From contig CAINDA010000035.1 in NCBI GenBank assembly GCA_903847205.1, positions 62,001 to 126,000 on the forward strand: 64,000 nucleotides of DNA, given 5' to 3'. Within the stretch, counting starts at the first letter, position 1. Every line of letters begins with the position of its first letter. The stretch comes from an uncultured Bacteroidota bacterium (GTDB lineage Bacteria; Bacteroidota; Bacteroidia; 2-12-FULL-35-15). A program made the position numbers and the translations under genes. This document shows, in pieces, positions 1 through 64,000 of the stretch. A model generated the notes under the pieces. That model saw only the letters and a list, made by a program, of their open reading frames with translations, did no database searches and had not been told where the DNA came from.

Positions 1-1137
1 AATAATTTATGGCAGACTGCCAACCTCATTGCAACAGGAGTATTAAACCCTCCTGCCCCGCTGTGCGGAGCCAATTTCACAAGTAACAAAACTGTAGTAT
101 GCCAGAATTCATCCAATGCAATTACCTATACAAACACTTCTTATAACGGAACATTTACCAGTGTTTTATGGACATTCCCAGGAGGAACCCCGTCTTCATC
201 AACAGCAAACAGCCCGGTAGTTACCTATACAGTTCCCGGAAAATATGATGTAACATTAAAAGTAAAAAACGGAAACGATTCAGCAGTTTTGGCTAAAACA
301 GCCTGCGTTTCTGTACTTCCAAGCACTGGAAATGTATATCCCTTCACTGAAAGTTTTGAAACCACTGCTTCTCTTGACGGCCTGCAATGGTTCTCCAACA
401 GCTTTGATACTATCAATAAATGGCAGCTCACAAATACTGCATCATTCAGCGGTTCAAAATCAATAATGCTCAATAATTTTAATAATACAATGAGCACAAA
501 AGATGAACTGTACAGCAGCATCATTAATTTAACAGGGGCATCGGCATTGAACCTCAGCTTCAAATATGCTTATGCCAGAAAAGATACCAGCAGCCATGAC
601 CATCTTCAATTATATATTTCAAGCAACTGCAACAATACGTGGATACAGCGCCTTGATCTGGTAAGCCCTGAATTGGAAACAGTGCCTTTAACTGCAGCTT
701 CTTTTACTCCGGCAAACAGCAGTGAATGGAAACAGGCATCAGCTGTGATTCCTGTGCCCTTTATGAATTCTAGTTTCAGATTTAAATTTGTTTATATTTC
801 GAATGGAGGAAACAATATTTATATCGACGATATAAATTTAGATGTAAACGCGGGGATAAATAATTTTGATGCTCTAAACAGTTCTTTCAGGCTGTTTCCT
901 AATCCAGCAAAGGAGCAGGTTAATATTGCGTTTACATTACCGGAAGCAAAAAAAATCAACTTCTCAGTTTTAAATGTATTAGGGCAGACAATTTATAATG
1001 CAGGCAGCGAATATTATGGAGCAGGAGAACACAGTATAAACCTTGATATTACGGCTATTCCATCAGGAATGTATTTTGTAAAAGTATCTGATGGAATAAG
1101 TGATTTTAAGAAACCTCTGGTAATTATATCAAATTAA
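1..1137 (+). CDS. C-terminal part of a secreted T9SS protein with PKD domain (5' end outside window)
   Basis: The frame is open from base 1, so the gene begins before the window and the internal ATG at 289 is not its start. The visible part holds a PKD-like domain (about 1-300: FTSVLWTFPGGTPSS, then YTVPGKYDVTLKVKN), a beta-sandwich region beginning YPFTESFET, and a type A T9SS sorting domain at the end (FRLFPNPAKEQV, VLGQTIYN, IPSGMYFVKV). This layout suggests export through the type IX system and anchoring or release at the cell surface. The upstream text NNLWQTANLIATG resembles what precedes the PKD domain in Bacteroidota M43 (pappalysin-like) metalloproteases, but the catalytic domain is not in the window, so that identity is a guess. 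A lipoprotein gene follows after 13 bp. Confidence 0.85.
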   Translation, partial: NNLWQTANLIATGVLNPPAPLCGANFTSNKTVVCQNSSNAITYTNTSYNGTFTSVLWTFPGGTPSSSTANSPVVTYTVPGKYDVTLKVKNGNDSAVLAKTACVSVLPSTGNVYPFTESFETTASLDGLQWFSNSFDTINKWQLTNTASFSGSKSIMLNNFNNTMSTKDELYSSIINLTGASALNLSFKYAYARKDTSSHDHLQLYISSNCNNTWIQRLDLVSPELETVPLTAASFTPANSSEWKQASAVIPVPFMNSSFRFKFVYISNGGNNIYIDDINLDVNAGINNFDALNSSFRLFPNPAKEQVNIAFTLPEAKKINFSVLNVLGQTIYNAGSEYYGAGEHSINLDITAIPSGMYFVKVSDGISDFKKPLVIISN

Positions 1138-1150
1138 TTTCAAAAAGGAA

Positions 1151-1786
1151 ATGGCTCCCAATTTACATTTGAAAAATATCGCATTTATATTTCTTATTAT
1201 TCCATTGCTTAATTCATGTGTTACTCAGCATAAATTAATGACAGCAAAAACATTGCGTGTTATAGATAGAACTCCATATTTAATTGACCCCTTTGAAGAC
1301 TCCAAATACTTGCAGTTTTCTTCTGTGCAGATCTATAAAAAAGATTTTCTAACAACTTTAAAAAGCAAATTAGAAGAAGACAATATATCTGTAGTAGTTG
1401 ATTCAGTGCAACAAATTACAGATTACACACTTATTCTGTCAAAACTAAATATTAAGGAAACTATTATTGATTCTATTCTAGATGATATTTCTTCACCGGA
1501 TAACGGACAGACATTCTCTCTGCATGTTTGCACCATCTCTGCGGAAACTTCTATCTATAATTCAAAAGCTGTTCTTCTGGATGATTTTGCAAAAACTGAT
1601 TACAGTATTGAAGATTTGAGGGAGAGTCCCACTTTCACTGACTTTTTACTCGCTTTAATTTTCAGACACACCAAATGCTGCAGGTGCAAGGTGAGAAATC
1701 TTGCCTACAATATTTTTGAATACGTTGCCGAAGGCTGTGCAAAAAGTACTGCCAATGCAGTTGTTAACAGGATTATTAAACTATAG
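1151..1786 (+). CDS. Hypothetical lipoprotein
   Basis: This 211-residue protein begins with a lipoprotein signal: a charged start, a hydrophobic stretch and the lipobox LLNSC with the lipidated Cys near residue 23. The remainder has no family that I recognise. A Cys-rich patch (HTKCCRCKV) lies near residue 175, followed by a probable amphipathic C-terminus. It follows the T9SS protein after 13 bp and may be co-transcribed with it. Its stop codon overlaps the end of the convergent acs gene by 6 bp, so the two genes share their 3' ends with no room for a separate terminator. Confidence 0.75.
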   Translation: MAPNLHLKNIAFIFLIIPLLNSCVTQHKLMTAKTLRVIDRTPYLIDPFEDSKYLQFSSVQIYKKDFLTTLKSKLEEDNISVVVDSVQQITDYTLILSKLNIKETIIDSILDDISSPDNGQTFSLHVCTISAETSIYNSKAVLLDDFAKTDYSIEDLRESPTFTDFLLALIFRHTKCCRCKVRNLAYNIFEYVAEGCAKSTANAVVNRIIKL

Positions 1787-3676
1787 AACAGCTCCTATTT
1801 TAATTTCTTCAACCACTGACGGATCAAGCAATGTAGAAGTATCGCCGATATTAGCTAAATCATTTTCTGCGATCTTGCGTAAAATTCTTCTCATAATTTT
1901 TCCGCTTCTCGTTTTCGGAAGTCCTTTCACGATCTGTATTTTATCAGGCTTTGCAATAGGGCCCATATATTTTGTAACAGTCTGAATTATTTCACTCTTC
2001 AAATTATCAACATCCTTGCGCTCGTTATCACATATAACAAAAGCGTAAATCCCCCAGCCTTTTATATCGTGCGGGAAGCCCACTACTGCACTCTCTACAA
2101 TATCTGGATGTTCATTGATAGCATTTTCAATTTCGGCAGTACCGAGCAGATGCCCCGAAACTTTTATAACATCATCCACACGTCCGGTGATTCTGTAGTA
2201 GCCGTCTTCATCACGTCTGCAGCCATCGCCAGTAAAATAATATCCTTTATAAATATTGAAATACGTTTCTCTGCAGCGCTCGTGACTGCCGTAAGTGGTA
2301 CGGATTATTCCTGGCCAAGGAAATTTAAAACACAGCCTTCCTTCAATATTATTTCCATGCAATTCATTTCCCTTTTCATCAACCAATGCCGGTTGTATCC
2401 CCGGTAAGGGCAGTGTGGCAAAACCAGGTTTAGTTTTAGTAATTCCGGCCATTGCAGAAATCATCATACCGCCTGTTTCAGTCTGCCAATAGGTGTCAAC
2501 AATGGGACAGTTTTTCTTTCCGATATTTTCATTATACCAGTTCCAGGCTTCTTCATTGATTGGTTCACCAACGCTTCCCAAAACCCTCAGTGAATCGAGC
2601 TTATAAGGTTTCACAAAATCTAACCCCATTGCCTGCAGAGAACGAATGGCAGTTGGTGCAGTGTAAAATATATTTACTTTATGCTTATCAATCACATTCC
2701 AGAATCTTCCTGCATCAGGAAATGTGGGAATTCCTTCAAACATAAGTGTTGCGGCACCAGCCAGAAGCGGACCGTAAATTAAATAAGAATGTCCGGTAAT
2801 CCAGCCGACATCGGCAGTACACCAAAAAACATCACCGCTGTTATACTGAAAAACATTCCTAAACGTGTAATCTGTATATACCATATAGCCTGCAGTAGTA
2901 TGAACCACTCCTTTAGGCTTTCCGGTTGAACCGGATGTATAGAGAATAAAAAGAGTATCTTCCGAATCCATTGTTTCCGCAGGGCATACATCCGAAACTT
3001 TTTCCATTTCTTCCTGCCACCAAATATCGCGGTCCTTCTTCATTATCACATTTGTGTGAGTACGCTTAAGCACAATCACTTTTTTTACCGAAGCGCATAT
3101 CTCCAATGCTTCATCAACAACACTTTTCAAAGGAATATCTTTTGCCCCGCGAAAACCGCCGTCGGCAGTTATTACAATATTGCAGTCGGCATCCTGTATC
3201 CTGTCGGAAAGTGATTTAAAAGAAAATCCTCCGAAAACAACAGAGTGAATGGCCCCAATTCTTGCGCATGCTAAAACAGCTATCGTCAATTCAGGAACCA
3301 TAGGCATATAAATGCAGATACGGTCGCCTTTTTTTGCACCATTATGTTTCAATACATTCGCAAAGCGGCACACTTCTGAGTGCAGTTCTTTGTAAGAAAT
3401 TTTTTTTGCTGCTTCATCCGGATTATTAGGTTCCCAAATCAATGCAGTTTGATCACCGCGTTTTTCGAGATGACGGTCCAAACAATTCTCCGTAATATTC
3501 AGCTTTCCGCCGCTGAACCATTTTACATCCGGTTCATTAAAATTCCATTCAAGAGTTTTATCCCATTTCCTGCGCCAGGTAAACAGCTCAGCCTGCTCCG
3601 CCCAGAATGCTTCCGGATTTTCTACACTGTTTTTATATGCCTGCTGGTATTGTTCAAATGTTGTGATACGTTCCAT
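1781..3676 (-). CDS. acs: Acetyl-CoA synthetase (AMP-forming)
   Basis: This enzyme activates acetate with ATP and CoA to acetyl-CoA through acetyl-AMP, in the cytoplasm. The 631 residues match the usual length for Acs. The adenylate-forming signatures are all visible: YTSGSTGKPKG (about 246-256), YWQTETGG, YFTGDGCRRDEDGYYRITGR, and the C-terminal PKTRSGKIMRRIL with the catalytic Lys593. In characterised Acs enzymes that lysine is the site of inhibitory acetylation. The N-terminal ACAS_N region (FWAEQAELFTW) is intact. The gene stands alone, transcribed away from the repeat-bearing spacer at 3.7-4.7 kb. Confidence 0.97.
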   Translation of the reverse strand: MERITTFEQYQQAYKNSVENPEAFWAEQAELFTWRRKWDKTLEWNFNEPDVKWFSGGKLNITENCLDRHLEKRGDQTALIWEPNNPDEAAKKISYKELHSEVCRFANVLKHNGAKKGDRICIYMPMVPELTIAVLACARIGAIHSVVFGGFSFKSLSDRIQDADCNIVITADGGFRGAKDIPLKSVVDEALEICASVKKVIVLKRTHTNVIMKKDRDIWWQEEMEKVSDVCPAETMDSEDTLFILYTSGSTGKPKGVVHTTAGYMVYTDYTFRNVFQYNSGDVFWCTADVGWITGHSYLIYGPLLAGAATLMFEGIPTFPDAGRFWNVIDKHKVNIFYTAPTAIRSLQAMGLDFVKPYKLDSLRVLGSVGEPINEEAWNWYNENIGKKNCPIVDTYWQTETGGMMISAMAGITKTKPGFATLPLPGIQPALVDEKGNELHGNNIEGRLCFKFPWPGIIRTTYGSHERCRETYFNIYKGYYFTGDGCRRDEDGYYRITGRVDDVIKVSGHLLGTAEIENAINEHPDIVESAVVGFPHDIKGWGIYAFVICDNERKDVDNLKSEIIQTVTKYMGPIAKPDKIQIVKGLPKTRSGKIMRRILRKIAENDLANIGDTSTLLDPSVVEEIKIGAVL

Positions 3677-3717
3677 AAATTTATATTTTAATAAATTGAG
3701 AAATCAAAAGAGCAAAT

Positions 3718-3725
3718 CAAAATTA
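3718..3725 (-). promoter_or_regulatory. Candidate -7 element for acs
   Basis: On the minus strand this reads TAATTTTG, matching the Bacteroidota -7 consensus TAnnTTTG, about 40 bp before the acs start codon. A clear -33 TTTG at the usual spacing was not found, so this is tentative. Confidence 0.35.
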
Positions 3726-4070
3726 AGAAAAGAAACAGCTGATTTATTTTTAATTTTAACTATATTTATTAGGATAGTTTAAAGTTGATAGTTATGTGTA
3801 AATATATTGTTCACTGCACAGATTTTGCGGTTGAAACGGGTTACGACTTTAAAGCAGTTGTTAAAAGCAGCGGGTTTGGACTATATCCTGTTGTTAATTT
3901 ATGTTTAGCCTATTTAGTGCTTGATTCGAGCTGTATCTTTTGATAACCTTAAGTTTCGGATTTCGGTTTGGGTTAAAAAAAATTACCGAAGTGCAGTAAC
4001 AGATGTTAAACATCTATTTCCGCTTAAATTAGCAGAATCCCATCCTGTTCAATTACTCTTCCCATGTGTT

Positions 4071-4310
4071 TTCTTGAAATTGAGTTTGTTTTCTGGAAGT
4101 CCTATTTGTTTTCTGGAGATCAAGTTGATTTTCTGGAAATCCCGTTGGTTTTCCGGAAATCCTGCTTGTTTCATGGAATTCGAGTTTGTTTTCTGGAAAT
4201 TGAGTTTGTTTTTTGGAAATCGAGATTGTTTTCCCGAAATCGAGATTGTTTTCTGGAAATCCTGCTTGTTTTCTGGAAATTGAGATTGTTTTCTGGAAAT
4301 TGAGTTTGTT
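4071..4310. repeat. Tandem array, twelve 20-bp units
   Basis: Twelve consecutive units of exactly 20 bp, each reading roughly TTCTGGAAAT followed by a variable YNNGNTTGTT half, start at 4071, 4091, 4111 and so on to 4291. The TTCTGGAAAT half is well kept. The second half alternates among TGAGTTTGTT, CCTGCTTGTT and CGAGATTGTT. A partial unit (4061-4070) precedes the array. Because 20 is not a multiple of 3, all three frames stay open for some length, which produces spurious reading frames rich in FLEIEFVFWK-like text. No gene is supported here. The array lies in the divergent spacer between acs and the accessory gene at 4724. Confidence 0.9.
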
Positions 4311-4510
4311 TAAAGTGAAACAGGCAAGTTTATGGAAACCTCAAGCAAGTTTAAAGAGATGCGAGCAAGTTTATGGAACCAACGAGCAAGTTTAAAGAGA
4401 TGCGAGCAAGTTTATGGAACCAGCCAAGTAGTTTAAAGTTGTGAAACTAAGTTTATGGAACCAGCCAGCTAGTTTAAGGTGATTGCATCAAGTTTCATTG
4501 AGATTCAAGC
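4311..4510. repeat. Second tandem array with alternating 20/21-bp units (41-bp dimer)
   Basis: Directly after the first array, the motif AAGTTTA recurs at about 4326, 4347, 4367, 4388, 4408, 4429, 4449, 4471 and 4490, with spacings alternating between 21 and 20 bp. Two unit types alternate: AAGTTTATGGAACC and AAGTTTAAAGAGATGCGAGC, so the true repeat is a 41-bp dimer, about four and a half copies, decaying toward 4510. Both unit types share a GTTT...TGGAA core with the first array, which suggests common origin. Confidence 0.85.
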
Positions 4511-4723
4511 ATCTGGACTCTATTTTAGTATAATGCAATTTCCATAAACATTTAAGTCCTTCGGTTCGCACAAAAACGCTTAACTAAAGGCAATGATTTA
4601 TAATATAAGGTATATTTGCGGGAGAAGAAGTACCTGATTTGGTATAAATAATTCACAATGCTATCGCGATTATCTGTCTATAATTATGAGGAATGAGCTA
4701 ACTTTAAACTAACCAGTAATTAA
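4511..4723. other. Non-coding leader of the accessory gene
   Basis: No gene is visible here. A possible -7 element TATATTTG lies at 4611-4618 on the plus strand, about 105 bp before the gene at 4724. I could not find a matching -33 element. The stretch 3726-4060 between acs and the arrays likewise holds nothing I recognise. Confidence 0.4.
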
Positions 4724-5557
4724 ATGATGAAAGAAGTTGACATGGATCAGAAAATTAAACAGGACTTTGACCTGCTAATTAAAACTTCAATGGAAATTGG
4801 AAATAAATTAGCTGGTCAGAAAATCCCTGAAGGAATTAATTACATCCATTATGCAGAAGGTTTAGGGCAGAAAACAATTAATCACATTCTGACAGCAAGG
4901 TATTTAATGGATGGATACCATCTTGGTTTGGGCAATAATTTGTATGAAGGGAAAATAGACTTTTCCTCAATAGCTATTTTAACAAGGGCAGCATTAGAGA
5001 CATACTTAACATTTAATCATATTTTTATTGCGCCTGAAAACGAAGATGAAAAACGTTTTCGTTATACTCTTTGGGATATTGGAGGTTATTTGGACAGACA
5101 AGACTTTGAACCAACGAATGATGAATTTATTGCTTTAAAGGAAAGTGAAAGATTAGCGATTGAACGTTTAAGAAAAGAACTAAAAGAAAAAAATATATTC
5201 AAAGAACTCTCACCTAAAAATCAAAAACAAGCATTAAATGGACAATGGAAACTTGATAAGTATTGGGGAGACCTTGCAGTGGGAGCATGCTTTAAGAAAG
5301 AATTTTTCAGACAACAATATAAATTTCTTTGTGGCTATGCACATTCAAGCAGATTAAGTATTATTCAAATTCAACAAAACAAAACAATTGAAGGGCAACG
5401 TGAAATGGCAAAAGCATCAATGGGGGTTTTAATGGTTGTTCTTGCAAAATATATTTACGACTATATTCACCTTCTACCACAACTAGAAGAAGTAAAAAAT
5501 AATATAGAAAAGTATCCAATTATAAAAGTATGGAAAGCAATAGGAGAAGAAATATAA
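4724..5557 (+). CDS. Hypothetical protein, accessory, HEPN/DUF5677-like helical protein
   Basis: This 277-residue, mostly helical, cytoplasmic protein has no signal peptide or membrane segment. I do not recognise the family with confidence. The run ALETYLTFNHIF near residue 90 and FLCGYAHSSRLS near residue 200 recall the conserved patterns of DUF5677-like proteins common in accessory regions. The central part is rich in Lys and Glu (LRKELKEKNIFKELSPKNQK). Its DNA looks more AT-rich than neighbouring genes and its product has no functional link to them, which suggests transfer. ATG at 4724 is used; ATG at 4742 is an equally possible start. It is flanked upstream by the repeat arrays. Confidence 0.6.
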   Translation: MMKEVDMDQKIKQDFDLLIKTSMEIGNKLAGQKIPEGINYIHYAEGLGQKTINHILTARYLMDGYHLGLGNNLYEGKIDFSSIAILTRAALETYLTFNHIFIAPENEDEKRFRYTLWDIGGYLDRQDFEPTNDEFIALKESERLAIERLRKELKEKNIFKELSPKNQKQALNGQWKLDKYWGDLAVGACFKKEFFRQQYKFLCGYAHSSRLSIIQIQQNKTIEGQREMAKASMGVLMVVLAKYIYDYIHLLPQLEEVKNNIEKYPIIKVWKAIGEEI

Positions 5558-5638
5558 CTGCACATAAAATAAGATTTATGAAATAAGTATTGGCGGGAAA
5601 GAGTCGTTAACCCACATTAAAACTAATTGCCTATCAGC

Positions 5639-7750
5639 ATGAAAAAACAAGTCTGGCTTCATATCTACCGCCTTATAAAACCTCACCGCAAAAAATTTCT
5701 GCTTGCAGTATTCATCACCCTGCTCAGCACTGGCGCTACCCTTGTTGAACCTTTAGTTTACCGCGAAGCTATCAATGATATTGCTGGTTTATTTGTTGAG
5801 CAGGCAAAGGAAGATGTCAGAAATGAAAACATACTGGCTGAAGAAAGCAGCCCGGCAGTCGAAAACACTGTAACTGCAGACAGCACAGATACTGAAGATA
5901 ACACCGCAGAAGCTGACAGCACAGCTGTGGACGACAGCACAGCGTCTGAGATTTATAATACCACAGCAGGAGACAATGCTGCCAAAAAGGATAGCACGCC
6001 TGTTTCAAATTTAGCAGAAACAAAAATTGCAGCTCCCGAAAAAACAATAGTCAAGCCACCTCATATAAAGCATCCTCACTCCAAAACCCACGTTGCCGGC
6101 CGTACTCCAGAAGAAGCAATTGAAACGTTAGGATGGGCTGTACTGATTTTATTTATTGTAAATATTATCGGATACATTCTTTGGCTCATCGGCGATAACA
6201 TGCATGTGCGCCTAAGCTGCCTTATAGAACAGCGTTTTATACAAGGCGCCTTTGCTCATGTGCTGCGCCTCCCTCTGGCATTTTTCTCCAAACGCTCACC
6301 TTCCGCCATTTCAAAACAGATTGATCAGAGCGAAGAAGTGTCCGGAATTGTAAATGCCCTTGCACAGGAAATACTTCCCGAAATCATAGGCCTGTTTGGT
6401 ATTCTGGCAATTATGTTTTGGCAGAATCCCGAACTCACACTTGTTTCCATTGCTGTAATTCCCTTGTATTTATTGATTGCATGGAGATCTTCCAAAAAAT
6501 TAGAAACTGGACTTGATACTTATTACGAAAGATGGGAAGAAGTAAGCGGCAGAATTGTAGGTGCACTAACCGGCATTAAAACTGTAAAACTAAGCGGTGC
6601 AGAAGCCGGCGAGGTCAACAACTATCAAAAAATTTCAGCTGAAGCATATAAAAATTATGTCGATCGCGCGCTGCTCTCCAACAAATTCACATTCTGGCAG
6701 GGAATACTCACAAATATTTCAACAGCACTGGTGCTGGGTTATGGCGGTTATCTGGCATTGCTTCATAAAATTACTCCGGGTGATGTAGTTATGTTTGTTA
6801 CTTACCTCGACAGACTCTACTCCCCTATTGATGCACTCAGCAGCTTAGGTGTAAATCTGCAGCAGCATGTAGCTTCCATTTCACGGGCCTTCCGCCTGCT
6901 CGATAATAATATTGAAGAAAAACCCGGGAAAGAATTGAAACTGACCAAAGGCTTAATCGAATTCAAAAACGTTCACTTCGGCTATACACCCGAACGCGAA
7001 GTGCTGAAGGGATTAAATATTAGGTTTGAATCAGGAAAAATTACCGCAATTGTCGGCGGAAGCGGTGCTGGTAAAACTACTGCTGTTGATTTAATCCTTA
7101 AATTATATGAACCTCAGAGCGGAGAAATCCTTGTTGACGGCACTCTTCTCAGCACAATTGATCCTTCAAGCATCCGTTCTCAGATAGGCATGGTATCAGC
7201 CGATGCTGCTATATTCGGCGGCACACTGGCAAATAATATCCGCTACAAAAAACAAGATGCCACAGATGAAGAAGTAATGAAGGCAGCGGAAAGTGCAGGT
7301 TTAAAAAATGCAATTGCCCGTTTGCCGGAAGGTTTGAATACTATCATAGGCCAAAACGGAATGGGGCTCTCAGTGGGTGAAAGACAGCGGGTAAATATTG
7401 CACGTGTACTGCTCAGCGAAACAAAAATTCTTATTCTTGATGAAGCCACAGCGAACCTTGATTACAATACAGAAGCTCAGATAAAAAGCGCCATTGAACA
7501 GCTGCGCAGCAAAAGCACCATCATTATTATTGCCCACCGTTACAGCATGGTGCATGATGCCGATCATGTAATTGTTTTAGGCGAAGGGACTATTTTAGAA
7601 AGCGGAACACCTGCAGAGCTCATCAAAAAGAAAGGCTGGTTTGCCGACTTCGCAAATGCCACAGAAACTGAAAATTCTGAAGAGGAAACCGAAGAAGAAA
7701 CAGAAGAAGAAGCTGAGGAAGAAAGCGAAGAAGAAGCCGATGAGGATTAA
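5639..7750 (+). CDS. ABC exporter, fused permease and ATPase
   Basis: This type I ABC exporter half-transporter probably works as a homodimer in the inner membrane; the substrate is unknown. A transmembrane domain (first helix about 17-40, further helices 165-440) is followed by an ATPase domain. The ATPase has Walker A GGSGAGKT (about 472-480), a variant signature LSVGE (577-581, usually LSGGQ), Walker B ILILDEA with D601 and E602, and an H-loop (IIAHRY). Two oddities stand out: an insert of about 110 residues (about 52-159) rich in Asp, Ser, Thr, Ala and Glu directly after the first helix, and an acidic C-terminal tail of about 27 residues, nearly all Glu. I chose ATG at 5639; TTG at 5627 would only add four residues. 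Confidence 0.9.
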   Translation: MKKQVWLHIYRLIKPHRKKFLLAVFITLLSTGATLVEPLVYREAINDIAGLFVEQAKEDVRNENILAEESSPAVENTVTADSTDTEDNTAEADSTAVDDSTASEIYNTTAGDNAAKKDSTPVSNLAETKIAAPEKTIVKPPHIKHPHSKTHVAGRTPEEAIETLGWAVLILFIVNIIGYILWLIGDNMHVRLSCLIEQRFIQGAFAHVLRLPLAFFSKRSPSAISKQIDQSEEVSGIVNALAQEILPEIIGLFGILAIMFWQNPELTLVSIAVIPLYLLIAWRSSKKLETGLDTYYERWEEVSGRIVGALTGIKTVKLSGAEAGEVNNYQKISAEAYKNYVDRALLSNKFTFWQGILTNISTALVLGYGGYLALLHKITPGDVVMFVTYLDRLYSPIDALSSLGVNLQQHVASISRAFRLLDNNIEEKPGKELKLTKGLIEFKNVHFGYTPEREVLKGLNIRFESGKITAIVGGSGAGKTTAVDLILKLYEPQSGEILVDGTLLSTIDPSSIRSQIGMVSADAAIFGGTLANNIRYKKQDATDEEVMKAAESAGLKNAIARLPEGLNTIIGQNGMGLSVGERQRVNIARVLLSETKILILDEATANLDYNTEAQIKSAIEQLRSKSTIIIIAHRYSMVHDADHVIVLGEGTILESGTPAELIKKKGWFADFANATETENSEEETEEETEEEAEEESEEEADED

Positions 7751-7798
7751 ATCCCTGTCTTCAGTCTTCATTGTAAAAATATGTTTTTCTATAACTAC

Positions 7799-8599
7799 TT
7801 ACTTCGATAATTCAATACTGCGGTCTCTTGCTTTAACAATGCCTTTCTGAATATTTTCTCCAACATGTGCGTCCTCAAAAACAGAAAGCGCTGCTTCGGT
7901 GGTACCGCCTTTTGATGCAACAGCTTTTATCAATTCATCTAATGATTTGTCGGCATTATTAATCAGATGAAAAGCACCAAGCATTGTCTGTTTTACAAAC
8001 ATTGCTGCAACTGCATCATCAAATCCCATTTTTTTTCCTGCGTCAATCATGTGTTTTACAATGTAAAAGAAATACGCAGGCCCGCTGCCACTCAATGCAG
8101 TAACAGCATCTAATAAATCTTCGTTCTCAAGAAATACCGAACGGCCTGTTGTTCCCAATAAATTTTCTGCTTTTCTTATGAGTTCTATTGGTAAAGCTTT
8201 ACCGGCAGTAAATGCAGTCATGCCCATCCCCAGTTCAGCAGGAGAATTAGGCATTGCACGTATGATAAAAGAATTATACAATGCCTCTTCAATGCGTTTT
8301 ATTTTAACGCCTGCCATGATGGAAATAATACATTTCGCCGCCTGCACAACAAGTTTTAATTCTGCTGCCAGTGCATCAAAATCCTGAGGTTTCACAGCAA
8401 TAATTATAATATCGCTTTCCGCAATTTCAGGATCATTCACAACCGTTACCCTTCCGATATTCAGTTTTACTAATTCCTGTTTTCTGACATCATTTTTTTC
8501 GGCAAGAAGCAAATCTTCTTTGGTAACAATATTGTATTTCAAAAATGCGCGAGCATAAATCAAACCCATATTACCGCATCCGATGATTGTAATTTTCAT
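7799..8599 (-). CDS. proC: Pyrroline-5-carboxylate reductase
   Basis: The enzyme catalyses the last step of proline synthesis, reducing pyrroline-5-carboxylate with NAD(P)H. The 266 residues match the family length. The N-terminal Rossmann fold is seen as IIGCGNMG (about 5-12), followed by IIIIAVKPQD, RAMPNSPAELG, and the C-terminal signature ALSGSGPAYFFYIVKHMIDAG, which forms the dimer core and substrate site. It is a single-gene unit, convergent with the ABC exporter (48 bp between stops) and divergent from the HAD gene, with an 88-bp spacer between starts. Confidence 0.96.
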   Translation of the reverse strand: MKITIIGCGNMGLIYARAFLKYNIVTKEDLLLAEKNDVRKQELVKLNIGRVTVVNDPEIAESDIIIIAVKPQDFDALAAELKLVVQAAKCIISIMAGVKIKRIEEALYNSFIIRAMPNSPAELGMGMTAFTAGKALPIELIRKAENLLGTTGRSVFLENEDLLDAVTALSGSGPAYFFYIVKHMIDAGKKMGFDDAVAAMFVKQTMLGAFHLINNADKSLDELIKAVASKGGTTEAALSVFEDAHVGENIQKGIVKARDRSIELSK

Positions 8600-8687
8600 T
8601 TTATATTTTTTAGGAAAGCAAAATTAAAACAAAAATGTCCGGTTTGATTTTATTTTTCACAACCTTTGCCTTTGTAAAACTAACAGA

Positions 8688-9332
8688 ATGAAACAATACA
8701 GCCATATCCTTTTTGATTTAGACGGCACGCTCACTGATCCGCAGGAAGGCATCATCAATTCCATACAGCACGCACTAAAGCATTACGGCATCAAAAAAGA
8801 AAATCACGAACTGCTTCACTTTATCGGTCCGCCTTTGCATAAATCTTTTCAGGAAATTTTCGGGACGGAGAAAAAAGCATTTGAAGCAGTTGCCGTTTAC
8901 CGCGAATACTTTGCTGAGAAAGGAAAGTTTGAAAACATACTTTACAAAGGCATTCCTGAACTGCTTGAACAGCTGAACAAAAACAATAAAACACTTTATA
9001 CTGCGACTTCAAAGCCAACCATTTTCGCGCAGCAGATTCTTGAACATTTTAATATTCATCAGCATTTCAAAACTATTGTCGGAAGTAATCTGGACGGAAC
9101 ACGAACAGAAAAAAAAGATGTTATCCAGGAAGTTTTGAATCAGATGCCTAATGTAAACCTTAAGGAATTAATAATGATAGGCGACAGAAAATATGATATC
9201 ATCGGCGCTAAACATTTTGGGATCGATACTATTTCTGTTACTTATGGATACGGTACTTTGGAGGAACTGCAAAACGAAAAGCCTGATCATATTGTGAATG
9301 ATGTGGAGGAATTAACCAAATTATTGATTTAA
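8688..9332 (+). CDS. HAD-superfamily phosphatase, Gph-like
   Basis: This is a cytoplasmic HAD subfamily IA hydrolase of 214 residues. Motif I FDLDGTLTD places the nucleophile at D10 and the acid at D12. Motif II is TATSKP (near residue 106), and motif IV is IGDRKYDIIGAK with the metal-binding aspartates. A helical cap lies between about 17 and 85. The closest match in memory is phosphoglycolate phosphatase or the related nucleotidase group, but substrate cannot be told from the sequence. It is transcribed alone and ends 16 bp before a strong inverted repeat. Confidence 0.85.
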   Translation: MKQYSHILFDLDGTLTDPQEGIINSIQHALKHYGIKKENHELLHFIGPPLHKSFQEIFGTEKKAFEAVAVYREYFAEKGKFENILYKGIPELLEQLNKNNKTLYTATSKPTIFAQQILEHFNIHQHFKTIVGSNLDGTRTEKKDVIQEVLNQMPNVNLKELIMIGDRKYDIIGAKHFGIDTISVTYGYGTLEELQNEKPDHIVNDVEELTKLLI

Positions 9333-9348
9333 AATTTCCTAAAAAAAA

Positions 9349-9428
9349 TTCTCGCAAAGGCGCAAAGCCGCAAAGAAACAAAAAAGAATTACAACGTTAA
9401 ATTTTGCGACTCTGCGCCTTTGCGAGAA
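9349..9428. repeat. Imperfect palindrome built of CGCAAAG words, between convergent genes
   Basis: Two 27-bp arms (9349-9375 and 9402-9428) are inverted copies that agree at 24 of 27 positions, separated by 26 bp. Each arm is itself a threefold repeat of CGC plus AAAG at 8-bp spacing and begins or ends with TTCTCGC/GCGAGAA. The element sits between the convergent HAD and Lrp genes, where a folded transcript could end transcription from both sides. It has the same design as the elements at 23866, 46230, 52829 and 56355. Confidence 0.85.
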
Positions 9429-9442
9429 AATATAAAAAAATC

Positions 9443-9925
9443 TTAAGCACGCACCCGCTTCTCTTTTATCACCACCTGCCTTTTAATACTTTCCTCCAGC
9501 GATATAAATGTCTCGGTTCTTTGAACGCCCTTTATTGCCTGTATGTGTTCGTTCAATACTTCCCGCAGATGCTGTGTATCCCTGCATATTATTTTAGCAA
9601 ACATGCTGTAAACACCGGTTGTATAGTGCAATTCAACTATCTCCGGAATTTTTTTCATACTTGTTACACAATGGTGGTACTCCGAACCTTTCTCCAAAAA
9701 TATGCCGAGAAAAGCACAGATATCGTAGCCGGCTTTAGCAGGATTAATTTCTAAATGCGAACCTGTTACTACTCCCATTTCTGTGAGTTTTTTCATACGC
9801 ACATGAACCGTACCTGCTGATATTACAAGCTCTTTCGCAATTTCCGTATAAGGAAGGGCTGCATCTTTGATGAGCATAGAAATTATCAGCCTGTCTAATT
9901 TGTCAATTTGAAAATTTTGAACCAT
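9443..9925 (-). CDS. Lrp/AsnC-family transcriptional regulator
   Basis: This 160-residue DNA-binding regulator has an N-terminal winged helix-turn-helix (LDRLIISMLIKDAALPYTEIAKEL, recognition helix near SAGTVHVRMKKL) and a C-terminal RAM ligand-binding domain from about residue 68. The family senses amino acids and forms octamers or similar assemblies. It is divergent from asnB with a 153-bp spacer, so it probably controls asnB in response to asparagine or another amino acid, and perhaps itself. That role is inferred from position only. Confidence 0.92.
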   Translation of the reverse strand: MVQNFQIDKLDRLIISMLIKDAALPYTEIAKELVISAGTVHVRMKKLTEMGVVTGSHLEINPAKAGYDICAFLGIFLEKGSEYHHCVTSMKKIPEIVELHYTTGVYSMFAKIICRDTQHLREVLNEHIQAIKGVQRTETFISLEESIKRQVVIKEKRVRA

Positions 9926-10034
9926 AATTTAAAGTCTATTTTAAAGTAAATGTAATAAATAAGTAATTAATTTATCATATTAATAAAAATAATGTTAATT
10001 CATTGCGTTTTTACGAATCCGCTGAATTATGTCA

Positions 10035-10042
10035 TACTTTTG
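10035..10042 (+). promoter_or_regulatory. Candidate -7 element for asnB
   Basis: TACTTTTG fits the Bacteroidota -7 consensus TAnnTTTG and lies 36 bp before the asnB ATG. The -33 region upstream is T-rich (TTTTTAC near 10008-10014) but lacks a clean TTTG. Confidence 0.5.
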
Positions 10043-10078
10043 TTCCTTAAATAAATTCAAAAACTAAAATATACTATC

Positions 10079-11746
10079 ATGTGTGGAATAGTTGCAGCAT
10101 TTGATCTGAAAGCAGATTCTAAAGATTTAAGAACTCAAGTTCTTGAAATGTCAAAAAAAATTCGTCACCGCGGGCCGGACTGGTCTGGTATATACTGCGG
10201 AGAAAAAGCAATACTTGCGCATGAACGCCTTGCTATAGTAGATCCTCAATCAGGAGGACAGCCCTTATTCAGCAAAGATAAAAAACTTGTTCTCGCTGTA
10301 AACGGCGAAATATACAATCATCAGGAACTGCGGAAAGAATTAGAAGACGAATACGAATTCCAGACTAAATCCGACTGTGAAGTTATCCTTGCATTGTACC
10401 GAAAAAAAGGTCCGAAATTTTTGGAAGACCTGAACGGCATATTTGCTTTTGCTTTGTATGATGAAGAAAACGATGCATACCTTATTGCACGCGATCATAT
10501 CGGCGTTATTCCATTATATATCGGATGGGACAAGTTCGGAAATTTTTATACTGCATCCGAATTAAAAGCCTTAGAAGGTTACTGTAATAAGATTGAACTT
10601 TTCCTTCCGGGACATTATTGGTGCAGCAAAGAAGGAGCAATGACTAAATGGTACAACCGCGAATGGACTGAATTTGATTCAGTAAAAAACAATGAAGCTG
10701 ATATTGACAAACTGCGAACAGAATTTGAAGCATCCGTTCACCGCCAGTTAATGTCGGATGTTCCTTACGGAGTGCTGCTTTCGGGCGGATTAGATTCTTC
10801 CATAGTTTCTGCAGTTGCAAAAAAATATGCCGATAAGCGCATTGAATCAGGTGATACGCAGGCTGCATGGTGGCCGCAGCTGCATTCTTTTGCTGTAGGT
10901 TTAGTCGGTTCACCGGATTTAGCCGCTGCCAAAAAAGCAGCTCAACATATCGGCACCATTCATCATGAAGTTAATTTTACCGTTCAGGAAGGTTTAGATG
11001 CAGTGAGAGATGTTATTTATCATCTGGAAACGTATGATGTTACCACTATCCGCGCTTCAACGCCGATGTATTTATTGGCAAGAGTTATAAAATCAATGGG
11101 TATAAAAATGGTTCTTTCGGGCGAAGGTGCTGATGAGCTTTTCGGAGGTTATTTATATTTTCATAAAGCACCCGATGCAGCTGCCTTTCACGAAGAAACC
11201 GTAAGAAAATTAAGCAAACTGCATTTATACGACTGCCTGCGGGCAAACAAAGCGCTTGCTGCATGGGGAGTTGAAGGCCGAGTGCCATTTTTGGATAAAG
11301 AGTTTATGGATACTGCAATGCGTTTAAACCCTGAAGATAAAATGGCTAAAAACGGCAAAATGGAAAAATGGATTTTACGTAAAGCCTTTGAAAACATTCT
11401 CCCTGCAAGTATTGCCTGGAGGCAGAAAGAGCAATTCTCTGATGGTGTAGGCTACAACTGGATTGATTCTTTAAAAGAACTTACATCGAAAAAAGTTACC
11501 GATGAACAGCAGGTCAATGCAAAATTCAGATTCCCGATAAACCCGCCGATGTCGAAAGAAGAATATTATTACCGCTCTATTTTTACTGAACACTTCCCTT
11601 CCGATTCTGCTGCATCATGTGTGCCTTCGGTTCCTTCAGTTGCATGCAGCACACCTGAAGCAATTGCCTGGGATGCTTCTTTTAAAAACATGAATGATCC
11701 ATCAGGACGTGCTGTTAAGAGCGTTCATGAGGCCGCGTATAAATAA
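10079..11746 (+). CDS. asnB: Asparagine synthase (glutamine-hydrolysing)
   Basis: The enzyme makes asparagine from aspartate, ATP and glutamine. The 555 residues match AsnB. The N-terminal class II amidotransferase domain starts with MCGIVA, where Cys2 is the nucleophile. The glutamine site residues follow in HRGPDWSG, LAHERLAIVD and VNGEIYNH. The synthetase domain carries the ATP pyrophosphatase loop SGGLDSS (235-241) and later LSGEGADELFGGY. The C-terminal tail after about 500 (rich in Ser, Ala and Val) is variable in the family. The gene ends in a clear terminator hairpin and is paired with a divergent Lrp/AsnC regulator. Confidence 0.97.
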   Translation: MCGIVAAFDLKADSKDLRTQVLEMSKKIRHRGPDWSGIYCGEKAILAHERLAIVDPQSGGQPLFSKDKKLVLAVNGEIYNHQELRKELEDEYEFQTKSDCEVILALYRKKGPKFLEDLNGIFAFALYDEENDAYLIARDHIGVIPLYIGWDKFGNFYTASELKALEGYCNKIELFLPGHYWCSKEGAMTKWYNREWTEFDSVKNNEADIDKLRTEFEASVHRQLMSDVPYGVLLSGGLDSSIVSAVAKKYADKRIESGDTQAAWWPQLHSFAVGLVGSPDLAAAKKAAQHIGTIHHEVNFTVQEGLDAVRDVIYHLETYDVTTIRASTPMYLLARVIKSMGIKMVLSGEGADELFGGYLYFHKAPDAAAFHEETVRKLSKLHLYDCLRANKALAAWGVEGRVPFLDKEFMDTAMRLNPEDKMAKNGKMEKWILRKAFENILPASIAWRQKEQFSDGVGYNWIDSLKELTSKKVTDEQQVNAKFRFPINPPMSKEEYYYRSIFTEHFPSDSAASCVPSVPSVACSTPEAIAWDASFKNMNDPSGRAVKSVHEAAYK

Positions 11747-11775
11747 AGGAATAGAAAACAATACTATTTTTAAAC

Positions 11776-11807
11776 AAAAATGCTCCCAGAACTTGGGAGC
11801 ATTTTTT
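11776..11807. terminator. Bidirectional Rho-independent terminator (asnB / susD-like)
   Basis: The stem ATGCTCCCA pairs with TGGGAGCAT across a 5-nt loop, preceded by an A-run and followed by a T-run. It can therefore serve asnB on the plus strand and the susD-like gene on the minus strand, which ends at 11827. Confidence 0.9.
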
Positions 11808-11826
11808 GTTTCGTTTAAAATTAATA

Positions 11827-13233
11827 TTATTGAGCATACCAAACTGGCAGACTTAAAGCCGGTGTTGGGGCATTTGAATTAGTTGTACGTTCCTGCTCTG
11901 GTGTTGGAAGCCGCTTAGGAATGTAGGGTAGTAAACCACTTGGGTTCATTGCTAAAACAGGATAGCCTGTTCTTCTATAATCAGAGTATGATTCAACAGG
12001 GTCGGCAAACATTGCTTTCCATTTTTCTAAAATAATGGTATGGACTGAAGTATTTGCTGCGGAATAAATTACAGGAAGCGTTCCTGAAAATGGCGTTCCG
12101 GTAACTTCCGAAATGGAAGCCGTAATTGCCGCATTCAAATCAGCAACAGCTGCCGGATTTGATAAGCGGGATTCTGCTTCTGCCTTTAAAAACAATGCCT
12201 CTGCATATGAAACCAACACAATACTTTTTGCCTGGTTAGTAGCACCGCTGCCAGGTCCATTGGTGCCAGTATTATCAAATCCTCCCAAGTAAGGTCCCCA
12301 ATTAGAAACTCCACTGTTATAATTGCCCAAAACATTTCCTACAGCTATATTTCCCATACCTGTTGTATCAAAATAACAAGGAGTGCGGGGATCGGCCATA
12401 TTGCCCATTGAATCAATTAATGTCTGAGAAGCCACAACATAACCTGTTCTATTATTTAAAAAAGAAGTCCACTGATTGGTAGCAGAAGCAGCAGATCCAT
12501 GAACAGCATAACAATTATCAGCATTCCCTGCAATACCCAAATTCAATTCAGTGATTATTGTGGAAGCATTAAAAGTAGATTTTTTACTCAAACGCATTAA
12601 ATACCTTGCTTTTAAAGTATGTGCGACTTTTGCCCAGGCGGCTGTATTTCCTTTGAATATAAAATCATCGCCAGCCGGCACAACATTATTAGTTGTGTTT
12701 GCAAGATCCACAATTGCTCCGTCTAACAATGTTTGGATATCACTTAAAATAGTTTGCTGAGGATCATAATGTGGAGTCAGGTTACCAGAAGCACCTTGAA
12801 AAGCTTCTGCATAGGGAACATCACCCCACATATCAGTTGCCAAACCTAAATTCATAGCCATTAATACCCTTCCAATACCCCTGTAATTAGGGTCAACTGC
12901 ACCAAAATTGTCACCGAGTAACTTACAGTTAAGCATTGTAGGGTAAATTGTATTCCAGTAATTATCCATATCGCTTTCTATCGGCTGATATTGTTCAGGC
13001 TGCACGGCCTGGCCATATACTCCTGAATTATTCTGCATAAAAATGGAAGCAATTCTTACGGCCCCGCTTTCCAAACTGCTAAATGTCCCTACTTCTATTG
13101 CAGACAGCATTGAGGCTGGAGTAGCAATTAGAGGAGCATTCGGACTTACATACAAATCGTCTCCTTTTTTACAGGAATTAAATCCCGTAAAGAAAAGCGC
13201 TAATGCTATTGTTTTATATATTGTATTTTTCAT
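11827..13233 (-). CDS. SusD/RagB-family nutrient-binding lipoprotein
   Basis: This 468-residue outer-membrane lipoprotein forms the lid of the SusC-type transporter encoded just upstream (33 bp away). The lipoprotein signal peptide ends at FNSC with Cys21. The SusD-like helical (TPR) fold is suggested by NYWNTIYPTMLNCKLL, LGLATDMWGDVPYAEAF and LFLKAEAESRL. The sequence looks closest to the SusD-like_2 group rather than classical SusD. The pair lacks nearby glycoside hydrolases, an ECF sigma factor or FecR, so the substrate may be a peptide or other nutrient and not a glycan. That is inference from context. Confidence 0.92.
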   Translation of the reverse strand: MKNTIYKTIALALFFTGFNSCKKGDDLYVSPNAPLIATPASMLSAIEVGTFSSLESGAVRIASIFMQNNSGVYGQAVQPEQYQPIESDMDNYWNTIYPTMLNCKLLGDNFGAVDPNYRGIGRVLMAMNLGLATDMWGDVPYAEAFQGASGNLTPHYDPQQTILSDIQTLLDGAIVDLANTTNNVVPAGDDFIFKGNTAAWAKVAHTLKARYLMRLSKKSTFNASTIITELNLGIAGNADNCYAVHGSAASATNQWTSFLNNRTGYVVASQTLIDSMGNMADPRTPCYFDTTGMGNIAVGNVLGNYNSGVSNWGPYLGGFDNTGTNGPGSGATNQAKSIVLVSYAEALFLKAEAESRLSNPAAVADLNAAITASISEVTGTPFSGTLPVIYSAANTSVHTIILEKWKAMFADPVESYSDYRRTGYPVLAMNPSGLLPYIPKRLPTPEQERTTNSNAPTPALSLPVWYAQ

Positions 13234-13266
13234 TTTACTACTTTTTTTATTTTGAATAGTTGATAA

Positions 13267-16200
13267 TTAAATTCCTACCTTAAGATTAAACAATATAGAC
13301 TTTGTTCCCGGATTATTAAAATAATCAAAACCTTTAATATTAGAACCAGCGCCGGTTAGGCTTGTTTCAGGGTCAACACCAGTATATTTTGTTTTTAAAT
13401 AAAGGTTTCTTGCACTTGCTCCAAGTTCAACATATTTGAATACATATTTTTTCTCTGTTTTGGTTAAATCAAAACGGTAACTTAGGCTGACAGAACGTAA
13501 TCGTATCCAGCCCCCATCTTGAATTGCGTTTATATCTGCTCCGTTTTGTCCATTAATATAAGTAAAATAATCTGCATTGTGTCCATCATAGCCTGGAATC
13601 AAAGTAGTATGGGCAAGTCCTGCACTTGGTGTGCCTGCATCATATACACCTGAAACGGTATACGTTAAATTTCTGTCAGCAGTAGCGGCTGTTTTACCTT
13701 TGGTATTCAAACTTTGCTGGGTACCGTTCCACATATCTCCGCCTTGGCGTATATCCCATAAAAATCCGAAACTCCAATTTTTATATTTAAAGGTATTATT
13801 GATGTTCATCAGCCATTTTGGATTAGGATTCCCAACTACTGATGCTGCTGTAGTTACCTGAGGAAGTCCTTTTGCATCTAATAATAACTGTCCGCTAGAA
13901 TTGGTTTTCCATGTAGAACCATAGAACACACCATAAGGCTGTCCGAGAACCACCTCAGAACTTAATCCGCCAAATCCAGCTTCATAAGTAAATTGCGTTA
14001 AACCATTCGCCAATGCTGTAACTTTATTTTTATTCTGTGACCATCCGACATTAATATTCCAGTTAAAATTTTTTGTTTTGATCGGGTCACCTCCAACTGC
14101 CAATTCAATACCTTTATTGGTCATAGTTCCTGCATTCACCTGATGAGATGTGTACCCGGTAGATGCAGGTAATGGTACGGAAATTAACAAATCTGAAGAT
14201 GTTTCATTATAATAGGTAAAATCAACAGTAACTCTGTTATTTAAAAAACTTAAATTCAAACCTCCTTCTAAATCAGAAACTCTTTCTGGTTTAATAGCAG
14301 GATTTCCTAATCCAGTTGACTGTGCTAGACCCGACTGTCCTAAATACGGCAGGGTATTAGGCGTTGAATAACCATCTGTAAAAACAGGAACAGTGTAATA
14401 GGTTCTGTCGGAATAGGGGGCTGGTGCAATACCTGTGTTGGCATAAGCTGCCCTGATTTTTCCAAAGCTGAACCAGCTCGGCATTTTAAATGCTTCAGTA
14501 AACACCCACGACATATCAGCTTTAGGATAGAAAAAACTTTTTCCGTTTTTTCCAAATGCAGTATTCCATTCATTCCTGCCAGTTAAGTTCAAATATAACA
14601 TCCGCCTAAAGTTAATTGTTGCATCTAATAATGCAGCATTTTGTTTTTGATAAGAATTGTAATTACTGCTGTATAATTCAGCTGCATTATTCAAATTATA
14701 ATAATTGGGTACTGTAAGGGTGCGCCCTCTTGCAAAAACAGACTGCGTTTCATCGTAAATGAAATTGTATCCAAGCAATGCATCCATACCAATGTCCTTC
14801 GTTAGCTGCTTATTAAATTTTATTAATAAATTCGAACTCAGATTTCTGTATTCAAGCGAGCTTAAATTTACTTGACCTGTTCCATCTACATTATCATTTC
14901 CCATTGATGAAATAGCGTAAACCTGCTGTGTATTAGTATTATAAACGTCGGTACCCACTTTCCAGTTTATGTCTAGGTAACTTAATGGTTTATAATCTAA
15001 ATAAACATTTCCGACCATTCTATTGGTTTGATCAGTATAAGGATTTTGATAGGCAGAATATAAAGGATTATCATAATTGCTGAAATATTTCCTTTGTGTT
15101 CCATCAGCATTTTGATAATTCAAAATATCAAATTCTGCAGGAGTGCGGGTAAGAGTTAACATTGTACCGGCAAGGTTAGAACCGTTTTGAACTCTGGTTC
15201 CTGATGTATTTGTATAGTTAACAGTCCCTCCTGCTGTTATTTTATCTGTTATTTTTGTATCGTCGGTGACTCTTACATTTGATCTTTTCAAACCTGAATT
15301 AGGAACAATACCAGTTTGATTGGTATTTCCAGCGGATAATCTAAGAGAAGAGTTATCGTTGCCTCCATAAACAGAAACGTTATTAGTATAAGTATATCCA
15401 GTTTTGAAATAATCTTTGTAAACATCATGTGAAGTCATACCCGGAAGAGTCGAAATGGCCGGCCCCCAGCTATTGGAGGTTGCATCCGTATAATTCCCTT
15501 TGGTCCCTTGTGCATAAGTAGTCTGCAGTTTAGGCAGATTACTAACCATATCCATTCCCATAGAAGAACTGAAAGAAGCTCCAAACTCTTTGCCTCTGCC
15601 TCTTTTAGTAGTATAAACAATAGCACCGTTTGCTGCAGATGACCCGTATAAGGCAGCAGCAGCAGGTCCTTTCAAAATACTTACCGATTCAATATCATCA
15701 GGGTTAATATCAAGCGCTCTGTTAGATTCACTTACTCCTTGCAGGTTCAAATTAAATGCTGCATCTCCCGGAGTAGCAGTATTTGTTGAGTTGTCCATAA
15801 TAACACCATCAATAACAATGATCGGCTGATTTGTACCTGAAAAATCCGTGGGACCGCGAAGGGTAATTTTAGTTGAGGCACCCGGTGTTCCGCCAGAGCC
15901 GACTACTTCCACTCCCGGTGCTTTTGCAGCAAGAGCTTCAATAATATTTGATTCGCCTGATCGGCGGACATCATCTCCGCTAACCTCAGATATAGAATAT
16001 CCCAGTGCTTTTTTTTCTTTAGATACTCCTAATGCAGTAACCACTACTTCTTCTAATAGTTTAGTGTTTGCCTGCATGGATATATTAATAACATCTTTGT
16101 CTGCCGGAATTGTCTGAACCATGTATCCAACAGAAGTAATAACTAATTTCTTGCCTTCACCTTCCACATTAATTATAAATTCGCCTTTAACATCAGTAGA

Positions 16201-16359
16201 AGTAGCAACGGTAGTGCCTTGAACCAATATGGTCACTCCGGGGAGAGTTTCATTGGTTTTAGCATCTGTAATTGTTCCTTTAATTATCCGGCCCTGTGCA
16301 AATACTGCTGCTTGCAGAAGAACAAAGGCGAAGATCAATACTAGATTTTTTCTTTTCAT
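13267..16359 (-). CDS. SusC/RagA-family TonB-linked outer-membrane transporter
   Basis: This TonB-dependent transporter of 1030 residues has a signal peptide (1-21, cleaving after AVFAQ), a carboxypeptidase-regulatory-like domain (about 24-105: GTITDAKTNETLPGVTILVQG), a plug domain (about 115-250, with IEALAAKAPGV and SVSILKGPAAAALYG), and a large beta-barrel ending in the hydrophobic LFNLKVGI. It imports a ligand captured by the SusD-like partner, powered by TonB. It is first in a two-gene operon with its own promoter. Confidence 0.95.
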   Translation of the reverse strand: MKRKNLVLIFAFVLLQAAVFAQGRIIKGTITDAKTNETLPGVTILVQGTTVATSTDVKGEFIINVEGEGKKLVITSVGYMVQTIPADKDVINISMQANTKLLEEVVVTALGVSKEKKALGYSISEVSGDDVRRSGESNIIEALAAKAPGVEVVGSGGTPGASTKITLRGPTDFSGTNQPIIVIDGVIMDNSTNTATPGDAAFNLNLQGVSESNRALDINPDDIESVSILKGPAAAALYGSSAANGAIVYTTKRGRGKEFGASFSSSMGMDMVSNLPKLQTTYAQGTKGNYTDATSNSWGPAISTLPGMTSHDVYKDYFKTGYTYTNNVSVYGGNDNSSLRLSAGNTNQTGIVPNSGLKRSNVRVTDDTKITDKITAGGTVNYTNTSGTRVQNGSNLAGTMLTLTRTPAEFDILNYQNADGTQRKYFSNYDNPLYSAYQNPYTDQTNRMVGNVYLDYKPLSYLDINWKVGTDVYNTNTQQVYAISSMGNDNVDGTGQVNLSSLEYRNLSSNLLIKFNKQLTKDIGMDALLGYNFIYDETQSVFARGRTLTVPNYYNLNNAAELYSSNYNSYQKQNAALLDATINFRRMLYLNLTGRNEWNTAFGKNGKSFFYPKADMSWVFTEAFKMPSWFSFGKIRAAYANTGIAPAPYSDRTYYTVPVFTDGYSTPNTLPYLGQSGLAQSTGLGNPAIKPERVSDLEGGLNLSFLNNRVTVDFTYYNETSSDLLISVPLPASTGYTSHQVNAGTMTNKGIELAVGGDPIKTKNFNWNINVGWSQNKNKVTALANGLTQFTYEAGFGGLSSEVVLGQPYGVFYGSTWKTNSSGQLLLDAKGLPQVTTAASVVGNPNPKWLMNINNTFKYKNWSFGFLWDIRQGGDMWNGTQQSLNTKGKTAATADRNLTYTVSGVYDAGTPSAGLAHTTLIPGYDGHNADYFTYINGQNGADINAIQDGGWIRLRSVSLSYRFDLTKTEKKYVFKYVELGASARNLYLKTKYTGVDPETSLTGAGSNIKGFDYFNNPGTKSILFNLKVGI

Positions 16360-16387
16360 TTTTAATATGATTTTGATTTATGAGCAG

Positions 16388-16418
16388 CGAATGTAGAATA
16401 ATTTTTTTATCTCGCAAA
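16388..16418 (-). promoter_or_regulatory. Promoter of the susC/susD-like operon
   Basis: On the minus strand a TTTG (complement of 16415-16418) and a TACATTCG (complement of 16388-16395) are separated by exactly 19 bp, the Bacteroidota -33/-7 arrangement, with one mismatch from TAnnTTTG. The gene starts about 28 bp downstream. Confidence 0.65.
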
Positions 16419-16420
16419 CA

Positions 16421-16455
16421 AAAAATGACCGGCTTTTTGGGAACCGGTCATTTTT
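16421..16455 (-). terminator. Rho-independent terminator after odhB
   Basis: A 12-bp stem (AAAAATGACCGG pairing with CCGGTCATTTTT) with an 11-nt loop lies 28 bp after the odhB stop. It separates the sucA-odhB operon from the susC-like promoter directly downstream. Confidence 0.9.
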
Positions 16456-16482
16456 GGGGATAAATAATTTAAGCCTTTGGGA

Positions 16483-17772
16483 TTACAATCCTAAAACAAT
16501 TTCGTTAGGGTCTTTCCCGCCAAACAGCATTTTCATAGGGTTTTCCAGCATCTCTTTAACTTTCACAAGAAAACCTACTGATTCACGGCCGTCAATAATA
16601 CGGTGGTCATAAGATAAAGCAACGTACATTATCGGACGGATAACTACCTGGCCGTTAACAGCCATGGGGCGTTCCACCACGTTATGCATTCCTAATATTG
16701 CACTTTGGGGGGGATTAATAATCGGGGTACTCATCATAGAGCCGAATACACCGCCGTTGGTAATAGTGAATGTGCCGCCACTCATATCTTCTAAAGTAAT
16801 TTTATTATCGCGTGCTTTTAAGGCTAGATTTCTGATTGCCGTTTCAATCTGTGCAAGACTCATCTGTTCTGCATTACGGATAACAGGAACAACAAGCCCT
16901 TTCGGCGCGCTCACGGCGATACCTATATCAGCATATTTGTGGTACACAATTTCTTCGCCGTCAATCATTCCATTTACAGAAGGAAAAAGATTAAGTGCTT
17001 CAGTAACCGCTTTTGTGAAGAAGCTCATAAATCCAAGGCTGGCCCCATGAACTTCCTTAAACTTATCTTTATATTTTGCCCGCATTGCATAAATAGCACT
17101 CATATCTATTTCATTGAAAGTTGTGAGCATTGCAGTTTCATTTTTAACTGCTACCAGGCGCTGTGCTAATTTTTTTCGCAGCGGCGACATTTTAACACGT
17201 TCTGTATCTCTTGTCCCGCCCCACGCTGCTGATGCTGCTGAATCAAAACCTGCAGACATTGCTTTTAACGCATCCCCTTTTGTGATACGCCCGTCTTTTC
17301 CGGTAGCCGTAATTTTATCTGAGGCAATTTTATTTTCGTCGATTATTTTTTTTGCAGCTGGAGATGGTGTTCCGGAAGCGTAAGAAGTTTCAAGTTTAAA
17401 GTTTAAAGTTTCTGGTTTTATACTTTCCTTAACTTTCGAACCTTGAACTTTCAAACTTTCAACTTCCGTTTTTGAATTTGCAGCTTTAGTACTTTCAGTT
17501 TTAGAATTTGCAGCTTTTTTAACTTCTCCTTTTACTGAAGTATCAATAGAGCAGATTACCTGCCCTACTTTTACGGTATCACCTTCAGCAGAAATAATTT
17601 TAACAGCCCCGGCCTCTTCAGCATTAATAGTTAATGTTGCTTTATCAGAATCAATTTCTGCAAGTGCTTCATCTTTTTCAACAAATTCACCTTCTTTTTT
17701 TAACCAGCGTGCAATTACCACTTCAGTTATTGATTCGCCGGGACTTGGTACTTTAATTTGTATTTCTGCCAT
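16483..17772 (-). CDS. odhB: 2-oxoglutarate dehydrogenase E2, dihydrolipoyl succinyltransferase
   Basis: This is the core of the 2-oxoglutarate dehydrogenase complex, passing succinyl groups to CoA in the TCA cycle. Domains in order: lipoyl domain (1-75) with lipoylated K44 in EIDSDKATL, a linker (about 81-134), the peripheral-subunit-binding domain (about 135-172: [22 protein letters not shown]), and the catalytic domain (about 195-429) with H390 and D394 in DHRIIDGRE. The 429-residue length is usual. The linker is odd: residues 104-129 are encoded by an inverted repeat of AAAGTTTA-like words, the kind otherwise found in spacers here. It follows sucA after 72 bp. Confidence 0.96.
17383..17467. 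repeat. In-frame inverted repeat of AAAGTTT words inside the odhB linker
   Basis: Arms 17383-17412 and 17438-17467 are inverted copies that agree at 22 of 30 positions, separated by 25 bp. Both are built from AAGTTTAAAGTTT-like words. On the coding strand they translate as lysine- and leucine-rich text ([21 protein letters not shown]) within the flexible linker, so the reading frame is preserved. Confidence 0.75.
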
Positions 17773-17844
17773 CTTTATTTATTGTTGATTTGCTGATTTG
17801 AAAAATTAATAATTCAAAAAATATCTTGATTCAAAATCTAAAAT

Positions 17845-20568
17845 TTATTTTATTACTGCCTGCTTTTGAAATAACTTGTCAATAATATGCTGCTGCTGCT
17901 GTGTATGCACTTTCCCATAACCGGTAGCAGGGCTGGCGCTTTCATCACGTCCGATATATTTTAAATTCACATCGCGGAAAGCGCGGAATATATATGCCCA
18001 GGCTCCCATATTTTCAGGCTCTTCCTGAATCCATAAATACTCAGATGCATTTTTGTATTTTGCAGTTATTTCTTTCAATTGCTTTATCGGCAGGGGGTAT
18101 AACTGTTCAATACGTACAATCGCTGTATCATTGTTCCCTTCTTTTTGCTTGGCTTCAATTAAATCATAATAAATTTTACCTGTACAAAAAGCGATTTTTT
18201 TAACTGACTTTGCATCGGCTGCTGCATCATCAATCACCTCTCGAAAACCGCCTGTTGTGAAGTCTTTCAGAGCAGAAACGCAGGAAGGGTAGCGCAGTAA
18301 TTTTTTAGGTGTAAAACAAATTAAAGGTTTACGGAAATCGCGTTTTATCTGCCTGCGTAATACATGAAATTGATTAGCAGGCGTGGTGCAGTTAACAACC
18401 TGCATGTTATTTTCGGCGCACTGCTGTAAAAAGCGCTCCATACGGGCACTTGAATGCTCAGGGCCCATTCCTTCGTAACCATGAGGCAATAGAAGTACCA
18501 GGCCGCTCATTCTTTTCCATTTATATTCGGCCGAAGTAATAAATTGATCAATGATAATCTGTGCGCCGTTAAAAAAATCGCCGAACTGTGCTTCCCATAT
18601 TGTTAAAGCAAAGGGAACAGTCATTGAATAACCAAATTCGAAACCTAATACAGCATATTCGGAAAGCAGGGAATTGTAAATTGCTAATTTTCCTTTTGCG
18701 CCGAAATTATTAAGCGGAATATATTGTTCTTCTGAATCTTCAAGCGTAATAACCGCGTGGCGGTGGGAGAATGTTCCCCGCTCCACATCCTGGCCGCTGA
18801 AACGCACATTATTTCCTTCGCTCATCAATGATGCATAAGCCATCAATTCGCCCATGGCCCAATCATAATTATCATTGGTAATCATGGCTGCACGGTCTTC
18901 AAAAAGTTTCTGCGTTTTATTGAAAAACTTTTTATCAGCCGGGAGTGCAACTGTTTTTTTCGCAATCTCTAAAAATATTTTTTTATCAACCGAGGTATCA
19001 GGTGATTTGTCAAATGCAGCTGCATCAGCCTGTTTTATACCTTCCCATTGGCTTTTCAGGAAAGAAGCAATTGAAGTTCTCCCGTTTTTCTTTGCGATGT
19101 CTAATTTTTCCTGAAGGAGATCTTTAAATTTCTTCTCCATCTCTTTTGCAAAATCCTCATTAATATCTCCCTTGGAAATTAACTGTTTAACATAAATTTC
19201 TTTTGGGTTAGGATGCGATGCAATTGCTTTATACAATAAGGGCTGGGTGAAACGGGGCTCATCGCCTTCGTTATGACCGTATTTGCGGTAACACAATACA
19301 TCAATAAATACATCTTTATGAAATTTCTGACGGAATTCCATTGCCAGCTGCACTGTAAAAACAAGTGCTTCCACATCATCTCCGTTTACGTGAAACACAG
19401 GCGCAAGAACGACTTTTGCTACATCTGTGCAGTAGGTGCTCGAACGCCCGTCGAGATAATTAGTTGTAAATCCTACCTGGTTATTGATTACGAGGTGAAT
19501 GGTTCCGCCGGTTTTAAAGCCGTCGAGCTGGCTCATTTGTATTACTTCATAGCCAATGCCCTGCCCTGCTAGGGCTGCATCACCGTGAATTAAAATAGGG
19601 CATACTTTATTAAAATCGCCGCCTCTAAAATTATCAATCTTAGCGCGTGAGATTCCTTCTACAACCGGGTTAACAGCCTCTAAGTGCGAAGGGTTAGGCG
19701 TTAAGCTTACATGAAATGGATTACCGTTTTTACTTGTTCTGTCGCAGGAATATCCTAAATGGTATTTTACATCACCTTCAAATAAGCTGTCTTCCGAAAG
19801 GTATCCTTCAAATTCAGAAAAAACATCTTCCGCTTTTTTATCCAAAATGTTGGTTAATATATTCAAACGCCCGCGGTGAGCCATGCCAATCACAAAATCT
19901 TCAATGCCCATATCAGCGCCTTTTTCGCAGATAGCATCTAAAGCAGGAATAGCGGCTTCAGCACCTTCTAATGAAAAACGTTTCTGCCCTACAAATTTTG
20001 TATGCAAAAAACTTTCGAAGACTACAGCCTGATTCAATTTTTGTAAAATCACAACCTTTTCATCTTTCGTAAAATGAGGTGTATTTTTACTTGATTCCAT
20101 TTTTTCCATCAGCCATTCATTCACACTGGGGATACGGATATACATATATTCCGCACCGATAGACTGGCAGTAGGTTTGATGGAGGTGGGCGATTATGTCT
20201 TTCAATTTTGCCGGCCCGATTCCTATCTGAGTACCAGCATGAAAAACTGTTTCTAAATCAGTCTGGTTCAAGCCGAAATTTTCAATATCAAGGGTGGGTG
20301 TGTATTTCCGGCGTTCGCGGACAGGGTTAGTGAGTGTAAATAAATGTCCGCGTGAACGATAACCGTTAATAAGATTGATAACATCAAACTCTTTTTTAAC
20401 ATTTTCAGGTATCCCGCTACTCTCTTCGTAATTTTTGAGAGCAAATTCAAATCCTTCAAAAAATTTCTGCCAGCTGTAATCTACCGAATTGTTATCTTTT
20501 AAATACTGTTGAAACAAATCTTCAGTTGAAGATACGTCCCCGCTTCCCAAGTAGGAAAATTTATCCAT
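17845..20568 (-). CDS. sucA: 2-oxoglutarate dehydrogenase E1
   Basis: This thiamine-diphosphate enzyme decarboxylates 2-oxoglutarate and transfers the succinyl group to the lipoyl arm of E2. Its 907 residues match SucA. Visible hallmarks are the N-terminal E2-binding region (FQQYLKDNNSVDYSWQKFFEGF), GMAHRGRLNILTNI, the THDP-binding stretch from HGDAALAGQGIGYEV to INNQVGFTT, RKYGHNEGDEP, and the C-terminal transketolase-like region (FSGQDVERGTFSHRHAV, EAQFGDFFNGAQIIIDQFI, LPHGYEGMGPEHSSAR). It is first in the operon with odhB. Its cofactor could be supplied by the thiamine operon at 44-52 kb. Confidence 0.97.
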   Translation of the reverse strand: MDKFSYLGSGDVSSTEDLFQQYLKDNNSVDYSWQKFFEGFEFALKNYEESSGIPENVKKEFDVINLINGYRSRGHLFTLTNPVRERRKYTPTLDIENFGLNQTDLETVFHAGTQIGIGPAKLKDIIAHLHQTYCQSIGAEYMYIRIPSVNEWLMEKMESSKNTPHFTKDEKVVILQKLNQAVVFESFLHTKFVGQKRFSLEGAEAAIPALDAICEKGADMGIEDFVIGMAHRGRLNILTNILDKKAEDVFSEFEGYLSEDSLFEGDVKYHLGYSCDRTSKNGNPFHVSLTPNPSHLEAVNPVVEGISRAKIDNFRGGDFNKVCPILIHGDAALAGQGIGYEVIQMSQLDGFKTGGTIHLVINNQVGFTTNYLDGRSSTYCTDVAKVVLAPVFHVNGDDVEALVFTVQLAMEFRQKFHKDVFIDVLCYRKYGHNEGDEPRFTQPLLYKAIASHPNPKEIYVKQLISKGDINEDFAKEMEKKFKDLLQEKLDIAKKNGRTSIASFLKSQWEGIKQADAAAFDKSPDTSVDKKIFLEIAKKTVALPADKKFFNKTQKLFEDRAAMITNDNYDWAMGELMAYASLMSEGNNVRFSGQDVERGTFSHRHAVITLEDSEEQYIPLNNFGAKGKLAIYNSLLSEYAVLGFEFGYSMTVPFALTIWEAQFGDFFNGAQIIIDQFITSAEYKWKRMSGLVLLLPHGYEGMGPEHSSARMERFLQQCAENNMQVVNCTTPANQFHVLRRQIKRDFRKPLICFTPKKLLRYPSCVSALKDFTTGGFREVIDDAAADAKSVKKIAFCTGKIYYDLIEAKQKEGNNDTAIVRIEQLYPLPIKQLKEITAKYKNASEYLWIQEEPENMGAWAYIFRAFRDVNLKYIGRDESASPATGYGKVHTQQQQHIIDKLFQKQAVIK

Positions 20569-20596
20569 AGTGCGTTCTCTCTCTAGTTTTAATCTG

Positions 20597-20604
20597 CAAA
20601 TTTA
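20597..20604 (-). promoter_or_regulatory. Candidate -7 element for sucA-odhB
   Basis: The minus strand reads TAAATTTG, matching TAnnTTTG, 28 bp before the sucA start. No convincing -33 TTTG at 19 bp is present. Confidence 0.45.
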
Positions 20605-20717
20605 ATGTTTTCGGGGGAAAGATATGGAAAGATTTTATTTGTTCAAAACAATTCGGATTTAGAGCCTTTTGAATAACAGTTCAAAATAATAAATTTTCGG
20701 GTCTAATTAAAACTTAC

Positions 20718-20725
20718 TACGTTTG
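20718..20725 (+). promoter_or_regulatory. Candidate -7 element for the porin-amt operon
   Basis: TACGTTTG matches TAnnTTTG 24 bp before the porin ATG. A TTTTC (20695-20699) lies about 18 bp upstream and may act as the -33 element. Confidence 0.5.
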
Positions 20726-20749
20726 CCGGCGATATTATAAATTAAATTT

Positions 20750-22147
20750 ATGAAACAAAAACTACTCCTTAAAATTATTTTTTTTACTTTTCTTACTTGG
20801 TCTCTCTCTTATTGTTTTCAATGTTTTTCACAGCAAAAAGATTCAATAAAATCTCAAATCCCTTTTGAAGGAATGGATCAGACATGGCAAAACGGCAGCG
20901 ACCGCAGGGATACTGCAACAGTTGTAACTAAGTATTTTACGCCAACTGCGATGCTGGATATTAACACTACCTATTCATTTGCTAACCCCATAGATAATAC
21001 GGTTGTAGGCTCTACCGCGGTAGCACGCAATAATGAAATGTCGCTTTCAAGTGCAAATTTTGGCGGTGAGCTTAACTATAAAAACGCAAGAGCTCATTTT
21101 GTAACACAGTTTGGTACCCGCTCTAGTGTTGTTCCTCGTAACGATTTAAGTCCGTATAGAGGTCAGTATCAGTTAGCCGATGTTTACAAATATTTAGCGG
21201 AAGCAAATGCAGGTTATCATTTTGATAAACTATACGGTATTAATGTAGATTTCGGAATGTTCATGTCTTACATCGGACTTAACTCTTATTATCAACCCGA
21301 AAACTGGGAATATCAATCATCTTTTACCTCCGATAATACACCTTGGTTTTTTAATGGTGTAAGAGCACAGTTTTTTGTAACCAGAAAACTAAAAATTGAA
21401 GCCTGGCTTATTAATGGATGGCAAAGTTATGGCATGTTTAATAAAATGCCCGGTTTTGGAGGAAATATAACATATTGCCCAAAAGAATATATTAAAATAG
21501 TTACAAATAATTATTATGGAAGCGATGCTGCAGGTATTCCGAGTCGAAAACGAATTCACTCTGATAATAGCTTCTTGTTAAGATATTTTAAGAATAAAAA
21601 TTCTAAAAAAATTAGTCAGGCAGCATTTTCTTTTACAGGAGATATTGGTGACGAAAATGGAGGAGGAGTTAGTGGTTTTAATAGTACAGCTAATACTCCG
21701 GCACAATATTTTGTGAGTTGGATGGTTTATAATCGAGTTTGGTTTTGTAAAAATCGTTTTGCCTGGACATTGGGAGGCGGCTTTATGAATAATCCCGGTC
21801 GTTACTTAGTACTAGCGCCAACAGGTGATGCAAGCCCATTACCAAATCCAAACAATCCAACTCAAACTTTTGGCAGCCACCCTTTTGATATGAGCACAGG
21901 TACCCAATTTAAAGCCTGGGATTGCTCCACAAATATTGACTGGATGCCTAATCAAAGCATAACATTCCGAATTGAATATGTACATCGCGAATCAAGTGTG
22001 CCGTATTTTGCCGGGCCTGGAGGCGTAACATCCCCAGATGGTTATTCTACTACAGCTTTCGGACCTGGTACTCAGTATCCCAATTGGAAACCGGACTTAG
22101 TAAAAACTGAAGACAGAATAATTGTTGCAATTTTATTTCGATTATAA
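20750..22147 (+). CDS. Outer-membrane beta-barrel porin (BBP2/OmpL-like)
   Basis: This 465-residue protein has a signal peptide (about 1-27, ending near CFSQQ) and the alternating aromatic, polar and glycine-rich pattern of an outer-membrane barrel. Recognisable parts of the putative porin-2 family are the early AMLDINTTYSFANPIDN, GGELNYKNARAHFVTQFGTRSS, LYGINVDFGMFMSYIGL and the last strand ending RIIVAILFRL. It is followed after 24 bp by amt, so it probably lets ammonium or small nitrogenous solutes cross the outer membrane. The specific substrate is inferred from the neighbour. Confidence 0.85.
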   Translation: MKQKLLLKIIFFTFLTWSLSYCFQCFSQQKDSIKSQIPFEGMDQTWQNGSDRRDTATVVTKYFTPTAMLDINTTYSFANPIDNTVVGSTAVARNNEMSLSSANFGGELNYKNARAHFVTQFGTRSSVVPRNDLSPYRGQYQLADVYKYLAEANAGYHFDKLYGINVDFGMFMSYIGLNSYYQPENWEYQSSFTSDNTPWFFNGVRAQFFVTRKLKIEAWLINGWQSYGMFNKMPGFGGNITYCPKEYIKIVTNNYYGSDAAGIPSRKRIHSDNSFLLRYFKNKNSKKISQAAFSFTGDIGDENGGGVSGFNSTANTPAQYFVSWMVYNRVWFCKNRFAWTLGGGFMNNPGRYLVLAPTGDASPLPNPNNPTQTFGSHPFDMSTGTQFKAWDCSTNIDWMPNQSITFRIEYVHRESSVPYFAGPGGVTSPDGYSTTAFGPGTQYPNWKPDLVKTEDRIIVAILFRL

Positions 22148-22171
22148 TTTACTAACCTAAAATTAAATAAC

Positions 22172-23395
22172 ATGTTCGACACAGGAATAACCGGCTTTAT
22201 GCTCCTAGCAACAAGCCTTGTAATGCTGATGACACCGGGATTAGCGTTTTTTTACGGAGGACTAGCCGGAAAAAGAAACATTCTCGGCATCATGATCCAG
22301 AGTTTTGTTTCAATGGGTATCACCACTATTTTGTGGTTTGTATGCGGTTACTCATTATGCTTTAGCGGAGATGCAATGGGCGGGGTTATCGGTAATCTTG
22401 ATAAAGCATTTATGAATGGAGTAAATTTAAATTCCCCTTTTCCGGGCAATACAAAATTGCCCGAATTTGTTTTCATGGCTTACCAGATGATGTTTGCCAT
22501 CATCACTCCTGCTTTGATTACAGGAGCATTTGTAAACCGAGTAACATTCAAATCATATTTGATATTTTTAGTGCTGTGGCAGATCTTTGTTTATTATCCA
22601 TTTGCTCACATGGTTTGGGGAGGCGGATTACTTGCTAAATGGGGAGTGCTTGATTTTGCAGGCGGTATTGTAGTGCATGCCACTGCGGGTTTTGCAGCAT
22701 TGGCTTCAGTAATTTATGTAGGAAAAAGAAGAAATCAAGAATCTACTCCCAACAGTATTCCTTTGATTGCAATTGGCACCGGCTTGTTATGGTTCGGCTG
22801 GTACGGCTTTAATGCAGGCAGTACTTTGGATGTAAATGCGGTTACAGGTTTGGCTTTTTTAAACACAGATGTTGCTGCATCTTTTGCAGCAATTACATGG
22901 TTAGCTATTGAATGGTATTTTGTAAAAAAACCAAAATTTGTAGGCTTGCTTACCGGTTCAGTTGCCGGATTAGCAACCATTACACCCGCAGCAGGTTTTG
23001 TTTCACTCCCGTCGGCCTGTTTAATTGGAATTGCAGCAGGAGGAGTCTGTTATGTTGCAGTACATCTGAAAAATAAAATGGGTTGGGATGATGCATTAGA
23101 TGTTTGGGGTGTTCATGGAGTAGGCGGATGCCTGGGTACAATTTTACTTGGGGTATTTGCATCAAAAACAATGAACAGTGCAGGCGCTGATGGATTAATG
23201 TCAGGCGGTGCTGGTTTCTTTTTCAAACAGGTTATTGCAGTTGTCGGCACCTGTGCGTATGCCTTTGTGTTTACCTACTTTATGCTGGCTGTAATAAATA
23301 AAATCACTCCGGTTAAAGTTTCAGAAAGTGCTGAAGATATGGGATTAGACAATTCCCTGCATGGTGAAAAAGCCTATGATGAAGGGGTTTTGTAA
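22172..23395 (+). CDS. amt: Ammonium transporter
   Basis: This 407-residue inner-membrane Amt/Rh channel has about 11 predicted helices. The signature motifs are present: D161 in the DFAGG segment, the twin pore histidines H169 (VVHATAG) and H315 (GVHGVGG), and the early PGLAFFYGG. The C-terminal tail (NKITPVKVSESAEDMGLD, then HGEKAYDEG) is the region that PII proteins bind in AmtB. No glnB/glnK gene is next to it, which is unusual for amt operons. It is second in an operon with the porin and ends in a strong terminator. Confidence 0.96.
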   Translation: MFDTGITGFMLLATSLVMLMTPGLAFFYGGLAGKRNILGIMIQSFVSMGITTILWFVCGYSLCFSGDAMGGVIGNLDKAFMNGVNLNSPFPGNTKLPEFVFMAYQMMFAIITPALITGAFVNRVTFKSYLIFLVLWQIFVYYPFAHMVWGGGLLAKWGVLDFAGGIVVHATAGFAALASVIYVGKRRNQESTPNSIPLIAIGTGLLWFGWYGFNAGSTLDVNAVTGLAFLNTDVAASFAAITWLAIEWYFVKKPKFVGLLTGSVAGLATITPAAGFVSLPSACLIGIAAGGVCYVAVHLKNKMGWDDALDVWGVHGVGGCLGTILLGVFASKTMNSAGADGLMSGGAGFFFKQVIAVVGTCAYAFVFTYFMLAVINKITPVKVSESAEDMGLDNSLHGEKAYDEGVL

Positions 23396-23422
23396 ACAAG
23401 GATACTGATTTTTTAAAACTAT

Positions 23423-23466
23423 AACATCCTGTTTTTCTAATATGGAAAGACAGGATGTTTTTTTTA
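23423..23466 (+). terminator. Rho-independent terminator after amt
   Basis: AACATCCTGT pairs with ACAGGATGTT, extended inward by TTTC/GAAA, followed by a run of T. It lies 28 bp past the amt stop and immediately before the convergent gene ending at 23467. Confidence 0.9.
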
Positions 23467-23823
23467 TTACTTCTTTTTGTAATGATCCCTGATTACCACT
23501 TTCTGCAATTCACGTTTAATAATTAAATCACTGACAATAGCTGAAAAAGTTTCGAAAGAATTTTCGTTCACTGCTTTTTTTATCTGTTCATCACTCAAAT
23601 CAATGCGGTATAAAATACCCAGGAACTTCTGACGATTGGAGCTGATAAGCTTATCGATATGAGGTTCTATCTGCTCAAATAATTCTTCGTAGGCATTATA
23701 AGCGTTGCCTGAAAATTTCACTTCGAGCCCGAACATATCAAAATCTTTAATGATTTGATCGGCGGTATCCTTAATTAAATCAAGGCGGTTAAAATATTGG
23801 GAGAGATCTGTAAAGTTTGTCAT
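23467..23823 (-). CDS. Hypothetical conserved protein
   Basis: This 118-residue acidic, helical, soluble protein has no signal peptide, membrane segment or cysteine cluster. I do not recognise a named family. The central text (YEELFEQIEPHIDKLISSNRQKFLGILYRIDLSDEQI) suggests a small helical bundle of the type kept in many Bacteroidota genomes. It lies downstream of the ferredoxin-like gene on the same strand, separated from it by a repeat element of about 70 bp, so co-transcription is possible. Confidence 0.7.
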   Translation of the reverse strand: MTNFTDLSQYFNRLDLIKDTADQIIKDFDMFGLEVKFSGNAYNAYEELFEQIEPHIDKLISSNRQKFLGILYRIDLSDEQIKKAVNENSFETFSAIVSDLIIKRELQKVVIRDHYKKK

Positions 23824-23865
23824 TTAATTAATTGCTTTTTTTCTTTGCGGCTCTTTTTGAAAAGG

Positions 23866-23933
23866 CTCTGTGTAACTCTGTGCTGCAAAAAATCACACAG
23901 AGAATCACGGAGAAGGCGCAGAGAACCACAGAG
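23866..23933. repeat. Palindromic element of CTCTGTG/CACAGAG words
   Basis: CTCTGTG occurs at 23866 and 23876, and its reverse complement or close variants (CACAGAG, CACGGAG, CGCAGAG, CACAGAG) at 23896, 23906, 23917 and 23927. The words are spaced 10-11 bp apart, close to one helical turn. The element fills the spacer between two minus-strand genes. Confidence 0.8.
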
Positions 23934-23943
23934 AAAAGGGAAA

Positions 23944-24276
23944 CTATTTACTCTTTTTCTCCCTCACATTTTCCAAACGCAGACGTTCAACAATGCGGTT
24001 ATTAATTATATGTTCATTGATAATTTCATCTACATCGCTCAACTCAATACCGACATAAAAAACGCCTTCGGGGTAAACAACAAGTGTCTGCCCGAAATCG
24101 CAGATATCCAGACAGCCTGATTTTTGAGCGCGCAGTTTAATTGGCAGATCGAGGTCTTTCAGCTTTTTTTTGAAAGCATCAACTATTCCCATTCCATGTG
24201 TTTCGCCGCAGCTTTTACGGGAGGCTCCTGGAGCACGCTGATTGGTGCAGATAAATATATGTTTGTCGTAAATCAT
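23944..24276 (-). CDS. Thioredoxin-like [2Fe-2S] ferredoxin
   Basis: This small 110-residue protein matches the (2Fe-2S) ferredoxin domain family related to the NuoE and Shethna-type folds. The four cluster cysteines are C10 (FICTNQR), C23 (KSCGETHG) and C55/C59 (SGCLDICDFG). A YPEGVFYVGIELSDVDEIINEHI stretch closes the thioredoxin-like fold. Its electron partner is unknown. It is transcribed away from the sugar transporter gene. Confidence 0.9.
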   Translation of the reverse strand: MIYDKHIFICTNQRAPGASRKSCGETHGMGIVDAFKKKLKDLDLPIKLRAQKSGCLDICDFGQTLVVYPEGVFYVGIELSDVDEIINEHIINNRIVERLRLENVREKKSK

Positions 24277-24412
24277 ATTTTAAGTTTTGACAAATATACA
24301 ATACAGTGTTTAACATATAGTAATTAACAATTGATTATTGACAATAATTGATAATTGCACTAAGTCATGAACCATATAAACTTTATTTTCGATAAAAATT
24401 AATTTACAATTT

Positions 24413-25834
24413 ATGGAACAGAAAAAAAATTATTCGGTGTCATTGGCATTTCTTACGATGCTGTTTTTTATGTGGGGTTTTATCACCTGCCTGAATGATA
24501 TATTAATCCCGCATTTCAAAGCAATATTTGTATTGACATATTTTCAATCTATGCTGATACAATTTGCTTTTTTCGGCGCATACTTTGTCGGCTCTTTTAT
24601 TTATTTTATAATATCATCAGTATCCGGCGACCCGATTAATAAAATAGGATATAAGAACGGCATTTTGTTAGGCCTGCTGATTGCGGCATGCGGCACATTT
24701 TTATTTTTCCCGGCAGCGCAGATGCAGTCATTCGGATTTTTTTTAGCGGCTTTATTTATTCTTGCTTTGGGATTTACTTTACTTCAGATTACTGCCAACC
24801 CTTACGTAATACTTTTAGGAAACCCGGAAACAGGCTCGCACCGCTTAAATTTAGCAGGTGCAATTAATTCATTCGGGACCACAATTGCACCGATTATCGG
24901 CGGAGTTTTAATTTTAAATAATACTGTAGCAGGCAATGATATTAACTCTGTTAAAGTTCCTTATTTAGTTTTAACCGGGATTTTTTTACTATTGATTATC
25001 GTTTTTAAAATTGTTGTTCTCCCAAAATTCACCAACGAACAGAATATAGAAAAAGGAGTTGGAGCATTAAAATTTCCTCAGCTGACACTGGGTATTTTAG
25101 CTATCTTTTTTTATGTAGGCGCTGAAGTTACTGTAGGAAGTTTTATGACAAGTTTTGTCGGGCTCAAAGAAATTAAAGGTATATCCGCAGGTGCTGCAAC
25201 TATATATGTATCGCTCTATTGGGGGAGTTTAATGATAGGCCGGTTTACAGGCTCTGTATCTGTGTTTAATTTTTCTGCATTGACAAAAAAAATAGTAACG
25301 GCAGTAATTCCTGTTGCTGTTTTCTTTTTTATTCTCATCATGTTTAAAATAAAAGCCGGCGATAATGAAGTAATTGATTTTAAATCAATGATGATTTATC
25401 TGCCATTTATTGCTGTGAGTGTTATTGCATTTTTTATTGGGCAGGAAAAACCGGCCCGCACTTTATTTTTATTTTCAGGGATTTGTATTTTGCTGCTGAT
25501 TTTATCTTTAATCACAACAGGCGAATTATCATTATGGTCATTGATCAGCTTAGGTTTGTACAACTCAATTATGTGGCCTTCTATTTTTGCTTTGGCAATT
25601 GCCGGATTAGGGAAACATACAAGCCAGGGCTCATCGCTTTTGGTAATGGCAATTTTAGGCGGTGCTTTAATCCCTCCGCTGCAAGGGATTCTGGCAGACA
25701 GTATTGGAGTACACCTATCTTTTGTTGTACCTATTTTCTGCTATATTTATTTAGCATTTTATGCCTGGAAAGTCAGCTCAATTTTAAAATCACAAGGAAT
25801 AAATTATGAAGCAGCAGCTGGCAGCGGGCATTGA
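24413..25834 (+). CDS. MFS sugar transporter, FucP/GluP family
   Basis: This 473-residue, 12-helix inner-membrane symporter belongs to the fucose, glucose and galactose permease branch of the MFS. Family markers are FFMWGFITCLNDILIPHFK in helix 1, FFGAYFVGSFIY in helix 2, the INKIGYKNGI loop, and LLQITANPYV. It overlaps the ROK kinase gene by 29 bp, so uptake and phosphorylation of the same sugar, most likely glucose or a related hexose, are translationally coupled. Substrate choice is inferred. Confidence 0.93.
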   Translation: MEQKKNYSVSLAFLTMLFFMWGFITCLNDILIPHFKAIFVLTYFQSMLIQFAFFGAYFVGSFIYFIISSVSGDPINKIGYKNGILLGLLIAACGTFLFFPAAQMQSFGFFLAALFILALGFTLLQITANPYVILLGNPETGSHRLNLAGAINSFGTTIAPIIGGVLILNNTVAGNDINSVKVPYLVLTGIFLLLIIVFKIVVLPKFTNEQNIEKGVGALKFPQLTLGILAIFFYVGAEVTVGSFMTSFVGLKEIKGISAGAATIYVSLYWGSLMIGRFTGSVSVFNFSALTKKIVTAVIPVAVFFFILIMFKIKAGDNEVIDFKSMMIYLPFIAVSVIAFFIGQEKPARTLFLFSGICILLLILSLITTGELSLWSLISLGLYNSIMWPSIFALAIAGLGKHTSQGSSLLVMAILGGALIPPLQGILADSIGVHLSFVVPIFCYIYLAFYAWKVSSILKSQGINYEAAAGSGH

Positions 25835-26762
25835 TATCGGCGGAACCAATACAGTATTTGGTTTAGTTGATGCAGCCGGAAATATATTATTTAAAGAAAC
25901 TGTTTCTACAGAACATTTTCCGCTGCCGGAAGATTTGTCGGACGCTGTATGTGAGCGTATTAAAAAAGCTTTCCTTCCATTTTCTGATACATATACATTT
26001 GCAGGTGCCGGAATAGGCGCACCTAACGGAAACTATTTTAAAGGAACAATTGAATCAGCAGCGAATTTAAAATGGAAAGGTGTTATCCCGCTTGCCTCAT
26101 TATTTTCTGAACGTTTAAACTCCAAAGTAATTTTAACCAATGATGCCAATGCAGCTGCCTTAGGCGAAATGATTTTCGGCGGTGCAAAAGGGATGAAGGA
26201 TTTTATTTTCATAACTCTTGGAACAGGCTTAGGAAGCGGTATTATAGCCAACGGTGAAACGATATACGGACACGACAGCTTTGCAGGAGAAATAGGGCAT
26301 GTAATAATGTTTACGGACGGCAGGCAATGCGGCTGCGGCAGAAAAGGCTGTTTAGAAACTTACTGCTCGGCCACGGGTATCAAAAGAACCTATACTGATT
26401 TACTGATGAACAATAGCGAAAAAACAAATGGTAAAGTAATATCCTTTGATTCAAAATATATTTATGAAAAAGCCCTTGCCGGCGAGGAAACTGCAATTGA
26501 GGCTTTTAATTATACCGGCAGTATTCTCGGACTTGCATTGGCAAACAGCGCGGTCTATACAAGCCCTGAAGCAATTTTTTTATTCGGCGGTTTAGCACTT
26601 GCAGGTGATTTTATTTTTAAGCCGACTATTGAAAGTTTCGAGAAAAATCTGCTGCAGGTTTATAAAAATAAAATTAAAATACTTCCTTCGCAGTTAAAAG
26701 AAAATGATGCAGCAATACTCGGTGCAGCATCATTAATATGGAAAGAGATAAACGGAAATTAG
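25806..26762 (+). CDS. ROK-family sugar kinase, probably glucokinase
   Basis: This 318-residue cytoplasmic kinase phosphorylates a hexose with ATP. It carries the phosphate-binding motif GIDIGGTNTVFGLVD, the catalytic region TNDANAAALGE, FITLGTGLGSGI, and the ROK zinc-binding signature GEIGHV...CGCGRKGCLE. The start codon lies inside the end of the transporter gene, and no other in-frame ATG fits before the essential DIGGTN motif, so the 29-bp overlap is real. The transporter's sugar specificity would decide the substrate. Confidence 0.93.
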   Translation: MKQQLAAGIDIGGTNTVFGLVDAAGNILFKETVSTEHFPLPEDLSDAVCERIKKAFLPFSDTYTFAGAGIGAPNGNYFKGTIESAANLKWKGVIPLASLFSERLNSKVILTNDANAAALGEMIFGGAKGMKDFIFITLGTGLGSGIIANGETIYGHDSFAGEIGHVIMFTDGRQCGCGRKGCLETYCSATGIKRTYTDLLMNNSEKTNGKVISFDSKYIYEKALAGEETAIEAFNYTGSILGLALANSAVYTSPEAIFLFGGLALAGDFIFKPTIESFEKNLLQVYKNKIKILPSQLKENDAAILGAASLIWKEINGN

Positions 26763-26817
26763 TTCTAAATTTCGAATTTAAAATTCTAAAATTAAATCCT
26801 AAATTATAAAACTGAAA

Positions 26818-27735
26818 TCATTTACCAACTTGTATCCCAATACCTAATGAAAGGTTAAAGAGGCGTATCGGCATTGATGCTTCTACAGATGTTGCGGCAG
26901 ACGCGGTGGGAGCAGTGGAATTTGGGTTACCGTAAAACTGGTACTGCATATTAGTTTTATAAACTGGATTTGCAAAGAGCAGATCTACATTTATCATTAA
27001 ACAAACATTTTTACTCAATGAGCCTTTGCACTCGGCGCCAAAATCATATACCCTTGTTTTAGAAATGCTTGAGAATATATCCCATTGTTCATTATAATAG
27101 CTGTTGGAGGCCGAAGGCGGAAGAACCGCAGGAACTGCCTGGTAAATTATTTCGGGGAAACTGCAATACATAAGGCCGGTTAATGCCCTGAAAGATATTA
27201 ATGAAGTGCCTTTCCATGGAATGGAATAAAATACACCTGCCATCAGATTTGATTCTTTATATATAGGGAATGCACTTGCTGACTGGTAATTTCCTCTTGC
27301 CTTTGCAGTATCTGCATTTGCGATATTGTTTGTGTAAGTGTCAATATCAAAAGAATGAAAAGTATAACTAAACAAAACTGCAATACCCAATTTTGATTTA
27401 TAAATGGGTATTAGCGGTATGCCTGCATAGATATTGCCTGTATAACCGCGTTTTGCATAATTAACATAATTGCCGGAAGTCTCGCCAAACCTGCCCAGCG
27501 GATATGCTGCACCAAAATTTATTGAAACCCAGCTTTTTGGCTTTACAATCAAAGTATCTTTAGGCTGTTCCGTATGCAATTGCTTCGATTGGTCAATCGG
27601 GAAAGCCTGGAGCTGTTCATTAGATATTTCTTTTGGCTGCGCGCTCAGCGAATCTTTATTGCTGTTGTTCTGCGCTTGTGCAAAGCTGAAAAAACCTGCA
27701 AGCAGTATGTATGTTAAACGTAAGTTTATATTCAT
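26818..27735 (-). CDS. Probable outer-membrane beta-barrel protein
   Basis: This 305-residue protein has a signal peptide (cleavage near SFAQAQ, residue 21), a polar, Gln- and Ser-rich linker (about 22-65), then a barrel-like region (WVSINFGAAYPLGRF, LGIAVLFSYTFHSFDID, MPIRLFNLSLGIGIQVGK). The last strand ends near the C-terminus as expected of an outer-membrane barrel. I do not recognise a specific family. It follows the hydrolase gene on the same strand after 35 bp, so they may be co-transcribed. Confidence 0.7.
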   Translation of the reverse strand: MNINLRLTYILLAGFFSFAQAQNNSNKDSLSAQPKEISNEQLQAFPIDQSKQLHTEQPKDTLIVKPKSWVSINFGAAYPLGRFGETSGNYVNYAKRGYTGNIYAGIPLIPIYKSKLGIAVLFSYTFHSFDIDTYTNNIANADTAKARGNYQSASAFPIYKESNLMAGVFYSIPWKGTSLISFRALTGLMYCSFPEIIYQAVPAVLPPSASNSYYNEQWDIFSSISKTRVYDFGAECKGSLSKNVCLMINVDLLFANPVYKTNMQYQFYGNPNSTAPTASAATSVEASMPIRLFNLSLGIGIQVGK

Positions 27736-27770
27736 AATAAAAAATCAGCAAAAATATACTTTAATAAAAA

Positions 27771-29045
27771 TCAACGTATCACAAGCTTTCCGCCGGCCAT
27801 AAGCTTTCCATTTTCGGCAAGCAGACGGTATAAATAAATACCTGAAGGCTGGCTGCTGATATCGATTGAAAATGAAAAACTGCCAGAATATAATTTAGAA
27901 TACACTTTTTTTCCGAGTACATTATAAACCTCTATACTGCCCTGCTGCACTTCGCTTCGAGCTGTTTCAAAATTAAAGATACCCATTCCTGGATTTGGAT
28001 AAACCTTAGTGTGTTCTTCGGCAGAAGCTGTATTAACAGCTGTTGTAATGCTGTGCGGCCTTACTTCAAGAGGTCTTACGGGAACTGAATTACTCCATAA
28101 CCCCATATTTCTTTGAGCAGGGGTATCGCCGAAAGCTGCATTACATCCGCTTCCTGTAAGAGCGCAATCTTCGAGTGCATCAAATAATTTCCAATAGCAG
28201 TAAAAGTCTGTTGCATCGGTAAAAGCAAATGCGGCCTGTGCCATAACAACTCCTCTGTCGCCGTTATCATAGGTTGAATCAGTACAGGCTGATTCTCCGT
28301 GGCTTGAGTTTACAGGAGGCATGGCGAGACTATCGGCAAAATGTATCACAAGGTTTTTGTGTGCATAAGGCACAGCGGTAGTCTGATTAAATACTGTTAA
28401 AGCAAAAGCAGAGTCAACAACATTATCATCATGTTCAATGATATCAAGTACAAATATAGAGCTGTCCATTGCGCTGTAGCTGAGCAGCTGACCGCCCGGA
28501 ACAGTGCCGTAGCCGGGACATGCCATCAATATAGCTTTAGGTTTAGGAATAGCGTACGATGTATGATTTACTGCGAGATTAGCTGAAATCAAGCCTCCAT
28601 AGGAGTGTCCCATATAAAATACTTTATTCAAATCGGGCTGTGTCCATGATGGATGGGCTTGTATCGTATCTATTGCTCTTTTTATTCCTGTAACCACATT
28701 GGAGGTAAAGCTTGTAGAAAGAGTAGTATATTCGTTTTGCTGATACCTCGGGAACACCACGATATTACCGCGTTTAACAATATGATCTATCCATTGGCCA
28801 TAACGCAGAGGGTTCCATTCGCCGAAGCCGTGACTAAAAATAACTAATGGAAGTGAAGCTGCATGGGGGTTTGCAGGGATATAAAGCATATATCCAGAAG
28901 CGCCGTCGTTACAGTTAAAAGCGGTTACACTGCTGTATGAATCTGCTGCGCCTCCATATCCGGCAGCAGGCTGTGCAGGCTGTGTTTGGGCAATTACTTC
29001 AAGAGTTAAAATAATTAAAAACAAAAGGAGTAATTGTTTTTTCAT
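27771..29045 (-). CDS. Secreted alpha/beta hydrolase with T9SS type A sorting domain
   Basis: This 424-residue exported enzyme has a signal peptide (about 1-20), then an alpha/beta hydrolase fold with the oxyanion-hole motif FSHGFG (about 70-75) and the nucleophile elbow GHSYGG with Ser148. The region resembles chlorophyllase- or PET-hydrolase-like esterases. The C-terminal 80 residues form a type A T9SS sorting domain (KVYPNPGMGIFNFET, VYNVLGKKVY, SGIYLYRL), so the protein is exported to the cell surface or beyond. The substrate is unknown; an ester or lipid is likely. Confidence 0.88.
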   Translation of the reverse strand: MKKQLLLLFLIILTLEVIAQTQPAQPAAGYGGAADSYSSVTAFNCNDGASGYMLYIPANPHAASLPLVIFSHGFGEWNPLRYGQWIDHIVKRGNIVVFPRYQQNEYTTLSTSFTSNVVTGIKRAIDTIQAHPSWTQPDLNKVFYMGHSYGGLISANLAVNHTSYAIPKPKAILMACPGYGTVPGGQLLSYSAMDSSIFVLDIIEHDDNVVDSAFALTVFNQTTAVPYAHKNLVIHFADSLAMPPVNSSHGESACTDSTYDNGDRGVVMAQAAFAFTDATDFYCYWKLFDALEDCALTGSGCNAAFGDTPAQRNMGLWSNSVPVRPLEVRPHSITTAVNTASAEEHTKVYPNPGMGIFNFETARSEVQQGSIEVYNVLGKKVYSKLYSGSFSFSIDISSQPSGIYLYRLLAENGKLMAGGKLVIR

Positions 29046-29180
29046 GACAATGTTATTACATTATGCACTATTGAAGAGGGCTGTAAAACAAATATAGTGG
29101 TTTTAATTTTGTTGTCACTCCTGTAGTTTTTTTGCCAGGAGGAATCTTAAATAGGGTTACGAATTAAAAATTTATTCTCC

Positions 29181-29945
29181 TTACTTTCCAAATTTCTTTT
29201 TCAATTCCTCGATATATTTAGTTCGTTCTTCGGGGGTCATTTTTTGAATTTCTTCAGCAGATTTCATATCTGCCCCGAAAGGATTTACAGCTGTTTCCTG
29301 CTTTTTATATCCGGCAGGAACTTCAAACATAGATGAAGGAATATCTTTCTTTTCTATTTTCACCAATTCCATAGTGATTTTTGAATCTTTTTTTACCCAA
29401 ACTATTTTCACAGGAAACCCTTCTGCTCCGGCATCTCTTAAAGCTTTCAATTTTTCTTCTGAACTGCCGTAACGGGGATTGTTTTTGTTTGCCTGATGAT
29501 AGATTTCAAAATCGGCAATATCTTTTGATGACCACATATCTTCCACATCACCTTTGCTGCTGGTGACGATTACATGCACACAGTTGTATCCATTTAATTT
29601 TTCATTACCCACTTTTTTCACTGTGTATGTTGTTTCATTTTTACTCGCGCTATTTTTATTTTTCGAAATGTCCATTTCAGAATATGTTTTTCCGGTTTCA
29701 TTTACCTGGATAACAATATTGGGATTGCTTTTTTTTATAATACTAAACATTTGCACCGGGTTGGGCATTTTATCCAATTTCATTTCCGTTTCCACGCGGC
29801 TTCCTGCTGGGGAATAATAAACTTTAAATGTACCTCCTGCTCCTCCTTTATCATAAGTCATTTTCATTTCCATATAACCTGACTGCGCCATGCATGGCTT
29901 AAGTATTGCAAATAATAATACAGTGATAATTGTTTTGTAATTCAT
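29181..29945 (-). CDS. DUF4412 family secreted protein
   Basis: This 254-residue protein has a signal peptide (about 1-20, cleavage after PCMA) and a region typical of DUF4412: YMEMKMTYDKGG, then VETEMKLDKMP, TYTVKKVGNEKLNGYNCVHV, and EDMWSSKDIADFE. The fold is related to outer-membrane lipoprotein carriers such as LolA. The C-terminus is charged (EEIQKMTPEERTKYIEELKKKFG). The function is not established. Confidence 0.85.
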   Translation of the reverse strand: MNYKTIITVLLFAILKPCMAQSGYMEMKMTYDKGGAGGTFKVYYSPAGSRVETEMKLDKMPNPVQMFSIIKKSNPNIVIQVNETGKTYSEMDISKNKNSASKNETTYTVKKVGNEKLNGYNCVHVIVTSSKGDVEDMWSSKDIADFEIYHQANKNNPRYGSSEEKLKALRDAGAEGFPVKIVWVKKDSKITMELVKIEKKDIPSSMFEVPAGYKKQETAVNPFGADMKSAEEIQKMTPEERTKYIEELKKKFGK

Positions 29946-29994
29946 GGTTTGATTGTTTTTGATGGTTGATAGTTTTTTATTTTTTTATTTTAAA

Positions 29995-30285
29995 TTAATT
30001 TATGTGTTTTTTATTAAACGGGATTACAAATCCCTGACTCTTTTGTCGGAATTTGTAAATCCCTATCAGCGGGGGTTTTAATGCTTCTTCTCCGTATATC
30101 AACCCCTTTTCAAAATTTCCTGTTAATTCATATTCACCCATTAATTGACAAAGATGGTTTACTTTATTTGTATTCACTTTATCCGTTTTAATTAGAGTTA
30201 AAAGCAAATCAATTTTTCTGTTTTGAGCAGAACAAAACGAATTAGAAATTATAAATGACGCAGCAATTATAAAGAAGATAAACAT
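29995..30285 (-). pseudogene. Truncated fifth copy of a TPR-SpoIIE phosphatase gene
   Basis: The first 69 codons align with the start of the paralogue at 34595-36754: a signal peptide (NSFCSAQNRKID against NSFCFAQNKKIE), then the first TPR-like helix pair (ELTGNFEKGLIYGEEAL against KSIGNYDTALSYAETAL). The rest of the sensor, the membrane helix and the phosphatase are missing. The last 27 codons are instead translated from a REP-like palindrome (30019-30063). It sits 19 bp after the last intact phosphatase of the operon, in the position where a fifth copy would be. A short secreted product is possible but unlikely to be functional. Confidence 0.75.
30019..30063. repeat. REP-like palindrome of GGGATT-ACAAATCC
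   Basis: CGGGATTACAAATCC (30019-30033) and GGAATTTGTAAATCCC (30048-30063) are near-inverted copies with a 14-nt loop, and each is nearly self-complementary. Similar GGATTTGCAAATCC elements recur in Bacteroidota genomes and are often linked to REP-associated transposases, from general knowledge. Here it forms the 3' end of the truncated gene. Confidence 0.6.
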
Positions 30286-30304
30286 TTCATAAATTAAAAT
30301 ACAA

Positions 30305-32506
30305 TTAAACTCTTATCCCGATTATTAAAACGTCATCAATCTGCTCCAAACTGCCTTTCCAGGTTTCGAAAGTTTTATTTAAAATTTCTTTCTGTGCATC
30401 CATTGATTTATCGGCATTGGCAATTAACAATTCTTTCAGCTGTTTATATTTAAATTTTTTGCCCTGTTCATCTGTAGTCACATCCGAATGCCCTTTTGAC
30501 ATTGCATTTCCGCCGAATTGATCGGCATAGCCATCCGTAAACGTATAAATAACATCTCCTTTTTGTAAATCCACTGAGTTAAGAGAAAATGGTTTTTGCT
30601 CTCCATAGTGCATGCCCACGGGCATTTTATCGGGTTTGAATTCTATTAACTTATTACCCCGTAAAATCCATAAAGGATTATTTGCGCAGGCAAAATCGAG
30701 TTTCAACTGTTTAAAATCAATTACTGATAAAACGGCATCCATTCCGTCTTTACTTTCAATTTCAGAACCTTCAGGATTTAATGAATGAATCAGCTGTGTG
30801 CGCACATAATCTAATATTTTTTCAGGCGAAATAATTTTCTTTTCAATTACTGCTTCGCGCAGATAGGAGATGTTAAGTAAACTCATAAATGCTCCCGGCA
30901 CTCCATGCCCTGTGCAGTCGGCAGTAATCATAATAAGTTTATCATCAATAGTTGCAGCCCAGTAGAAATCTCCGCTTACAATATCCTTTGGTTTATACAA
31001 TATAAAATACTCAGGGAGGTGCTTTTTTAAAAAAGAATCACCGGCAAGCAATGCATGCTGTATTTGTTTTGCGTAATGAATACTATCTGTAATTTCTTTA
31101 TTTTTTTCTTCAATAATTTTATTCTTGTCTTCTAATGATAGATTTGCTTTCCGCTTTTGACGGTAACCTCTGAAAACAACAATTCCCAAAATGAGAACTA
31201 AAGCAAAACCAAAAATAAAACTGTTAAGCACTATTTTCTGTCTTTGAATCTCCTCCATTGCAACTGCATCTTTTTTGTCCTGATCAGCTTTGGCTTCGTC
31301 TTCTTTTTTCTCAAAATCATACTGCAGCTGCTTCTTAAGCGCCGATTTTCTTGTTTCTACATTATTGATACTATCGGCCATTAATTTGAACAGCACATGC
31401 ATTTCACGGGCATCTCTATATCTTAGAGCCGACACCGCCATATTGCCTGAATCATAAGCTTCTTTGCCCATTGCTGTATAAATGTTACTTAATATATCTC
31501 CAGCATCCCTAATATTTTCAGGAAAGCCTAATTCCCTTGCTGTTTTCAAAGACAGCTTGCTGTATTTTTCAGCTTCTTTATAATTATTAAGAAGCAGATA
31601 AGTGCGGCTGATGCTATTATAAGAAACTGCTTCACCATGTTTATCGTTTAATGTTATAAAAATTTTCAAACCTTCCTGGAGCCATTCTAATGCCATAGGA
31701 TTATCGCCTCTAAGAGAATAAATGACGCCGATATTATTGAACAAAGAAGCAACGCCCTGCTTATCTCCTATTTCTTCATAAATTTTTAAACCTTTTTGAA
31801 ATCCTTCTAATGCTTTTGCCGCATCTCCCATTTTATTATAGATATCAGCAATATTGGTAAGCGATGATGCAATACCGCGTTTGTTGCCGATTTCTTCGCA
31901 AATTTTTAAACTTTTTTGATACCATTCCAGCGATTTTGAATTGTCTCCCTGATTGCTGTATATAAAGCCGATGTTTAACAGCAAAGCCGCAATACCGTGC
32001 TTGTCGCCGATTTCTTCCTGAATTTTTAAACTTTTTTGAAACCAATCCAATGCCTTGGAAATATTTCCCTGGTTGTTATAAATAAACCCAATATTACTGA
32101 GTGAGGCCGCCATTCCCATTTTATCTCCGATTTCCTCCTGAATCTTTAAACTTTTTTGGAACCAGTCCAATGCTTCGGTAACACTGCCTTTCTCAAGATT
32201 AATATAACCTATATTATTTAATGCCTGAGCTTTTGTTTTTAGGAAAGATTTTTTCTCGGCTTTATCAGCTTTATCAAAATCAATTTCAATAATCTGCAAT
32301 GCCTTCTTGCAAAGGGGAATCACTGTATCAATTTTACTGACAGCCCATTCCTCAGTAAGAGCAATGTAAATACTTGCACGTGCAGTATCGCTGATTGCAG
32401 TTTTTAGAGCTGTCTGCAAAGAGTCAATTTTGCGGTTCTGTGCAAAAACACCCAAAACACAAATCATACAAAATAAAAAACTATAAATACCTTTATTCAT
32501 TTTCAA
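30305..32506 (-). CDS. Membrane SpoIIE-type protein phosphatase with periplasmic TPR sensor (copy D)
   Basis: This 733-residue protein has a signal peptide (1-22), a long TPR array (about 95-325) of six repeats with a strict 40-residue period, a transmembrane helix (about 427-446), a short coiled coil (about 455-475) and a C-terminal PP2C/SpoIIE phosphatase domain (about 498-733). Metal-binding aspartates are seen in SGDFYW (D513), TADCTGHG (D530), FTDGYADQFGG and the final QIDDVLIIGI. Topology suggests that the TPRs lie in the periplasm and the phosphatase acts in the cytoplasm on a phosphorylated partner, such as an anti-sigma-factor antagonist. A 14-residue insert follows QFGG. It is the last intact gene in the operon. 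Confidence 0.92.
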   Translation of the reverse strand: MKMNKGIYSFLFCMICVLGVFAQNRKIDSLQTALKTAISDTARASIYIALTEEWAVSKIDTVIPLCKKALQIIEIDFDKADKAEKKSFLKTKAQALNNIGYINLEKGSVTEALDWFQKSLKIQEEIGDKMGMAASLSNIGFIYNNQGNISKALDWFQKSLKIQEEIGDKHGIAALLLNIGFIYSNQGDNSKSLEWYQKSLKICEEIGNKRGIASSLTNIADIYNKMGDAAKALEGFQKGLKIYEEIGDKQGVASLFNNIGVIYSLRGDNPMALEWLQEGLKIFITLNDKHGEAVSYNSISRTYLLLNNYKEAEKYSKLSLKTARELGFPENIRDAGDILSNIYTAMGKEAYDSGNMAVSALRYRDAREMHVLFKLMADSINNVETRKSALKKQLQYDFEKKEDEAKADQDKKDAVAMEEIQRQKIVLNSFIFGFALVLILGIVVFRGYRQKRKANLSLEDKNKIIEEKNKEITDSIHYAKQIQHALLAGDSFLKKHLPEYFILYKPKDIVSGDFYWAATIDDKLIMITADCTGHGVPGAFMSLLNISYLREAVIEKKIISPEKILDYVRTQLIHSLNPEGSEIESKDGMDAVLSVIDFKQLKLDFACANNPLWILRGNKLIEFKPDKMPVGMHYGEQKPFSLNSVDLQKGDVIYTFTDGYADQFGGNAMSKGHSDVTTDEQGKKFKYKQLKELLIANADKSMDAQKEILNKTFETWKGSLEQIDDVLIIGIRV
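31532..32224 (-). repeat. 120-bp repeat tract encoding TPRs
   Basis: The TPR coding region of the 30305-32506 gene repeats every 120 bp. The unit encodes SKALDWFQKSLKIQEEIGDK-type text and is nearly identical in neighbouring copies, while the other paralogues have more divergent TPRs. This suggests recent internal duplication. Confidence 0.8.
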
Positions 32507-32521
32507 ATTACTGCGTAAAAA

Positions 32522-34582
32522 TTATACTCTTATTCCTATCACAAGCACATCATCCACCTGATCTAAACTTCCTTTCCAGGTTTCAAAAGTTTTATTTAAA
32601 ATTTCTTTCTGCAGCTCCATTGGTTTATTATAATTGGCTGTAAGCAATTCCTGAAGCTGCTTATATTTAAATTTTTTGCCCAGCCCTTGTCCAGAATTGT
32701 TCAATTTTTCATCGGGTATTTGCAAACCGCCGAATTGATCAGCAAAGCCATCGCTGAAAGTATAAATACAATCGCCTTTTTGTAATGCAATAGTGTGGCT
32801 GGTAAAGGGCTTTTCAACACCTATGTAATTCCCAACGGGCATTTTATCGGGTTTATATTCCGTAAAATTTCCAGCCCTGATAATATAAAATGAATTATTT
32901 GCAGCTGAATATTCCAATTCCATTTTTTGAAAATCGAATCGAAGCAAAACTGCGTCCATACCATCATTGCCCTCTTCTGAGGCTCCTTCAGGGTTAACAG
33001 CCAGAATTATTATTCTTCGCAGCTCATTAAAAATTTCATCAGTATGATCCATTCCTGATTTAGAAAAAATTATTTCATTTAAAATACCCATACCAATTAA
33101 ACTCATGAAAGCTCCTGGAATCCCATGACCAGTGCAATCAGCGGTACACATGTATAAATATTTATTTTTTTCCTGCATCCAGTAAAAATCGCCGCTCACA
33201 ACATCTCTTGGATTAAATAAAATAAAATTATCACACAGACGATGGGAAATATATTTTTCAGAAGTAAGGAATGAAGATTGAATACGTTTGGCATAACTGA
33301 TGCTGTCGCTGATTTCTTTGTTTTTTTCTTCTAATAAAAATTTCTGCTGTTCTACTTCTATCTTTTGTATTCCTATTAAATCATTTTTAGATGCGAGCTC
33401 TTTATTTACTTTCTGTTTTTGTTTATAGCCTCTGAACATTATCAGAGCCAGGAGAAGCAGTATAACAAAACCGAAAGTAACAGCACTGCGTATAATTTTC
33501 TGGCGGTTCATTTCCTCGAGAAGTAAAGCCTCCTTTTTCTCCTGCTCCAATTTTTCAGCCGCTTGTTTTTTTTCAAAATAAAAATTCATCTCAGCCTGAA
33601 CAGCCTTCTTTGTATTTTTTTCGCTGAACAAACTGTCGCGGTATGCTGTATAGTTTTTAAAATCTTCGTAAGCTGCATTATAGTTTCCAGTAATACTGTC
33701 CATTACAGATAGGGTATTGTAAGCGTCTTTTATTTTCTCCTTATTACCGATCTCTTTAGAAAGGCCCAATCCTTTGTTCAAATATTCTTTTGCAACCCCA
33801 AGTTTATTCAGTTTAACAGCCAATCCGCCAAGATTAATATAGGAGCAGGCAACGCCTTTTTTATCCTTTATTTCTTCAGAAATTTTTAATGATACCTTAA
33901 GATTTTTCCATGCTTCAGAATAATCCCCCTGCTTTTTATTGATCACGCCGATATTATTATAATTGGCTGCAACTGCCTGCTTATCGCCTATTTCTGCATT
34001 CATTTTTAATGAAAGGAAATAATTTTCAAGCGCCTCTTTAAGTTTTCCCTGATTTTGATAAACAATTCCGATATTATTATAACAATATGCAATGCCACGT
34101 TTGTAGGGAATTTCTTTCATTAATGTCAGCGCAGCCAAATAAGTTCCCAAAGCTTTATCATACTCCGCCTGGTAATCATAAATAATTCCGATGTTACTGT
34201 AAACACTTGCAATTTGATCTTTCTTCCCTATTTTTTCTTTTATTTTTAATGCAGCAAAATAATTTTTCAATGCTTCGGGATAATTGCCTTGCTGTGCATA
34301 CATAATTCCAAGGTAATTGTAAGAGTCGGCCAGACCGGCAATATAATTCAATTTTTCTGCTGTATTAATTGCCATACGGGCAATGGAATCAGCCTGCAGG
34401 TTATTTCCGTTTTCTATCATTTCCCAGCTGAGATTATTCAACAGGTTAACTTTTGAAATGTCTTCTTTAGCAGATTTTAATATAATCTGGAGGGAATCAA
34501 TTTTATTGGACCCGGCAAAACAAAATGAGTTGGGTATGAAGAATGAAACATTTAGAATTATAATAAGGAGCAATTTTTTCAT
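32522..34582 (-). CDS. Membrane SpoIIE-type protein phosphatase with periplasmic TPR sensor (copy C)
   Basis: This 686-residue paralogue has a signal peptide (about 1-23), TPRs (about 85-315), a juxtamembrane basic and coiled region, a membrane helix (about 366-384), a cytoplasmic coiled coil (about 400-425) and a SpoIIE phosphatase domain (about 450-686). The catalytic acidic residues are kept (D465 in SGDFYW, D482 in TADCTGHG, FSDGFADQFGG, VDDVLVIGI). A 15-residue loop (LQIPDEKLNNSGQGLG) follows QFGG and is missing in copies A and B. It is 15 bp upstream of copy D and 12 bp downstream of copy B. Confidence 0.92.
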   Translation of the reverse strand: MKKLLLIIILNVSFFIPNSFCFAGSNKIDSLQIILKSAKEDISKVNLLNNLSWEMIENGNNLQADSIARMAINTAEKLNYIAGLADSYNYLGIMYAQQGNYPEALKNYFAALKIKEKIGKKDQIASVYSNIGIIYDYQAEYDKALGTYLAALTLMKEIPYKRGIAYCYNNIGIVYQNQGKLKEALENYFLSLKMNAEIGDKQAVAANYNNIGVINKKQGDYSEAWKNLKVSLKISEEIKDKKGVACSYINLGGLAVKLNKLGVAKEYLNKGLGLSKEIGNKEKIKDAYNTLSVMDSITGNYNAAYEDFKNYTAYRDSLFSEKNTKKAVQAEMNFYFEKKQAAEKLEQEKKEALLLEEMNRQKIIRSAVTFGFVILLLLALIMFRGYKQKQKVNKELASKNDLIGIQKIEVEQQKFLLEEKNKEISDSISYAKRIQSSFLTSEKYISHRLCDNFILFNPRDVVSGDFYWMQEKNKYLYMCTADCTGHGIPGAFMSLIGMGILNEIIFSKSGMDHTDEIFNELRRIIILAVNPEGASEEGNDGMDAVLLRFDFQKMELEYSAANNSFYIIRAGNFTEYKPDKMPVGNYIGVEKPFTSHTIALQKGDCIYTFSDGFADQFGGLQIPDEKLNNSGQGLGKKFKYKQLQELLTANYNKPMELQKEILNKTFETWKGSLDQVDDVLVIGIRV

Positions 34583-34594
34583 CAGCTGATATAA

Positions 34595-36754
34595 TTATAT
34601 TTTCACGCCAATAACACATACATCATCAATCTGCTCTAAACTTCCTTTCCATTTTTCAAACGTTTTTAAAAGAATGTTTTTCTGTTCGGGCAAAGGAAGA
34701 TGACTAATGGCTAATAATTTTTCATTAAATTGTTTATACATAAATTTTTTTCCTTTCGGGCCCCCGAATTGGTCGGCAAATCCATCTGTAAATGTGTAGA
34801 TAATATCGCCTTTTTGCAGCATAATGGTTTGTTCAAGGAAGGATTCAGTGATTCCATGATGCATGCCTACTGGCATTTTATCAGATTTGTATTTTATTAT
34901 TTCAGTATTACGGCATATCCAAAGCGGGTTGTTAGCGGCGGCATAGGTGAGTGATTTTTCTTTTATATTCAGCTTGTAAAAGCATATATCCATTCCGTCC
35001 CTCCGTTCAGTTTTTGCAGAAGCAAATGCATTGATGATATGCTGCCTGAGCCGGTTGAGTGTTTCTGCAGGAGAATATATCTTTTGCTCCATCACAATTT
35101 CATTCAAAAAGTTTATGCCCATTAAACTCATAAATGCGCCAGGTACACCATGCCCCGTGCAGTCACCAACAGCGATAAAAAATTCATCACCTCGGTTATA
35201 TGCCCAATAAAAATCACCGGCAACAATGTCTTTAGGAAGAAATAGGATAAAGAATTCCTGAAGATTTTCAGCGAAGTATGATTCAGAAGTGATTACAGTC
35301 TGTTGAATGGCGCTTGCATAACGGAGACTGTCTAACATGTCTTTATTTTTTTCAGCAATTATTTTTTTTTGCTCTTCAGTTTCCCTGCTCTTTACTTCAA
35401 TTATTTGTTTTTGCCTTCGAGTTGTTCGAAGCGAGCGAAAAACAAATCCAGCAAATACGATTACTAACAATAAACAGCAGACAACTGACCAAATGATAAT
35501 TTTCTGCTTTCTGTTTTTTTCAGCATAAGCGAGTTGCTGCTTTTCGTTCTCCGCTTTTGTTGCTGCTTCTCTTTTTTCGAACTCAAAATTCAACTCTTTT
35601 CGGATAAGCTGCTTTTTATTTTCCTGACTGAAAAGAGTATCTCTGATTGCAATTGAACGCTTGTAATAATACAATGAGCGTAAGCGCATCTGCTCCATAG
35701 TTAAACGTTTACCTCCAATACTGTCAGGCAGCGAAACGTCAGCTTTTTCATAAAGCTGGCTTAAATTATTAAAACCATTTTTCACAATATCCATAGCCCC
35801 AATGCTGTCAGAAAGTGCAAGGGCAGGGTAAATGTGGTTGAAAGCGTCTTCATATTTTTTCAAAGAAATATAAAGTAAACCGATGTTGCCGAGAATAATA
35901 GAAATTTCTTTTTTATCGCCGAGTTCTTTTGCAATTTTTAATGCCTTAAGATAAAAGTCCAATGCTTTGGGGTAATCTCTTTGAAACTTATAGACAATCC
36001 CGATGTTGCCTAATTTTGCTGCCATTCCTTTTATATCTCCTGATTCTTCAACTATTTTCAATGCCTTGAAATCATAGTCAAGTGCTTTTTGGTAATTGCC
36101 TTGATCCAAATAAATAATTCCAATGTTACTAAGCCAGATTGCTATATTATTTTTGTTCCCATGCTCTTCAGCCATCTTCAATGCTTTGAAATAATAGTCC
36201 AATGCTTTGGAATAGTCAGCCTGCTCAGAATATACAATTCCAATGTTACCAATCAAGTTTGCTTGCAAGGTTTTATTTTCAAAGTCTTGCGCCATTTTCA
36301 ATGCCTTGAAATTATAGTCCAAAGCTTTTGAATAATCAGCTTGCTCGTAATAAACAAGTCCTATATTACTAAGAGTTGATGCTATTCCTTTTTTGTCTGC
36401 TAATTCTTCATCGATTTTTAATGTTTTAAATGCATATTCAATTGCCTGCCGATAATTGCCTTTGTTATAATGAACACTTCTTATATTATTATAAGCCTCA
36501 GCCATTTCCTTTTTTTCATTTAATTGCTGCGCTAATTGAAGGGCGGTTTCGGCATAGGATAAAGCTGTATCGTAATTTCCGATACTTTTATATTCTGAAG
36601 ATAATTTGTTTAATGTGATTACTTTATTGCTGTCCGCTTTATCTTTTTTAAGGAGGATTAGGAGGGACTCTATTTTTTTGTTTTGGGCAAAACAAAATGA
36701 GTTAGGAATTAAGAACGCGGCACTAAAAAATATATAGAGAATTTTTATTTTCAT
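34595..36754 (-). CDS. Membrane SpoIIE-type protein phosphatase with periplasmic TPR sensor (copy B)
   Basis: This 719-residue paralogue has a signal peptide (about 1-23), seven TPR-like repeats (about 47-320; ADYSKALDYYFKALKMA and variants), a further helical segment, a membrane helix (about 419-439), a coiled coil and a SpoIIE phosphatase domain (about 483-719) with AGDFYW, VGDCTGHG, DGMDICF, FTDGFADQFGG and QIDDVCVIGV. Its N-terminus is the best match to the truncated fifth copy at 29995. The loop after QFGG is short (PKGKKFMYKQ). It lies 15 bp after copy A. Confidence 0.92.
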   Translation of the reverse strand: MKIKILYIFFSAAFLIPNSFCFAQNKKIESLLILLKKDKADSNKVITLNKLSSEYKSIGNYDTALSYAETALQLAQQLNEKKEMAEAYNNIRSVHYNKGNYRQAIEYAFKTLKIDEELADKKGIASTLSNIGLVYYEQADYSKALDYNFKALKMAQDFENKTLQANLIGNIGIVYSEQADYSKALDYYFKALKMAEEHGNKNNIAIWLSNIGIIYLDQGNYQKALDYDFKALKIVEESGDIKGMAAKLGNIGIVYKFQRDYPKALDFYLKALKIAKELGDKKEISIILGNIGLLYISLKKYEDAFNHIYPALALSDSIGAMDIVKNGFNNLSQLYEKADVSLPDSIGGKRLTMEQMRLRSLYYYKRSIAIRDTLFSQENKKQLIRKELNFEFEKREAATKAENEKQQLAYAEKNRKQKIIIWSVVCCLLLVIVFAGFVFRSLRTTRRQKQIIEVKSRETEEQKKIIAEKNKDMLDSLRYASAIQQTVITSESYFAENLQEFFILFLPKDIVAGDFYWAYNRGDEFFIAVGDCTGHGVPGAFMSLMGINFLNEIVMEQKIYSPAETLNRLRQHIINAFASAKTERRDGMDICFYKLNIKEKSLTYAAANNPLWICRNTEIIKYKSDKMPVGMHHGITESFLEQTIMLQKGDIIYTFTDGFADQFGGPKGKKFMYKQFNEKLLAISHLPLPEQKNILLKTFEKWKGSLEQIDDVCVIGVKI

Positions 36755-36769
36755 AAGCCTAATGTATTA

Positions 36770-39064
36770 TTAAACTCTTATCCCTATAATTAATACATCA
36801 TCTACCTGATCAAGACCACCACGCCAGCTTTCGAAAGCTTTATTAAGAATCATTTTATGGTCATGCATCGGCTTATCAGAATTCGCTAATAGCAATTCCT
36901 GCAATGGCTTATACTTAAATTTTTTCCCTTCCTGCCCGCCAAACTGATCAGCATATCCATCTGTAAAAATGAATAAAACATCCCCCTTTTGTAATTCAAT
37001 TTTGTGATTAGTAAAAGGTTTTGAATCCCAATGGTATAATCCTATTGGCTGCTTATCACCTTTTATTTCATTCATTTTCCCGTCACGGATATACCATAGA
37101 GGATTGTTCGCGCCGGCAAATTCAACGGTGTTGTTTTTTTCATCAAAACAGATTATTGAAATATCCATTCCATCTTTATTTTCGCTTTCTTTCTGCTTTA
37201 AAGAAAATATGACATTATCACGCAGCAAATCAAGAATTTCTGACGGCTTTGTTGTTCCTTTTTCGTTTATAATTTCATTCAGAAAAGAGTTGCCGATCAT
37301 ACTCATAAAAGCTCCTGGAACACCATGCCCTGTGCAGTCAACAGCTGCAATTATTTTTTTTCCGTTTCTTTCGGTGTACCAGTAAAAATCCCCGCTTACA
37401 ATATCCTTCGGTTTGTATAGCATAAACACATCCTTGAATAACTTAAATTTTAATTCTTTTGAAGGCAGAATAGCTTCCTGGATGAGCTTTGCATAACTGA
37501 TTGAATCAGTAATATCCTTGTTTTTTTCTTCTACCACCTGTTTCTGAAAATTAATTTCTACAGCCTGCTGCTTTAAAACATTATTTGCTTTCGCTTTGTT
37601 TAAAAAATTTCTATACAGAAAAAATATCAAAACAAATACTATCACAAGGCCGACTGTAAGCCCTGTTTTTATAATAGTATCCTGCTGTCTTGCACGCTCA
37701 TCTGCTGCTTTTTCCTGACTGAGCATAACAATTTTGTTTTCTTTAAGAACGGCTTCTCTAATCTGCTGGCGAAGCTCAACTGATGTTGTATTTAATTCAG
37801 AAGTTTTTACAGTTAGATCAGAAGTTGTTTTATTCAGCTGTGCCTTACTTAATTCCAGCTCGAGTTCCTGAAGTTTTTTTGCATGAGTCAGATGTTCAAT
37901 TTCCAGCTTTCGCTTCATGGTAATGTCTTCCAGCTCTTTCTGCCGTTTGAGCTTTCTTATTTGTCTTTCCTGGTCTTGTACAGTGAGCTCCTGTTCTTTT
38001 TTTTCAGCTTCCAATTTTTGTTTTGATAATTCTTCCTGATTTTTATAAAGAGCAGCATCCTGAATCTCTTTATTTTTTCGCAGCAATTCAATTTCTTTTT
38101 CCCTGTTTCCTGCCACAGCTTTTAAGTTCTCAATTTCAAGCCTTTTATTTTCCTGCATGGCAGCAGAAAGCAGTTTCTCTCCTGTTTTACCAATTAGTTT
38201 TGCCTGTTTTTTAAAGAGGTGAATGTATTCACCATCCGCACTAAACTGTTTTTTCTTTTTGTTAAAATTTATTTTATTACTTGGTTTGTTCAGAAGCAGA
38301 CCCAATACATCATTTGTAGCAGCTGTTGTCATATTGTCCGACAAATTGACTACCCAGTCTTTCAAATAATAAATTACATCCGGCGCTGAAAAAATATTGG
38401 TATTAACAAGGATGGTTTGCGGGTGAAATCCCGGTTTTGAGAAATTAATGCTGAATTCATCATTCAAATAAAGGGGGATGCTGAAACTTCCATCCTTAGA
38501 CGTAATGAATTCGCGCTCTTCAACCTGATTTTCGATTACAAGAATTTTAACGCCTTCAACCGATTTACCTAATTTCGATGTGCGGCCAGAGAATTGCAGG
38601 AAGGTATTCGGTTCATTTGCAGGATGAGGGATTTTATTTCCTTTATCATCAACAATATAATGCTCTCCAACCCAATCATTATTCTCAAATGTTCCACCCT
38701 CTTTCAGCTTTCCATCAGTATTGTACAATTTTACAACTCCTTTAGGACGATCATTTAAATAAGTAATTTCACTTTTAGTATTGCCGTTTTCATAATAATA
38801 TTTCCAAAGCCCTTTTTTTTTGTTGTCCAAATAAAATCCCTCTTCAATTATTTGATTTTTTTTAAACTTGCTATACGTTTCTTCTTTTTTATCTTTTCCG
38901 AAATAAATCCATTTCCCCTGCTTCAGCCCATCGGTGGAAATGCCGTTAATTGTATCATTCTGGTACATTTCAAATTTCTGAAGAACTGGTTTAACCTGAG
39001 CAAAAATTGCAGCTGAGGCAAAACAAATAATAAAAACAAGTGTAGTACTTTTTTTAAAAAACAT
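36770..39064 (-). CDS. Membrane SpoIIE-type protein phosphatase with MORN-like and coiled-coil sensor (copy A)
   Basis: This 764-residue protein heads the operon and has a different input region. It starts with a signal peptide (1-22), then MORN/YwqK-like repeats (about 45-135: GLKQGKWIYFGKDKK, NKKKGLWKYYYENG, DRPKGVVKLYNTDGK), a carboxypeptidase-regulatory-like beta domain (about 155-225) and a long coiled coil (about 300-465). A membrane helix (about 468-486) and the SpoIIE phosphatase (about 545-764) follow. The phosphatase motifs SGDFYW, AVDCTGHG, DGMDISI, FTDGYADQFGG and VDDVLIIGI are intact. Annotation programs may label the N-terminus as a toxin-antitoxin component because of the MORN-like repeats, which is misleading. 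Confidence 0.9.
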   Translation of the reverse strand: MFFKKSTTLVFIICFASAAIFAQVKPVLQKFEMYQNDTINGISTDGLKQGKWIYFGKDKKEETYSKFKKNQIIEEGFYLDNKKKGLWKYYYENGNTKSEITYLNDRPKGVVKLYNTDGKLKEGGTFENNDWVGEHYIVDDKGNKIPHPANEPNTFLQFSGRTSKLGKSVEGVKILVIENQVEEREFITSKDGSFSIPLYLNDEFSINFSKPGFHPQTILVNTNIFSAPDVIYYLKDWVVNLSDNMTTAATNDVLGLLLNKPSNKINFNKKKKQFSADGEYIHLFKKQAKLIGKTGEKLLSAAMQENKRLEIENLKAVAGNREKEIELLRKNKEIQDAALYKNQEELSKQKLEAEKKEQELTVQDQERQIRKLKRQKELEDITMKRKLEIEHLTHAKKLQELELELSKAQLNKTTSDLTVKTSELNTTSVELRQQIREAVLKENKIVMLSQEKAADERARQQDTIIKTGLTVGLVIVFVLIFFLYRNFLNKAKANNVLKQQAVEINFQKQVVEEKNKDITDSISYAKLIQEAILPSKELKFKLFKDVFMLYKPKDIVSGDFYWYTERNGKKIIAAVDCTGHGVPGAFMSMIGNSFLNEIINEKGTTKPSEILDLLRDNVIFSLKQKESENKDGMDISIICFDEKNNTVEFAGANNPLWYIRDGKMNEIKGDKQPIGLYHWDSKPFTNHKIELQKGDVLFIFTDGYADQFGGQEGKKFKYKPLQELLLANSDKPMHDHKMILNKAFESWRGGLDQVDDVLIIGIRV

Positions 39065-39474
39065 AAATTCAGGAATAAAATTCAGGCAGTTTTTCTTTTA
39101 CAAATCAAAGGATTCAATAAATATTTAATAATTCATTCTGCCAGATTATAGGCTAACGAATTTCAACCAACCGAAAAGCTAAAATAGGCAAAATAAGGTT
39201 AATCTCTTTCAAAATACAAGAAAGATATCTACCTGGAAGATTTAAAAAATTTGAAAAAAAAGAAGAAATTACTACTCAGATACTGCCGATTTTTAATTTT
39301 TTAATACGGTCAGAAATGTAAATTTATTTCATTTAATATTTCAATAAGTAACTGCTGGATTAATTTGAATCATAAACCTGCGAGAAAAATAAATTCATAC
39401 AATGCCGGCGGGAAATGCCAATTAATTGGATTTCTTAACAAAAAAACAATTGCGGAACGGCTATATTTTAAAAC
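39065..39474. other. Spacer upstream of the phosphatase operon
   Basis: No coding region is visible in this 410-bp AT-rich stretch. It must contain the promoter of the phosphatase operon, but I could not find a convincing TTTG-N19-TAnnTTTG pair. The purC terminator lies just beyond it. Confidence 0.5.
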
Positions 39475-39518
39475 TAAAAAAACTTTTCAATTTCCATTTA
39501 AAATGGAAATTGAAAAGT
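39475..39518 (-). terminator. Terminator after purC
   Basis: An 18-bp perfect inverted repeat (ACTTTTCAATTTCCATTT at 39482-39499 against its complement at 39501-39518) is followed on the minus strand by a run of seven T. It lies 112 bp after the purC stop. The stem is AT-rich and unusually long for a simple terminator. Confidence 0.75.
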
Positions 39519-39629
39519 CAGGTGCGGAAAATCAGGACTAAAATTTATTCAGGGAAACCGGCAAATTGATTTCATACAATATATCCAGAGGTTAGGAGAA
39601 ATATTTATTTAATATTTTCAAATAAACTT

Positions 39630-40577
39630 CTATTTTCCCGATGCCAAAAATTCAGAGATGTTTTTTTCTACCCTTCCGATAACATCCGACACATCTGCTT
39701 TTATAAATTTCTCACCAGTAATTTTCTCAAATAGTTCAATATATCTCTCAGAAATAGATGCGATAATTTCATCAGTCATTTCTGGAATTTTTTGTCCGTC
39801 TTTACCCTGAAAACCATTTTCCATCAGCCATTCGCGCACAAATTCTTTCGACAGCTGTTTCTGCGCTTCTCCCTTCTGCTGGCGCTCTTCATACCCTTCT
39901 TTGTAAAAATACCGCGATGAATCGGGAGTATGAATTTCATCAATCAAATAAATAATATTGTCTTTTTTTCCAAACTCATATTTTGTATCAACTAATATCA
40001 ATCCCATTTTTTCTGCTATTTCACTTCCTCTTTGAAACACAGCACGTGTATATTTCTCTAAAGTTTCATAATCCTTTTGAGAAACAGTATTCTGCTTTAT
40101 TATTTCTTCTTTCGAAATATCTTCATCATGCCCTTCAGAAGCCTTAGTAGTAGGTGTAATAATAGGTTCCGGGAATCTATCATTTTCTTTCATCCCTTCA
40201 GGCATCGCCACACCGCAGATTATGCGCTTGCCTGCTTTGTATTCCCGCCAGGCATGGCCTGAGAGAAAACCGCGTATCACCATTTCCACTTTAAAAGTGT
40301 CACATAAAATACCTGCAGTAACCATAGGATCAGGCACAGCAATTACCCAGTTTGGGACAATATCTTCGGTAGCTTTTAAAAATTTAGCAGCAATCTGATT
40401 CAATACCTGCCCCTTGTAAGGGATGCCTTTAGGAAGAACAACATCAAATGCCGAAATGCGGTCGCTCACAATCATAACAAGCATTTTGTCATCAATGGTA
40501 TATACATCACGCACTTTGCCCTTATAATAATTCTTTTGCTTATTGAATTTAAAATTGGTTTCTGTTATTGCGTTCAT
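39630..40577 (-). CDS. purC: Phosphoribosylaminoimidazole-succinocarboxamide synthase
   Basis: SAICAR synthase catalyses an ATP-dependent step of purine synthesis joining aspartate to CAIR. Its 315 residues fall in the longer eukaryote-like class of bacterial PurC. The motifs are clear: [62 protein letters not shown] and [13 protein letters not shown]. No other purine gene is adjacent. It has its own terminator downstream. Confidence 0.97.
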
Positions 40578-40643
40578 ATTATTTTTTTGTGATTTTAATA
40601 ATGAAATTTTTTAAAATTTTAATCTGCACAACTATTTAAAACT

Positions 40644-42569
40644 TTAATCAAAAAATCTCCAGGATACTCCAAATTTCAAAGCTCTGTCGTTCATCGGATA
40701 ATAAGGCGTAAGCATATAATTAGTGCCTGACAAGCCATAATTTAAATGATCAATTTTAAAGAAAATACGCACTGTTTTAATCTGCACATTTATAAAAAAA
40801 TCAATGAAAGGATAATTGCCGTATTTTTTCTGATCCTGGAGATAAAACTGTGCTGTTGCAGGCATATAAGCATTTGCATAATATGCCGATGTGTAAAACA
40901 CTGAAGCCCCCACCGCCATCCGCATAGCCCTTTTAAACAGATCGGTTTCGTAATATAATGAATGTTCTAAAATAAATTCCGGAAGCCGTATCACGGATGA
41001 ATCAGGTACAATCTGATAATTTATTTTATTATTCCAATGCCAGCTATGAAAAATAAAATCTTTTTTCAAGTAAAGGGAAGTAATAGCAATTGGGCCCTTA
41101 TACTGACTTGGAAGCGCCGAAGTATTAAAATATAAAATATTAGAATAGCTGGCAAAATCGGCACCCGCTGACAAATGATATTTGCTCATTGAAAAGTTAA
41201 TTTTCAGATGCGATTCCTGCATTTTTTCAAATGTATTATTCCAGATAAAATTATTTGAAGTATATCTGTTATACATAAAATCAGGAGCATGCAGCCTGGT
41301 TTCTGCCTTTATAATCAGCACATTCGAGCTGTCCTTAATCGCTTTTTTAAAAAATGCGCCGGCATAATGATCGCCTTTATTATAACCGCTGATGGTGTAT
41401 TTGGCTGATAAATTCCACCAGAATTTATTATCGGAATATGTATTGTACAATTCGCCGCCGGCAATAATATTGTTGGATGTTGTATCCACTCTGTCCTTCC
41501 GGTCGGTACTAACAAGCCCGTGCAAAATATCGGAAGCCGGTAAAGTAAATAATTCTCGCTGCTGAATTTTAATAAACTCGTGTTTAATATTCAGCCCTGC
41601 GCCTATAATATCAATAAGCCCCCTGTGCCGTTTATTGTCGAGGCGTTTCCAGGCTATTTCATTTTCAATTTTATAACTATGCGTTGAATCCGTTGTTTTT
41701 GTTGAGTCGAAATAAATATTTGAATAATACTTTGAGGAAGGGTTATCATCTTCATATTTCAAAACATTATCTTCATACATTGAAGTAAGTATTATTCTGC
41801 TTTCCGGAATTATGGCACCGTGTGCAGCAGTATCTGCCGACACGCGTCCAAAATTAAAAAACTGTTTAAAATATACACTTCTGTTAATCACCGTGCGTTT
41901 AGCCCCTTTTAAATAAACACCTACCAATAGTTTATCAACCCCGCTGATAGTAAACGTAGAATCATCGGAAATACCGCCGTTTTCAGCATTTTTTATGCTG
42001 TTGTAAATTATGTTTGTTAAAAAATAATATCGGTTATTTAAGGATTTAAAATTTGAAGATAAAGCAAGGAAGTTGTCATTTGTATTTTGACGAAGATAAA
42101 AACCATCTGACCTGATTCTGTAAAAATCGGCAGTTACATTCCAATTTTTTTTGACATTATAAGAAAATGTCATTTTAAAAATCTGTTCTTTTTTTGACGC
42201 AATAACATAAGAGAGATCGGTAAAAGGCACGCGGGTGTTGTAGTATTTAAATTTATTAGGACTAAAAAAATAATTGTCAAAATTATTTTTTGAATAATTA
42301 AACCCCGATTGGCTAAACAATGGGCGGTAGGACAAATCATTTATCGGCTGGCCGATATTGCCTATCGTATTTCTATCGGTATAATTCTGAAAGTTATCTA
42401 AAGAATATCCAATATAATTAAGGCTGTCGCCATTTTCAAACTGGCTTTCATTAAAAAAACGTGTAGTTGTATTTTTTTTCAAAACCTTTATAGTATCATC
42501 ATTTCCAGAAAATAAGAAATGCGGAAGTATAAGAAGAATTAAGAATAATATCCTGGCACTATATACCAT
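40644..42569 (-). CDS. Putative outer-membrane porin (Porin_10-like)
   Basis: This 641-residue protein has a signal peptide (about 1-21) and long stretches of alternating residues with many aromatics and Asn, characteristic of an outer-membrane barrel. The text matches Bacteroidota putative porins of the Porin_10 type: YNTRVPFTDLSYVIASKKEQIFKMTFSYNVKKNWNVTADFYRI, and the closing YYPMNDRALKFGVSWRFFD. It lies 66 bp upstream of purC on the same strand and could be co-transcribed with it, though the functions are unrelated. Confidence 0.85.
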   Translation of the reverse strand: MVYSARILFLILLILPHFLFSGNDDTIKVLKKNTTTRFFNESQFENGDSLNYIGYSLDNFQNYTDRNTIGNIGQPINDLSYRPLFSQSGFNYSKNNFDNYFFSPNKFKYYNTRVPFTDLSYVIASKKEQIFKMTFSYNVKKNWNVTADFYRIRSDGFYLRQNTNDNFLALSSNFKSLNNRYYFLTNIIYNSIKNAENGGISDDSTFTISGVDKLLVGVYLKGAKRTVINRSVYFKQFFNFGRVSADTAAHGAIIPESRIILTSMYEDNVLKYEDDNPSSKYYSNIYFDSTKTTDSTHSYKIENEIAWKRLDNKRHRGLIDIIGAGLNIKHEFIKIQQRELFTLPASDILHGLVSTDRKDRVDTTSNNIIAGGELYNTYSDNKFWWNLSAKYTISGYNKGDHYAGAFFKKAIKDSSNVLIIKAETRLHAPDFMYNRYTSNNFIWNNTFEKMQESHLKINFSMSKYHLSAGADFASYSNILYFNTSALPSQYKGPIAITSLYLKKDFIFHSWHWNNKINYQIVPDSSVIRLPEFILEHSLYYETDLFKRAMRMAVGASVFYTSAYYANAYMPATAQFYLQDQKKYGNYPFIDFFINVQIKTVRIFFKIDHLNYGLSGTNYMLTPYYPMNDRALKFGVSWRFFD

Positions 42570-43009
42570 AGTAACTTTTTAGTTTTGCACAAAAATAACA
42601 TTAATAAAAATAAAAAAGCCTCAATTAAAAAAGAAATGGGTCTGGAAGGCTCTCTGTCTTCAACCACACCGTTTTTTGCCTGCATGCTATCCGTAAAAAA
42701 AACGCCATGATACTGACCTAATGAAATCCATATTCATCCATTCTGATTCGGACTCTTAACCTTGCTTAAACATAAAATAATTCGCATTCATTGAAATAGA
42801 CGCATCAGGATTAGACCCAGCCCAAAAATCACACAACTGCCGGATAGCCCGACAGTCAGCAGAGCGGCAGTATTAAAATATTTTGACTCAGATTAACTGT
42901 ACAATCTTTTACAAAATTCCCTCCATTTTTCATTTCTATTGATAGTTTAAAATTGCGGATGAAATACACAATTTCAGTGTTAAATGTTTCAACTTCAAAC
43001 TATTATTAT
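42570..43009. other. Spacer between divergent porin and universal stress genes
   Basis: No gene is visible in this 440-bp stretch. A modest hairpin (ACTGCCG at 42836-42842 pairing with CGGCAGT at 42865-42871) is present but has no clear role. Confidence 0.45.
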
Positions 43010-43017
43010 TACTTTTG
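43010..43017 (+). promoter_or_regulatory. Candidate -7 element for the universal stress gene
   Basis: TACTTTTG matches TAnnTTTG and lies 22 bp before the ATG at 43040. It is the same octamer found upstream of asnB. A TTTC (42987-42990) lies 19 bp upstream. Confidence 0.5.
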
Positions 43018-43039
43018 TACCAAATTCAACTAAAAAAGC

Positions 43040-43867
43040 ATGTCCAAGAAACTTCAAAATTCCATCTTAATCCCAATCCTTTCAACCGAGCAAACCATTA
43101 TCGCACTAAGCCAATCATACAATTTAGCACGGTTGACAAATTCAAAAATTATATTGCTTGATGTAGAAAGCGGAGACCATCCGCTTGATGATAAGATGCT
43201 TACTGCAATGGCAAAAGAGGCCGCAGTAAAATCCGGACAACCTGTAGAAACCCTTGTAAGGAAGGGCAATATTTATGAAGAAATAAATAAAGTTGCCGAC
43301 GTTTTAAACCCTTTATTTATTATACTGGGGATTACCTCAAAAATTACTTTTAGTAAAATTATGGGGCAGAACGTTTTTAAAATGGTGCGCGAATCAATGC
43401 ATCCTGTAATTACTATACGTGGCAAAGTTCACCGCGACGGCTGTAAAACAATTTTACTTCCCGTTGATTTATCCAAAGAAACCCGCGAAAAAGTTAGAAA
43501 AGCCGTTGAATTAGCTAAAATATTCAATGCTGATATTCGCGTAATTTCCATCTTAACCCAGACAGACGAAGAAGCCGAAAATAAATTGATCTCCTATTCT
43601 AACCAGGTTTGGAAGTATATAAAAGAGCAAGGCATCCGCTGTACTATCAAAACCCTCCGCGGTCAGGATATTCCAAAAATGATTCAGGATTACGGCAGAG
43701 AAGTGGAAGCTGATTTGATTTTAATTATGAGCAAAGCCGAATTAAGCATGAAAGAATTTTTTATCGGCACAGTTGCACAGCGCATTATAAATGAAAGCGA
43801 AATTCCTGTCTTGAGCTTCCGTCCTATGGTTCGCAAGGATACTACCTTATTTGCTACACCATACTAA
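43040..43867 (+). CDS. Tandem universal stress protein
   Basis: This 275-residue protein holds two UspA-like domains, about 1-137 and 143-275. The first opens with NSILIPILSTEQTIIALSQSYNLARL, the second with KTILLPVDLSKETREKVRKAVELAKIF. The ATP-binding glycine motif (G-x2-G-x9-GS/T) is not clearly conserved in either half (LGITSKITFSKIMGQNVFKMVRES; LIMSKAELSMKEFFIGTVAQRIINES), so nucleotide binding is doubtful. It is a single-gene unit with its own promoter and terminator. Confidence 0.88.
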   Translation: MSKKLQNSILIPILSTEQTIIALSQSYNLARLTNSKIILLDVESGDHPLDDKMLTAMAKEAAVKSGQPVETLVRKGNIYEEINKVADVLNPLFIILGITSKITFSKIMGQNVFKMVRESMHPVITIRGKVHRDGCKTILLPVDLSKETREKVRKAVELAKIFNADIRVISILTQTDEEAENKLISYSNQVWKYIKEQGIRCTIKTLRGQDIPKMIQDYGREVEADLILIMSKAELSMKEFFIGTVAQRIINESEIPVLSFRPMVRKDTTLFATPY

Positions 43868-43887
43868 CCGGGAATAAATGTCGAAAT

Positions 43888-43924
43888 AAAAAAAGCCTTC
43901 TGAATTTTCAGAAGGCTTTTTTAT
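43888..43924. terminator. Bidirectional terminator (usp / thiF)
   Basis: AAAAAGCCTTCTGAA pairs with TTCAGAAGGCTTTTT around a short loop, with A and T tracts on either side. It serves the universal stress gene and the convergent thiamine operon, whose last stop is at 43938. Confidence 0.92.
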
Positions 43925-43937
43925 TGAATTGATTTTA

Positions 43938-44654
43938 TTAAAAGCTTAATACAGTCTGCTCCCCAGTCATCAAATTAATTAATTGCAGCTCATCCGGATT
44001 TTTAATTTTTTCCAGAATAACCATAATGGTTTTAAGAGCCATATAAGAGCCTATGATTCCCGGCACAATGCCCAATACACCATTTTCATCACAGTTTGGA
44101 ACATCTTCCGCATTGGGAGCTTCAGGATAGATATCACGCAGATTTTTACTGCCCTTATAGTTAAATACAGCCAGCTGTCCTTCAAATCTTAAAATGCTTC
44201 CGTAAATTATTGTTTTGTTTAATTTAACACTAGTATCATTTACGAGATAACGTGTTAAAAAATTATCGGAGCAGTCTGCAATAATATCAAACTGAGAAAT
44301 AATTTGTTCAGCATTATTTTCATTCAGCATTTCATTAAAAACAACAAATCCAGTATTTACATTTTGTTTTTTCAATCTCTCCGCAGCCGTAACAGCCTTT
44401 GGTTTGCCAACGTCAACTGTTCCAAATAAAATCTGACGGTGCAGGTTGTGAAGTTCTATTTTATCAAAATCAATTATTCCGATAGTGCCGATTCCTGCAG
44501 CATTTAAATATTGAAGAATAGGGCAGCCCAGGCCACCGGCGCCTATAATAAGCACCTTAGCATTCTTTAATTTCTCCTGTCCTTTCAGCCCCACTTCCGG
44601 AAGCATCATCTGACGGTTGTAACGCACTAGTTCTTCTCTGCTGAACTTACTCAT
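43938..44654 (-). CDS. thiF: ThiF/MoeB-family adenylyltransferase
   Basis: This 238-residue E1-like enzyme activates the C-terminal GlyGly of ThiS as an acyl-adenylate for sulfur transfer. The ATP-binding motif is GAGGLGCPILQYLNAAGIG, and the adenylation site lies in IIDFDKIELHNLHRQILF. A single Cys in VPNCDENGVLGIVPG is at the position of the catalytic Cys of E. coli ThiF. The two CxxC zinc pairs seen in E. coli ThiF and MoeB are missing, as is the C-terminal rhodanese domain that many related proteins carry. It ends the thiamine operon, 4 bp after thiH. Confidence 0.92.
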   Translation of the reverse strand: MSKFSREELVRYNRQMMLPEVGLKGQEKLKNAKVLIIGAGGLGCPILQYLNAAGIGTIGIIDFDKIELHNLHRQILFGTVDVGKPKAVTAAERLKKQNVNTGFVVFNEMLNENNAEQIISQFDIIADCSDNFLTRYLVNDTSVKLNKTIIYGSILRFEGQLAVFNYKGSKNLRDIYPEAPNAEDVPNCDENGVLGIVPGIIGSYMALKTIMVILEKIKNPDELQLINLMTGEQTVLSF

Positions 44655-44658
44655 TGTT

Positions 44659-45768
44659 TTACATTAAAATTTTATCCCAGTCTTTCCAAACGGTTTCATA
44701 TCCCTGCGATTTAATAAGCTCATCAATCTGCTGAGGCGAACGATCATCGCTGATTTCAAACTGTTCGAGTGAACTCGGCGCAGCTGCATACCCGCCAGGA
44801 TTTGTTTTAGAACCAGCACTCATAGAAGTAACACCCAGCTTGATTATGTTGTTTCGGAAATTTTCATTTTCTCTCGTTGAAATAGAAAGTTCAATCTCTT
44901 CATTAAAAATTCGGTAAGCGCAAATCAGCTGTACCAGCTCGCTGTCGTTCATTATTACTTTTGGTTCAATGATTCCTTCAGCCGGACGCAGACGCGGAAA
45001 TGAAATAGAATATTTAGTTCTCCAATATTTTTTTTCAAGGTAAGTTAAATGCAGGGCAGCAAAAAAAGAATCGGTACGCCAGTCTTCCAACCCGATAAGG
45101 ATACCTAAACCAATTTTATGAATACCTGATTTTCCAAGCCTGTCAGGCGTTTCAAGACGATAATTAAAATTAGATTTTTTTCCTTTCGGATGATGTAATT
45201 TGTAATCGTCTTTATGATAGGTTTCCTGGTAAACTAAAACGGTGTTCAAACCTGCAGTAGTCAGCTCTTCATATTCGAGCTGCTCTAGCGGCTGCACCTC
45301 AATTGAAATATGAGAGAAATAAGGAGTCAGAAGCTTAATTGCATTTTTTAAATAAGGTACGCCTACTGTCTGTCCTGCCTCCCCTGTAACCAGCAGAACA
45401 TGGTCATATCCTAATGCCTTCACAGCAAGTGCTTCTGCTATAATTTCTGAGTCGCTTAATGTTTTTCGCTTGATTTTATTATCTAAACTAAAACCGCAGT
45501 AGGTACAAATATTCTGACATTCGTTAGAAAGATAAATAGGTATATACAGCTGAATAGTTTTGCCAAAACGTTTCTGAGTAAGGTAGTGGCTCAACTGCGC
45601 CATTTGTTCAAGAAATGGCATTGCGGCAGGAGAGATGAGTGCTTTAAAATCCTCCAGATCCCTCTTCGTAGTTTTATTCAAAGCATTCTCAACATCCATT
45701 TTTGTTTTAGAGAGGATACTTTGTTTTACTTCGTTCCAGTTATATGTGTTGAATAATTCGGTGAACAT
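44659..45768 (-). CDS. thiH: 2-iminoacetate synthase (radical SAM)
   Basis: This radical-SAM lyase of 369 residues cleaves tyrosine to dehydroglycine (2-iminoacetate) and p-cresol, for the thiazole ring. The [4Fe-4S] motif CxxxCxxC is C84, C88 and C91 (ECQNICTYCGF). Further family text is LLVTGEAGQTVGVPYLKNAI, LNTVLVYQETYHKDDY, and near the end GVTSMSAGSKTNPGGY. Its presence in place of thiO (glycine oxidase) suits low-oxygen conditions. It is preceded by the GxxExxY gene, which interrupts the expected thiG-thiH order. Confidence 0.96.
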   Translation of the reverse strand: MFTELFNTYNWNEVKQSILSKTKMDVENALNKTTKRDLEDFKALISPAAMPFLEQMAQLSHYLTQKRFGKTIQLYIPIYLSNECQNICTYCGFSLDNKIKRKTLSDSEIIAEALAVKALGYDHVLLVTGEAGQTVGVPYLKNAIKLLTPYFSHISIEVQPLEQLEYEELTTAGLNTVLVYQETYHKDDYKLHHPKGKKSNFNYRLETPDRLGKSGIHKIGLGILIGLEDWRTDSFFAALHLTYLEKKYWRTKYSISFPRLRPAEGIIEPKVIMNDSELVQLICAYRIFNEEIELSISTRENENFRNNIIKLGVTSMSAGSKTNPGGYAAAPSSLEQFEISDDRSPQQIDELIKSQGYETVWKDWDKILM

Positions 45769-45787
45769 TTTTTCTCGCTGTTTTAGT

Positions 45788-45816
45788 TTCTCGCTGATTT
45801 CGCTGATCTTCGCTGA
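45788..45816. repeat. CGCTGAT word repeat, left flank of the GxxExxY gene
   Basis: On the plus strand TTCTCGCTGATTTCGC and following text gives three CGCTGA words at 9-10-bp spacing over 29 bp. It agrees at 23 of 29 positions with the left arm of the palindrome at 46230-46258, in the same orientation. The two therefore bracket the GxxExxY gene as a direct repeat. It lies just before the thiH start codon. Confidence 0.75.
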
Positions 45817-45822
45817 TTTTTT

Positions 45823-46200
45823 TTATAAATTATTAACTATTCTTGCAATACCCGTTGTAATGTTATCGGTGTTGAAATTCACTAACAGCCCTAATTTAGT
45901 ATCTGTAATTTTAAGATATGTAAGTAATTGCTTATAGTGAACCGGAGCTAATATTTCAACAGATTTTATTTCGATAATAACTTTGTCATTAACGAATAAA
46001 TCAAGTCTGAATCCTAAATCCAATTTTATTTCATCGTAAACAACTGGTATCGGAACCTGCGCAGCAACTTGCAATCCTGCTTTAGCGAGTTCATATTTTA
46101 GAGCAGCCTCATACACTGACTCAAGTAACCCTGGACCAAGTGTATTATATACTTTGAATATTGCACCTCTTACAATGTATGATATTTCATTTTCATCCAT
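45823..46200 (-). CDS. GxxExxY protein (PD-(D/E)XK nuclease-like)
   Basis: This 125-residue protein has the name-giving motif GLLESVY within YNTLGPGLLESVYEAALKYEL (about 20-40). It also has a nuclease-like core, LDLFVNDKVIIEIKSVE, that fits the D...ExK active site of the PD-(D/E)XK superfamily, and Leu-rich HYKQLLTYLKITDTKLGLLVNF. The biological role of the family is not known to me. It has no relation to thiamine synthesis, yet it is embedded in the operon between thiG and thiH on the same strand, bracketed by related repeats on both sides. That suggests a recently inserted unit. Confidence 0.93.
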   Translation of the reverse strand: MDENEISYIVRGAIFKVYNTLGPGLLESVYEAALKYELAKAGLQVAAQVPIPVVYDEIKLDLGFRLDLFVNDKVIIEIKSVEILAPVHYKQLLTYLKITDTKLGLLVNFNTDNITTGIARIVNNL

Positions 46201-46229
46201 TTTGAGTAATTCTATTAGGTAAAAAATAT

Positions 46230-46327
46230 TTCTCGCGGATTTCGCAGATTACCGCAGAGTTTACTTTTTTTGGTTCTATATAATTATACATTCATCCTTC
46301 TGCGTTAATCTGCGAAATCTGCGAGAA
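46230..46327. repeat. Palindromic element of CGCAGATT words after thiG
   Basis: Arms 46230-46258 and 46299-46327, inverted, agree at 27 of 29 positions with a 40-bp AT-rich spacer. Each arm begins or ends TTCTCGC and contains three CGC words at 9-10-bp spacing (core ATTTCGCAGATTA). It starts 3 bp after the thiG stop codon and lies 29 bp before the GxxExxY start. Confidence 0.88.
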
Positions 46328-46330
46328 AAA

Positions 46331-47101
46331 TCATTCCTCCAAAAATGAAGTCAGTGGACTGCTGGCCTCTGCGAAATTTTTAGGTTTTGCCAGCCGTGCT
46401 TCATAAGCCATTCGTCCAGCTTCTACGGCAAGTTTGAACGCTTCTGCCATTTTTATTGGATTACCGGAAACAGCAATTGCTGTATTTACCAGAACAGCAT
46501 CGGCTCCCATTTCCATTGCTTCAGCAGCATGCGACGGCGCGCCAAGTCCTGCATCAATAACAACAGGCACATTACTCTGCTCAATAATAATTTCTAAAAA
46601 ACGCCTTGTCTGCAGTCCGCTGTTACTGCCTATTGGCGAACCTAAAGGCATAAGGGCTGCCACCCCTGCATCTTCTAAATATTTGCATAAAACCGGGTCG
46701 GCATGAATATACGGAAGAACAATAAAACCAAGCTTCACCAGCTCTTCCGCCGCTTTTAAAGTTTCTATAGGGTCGGGTAATAAATATTTCGGATCAGGAT
46801 GAATTTCCAATTTAAGCCAATTTGTTTCTAGTGCTTCACGGGCTAATTCAGCAGCAAATACAGCCTCTTTAGCAGAACGTACACCGGAAGTATTCGGCAG
46901 CAGATTAAATTGAGGATGTGAAAGATGTTTTAAAATATCATCATCACTGCTGTTCATCTTCACACGTTTCAGAGCAACAGTTACAAGCTCAGAACCTGAT
47001 ATTAATAAGGCATCTTCCATTAGCTGTGACGAACTGAATTTACCTGTTCCGGTAAATAATCTGGAATTAAATTCCTTATCTGATATTATTAATTTTTTCA
47101 T
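46331..47101 (-). CDS. thiG: Thiazole synthase
   Basis: ThiG condenses 1-deoxyxylulose 5-phosphate, dehydroglycine and ThiS-thiocarboxylate into the thiazole phosphate. The 256 residues form a TIM barrel with the Schiff-base lysine in NWLKLEI (K97) and phosphate-binding glycines in the segments [11 protein letters not shown] and [12 protein letters not shown]. The opening [12 protein letters not shown] is typical. It follows thiE by 5 bp. Confidence 0.97.
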
Positions 47102-47106
47102 TTGTT

Positions 47107-47781
47107 TTAATTTTCAGGACTGATTACAGAAGTTCTGCAGGTTTTAAATTCTTGCAATTCACTAATTATTTTTTTTGCTGCATCTATTTTATTTTCTGCC
47201 AGGTTTATTGCGGAAGCAATTGCGATGCCGTGAATGCCGGTGTTCATCAATGTTTTAATATCATCCATTTTTATTCCGCCGATAGCAATAATTGGAATTG
47301 TTATCTTGGCCTCGATACATTTTTTAATAATTTTATCATAACCTTCAATTCCCAGCACCGGACTTAAATTTTCTTTAGTTGATGTAAAACGAAAAGGGCC
47401 TAAGCCGATATAGTCAATGCCTGACGCATCACGTATTTGAATATCTTCGAAAGTATTTGCAGTTCCGCCAATAATAGCATCAGCACCTAACAGCTCTCTC
47501 GCCTCTTGCGGGCTCATATCTGTTTTTCCCAAATGCACGCCGTCTGCTTTTACTGCTTTTGCGATACTTACATTATCGTTGATGATTAATTTCACATTGT
47601 ATTTGCGGCAGACTAATTCTGTTTTTAAAGCAATGTCTAACCATTCGTCGTACGATTTATTTTTGACACGCAACTGTATCCAGTCCACACCCGAAAGGCA
47701 GGCAGACAGGGCAAGTTCATCATGCGTCACGCCAGCAGATTCCTGAGTAATGTAATGTAAATATGAAATTGTTTTATTCAT
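47107..47781 (-). CDS. thiE: Thiamine-phosphate synthase
   Basis: ThiE joins the pyrimidine diphosphate and thiazole phosphate to make thiamine phosphate. I take the start at 47781 ([15 protein letters not shown]), giving 224 residues; the longer frame to 47826 would run back into thiD and lacks conserved text. Signatures are [33 protein letters not shown], and IPIIAIGGI. With this start it overlaps the thiD end by 8 bp, indicating translational coupling. Confidence 0.95.
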
Positions 47782-48565
47782 GTTTAAGAAAAGTGTTGTT
47801 TGAATGAAAACCAAGCAATGAATCATTGCTTAGTAAAAAATCAGCCGCATATTTTTTTGCTTTCGAACAGGCTGTTTCTAAAGACATCCCTTTTGAAAGA
47901 TTAGCTGTAATGGCTGCTGATAAAACACAGCCGGAACCATGCTTTGGAAAAACAGTTGAAATTTCAGATGGAAATAAAAACTCTCTGCCATCCATGGTAA
48001 ATAAAAAATCTGTCCCTTTTTTTTCTTCGCTGTGTCCTCCCTTTAAATATACATTGCAGAAGCGACTCAACTGTTTTGCATTTTTTTGAGCATCATTGTA
48101 TGTTCCAAGCTGCAATGATTCCGGGATGTTAGGAGTTATTAAAAACAATTCGCTGCAGACTGTTTCCAGCAGTTTTTGATTTACATTATTATGAAATTCA
48201 AATCCTGCACTGGCTTTTAAAATGGGATCCCAAATTATTTTAGGAGTTATGAGTTGAAAGTTATGAATTGTTTTTAAATAGGTGATCAGCTCCAATAGAA
48301 CTTCTAAATTTTCTATCAAACCGATTTTTATATATTCAAACTGAAATCGTTTCTGCAGAATTTCAATCTGGGCAATCATCTGTGAAAGACCCAGCCATTC
48401 TGCCTTTTCAAAAGAAATATCATTTTGATAGGTCAATGCTGATACAACACCCATTCCATAAGTATCGCAATACTCAAATGTTTTTATATCGGCCAGTATG
48501 CCGGCACCGGCACTTGGGTCGAAACCTGCAATACTCAAAACATTTGGACGGGCTTGCTTAGACAT
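47774..48565 (-). CDS. thiD: Hydroxymethylpyrimidine / phosphomethylpyrimidine kinase
   Basis: ThiD phosphorylates HMP twice to give HMP-PP for ThiE. The start at 48565 (MSKQARPNVLSIAGFDPSAGAG) gives 263 residues, near the family norm. The frame is open upstream to 48676 but lies within the previous gene. The ribokinase fold is shown by AGFDPSAGAGILADIKTF, IIWDPILKAS, LITPNIPES and GSGCVLSAAITANLSKG. It overlaps the previous gene by 8 bp, as it does with thiE. Confidence 0.95.
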   Translation of the reverse strand: MSKQARPNVLSIAGFDPSAGAGILADIKTFEYCDTYGMGVVSALTYQNDISFEKAEWLGLSQMIAQIEILQKRFQFEYIKIGLIENLEVLLELITYLKTIHNFQLITPKIIWDPILKASAGFEFHNNVNQKLLETVCSELFLITPNIPESLQLGTYNDAQKNAKQLSRFCNVYLKGGHSEEKKGTDFLFTMDGREFLFPSEISTVFPKHGSGCVLSAAITANLSKGMSLETACSKAKKYAADFLLSNDSLLGFHSNNTFLKHE

Positions 48566-49181
48566 GATGTTCATTACTAATTTCATTAACGGCAGCGCAT
48601 ACTTTTTGCAGTGTATCAAATTTCCGAATCGGATCAGCAGACTGCCACAAAGCCCCCAGTACAGCTGCTCCGTCAAAACCTAAACGCATTGCTTCTTTTA
48701 TTGTATCCTCGTCAATTCCTCCAAGGGCAATTATTTCGCAATTGCTTATTTGATTATTTAAAAAAATTTCCAAGTCATTTTTTTCAAATGCTGCGTGATA
48801 ATTTTTTTTTGAAATGCTGTTAAAAACAGGACTCAAGAATACGTATTGAAAATTGGTATTCAATGTTTTTAATTCTTCCAGTGAATGAAAGGAAGCGCTT
48901 TGATGCATATATTCCTCCATCGCAGCAAATGATAAATATGGAGTATGCTTTGTGTAATGAACTCCTTTTAATCCATATTCATGTGCTAATTGATGATGTG
49001 AATGCACAACTACCCTATTTTGATATTGCGTTGGAATCAGTTGAATATATCGCTCTAATTCATGATAAGTAAAATCAGGTTTTCGTAAATGAAAATATTC
49101 TAATCCAGCTTCAAACAATGCCCCTAACAATGCATGTTCATTGCTTAAGTCAATTGGATTAGATATAACTATTAATTTCAT
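48558..49181 (-). CDS. Second thiamine-phosphate-synthase-like protein (TenI/ThiE-like)
   Basis: This 207-residue TIM-barrel protein belongs to the ThiE/TenI family (FHLRKPDFTYHELERYI, VVVHSHHQLAHEYGLKGVHYTKHT, YVFLSPVFNSISKKNYH, IIALGGIDEDT). The phosphate-binding segments look degenerate compared with the ThiE encoded next door, so it may be a TenI-like thiazole tautomerase rather than a second synthase. Keeping one ThiE and one such homologue in the operon is common in Bacteroidota, from general knowledge. It is separated from thiC by 136 bp. Confidence 0.88.
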   Translation of the reverse strand: MKLIVISNPIDLSNEHALLGALFEAGLEYFHLRKPDFTYHELERYIQLIPTQYQNRVVVHSHHQLAHEYGLKGVHYTKHTPYLSFAAMEEYMHQSASFHSLEELKTLNTNFQYVFLSPVFNSISKKNYHAAFEKNDLEIFLNNQISNCEIIALGGIDEDTIKEAMRLGFDGAAVLGALWQSADPIRKFDTLQKVCAAVNEISNEHHV

Positions 49182-49204
49182 TTACGTAAGCTCTTTCTTT
49201 GTTT

Positions 49205-49308
49205 TAGCCCCGATTGCAGCGGCATCCTTTTTTATGCTTTATTTCAAAGCATAAAAAAGATACAGTACTTCGACTATGCTCAGTATAAACTCCAAGCGGG
49301 ATTAGGCT
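49205..49308. repeat. Intergenic structured repeat after thiC
   Basis: The spacer between thiC and the TenI-like gene begins AGCCCCGATTGCAGCGGCAT, then a strong hairpin (49224-49261: ATCCTTTTTTATGCTTT pairing with AAAGCATAAAAAAGAT), then TACTTCGACTATGCTCAGTA and AAGCGGGATTAGGCT. From general knowledge, elements with this order of text recur in spacers of many Flavobacteria-type genomes. The TTCGACTATGCTCAG piece looks like a second repeat family inserted in the first. The hairpin may also attenuate the operon after thiC. Confidence 0.55.
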
Positions 49309-49317
49309 TCAAATCAT

Positions 49318-51319
<2,002 letters not shown>

Positions 51320-51321
51320 CT

Positions 51322-51522
51322 TTACCCTCCCTGAGTTGCTTTGATTAAAATAATTTTATCATTTTTATTTACAATGCTTTTATCCCATTCTGAACGAGGG
51401 ATAACTTTATTATTCAGCGCTGCTGCAATACCTTTGGCAGGCTCTATATTTAAAATTCGGAATACATCAGAAAGCGGCTGGGCTTTATCCAAAGAAAAGG
51501 CTTCGTTGTTAATATAAATCAT
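51322..51522 (-). CDS. thiS: Sulfur carrier protein ThiS
   Basis: This 66-residue ubiquitin-like protein ends in GlyGly (ATQGG), the site of thiocarboxylate formation by ThiF. A beta-grasp fold is consistent with MIYINNEAFSL, IAAALNNKVIPRSEWD and DKIILIKATQGG. It is the first gene of the thiamine operon after the TPP riboswitch. Confidence 0.95.
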   Translation of the reverse strand: MIYINNEAFSLDKAQPLSDVFRILNIEPAKGIAAALNNKVIPRSEWDKSIVNKNDKIILIKATQGG

Positions 51523-51604
51523 ATCAATACATTTTAAAAAATCGCTAAAACTTAGGAGGAAAATAATGCGGATAGAAGGAGAAGGAAGAAAGAAAAAAAT
51601 TCTT

Positions 51605-51766
51605 AAGCTTAGTTCCCTTCGGCAGCATTATCTGCATCAGGTTATGTTTCAAATGAAACAAAGGGTATGATCTCAGACTTTCAATTACTGGAAGCAGATT
51701 TATGAAAGGAGGATTTTAATCTCCGGCCATCAGCAGCTTTCTTTATTTGAAAGACACCCCTAAAAG
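51605..51766 (-). promoter_or_regulatory. TPP riboswitch (thi box)
   Basis: On the minus strand the conserved aptamer segments appear in order: GGGGTG with P1 flank (51753-51766), CTGAGA (near 51675), ACCCTTTG, CCTGATGCAGATAATGC and GAAGGGAAC (near 51611-51620). The P3 arm is extended between GGGGTG and CTGAGA. It lies about 80 bp before thiS, so it controls the whole thiamine operon in response to thiamine diphosphate. Confidence 0.95.
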
Positions 51767-51777
51767 TTTTACGAATA

Positions 51778-51785
51778 CAAAGATA
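51778..51785 (-). promoter_or_regulatory. -7 element of the thiamine operon
   Basis: The minus strand reads TATCTTTG, matching TAnnTTTG, placed so that transcription would begin just before the first paired segment of the riboswitch. A TTG lies 11 bp upstream, too close for a standard -33. Confidence 0.55.
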
Positions 51786-51840
51786 TAAATTTCTAACAAG
51801 GATAGAGGAATCCTTTTCATTCAATATACAGCCGTGGAAA

Positions 51841-52821
51841 TTATTTTATTTTTCTAAACGCTTCTGCCTCGGAGTTTAAATCCAGAAATGGATACTCCTC
51901 CCCCAGCTTTCTGCAGTAATCGGAATAAGTTTCTTTAAATTTTTCATGAGCTTTGGTATCCGAATTAAACGGACGGTGCTGTTTTGCAGTAATAATATCT
52001 TTTATTTTTCCGAAGAGAATTTTTGTTTCCTCATCAAAAACTGTGTTCATCAGCTTTTCGAAAACATAATCAACAGCCTGTTCATTGGGGTGTACGAGGT
52101 CAGCTTTATAAAAACGGTAATCGCGTAAATCATCAATTACTAATTCGTAGGCAGGGAAATAAAATGAATTACTGTTTTCATTTACCAGTTCATGAACAGC
52201 CTCGAGCAGACGTGCTTTGCTCAAATTATTTTCTGCCACACCATCTCTTATATAACGGACGGGGCTCACAGTGAAAATGATTTTTATATCTGGATTAAAT
52301 CGTTTTAATTCTTCAAGCAGTAATTTATAGTCACTTACAATTTCTGTAATACTTAACAGATGTTTAGTAAATTCTTTTTGAGATACTTTATGACAGTTGG
52401 CAGCAAATTCACCTGTTGCATTTTGCCTGTAAACAAAAGCCGAACCAAAGGTAATAAAGAGCCAGTCTGCCTTCATAATAAAATAGTGAGCAGATGAAAT
52501 ATTTTCATTTATTTCTGATAAACAGTTCAGCTTATCAGTATTCGAAAAACGGCTGTGATGTTCCCAGCTGTTCCAGCATTCATTTGCAAAAAACAATTCA
52601 TTTTCCTGCATTGGTTTATTATCAATATATCTGCGAATTGCGGAAGCAATGCTTGCGGGATTAAATAAAACGCCGTGCGGATTAATCTGCACATTAAATT
52701 TATACTGCAGCATTAAATCGCCGATGTTTTCGGCAAAGCAGGAGCCTGCCAATAAAAGTTTATTTGAATAACTTACTTTTTGCGGAAAAGGCTGGATAGG
52801 AAACGTGAGGTGGAAATTCAT
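51841..52821 (-). CDS. GSCFA domain protein
   Basis: This 326-residue cytoplasmic protein contains the family-naming motif LLAGSCFAENIG (near residue 25), then INPHGVLFNP and ADWLFITFGSAFVYR, and later FTVSPVRYIRDG. The fold resembles SGNH/GDSL hydrolases, with the Ser and His expected in GSCF and near DLVHPNEQA. The function is not known. It lies between the riboswitch and the LRR gene and is transcribed with the latter's strand. Confidence 0.9.
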   Translation of the reverse strand: MNFHLTFPIQPFPQKVSYSNKLLLAGSCFAENIGDLMLQYKFNVQINPHGVLFNPASIASAIRRYIDNKPMQENELFFANECWNSWEHHSRFSNTDKLNCLSEINENISSAHYFIMKADWLFITFGSAFVYRQNATGEFAANCHKVSQKEFTKHLLSITEIVSDYKLLLEELKRFNPDIKIIFTVSPVRYIRDGVAENNLSKARLLEAVHELVNENSNSFYFPAYELVIDDLRDYRFYKADLVHPNEQAVDYVFEKLMNTVFDEETKILFGKIKDIITAKQHRPFNSDTKAHEKFKETYSDYCRKLGEEYPFLDLNSEAEAFRKIK

Positions 52822-52828
52822 TTCTTTG

Positions 52829-52962
52829 GGAATTGGAGAATCAGAGATTTAGAGAAATGAAGATTTAATGTACTCATAGCTTGCCTTCAAATAATGCTAT
52901 TAATTTTATATTTTGGAATGTTACAATTCTCCATTTCACTAAATCCATATTTCTCCATTTCC
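52829..52962. repeat. Palindromic element of GGAGAAAT words
   Basis: Arms 52829-52863 and 52928-52962, inverted, agree at 28 of 35 positions with a 64-bp spacer. They are built of words such as TGGAGAA and TTTAGAGAAATG. The right arm ends immediately at the stop codon of the leucine-rich-repeat gene. Confidence 0.8.
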
Positions 52963-53598
52963 TTACTGCGCACACTTACAAAATGGAGAAAAATAAATTT
53001 TCGCATGCGGCAGGTATGACTGGAGCCTAGCCTGCTCTGCATCAGGAATCATAATTACACGCAAATCAACCAATTCTAAATTTTTCAGATCTCTCATTGA
53101 AACAGGAAATTTATCAATATCATTACTCCACAAATCAAGATTTTTTAATTTTTCAAGTTTCCCGATTTCTGCAGGCAATGAGGTTAAATCATTATTATTT
53201 GCCTCGAGGTAATATAAATTTTTCAGGTTTCCTATCTGTGGCGTAATTTCTTCCAGGCCGTTTCTTGAAATTGACAAGTATTGAAGGTTTTTCAGAGTCC
53301 CTATCTCATCAGGAATATTCTGTATGTTGTTTTTACTCAAATCTAAATACTGTAGGTTAGTAAATTTAAAAATTTCAGGAGGAAATTTTTTAAATCTTTT
53401 TTTCCTCAATTCTAATTTAATTACCTGGTCTGGATGCTTCAAAGCATCCTCAATACTGATGAAAGCAGTCATTGTATCCAGTGTCAAAGAATCAAGCAGC
53501 TGCGCATGCGCTTTATTATTATGTGAAAACAAAATAATAAACAGAAGCAACGAAAGCACTGATTTCACCAGATTTTTATGTAATGAAGCGGATTTCAT
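52963..53598 (-). CDS. Secreted leucine-rich-repeat protein
   Basis: This 211-residue protein has a signal peptide (about 1-32, cleavage near AHAQ) followed by five LRRs of 23 residues (about 60-175), for example LQYLDLSKNNIQNIPDEIGTL and LYYLEANNNDLTSLPAEIGKL. The C-terminus ends FCKCAQ, so a disulfide or thiol is possible. It follows ribF by 6 bp, but a functional link is not obvious. It may be a periplasmic or surface binding protein. Confidence 0.88.
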   Translation of the reverse strand: MKSASLHKNLVKSVLSLLLFIILFSHNNKAHAQLLDSLTLDTMTAFISIEDALKHPDQVIKLELRKKRFKKFPPEIFKFTNLQYLDLSKNNIQNIPDEIGTLKNLQYLSISRNGLEEITPQIGNLKNLYYLEANNNDLTSLPAEIGKLEKLKNLDLWSNDIDKFPVSMRDLKNLELVDLRVIMIPDAEQARLQSYLPHAKIYFSPFCKCAQ

Positions 53599-53604
53599 TT
53601 TTTC

Positions 53605-54549
53605 TCAGAAATTAATATGCTGCAATTCATGAATTCTAAGAGCGTTTTCTTTATCTTTTGCAAGCTGTACTTTTAATTCATCCAAATCTTTAAACTTCTG
53701 TTCATCCCGCATCCGTTCAACAAAATAAATAGTAATATCGCTGCCATAAATATCTTTATCGAAATCAAAAATATTGACTTCTATGCTTCTCCCTTTCCTG
53801 GCAACAGTTGGGTTATTCCCAATACTGAGCATTCCTTCGTAAATTACACTACCGGTCTTAACCTTTACTGCATAAATGCCTTCTCCAGGAATCAGTTTGT
53901 ATTTGTCTTCCACAACAATATTTGCGGTAGGATAACCGATAGTTCTGCCAAGCTTCAATCCTGGAACTACCCTGCCTGTCAATGAATAAGGGTATCCAAA
54001 AAAAGATGCGGCTGTTTTAACATCCCCTGTCTGCAAAGCTTTTCTGATTTTCGTTGAACTTATTTCGATGTTTTCGATGTCTTTTGCAGGAATTTCTTCA
54101 ACATCAAAACCATAGAGAGGGCCGTATTCTTTCAAATGCTCAAATGAACCTTCGCGGTTACGCCCGAAGTGGTGATTATAGCCAATCACCAGCATCTTGG
54201 TTTTCATTTTGTTGACAAGGATATTCCTCACAAACTCCACTGATGTAAGTCTTGAAAAGTCCTTTGTAAAAGGGTAAATAATTAAATGGTCTATTCCGTA
54301 TTTTTCCAGCAGTTCAATCTTTTCAGCAGGCGTGTTAAGCATCTTCAGTTCATTATCTTCAGGAAAAAGAACCATGCGCGGGTGAGGATAAAAAGTCAGA
54401 AGCACTGTTTCCCCTTTTAGTTCATCAGCCGCTTCTTTCAACCTGGAAATAATTTTTTGATGCCCAAGATGCACACCATCAAAAGTTCCAGTTGTTACAA
54501 CGGGGTTCTTCACATCTTTAAAATCTTCAATATTATTGTAAACTTTCAT
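53605..54549 (-). CDS. ribF: Bifunctional riboflavin kinase / FAD synthetase
   Basis: RibF converts riboflavin to FMN and then FAD. The N-terminal adenylyltransferase domain (about 1-165) has TGTFDGVHLGHQKII with the HxGH nucleotidyltransferase motif, LTFYPHPRMVLFP and GYNHHFGRNREG. The C-terminal riboflavin kinase domain (about 185-310) has GRTIGYPTANIVVEDKYKLIPGEGIYAV and ISIGNNPTV-type text. The 314-residue length is normal. Confidence 0.97.
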   Translation of the reverse strand: MKVYNNIEDFKDVKNPVVTTGTFDGVHLGHQKIISRLKEAADELKGETVLLTFYPHPRMVLFPEDNELKMLNTPAEKIELLEKYGIDHLIIYPFTKDFSRLTSVEFVRNILVNKMKTKMLVIGYNHHFGRNREGSFEHLKEYGPLYGFDVEEIPAKDIENIEISSTKIRKALQTGDVKTAASFFGYPYSLTGRVVPGLKLGRTIGYPTANIVVEDKYKLIPGEGIYAVKVKTGSVIYEGMLSIGNNPTVARKGRSIEVNIFDFDKDIYGSDITIYFVERMRDEQKFKDLDELKVQLAKDKENALRIHELQHINF

Positions 54550-54778
54550 CTGAAATATATTTTGTTCCAGGCTTAGGAATGATTATAAAATCCTAACGCT
54601 GGGTCAGTCAAAAAAAGGGATTGAAATTCAAAGGTTTTACGGCATAAATAAACTGCAGAATAAAAGCATGGATTTCGACAATCACCCCCAAATAAGTACT
54701 TAAAATAATATAATAAGCTGCAAAATTTTTAAGCGCTTTTTCAATGCCGAAATTAATTATAAAAATACAATGAATCAC

Positions 54779-54809
54779 TTTTTTAACTGAATTAAATATA
54801 CTAATTTCG
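54779..54809 (+). promoter_or_regulatory. Candidate promoter of atpD-atpC
   Basis: TTTT (54779-54782) and TAATTTCG (54802-54809) are separated by 19 bp, which fits the spacing of Bacteroidota promoters but with mismatches in both elements. The atpD start is 38 bp downstream. The rest of the 297-bp spacer after ribF shows no gene. Confidence 0.4.
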
Positions 54810-54828
54810 CATCGTTAAAAAAAACTAA

Positions 54829-56349
<1,521 letters not shown>

Positions 56350-56354
56350 AAATC

Positions 56355-56417
56355 AGTTTAAAGTTCAAAGTTAGAAAGTTGTAAAGTCTTATACTTATAA
56401 CTTTTCAGCTTTAAACT
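56355..56417. repeat. AAAGTTT-word inverted repeat between atpD and atpC
   Basis: AGTTTAAAGTTCAAAGTT (from 56355) and the inverse text ending AGCTTTAAACT (to 56417) are inverted copies, about 18 of 25 positions matching without gaps. The words match those inside the odhB linker. The element lies within the operon, between two subunits of the same enzyme. Confidence 0.7.
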
Positions 56418-56438
56418 TTTTAAATTAAACTTAAAAAA

Positions 56439-56681
56439 ATGTTTTTAGAAATAATAACTCCAGATAAAAAAGTTTACAGCGGTGAAGTGGAAGCTGTTAA
56501 ATTGCCGGGTGCCGAAGGCTCTTTTGGCGTATTAGACAATCACGCTCCAATTATTGCAGCGCTGAAAAAAGGCACTGTAAAAGTCACTGACAGCAATAAA
56601 AATGTTGAAAATTTTGAGATTAACGGCGGAGTAGTTGAAGTGCTGAACAATAATATTATTATTCTTGCTGAGAGTGTTTAA
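56439..56681 (+). CDS. atpC: F-type ATP synthase subunit epsilon (short form)
   Basis: This 80-residue protein keeps the N-terminal beta-sandwich of the epsilon subunit: FLEIITPDKKVYSGEVEAVKLPGAEGSFGVLDNHAPIIAAL and the FEINGGVVEVLNNNIIILAE strand. The C-terminal helical hairpin that inhibits ATP hydrolysis in longer epsilon subunits is absent, so regulation by epsilon is probably reduced. Short forms are known in Bacteroidota. Confidence 0.95.
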   Translation: MFLEIITPDKKVYSGEVEAVKLPGAEGSFGVLDNHAPIIAALKKGTVKVTDSNKNVENFEINGGVVEVLNNNIIILAESV

Positions 56682-56703
56682 TTAATTTTAAAAATCAATT
56701 TTA

Positions 56704-56741
56704 AAAATCCCGCTGCATCTATTGCAGCGGGATTTTTTATT
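56704..56741. terminator. Terminator after atpC
   Basis: AATCCCGCTGCA pairs with TGCAGCGGGATT around a short loop and is followed by a T-run. It separates atpC from the convergent gene that ends at 56779. Confidence 0.93.
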
Positions 56742-56778
56742 TTCAATTCAAAAAAATAATTTTTTTACAAGAACTGAA

Positions 56779-57330
56779 CTAATTTTCGCCATAGAGATAA
56801 GCAATTTTAACAGGCCTGCCTTCTCCGTCCACCTTTACAATTGCTGAATTAGATTTCCAGTCAACACTCACTTCAATAAATATTCTCACGTAATAAAAAT
56901 TATTGTAATAATATCTGCTTGTCACTCCAACCCAAATGTCTCGGTCAACAAGGTTCAGCTTCTCTTTATTTTTTTTTCGGTTTATTGGAAATGCAAGTTT
57001 GTAGTCTGATGAAATGATATGGCTGGACGTGTCTGCAGCAATGTTAAGCTCTCTATCTTTCGGCGTTTTAAATTCAAAAAAGGTCTTATCCTTCAGCTCA
57101 TCGCTGATATTAAGAAGTAAACCAAGGGTTGAGTAAGTATTTATATTAAAATAAATTTTGTCCGTCCCTGTCTTAAATTTTTCATACGTGTCGAAATACA
57201 AAAAGGTAGTATCTAATGATCTGACAAATGCATCAAAAGCATTTTGTTCTATAGGGAGTTTAGCAGCTTTATTTTGAGCTGTGCATGCAGACGAAATAAA
57301 AAAACAAACAACTAATATAAAGCTTTTCAT
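56779..57330 (-). CDS. Hypothetical secreted protein
   Basis: This 183-residue protein begins with a signal peptide (about 1-18; the SSAC near the cleavage site could be a weak lipobox). The rest alternates beta-like strands (NKAAKLPIEQNAFDAFVRSLDTTFLYFDTYEKF, YYYNNFYYVRIFIEVSVDWKSNSAIVKVDGEGRPVKIAYLYG). I do not recognise the family. It lies alone between the ATP synthase terminator and the adhesion module. The spacer to the PorP gene (57331-57547) shows nothing distinct. Confidence 0.7.
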   Translation of the reverse strand: MKSFILVVCFFISSACTAQNKAAKLPIEQNAFDAFVRSLDTTFLYFDTYEKFKTGTDKIYFNINTYSTLGLLLNISDELKDKTFFEFKTPKDRELNIAADTSSHIISSDYKLAFPINRKKNKEKLNLVDRDIWVGVTSRYYYNNFYYVRIFIEVSVDWKSNSAIVKVDGEGRPVKIAYLYGEN

Positions 57331-57547
57331 TAATTGGGCCCTAGCATGTCTTCCCTATTGGTAATTGCAGAATATATGAACAGAGATTAAATTTAAAATT
57401 AAAAAACCTAAACAGTCACAGAAGTAATAACATTTTATACATCTGCTGACATTTTTTTTACATTTTGCTCTAATAATATAATTTTTCGCCTTTCAAGCTT
57501 TTTTGCTCAATCATTTTTTAGGCAGCAACAATTTAATTTAACCGAAA

Positions 57548-58627
57548 TTAAAATTTTGGGCACGGGATCATCAAACGTGATCTTTTCTTCTTTTTGAATT
57601 TACATAATTGATAAGCAACAGTTAATTCATGTGCCCCCTGAGTAAGACTGTTTAACCTCGAAATAGTAATATCATAGCTGTAGCCGATATTAAACCTGTC
57701 TGCCCTTAAACCTAGAATTATTGCCACTGCATCGTTATTGCTGTAACCAGGTTTATACGCTTTTAACAAAGGAATTCCCCTATACCAAAAACCAATATTT
57801 AAAATGTATTGAGTAAAATATAATCCTATATCAAGCTGATCAAACTCTTTTTGATGCTGATAATTAAAGGCAGGAGAAATAGACCTTTGTTCATAAAGAT
57901 CTTTTTCCTTAGGATTAAAAGCGTATTTTGCCCCGCCGTGTAAAGCAAGTTTAATAGGCAGTCTGGCGTCGCCGCTACCCATCAAAGATCCGTCCGGCAT
58001 ATTAAGATGGTAAATAGAAGTTCCTAACCAGTATTTTTTTGAATAAATTAATGCGCCTGTTCCTACATCAAAATATGTTTTTGTTTGTGTAGGAGTTTCT
58101 ATAGTTGCCACATTTCCTCCTCTAGCAATCTGATCACCGAATAATAAGAGATTAAAGTTAATGCTCCTTACACCTATTCCAGGCTGTAACCCGAATCGCA
58201 TCGAAACTTTTCTATTGAGTTTCACTTCATACGCAACCATAAAATTAAGTATGGTGGTGCTTAACTGTCCTGTGCCTGCTACATCATTTCCAAATAAAAT
58301 GCCTACTCCCAAATTATAACGCTGTATGTAATGGTCGGCAGAAAATAAATAAGATTTATATGCATTCGAAATACCGGGCCACTGATTTCTATAAGTTGTA
58401 GAAATTCTTGAACAAACTCCTGCACCTGTAAACGCCGGATTCAGATATAATGGAGAAGAATAAAATTGTGTAAAATGCATATCCTGAGCAGAGGCATTTT
58501 TAGAATTGGCCGACAGCAAAAAATAGATTGCAAAAAGCAATATACCTTTTCGGAGAATGCCAGAAATTCCCTTTCTGAGATAAAGAGAAGATCGGCCTTT
58601 AAAATCAATTAGTATTAATCTTTTCAT
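57548..58627 (-). CDS. PorP/SprF-family type IX secretion membrane protein
   Basis: This 359-residue outer-membrane protein carries the family's opening text after its signal peptide: DMHFTQFYSSPLYLNPAFTGAG, then RISTTYRNQWPGI, SADHYIQRYNLGVGILFGND, and the final strands. Family members pair with a giant T9SS substrate and help it reach the surface. The giant adhesin encoded just upstream on the same strand (60490-64000) is the probable partner. Its N-terminus has an extra stretch of about 25 residues ahead of the hydrophobic signal, so the true start may be slightly downstream. Confidence 0.92.
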   Translation of the reverse strand: MKRLILIDFKGRSSLYLRKGISGILRKGILLFAIYFLLSANSKNASAQDMHFTQFYSSPLYLNPAFTGAGVCSRISTTYRNQWPGISNAYKSYLFSADHYIQRYNLGVGILFGNDVAGTGQLSTTILNFMVAYEVKLNRKVSMRFGLQPGIGVRSINFNLLLFGDQIARGGNVATIETPTQTKTYFDVGTGALIYSKKYWLGTSIYHLNMPDGSLMGSGDARLPIKLALHGGAKYAFNPKEKDLYEQRSISPAFNYQHQKEFDQLDIGLYFTQYILNIGFWYRGIPLLKAYKPGYSNNDAVAIILGLRADRFNIGYSYDITISRLNSLTQGAHELTVAYQLCKFKKKKRSRLMIPCPKF

Positions 58628-58686
58628 TTTATTTTTTTTAGCATCACCTGTTTATTTCCTGTTTGATGAAACAACCTGCGAAAAAT

Positions 58687-60414
58687 CTATTTCGTTTTAT
58701 TGGGAAGCTTTATAGTTATTTCTGCTACGCTGCCTAAAACAATATTAGTAACAAATGGGTCATACTCCGGCAGCTCAATTGCTACCCGGTAAGTTTTATT
58801 CGGCGGTGAGATCACCATTACTTTACCTGTTTTATCATTTGATTTATATATCCCGTAAACTGATTCCTTTTCAGTATCAATAAACTTTATCTCTACATTT
58901 TTAATTAGAGAGTCCATATCATTATATACATGTATATCATAAACTAATAATGGAGTATTCTGAGGGGGAAAAGAAACAGTGTAAATATCCTGCAGGCCAA
59001 AACCTCCTTCTCTTTCAGACGATAAATAACCTTTTGTGCCATCAGTGTTGATTACAAAAAATATATCATCATCAACTGTATTCACAGGGCATCCAAGGTT
59101 TGATGGTTCGCTGAAATTTCCTGTTTCGTCAAAAGCAGACTTAAAAATATCATAACCGCCCATATTTTTATGGCCTTCTGAACTAAAATATAAAATATTG
59201 CCTAAAGGATTTACGAAAGGGGCATCCTCATTATATTCCGTATTAATTTTTGGTCCCAGATTAAAAGGTTTTCCCCATTTTCCGTTCTGCAGTTTTCTTA
59301 CCAAGTACAAGTCTTTTCCTCCAAAACCGCCGGGTCTGTTACTCGAAAAGAAAATGATTTCACCATTTGGAGAATAGCATGCGCTGGTTTCAGAATATTC
59401 AGGTGAATTCACATTGGCTCCTAATGGCTCAGGTTTAGACCATTTTTTATCGCTGAAAAAACTTTCATAAATATCTCCGCTCTTCATGTCTTTACTAGTC
59501 CTATAGATAAGTAATTTTTCACCATCGGCCGACAATCCGGTTCCCGCATCATGAACTGGTGTATTAATAGCACTATCTAATATTACCGGTGCTAACCAGC
59601 TTTTTAAACTATCCTTTTTTGAAATATACACATCTTCAAAATAATCGCCTAATGGATCAATTTTATTCCAAAAAGGGTTTGGCCTTCTGGAGGTAAAAAT
59701 CATAAAACTCTCGTCAGCAGGAATTAAAGGTGCATATTCTGCATACTTTGAATTCACAGTACTTCCCATATTTTTAACCTGAATAGCTTTATCACAGGTT
59801 GCCTCTAATATCATTGCATTATGGCACTTTTCAATTAAATCATCAACTTCTTTTTTTGTATATTCATTATCGCCGCCAAAATATTTAAATTGGTTAAAGT
59901 AATAAATAGCGTGGTCATAGTCTTTTAACAGGTGATTCAATTTACCGAGGTAATAATTCACTTCCGGGAAATCTGCCGCATTTACTTTATCGAAATATTT
60001 TTTTGAATTAGCACGTAATTTTTTAATTTCAAAATTACACACGCCGAGTTTGAAGTTAGTTTCATTATCTGTGCTGTCTAAAAGGTATAATTTCTCATAT
60101 AAATTTAACGCCGTTAAATAATCGCCGAAATCATACGCTTTATCTGCTTTCAGAATAAGCTGTTTATCCTGCCTTGAGGTAACCTGTGAAAAACTCTTTC
60201 CTGCTCTATCAAACAATGGAATAAGAAAAATAAAAAAAGATATTATGAATGCTTTCTTTATTTGATAACTTATTTTTTTTAGTTTAAAATTACGTGCTTC
60301 TGCAATTTCTAAAACATTACAAACACTGCTCCAAGCCTTATTTTCCTGCAATTGAAGGAAAAAACTGCAATGAAGAAGCTGCTTCATTCGGAATATTTCT
60401 GTTACTATTTTCAT
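58687..60414 (-). CDS. PD40/TPR protein of the T9SS adhesion module
   Basis: After an unusual N-terminal extension (about 1-50) comes a hydrophobic signal (about 52-68), a TPR-like region (about 85-200: KAYDFGDYLTALNLYEKLYLLD) and beta-propeller PD40 repeats (about 225-480: EIIFFSSNRPGGFGGKDLYLVRK, EGHKNMGGYDIF, KGYLSSEREGGFGLQDIYTV). A C-terminal beta-sandwich follows, and no OmpA domain, which related PorE-type proteins have. No better ATG lies closer to the signal, so the start is uncertain. It sits between the adhesin gene (75 bp away) and the PorP/SprF gene. Confidence 0.85.
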   Translation of the reverse strand: MKIVTEIFRMKQLLHCSFFLQLQENKAWSSVCNVLEIAEARNFKLKKISYQIKKAFIISFFIFLIPLFDRAGKSFSQVTSRQDKQLILKADKAYDFGDYLTALNLYEKLYLLDSTDNETNFKLGVCNFEIKKLRANSKKYFDKVNAADFPEVNYYLGKLNHLLKDYDHAIYYFNQFKYFGGDNEYTKKEVDDLIEKCHNAMILEATCDKAIQVKNMGSTVNSKYAEYAPLIPADESFMIFTSRRPNPFWNKIDPLGDYFEDVYISKKDSLKSWLAPVILDSAINTPVHDAGTGLSADGEKLLIYRTSKDMKSGDIYESFFSDKKWSKPEPLGANVNSPEYSETSACYSPNGEIIFFSSNRPGGFGGKDLYLVRKLQNGKWGKPFNLGPKINTEYNEDAPFVNPLGNILYFSSEGHKNMGGYDIFKSAFDETGNFSEPSNLGCPVNTVDDDIFFVINTDGTKGYLSSEREGGFGLQDIYTVSFPPQNTPLLVYDIHVYNDMDSLIKNVEIKFIDTEKESVYGIYKSNDKTGKVMVISPPNKTYRVAIELPEYDPFVTNIVLGSVAEITIKLPNKTK

Positions 60415-60489
60415 TCTTTTGTTTTTTTGCTTCTCTACTCTTTGAGGTTCAATAAGGCTTTTAATGCAAATGAATATTAATGAAAAAAA

Positions 60490-63400
60490 TTAATTTTGAA
60501 GAAGCGTAATGGTGCCGCTTTTGTTAAAAGTTTTTCCATTTCCTAGCACAATATCTGCTTTCCAAATGTACACATCTTCTTGACATAATTGACCTTTATA
60601 ATAACCATCCCAGCCTTTTTTTATGTCTTGTGATTCAAAAATTAATTCTCCCCATCGGTTAAAAATTTCTAATTGGTATTCTACAACCCCGGCAGTATAC
60701 GGAAAAAATACATCATTACTAAGTCCGTTTATATCATAAGAACCGCCCTGACTGCCATTCATATTAGGTGTAAATGCAGTCGGAAAAACAACATCGGCAT
60801 AAGTGATAACTCCTGTGGCAGCAGTATCTTTACATCCAAATTGAGAATCTGCAATAAGCTGCACTTGAAAAGAGCCCAATGAAGAATAAAGATAATGGGG
60901 ATTATAAAGTCCCGATGTTCCGCCATCTCCGAAATCCCATTTGTAAGTAACTGCTCCAACCGACTGATTCGTGCAGACCATGATATCATAAGGAAGAGCA
61001 AGAGATGTTGAGTTTAGAGAAAATGCTGCGACCGGACGAGGGTATGCATTAATGGTAGTTGGTGACAAAGAATTAGTACTTGTACACCCCCCGCCGGTAT
61101 TTGCAGTTAAAGTTACGAGATAAGTTCCCGGCAGATTATAAGTATGATCAGGATTCTGAACTGATGAAGAATTACCATCCCCAAAGTTCCAAATCCAGCT
61201 GTTAATGGGATCATTAGGGTTACCGCTCACAGAATTATCATAAAATTGCATTGCCGCTGGCACACATAAAACGTTTGTATCATGTGTTATTGTAACAACA
61301 GGCTGGGGATTAAAAAGAACTCTTACCGAATCGGTAACTGAAATACCGCACATAGTGCTAACTGTAACAATGTAAGTAGTGGGCTGCGAAGGTGTAGTTA
61401 CATATACTCCCGGCCCGCTTCCTAAGTTATAATTCCATTGATAAGTAAGCGGCCCGGTGGTTCCGGCTGTTTGAACCGAAATTGAAGAATTCTGTCCTGG
61501 ACAAATCGGCGTTGTGGCCAAAACATGAACATTTGCGGCCTGCAGTGAGAATATCACTGCCTCCGTTGTATCAGTTGTTCCGATACATCCGAGCTGATCA
61601 AATGCAATCACAGAATAAATGGTTGTTGCAACTGGGTTAATATTTAATGTTCCGGAATTAACTGCACCTGAAGGCTGCCATGTAAAATAATACTGCCCCG
61701 CTCCTCCAGAAGCACTCGCCGAGACGCTTCCAGACTGGCCGAGACATAAAGTATCATTTGGTCCAGCAGAAGTTATGACCTGCAAAGGCTGTGTTATCAA
61801 AACATTTCTCAGAGCATTGCAGCCATTTGTATCTGTAATTGATAATGTATAAGTTCCTATACCAATGTTAGAAGCGGTATTCCCTCCCTGCCCGTCAACC
61901 CATGGAGTCCATTGATACCTGTAAGGAGGAGTTCCGCCTGAGGAAAGTATGGAAGCGCTTCCTCGGCCGTTAAAGCAGGTTGGATTTATAATAGTATCAA
62001 TTGAAGATATAAGCAGAGGAGGTTCAAAAACATTTACTGAAATTGATTGCACACAGTTTTTTTGATCAGTTACGTTAACAGTATAAGTTCCTGCAGTAAG
62101 ATTTGCGTCACTTGATAAACTTGAATTCACCGGGCTCCAGGAATAAGTATAAACATTACCCGTACCGCCTGTTACAGCAACGGCAGCAGCACCGTTGTTT
62201 CCTCCATGACATAATACATTGGTTACAGAAAGAACCGTGACACCAATTTGAACCGGCTCGTTTAAAACAGTTGAATCCGGTGCTGCCGCACATCCTGCTG
62301 CATCCGTTACGTTTACAGTAAAAGTACCAGCGGTTAATGCGGATGCGGTTAAATTGCTTCCTCCATAGGGAAGCCAGCTGATAGAGAACGGTGCAGTTCC
62401 ATTAGTAATATTTACTGTTGCAGAACCGTCGATGCCGCCAAAACAAGATACATTCTGGCTGGATGAAATAGCAGCTGAAGGTCCTGAAACACCAATAAGA
62501 TTTGATGATAAAGTAATTGAACAATTTAATGAATCTGTTACTTTAAAAGTATAAAGTCCGGACCCCAAACTATTTATTCCAGAGTATGAAGAAGTGCTTG
62601 GAAGCCATAAATATGCATACGGCGGTGTTCCGCCGGATATTTGCGAATTAACTGATCCGTTTGATAAACTGCAGGAAGGATTAACAGAAACCAGATTACC
62701 TGTAAGTGCTGGCGGCTGGACAATTGTAACAAATATATTTGCCTGACAGTTATTGGTGTCGCTTACTAAAATACTATAGTTCCCAGCTGGCAGTCCAAAA
62801 GCTGTATCGCTTGCGGAAACAACTGGAGTCCATTGAAAAGAATATCCAGGTGTTCCTCCCGAAATACTTATACCTATTGATCCATCAGCATCACCAAAGC
62901 AATTTAATTTCGACACCGAAGCTGTTGCAGTAACAGGAAGTGAAGGCTCTATTATAGTAACGAAAGAAGAGGTAACGCATCCGTTGAAATCGGTTATAGT
63001 AACAGTATCGTTGCCTGCTAATAGACCAGTACCAATTGGTCCGTTACCGCCAGACGGCGACCAGTTATAATTGTAAACAGGAGTACCTCCGCTTACACTC
63101 ACTAAAGCCTGGCCGTCACTGCCTCCAAAACATTTTACGTTAGCATAAGTTGAAGACATTAAAGAAGTTAACACAGCAGGCTGTGAAATAATAAAAGAGG
63201 CAGTCTGCAAACAGCTGTTGGTATCCCTCACCTGTAGAGTATACGTATTTGCTGATAAACCATTGACACCGGAAGTTACAGCGCCACTGGCAGACCATTG
63301 ATAGGAATACCCCGGTGTCCCCCCTGCAATAATAGCGGATGCGGTTCCATCACTCATTCCAAAGCAGCTTACATCCTTTGTTGTAACATTAATTACAAGC

Positions 63401-64000
63401 GGGAAAGGCTGTGTTATCAAGGGACTCACAACAGGAAGCGACTGGCACAAATTAGCATCTATAACAATAACTGTATCGATGCCAGGATTCAGACCAGTTT
63501 CAATTACGTTGGTTCCTCCGGATGTCCAGATATAAGTGAATGGAACAGCTGCTCCGGCAGGAGTAACAGTGGCTGTACCATCAGAAACACCGTAGCAGGT
63601 TACATTGGTTACAGTTGAAATAACCGCTGTCGGACCTGGGTTATCATTTACTGTAACCATTGCAGATGCAGGGCAGGCATTAGAATCATTTACTGCAACA
63701 CCGTAAGGGCCTGCCAGCAAAGATGAAGCTGCAGAATCCGTACCTCCTGCAGGAGACCATAAATAAGTATATGGTGGAATTCCGCCGGAGACAATAACAG
63801 AAGCCTTTCCATTTGCAAAACTGCAATTAGAATTTATGCTGGTAGGAACAAGCACCAAAGCAGAAGGCTGGGTTACTACTGCCGAGTCAATGAATGAGCA
63901 GCCTCGTGAATCAACTATTGTAACAGTATATGTCCCGATTGAAAGACTGGCAATATTCGGCCCAATAAATCCGCCAGGCATCCAGCTGAAATTATATGGA
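60490..64000 (-). CDS. Giant SprB-repeat surface adhesin with T9SS type B sorting domain (5' end outside window)
   Basis: The frame stays open to base 64000; the ATG at 63981 is internal (PYNFSW precedes it), so the N-terminus is outside. More than 1160 residues are visible. Ten SprB-like repeats of about 75-80 residues share Cys...DG.A.V.v.GGtPPYtY.W...GL.aG.YtV.v.D...C. Two Ig-like domains, two PKD domains (NFGDGNSSS, DFGDGGTSG) and a CHU_C/gliding-motility C-terminal domain (FPTAFTPNMNG, NRWGELIFES, WDGYYKGQ) follow. The last domain is a type B T9SS signal. The protein probably lies on the cell surface and mediates adhesion or gliding. Confidence 0.95.
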   Translation of the reverse strand, partial: PYNFSWMPGGFIGPNIASLSIGTYTVTIVDSRGCSFIDSAVVTQPSALVLVPTSINSNCSFANGKASVIVSGGIPPYTYLWSPAGGTDSAASSLLAGPYGVAVNDSNACPASAMVTVNDNPGPTAVISTVTNVTCYGVSDGTATVTPAGAAVPFTYIWTSGGTNVIETGLNPGIDTVIVIDANLCQSLPVVSPLITQPFPLVINVTTKDVSCFGMSDGTASAIIAGGTPGYSYQWSASGAVTSGVNGLSANTYTLQVRDTNSCLQTASFIISQPAVLTSLMSSTYANVKCFGGSDGQALVSVSGGTPVYNYNWSPSGGNGPIGTGLLAGNDTVTITDFNGCVTSSFVTIIEPSLPVTATASVSKLNCFGDADGSIGISISGGTPGYSFQWTPVVSASDTAFGLPAGNYSILVSDTNNCQANIFVTIVQPPALTGNLVSVNPSCSLSNGSVNSQISGGTPPYAYLWLPSTSSYSGINSLGSGLYTFKVTDSLNCSITLSSNLIGVSGPSAAISSSQNVSCFGGIDGSATVNITNGTAPFSISWLPYGGSNLTASALTAGTFTVNVTDAAGCAAAPDSTVLNEPVQIGVTVLSVTNVLCHGGNNGAAAVAVTGGTGNVYTYSWSPVNSSLSSDANLTAGTYTVNVTDQKNCVQSISVNVFEPPLLISSIDTIINPTCFNGRGSASILSSGGTPPYRYQWTPWVDGQGGNTASNIGIGTYTLSITDTNGCNALRNVLITQPLQVITSAGPNDTLCLGQSGSVSASASGGAGQYYFTWQPSGAVNSGTLNINPVATTIYSVIAFDQLGCIGTTDTTEAVIFSLQAANVHVLATTPICPGQNSSISVQTAGTTGPLTYQWNYNLGSGPGVYVTTPSQPTTYIVTVSTMCGISVTDSVRVLFNPQPVVTITHDTNVLCVPAAMQFYDNSVSGNPNDPINSWIWNFGDGNSSSVQNPDHTYNLPGTYLVTLTANTGGGCTSTNSLSPTTINAYPRPVAAFSLNSTSLALPYDIMVCTNQSVGAVTYKWDFGDGGTSGLYNPHYLYSSLGSFQVQLIADSQFGCKDTAATGVITYADVVFPTAFTPNMNGSQGGSYDINGLSNDVFFPYTAGVVEYQLEIFNRWGELIFESQDIKKGWDGYYKGQLCQEDVYIWKADIVLGNGKTFNKSGTITLLQN

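Follow-up and report, generated by a model that had tools for sequence, protein, structure and literature searches.

A GxxExxY gene within word-built hairpin arms in a Bacteroidota thiamine operon: a candidate miniature selfish element

The thiG–thiH insert, its arms and its protein

In the window, by which we mean the whole 64,000-nucleotide stretch of Bacteroidota DNA analyzed here, a small gene of the GxxExxY family lies between thiG and thiH (Table 1). All three genes are encoded on the minus strand, and the order in gene direction is thiG stop codon, outer arm, 40-nt loop, inner arm, GxxExxY gene, third arm and thiH start. The sequence-only reading had described a non-thiamine gene accompanied by a word motif and a palindrome at this place, and profile matches and a repeat search bear this out; its alignment of the 29-nt motif with one palindrome arm, matching at 23 of 29 positions in the same orientation, also held when counted by eye. 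Just past the 3′ arm, at about 45771-45780, a partial extra copy of its first word can be made out by eye.

Table 1. Coordinates of the insert, its host genes and two gene-less word loci in the window
Feature	Position	Strand	Remarks
Gene-less word palindrome	9349-9428		same grammar, word CGCAAAG
Gene-less words on both strands	23845-23935		same grammar, word CACAGAG; limits by eye
thiH, downstream host gene	44659-45768	minus	TIGR02351, E 1.3e-162
Downstream (3′) word arm, TTTCTCGCTGATTTCGCTGATCTTCGCTGA...	45787-45820		complementary to outer arm, 46299-46328
GxxExxY gene, 125 aa	45823-46200	minus	PD-(D/E)XK fold; TIGR04256 and PF13366 PDDEXK_3
Inner arm of upstream palindrome	46226-46258		direct repeat of the arm at 45787
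Outer (5′) arm of upstream palindrome	46299-46331		reaches the thiG stop codon (46331-46333)
thiG, upstream host gene	46331-47101	minus	PF05690, E 3.6e-107

The two arms of the upstream palindrome are 33 nt long, 40 nt apart and 91% complementary. The third arm repeats the inner one directly (45787-45820 and 46229-46262, 79% of 34 nt), and its segment 45787-45816 also pairs with the far outer arm at 80%, so that the GxxExxY gene itself lies within an inverted repeat. With two possible partners for the outer arm, the sequence could form either a small hairpin or a stem that encloses the gene. As RNA, the upstream palindrome folds at −44.2 kcal/mol (z −9.4), with none of 200 shuffles as low, and the complete unit folds with a z of −4.7. 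A terminal complementary stem around the gene is present: the minimum-energy fold pairs the ends of the unit, whereas the centroid favors the small hairpin. A known RNA was rejected as an explanation, as an Rfam scan of the window returned only matches below their gathering scores. That the repeats at this locus exceed chance rests on the family statistics given below rather than on this locus alone.

The protein matches TIGR04256 (E 1.4e-42, 144.7 bits against a curated cut-off of 35) and PF13366 PDDEXK_3 (E 5e-42, 143.4 bits against a cut-off of 22). It carries the GxxExxY motif as G24-E27-Y30 (GLLESVY) and catalytic-type residues D67, E77 and K79 (RLD..EIK). These D, E and K residues are kept in 100, 98 and 100% of 113 proteins, and are invariant in the 53 proteins of our structure alignment, which comprised the window's own protein and those of 52 of 79 loci (L054 and L086, which contain stop codons, and some others were omitted by choice). 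The AlphaFold model has a pLDDT of 95.6. Its nearest solved fold is SSO0001 (Z 9.6, rmsd 3.3, 99 aligned), which we take to be a Cas4 protein, followed by a restriction-endonuclease-like protein (Z 8.6); a fold missing from the matches of this comparison is not thereby excluded. A sequence search for a solved relative gave a single match, at E 1.2. The median dN/dS is 0.065 over 39 GxxExxY pairs, and 0.048-0.066 among three closely similar copies discussed below (L035, L050 and L059), showing that the protein is under purifying selection. GxxExxY is predicted to be nuclease-like by its modeled fold and intact catalytic residues; nuclease activity itself is inferred.

A single GxxExxY gene is present in the genome from which the window comes, alongside several word palindromes without a gene. 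Matches to one word number 11 there, against 5 for the reversed control, and matches to another number 32 against 12. Besides the two gene-less loci in the window, further intergenic palindromes of this kind lie at G000:C61:193364-193473 and G000:C45:287635-287791.

Enclosing repeats and their words among relatives

We surveyed this genome (G000) and 58 relatives, 59 genomes in all. GxxExxY genes occur in 53 of them, with up to 20 copies in one, and genes of the S23 family (TIGR02436) in 57. Of 196 relatives from the contig scan, we retained the 80 best, 79 of them distinct, and multi-copy genomes were picked for their many copies. The loci contained 262 family hits (196 GxxExxY, 66 S23), which were reduced to 165 and 51 by dropping hits covering less than 80% of the profile, duplicates and hits with short flanks.

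An inverted repeat around the gene, measured by a word-free score, reached 15 or more in 130 of the 165 distinct GxxExxY genes and 17 or more in 110. By source, the fractions at 15 were 51/76 for the nearest relatives, 17/19 for the best HMM matches and 62/70 for the others. Among control genes, YbeY reached 15 in 2 of 25 cases, and small open reading frames (ORFs) from the same loci in 24 of 127; once ORFs within 700 nt of any unit had been removed, 8 of 97 remained at 15 and 5 at 17. Of these last five, one is a DUF559 gene and one a GIY-YIG gene (both found again by HMM), one is by eye a Y1 transposase, and two have AT-rich arms. Two or more CGCWGA/TCWGCG words within 250 nt on both sides were found at 54 of 108 GxxExxY loci, as against 5 of 2766 slid windows. 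The excess of palindromes beside GxxExxY genes over random small genes, which the sequence-only reading had put forward as its check, is therefore present. No flank repeat scoring 15 was found in 35 of the 165 genes, including several from Pedobacter and two from thiamine-operon junctions with short arms (L020 and L021).

These counts bear on the objection that AT-rich flanks yield inverted repeats anyway. In its favor, a few YbeY genes and small ORFs do reach the threshold. Against it stand the enclosure of most GxxExxY genes, the hairpin z value of −9.4, the slid windows and both control sets, and we regard chance composition as all but excluded. On the family counts, it is very likely that the arms and the GxxExxY gene form one element.

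The arms of GxxExxY units are complementary and consist of short CRC-words (CGCAGAT, CACAGAG, CGCAAAG and others) that recur about every 10 nt; words of the same build found at individual loci include CACAGAG, CACAGATT, CGCAAAG, CACTAAG, CACATAG and ACAGGAT. A single fixed repeat family was considered and rejected, as loci without CGCAGATT-type words often carry other words of the same grammar. The CGCAGATT palindrome to which the sequence-only reading had tied the gene is accordingly a single variant among the many words that follow this grammar, and that claim is corrected to this extent.

The S23 family served as a comparison, since the ORF found in rRNA intervening sequences (IVSs) encodes S23. 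S23 genes, too, are enclosed by inverted repeats (45 of 51 at 15 or more; 19 of 27 above 17 in an initial look, in which 27 of 30 loci were scored), and their words, such as TGAGATnTGAGAT and TAGGTnTTAGGT, have a period of 7. Autocorrelation peaks at lag 10 in GxxExxY arms and at lags 7 and 14 in S23 arms. At least two CRC occur in the left arm of 107 of 130 GxxExxY units versus none of 45 S23 units, and left-arm 4-mers separate the two families with an AUC of 0.989, versus 0.66 for DNA 150 nt further upstream. The separation also holds within genomes: in two that contain both families (G035 and G044), CRC is found in 5/6 and 3/5 GxxExxY units and in 0/12 and 0/6 S23 units.

Within the GxxExxY family, word distance correlates with protein distance (r 0.39 over 6161 pairs labeled as different in genome and in site; none of 1000 permutations was as high, the largest giving 0.13). 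Units with arms over 70 nt were excluded from this test, which left 113 of the 130, and its genome labels are incomplete. At equal protein distance, pairs from the same genome had the smaller word distance in a single bin out of five (12 pairs, 0.615 vs 0.762) and an about equal or larger one in the other four. Words track protein lineage more than host genome, as far as these incomplete labels allow. Arms and gene travel together, and therefore shared descent alone can yield such a correlation; it argues against random cargo or free cargo exchange, without being proof of recognition. Two copies in one genome (L181 and L183), 85% identical over their match, have CACAAAG-type and CGCAAAG-type words, respectively, in both arms; the like difference in both arms indicates that words change in concert.

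Palindromes are not confined to these two families, and the sequence-only reading needs a second correction: other small genes (S23, DUF559, GIY-YIG) have palindromes of their own. Enclosure scores of 17 or more were reached at 19 of 24 DUF559 loci, 11 of 24 GIY-YIG loci and 1 of 25 YbeY loci (in each case from 30 loci, truncated ones excluded). The DUF559 domain (PF04480) lay within long ORFs at 19 of 24 loci. Nine ORFs were translated, eight of them long, and Pfam searches of four identified the host in three, as methionine synthase, acetyl-CoA synthetase and leucyl-tRNA synthetase, the host match of the fourth falling under the cut-off. The presence of host-enzyme domains in these ORFs means that translation runs through DUF559 and its palindromic arms in the frame of the enzyme; the peptides encoded by the arms are of the LTPSPSPKERG ... 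SFGEGPGVRS type.

Individual cases of these other classes are as follows. The core enzymes identified by Pfam are at L282 (MetH), L297 (acetyl-CoA synthetase) and L294 (LeuRS); DUF559 lies in frame in enzymes, by eye, at L284, L287, L291 and L307, and L303 belongs to the in-frame set. Of the 24 GIY-YIG genes scored (L310-L339), 11 are flanked by palindromes such as the GTCATCCCGTG.., TTCGAGTTTATCGAGAA and CCTGAGCTTGTCGAAG types, present as inverted copies. One ABC-transporter operon (G044:C2:43500-53052, loci L267 and L213; host genes named by eye) has five consecutive junctions occupied by S23, S23, S23, GxxExxY and DUF559 units, each in sense orientation.

We lean slightly against, without dismissing, a bolder reading in which bacterial palindromic repeats generally would be families each owned by one small nucleic-acid protein. 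The pairs would be GxxExxY with CRC words of 10-nt period, S23 bundles with words of 7-nt period, RAYT with REPs, DUF559 with CCTCACCCC..CTCTCC hairpins, and GIY-YIG with CCCGTG or TTCGAG hairpins. In the periodic classes, the protein would read a word that each arm contains several times, and word and gene would drift jointly. If this reading is true, the 23S rRNA IVS is a member of the class that landed in rRNA.

Position, copies and junction states

GxxExxY units are strongly oriented: between co-directional neighbors, called by a simple longest-ORF rule, 112 lie in sense and 15 in antisense (p 8e-20), and for S23 units the numbers are 43 and 0. They also fit closely between genes. Among units with arms scoring at least 17, arms up to 60 nt and co-directional neighbors, the unit fills a median of 96% of the stop-to-start gap for GxxExxY (59 units) and 99% for S23 (27 units); unit-free gaps were compared at the thiamine junction only.

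An RNA-level element is the main rival to the nuclease-based reading preferred below, although the two may be compatible. In this rival, the unit is the mRNA counterpart of the 23S rRNA IVS: the arms form an RNA stem cut by RNase III, spread occurs through RNA or recombination, and the protein binds or guards the RNA. The sense bias and the stop-to-start fit speak for it, as does the presence of S23, the protein of rRNA IVSs, in the same kind of unit. Moreover, the Coxiella IVS has a 28-bp terminal stem that is cut by RNase III in vitro (PMC4990558). However, a sense bias would also result from dependence of the gene on the operon promoter or from a cost of antisense units, and GxxExxY has a DNA-nuclease fold. 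We consider the RNA-level reading possible.

Near-identical copies do occur at different sites. In three Bacteroidales metagenome-assembled genomes (MAGs), GxxExxY copies 83-93% identical lie at unrelated sites (L035, L038, L039, L044, L050 and L059; the comparison of L038 and L044 had a long enough flank downstream only). In some of these copies the shared sequence continues for about 100 nt past the word arms and has an outer inverted repeat. There the unit does not end with its word arms, and the position of the ends may vary between groups.

A second rival treats the gene as a passenger, captured by independent, MITE-like palindromes that are moved by an unknown transposase. It is favored by the excess of gene-less palindromes over the single GxxExxY gene in the window's genome, and by the outer inverted repeat of the Bacteroidales group. 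But the words are specific to the cargo family and follow its lineage, dN/dS is low, and of the four palindrome classes seen, three have a nuclease family as cargo. We judge this explanation unlikely.

A plasmid- or phage-borne transposon was considered and ruled out by database counts: only 8 of 72,556 plasmid records (plasmids or second chromosomes), all typed non-mobilizable, contain GxxExxY, and 50,697 phage records gave no match at E 1e-5. Three of these eight distant copies score at least 15, one of which looks like a GC-rich chance case. Clear arms are seen in two, both from Bacteroidota (Bacteroides finegoldii and Bernardetia). Elsewhere, the Sphingomonas copy has left words only, directly after the fabD stop codon, the Gemmatirosa copy has a word palindrome downstream and the Treponema copy one short pair. 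Beyond Bacteroidota, the arms can be called no more than possibly present, in part.

The thiG–thiH junction itself exists in several states. The thiH gene is found in 22 of the 59 genomes, the window's own included. At the 21 places in relatives, two have GxxExxY units (L178, and L158 with an in-frame stop); one (L161) has a scar with the last codons of the GxxExxY gene and a degraded arm; one (L168, on a contig shared with L019) has a gene-less palindrome of the same words; eight are empty, with gaps of −2 to 30 nt; eight contain other inserts, of which six are by eye other palindromes, one with a short reading frame; and one lacks thiG upstream. Thus, the proposal of the sequence-only reading that the unit of about 540 bp is an insertion held, and the junction comparison that it had suggested yielded empty, gene-less, scarred and full states. 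Likewise, at what we take to be the preT-preA junction, the window's genome has a gene-less palindrome where a relative (L040) has palindrome and gene, by eye. As a separate observation, the several other palindrome types at thiG–thiH (L160, L163, L169, L171, L172 and L176) would suit an insertion hot spot or a tolerant gap.

Four more loci carry the unit at thiG–thiH (L020, L021, L023 and L056), all with word arms, weak in L056. The observation that would have refuted the sequence-only reading, the same gene order in distant thiamine operons without repeats, was therefore not made. In a tree of the 165 GxxExxY proteins, from which the stop-broken L158 was left out, these four and the window's own copy group in a single clade, together with L019 and L022. 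The latter two sit elsewhere in the thiamine operon, at the junction just after thiF. L178 falls in a different clade; at least two protein lineages therefore reached thiG–thiH, and a single ancient insertion as the whole story at this junction is rejected. Because most thiG–thiH copies share a clade with the two thiF-end copies, the unit may owe much of its presence at this site to descent along with the operon and not to new insertion; for this first clade, such descent and relocation inside the operon are equally open explanations. The tree weakens the thiamine site as evidence of fresh insertion, and leaves the family statistics unaffected.

These data also bear on a host function, with the hairpins as intercistronic regulators or terminators and the nuclease serving repair or defense. 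Purifying selection, rarity on plasmids, absence from the phage records and a thiamine-operon clade common to several lineages fit this view. Against it stand patchy presence at one junction, with empty sites and a scar, and the host genes beside inspected units, which share no pathway. We find a host function very unlikely.

Interpretation and known systems

By a modest margin, we favor the view that the unit at 45787-46331, about 540 bp long, is a self-propagating miniature selfish element in which hairpin ends and nuclease gene form one unit. The unit, its word grammar, family specificity, sense bias and stop-to-start fit are shown, as are near-identical copies at different sites, the empty, decayed and filled states of one junction, purifying selection and intact catalytic residues. 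Cleavage, word recognition and copying are inferred. A nuclease engine acting on the hairpins is the best single reading, and remains an inference. The proposal that GxxExxY genes are carried by this palindrome family is accordingly well supported; the stronger alternative of the sequence-only reading, that they are its enzymatic part, has only indirect support from family- and lineage-specific words, intact catalytic residues and low dN/dS, with activity inferred.

In the mechanism that we propose, the arms could pair in the operon mRNA, making the insert a hairpin-closed segment between two cistrons. The host would tolerate it because its limits lie close to the stop codon of one gene and the start codon of the next. 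The nuclease would recognize the hairpin formed by its own words, in extruded or single-stranded DNA, and cut either that hairpin or a target junction; repair would then place a copy of the element in another intercistronic gap. Deletion across the repeated arms would give rise to gene-less palindromes, which may then move in trans, as is thought for REPs moved by RAYTs.

More than 100 relatives sitting alike between genes suggest a kind of miniature selfish element that has hardly been described. In the open-access literature searched, GxxExxY appeared as a virus gene-table entry and was named beside a reverse transcriptase, PF13366 appeared elsewhere as a list entry only, and no title or abstract opening described such units (Bacteroidetes palindromes, words, S23/IVS, DUF559, GIY-YIG and in-frame elements were covered). 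The roles of the GxxExxY and S23 families acquire a testable context: both are genes of hairpin-ended units, each family with a word grammar of its own. This connects a protein family that lacked an explanation with intergenic palindromes that lacked one too, and with the long-standing puzzle of rRNA IVSs, and what spreads these palindromes becomes a question of binding and cutting.

It is useful to set these units beside known systems. Like REP/REPIN sequences and their RAYT (TnpA_REP), they combine intergenic palindromes with a dedicated small enzyme gene, and gene-less copies exist beside a single gene. Unlike them, their enzyme is a PD-(D/E)XK protein rather than a Y1 HUH transposase, PDDEXK_3 being the unit's only gene, and their arms are tandem words of about 10-nt period that enclose the gene and vary from unit to unit. 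With the 23S rRNA IVS and its S23 ORF they share one small gene in complementary ends that can close a transcript hairpin, at a place where RNA breakage should be harmless; indeed, sister units here carry S23-family genes. They differ in lying between mRNA cistrons such as thiG and thiH, in carrying a nuclease-family gene instead of S23 and in their periodic-word arms.

Rickettsia palindromic elements (RPEs), of about 150 bp (PMC10969869), are likewise palindromic selfish inserts that the host tolerates, and the DUF559 units in frame in enzymes resemble them. GxxExxY units, by contrast, are intercistronic and not in frame in coding sequence, and RPEs are not known to carry a nuclease gene. MITEs and insertion sequences also have inverted ends and gene-less derivatives, but the GxxExxY unit lacks a DDE or HUH transposase, is rare on plasmids, is strongly sense-biased and has repeated-word ends. 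Finally, homing endonuclease genes offer the parallel of a small nuclease gene as selfish cargo. The GxxExxY gene differs from these in being a separate ORF between two intact genes, without intron or intein, that occupies many sites and has hairpin ends.
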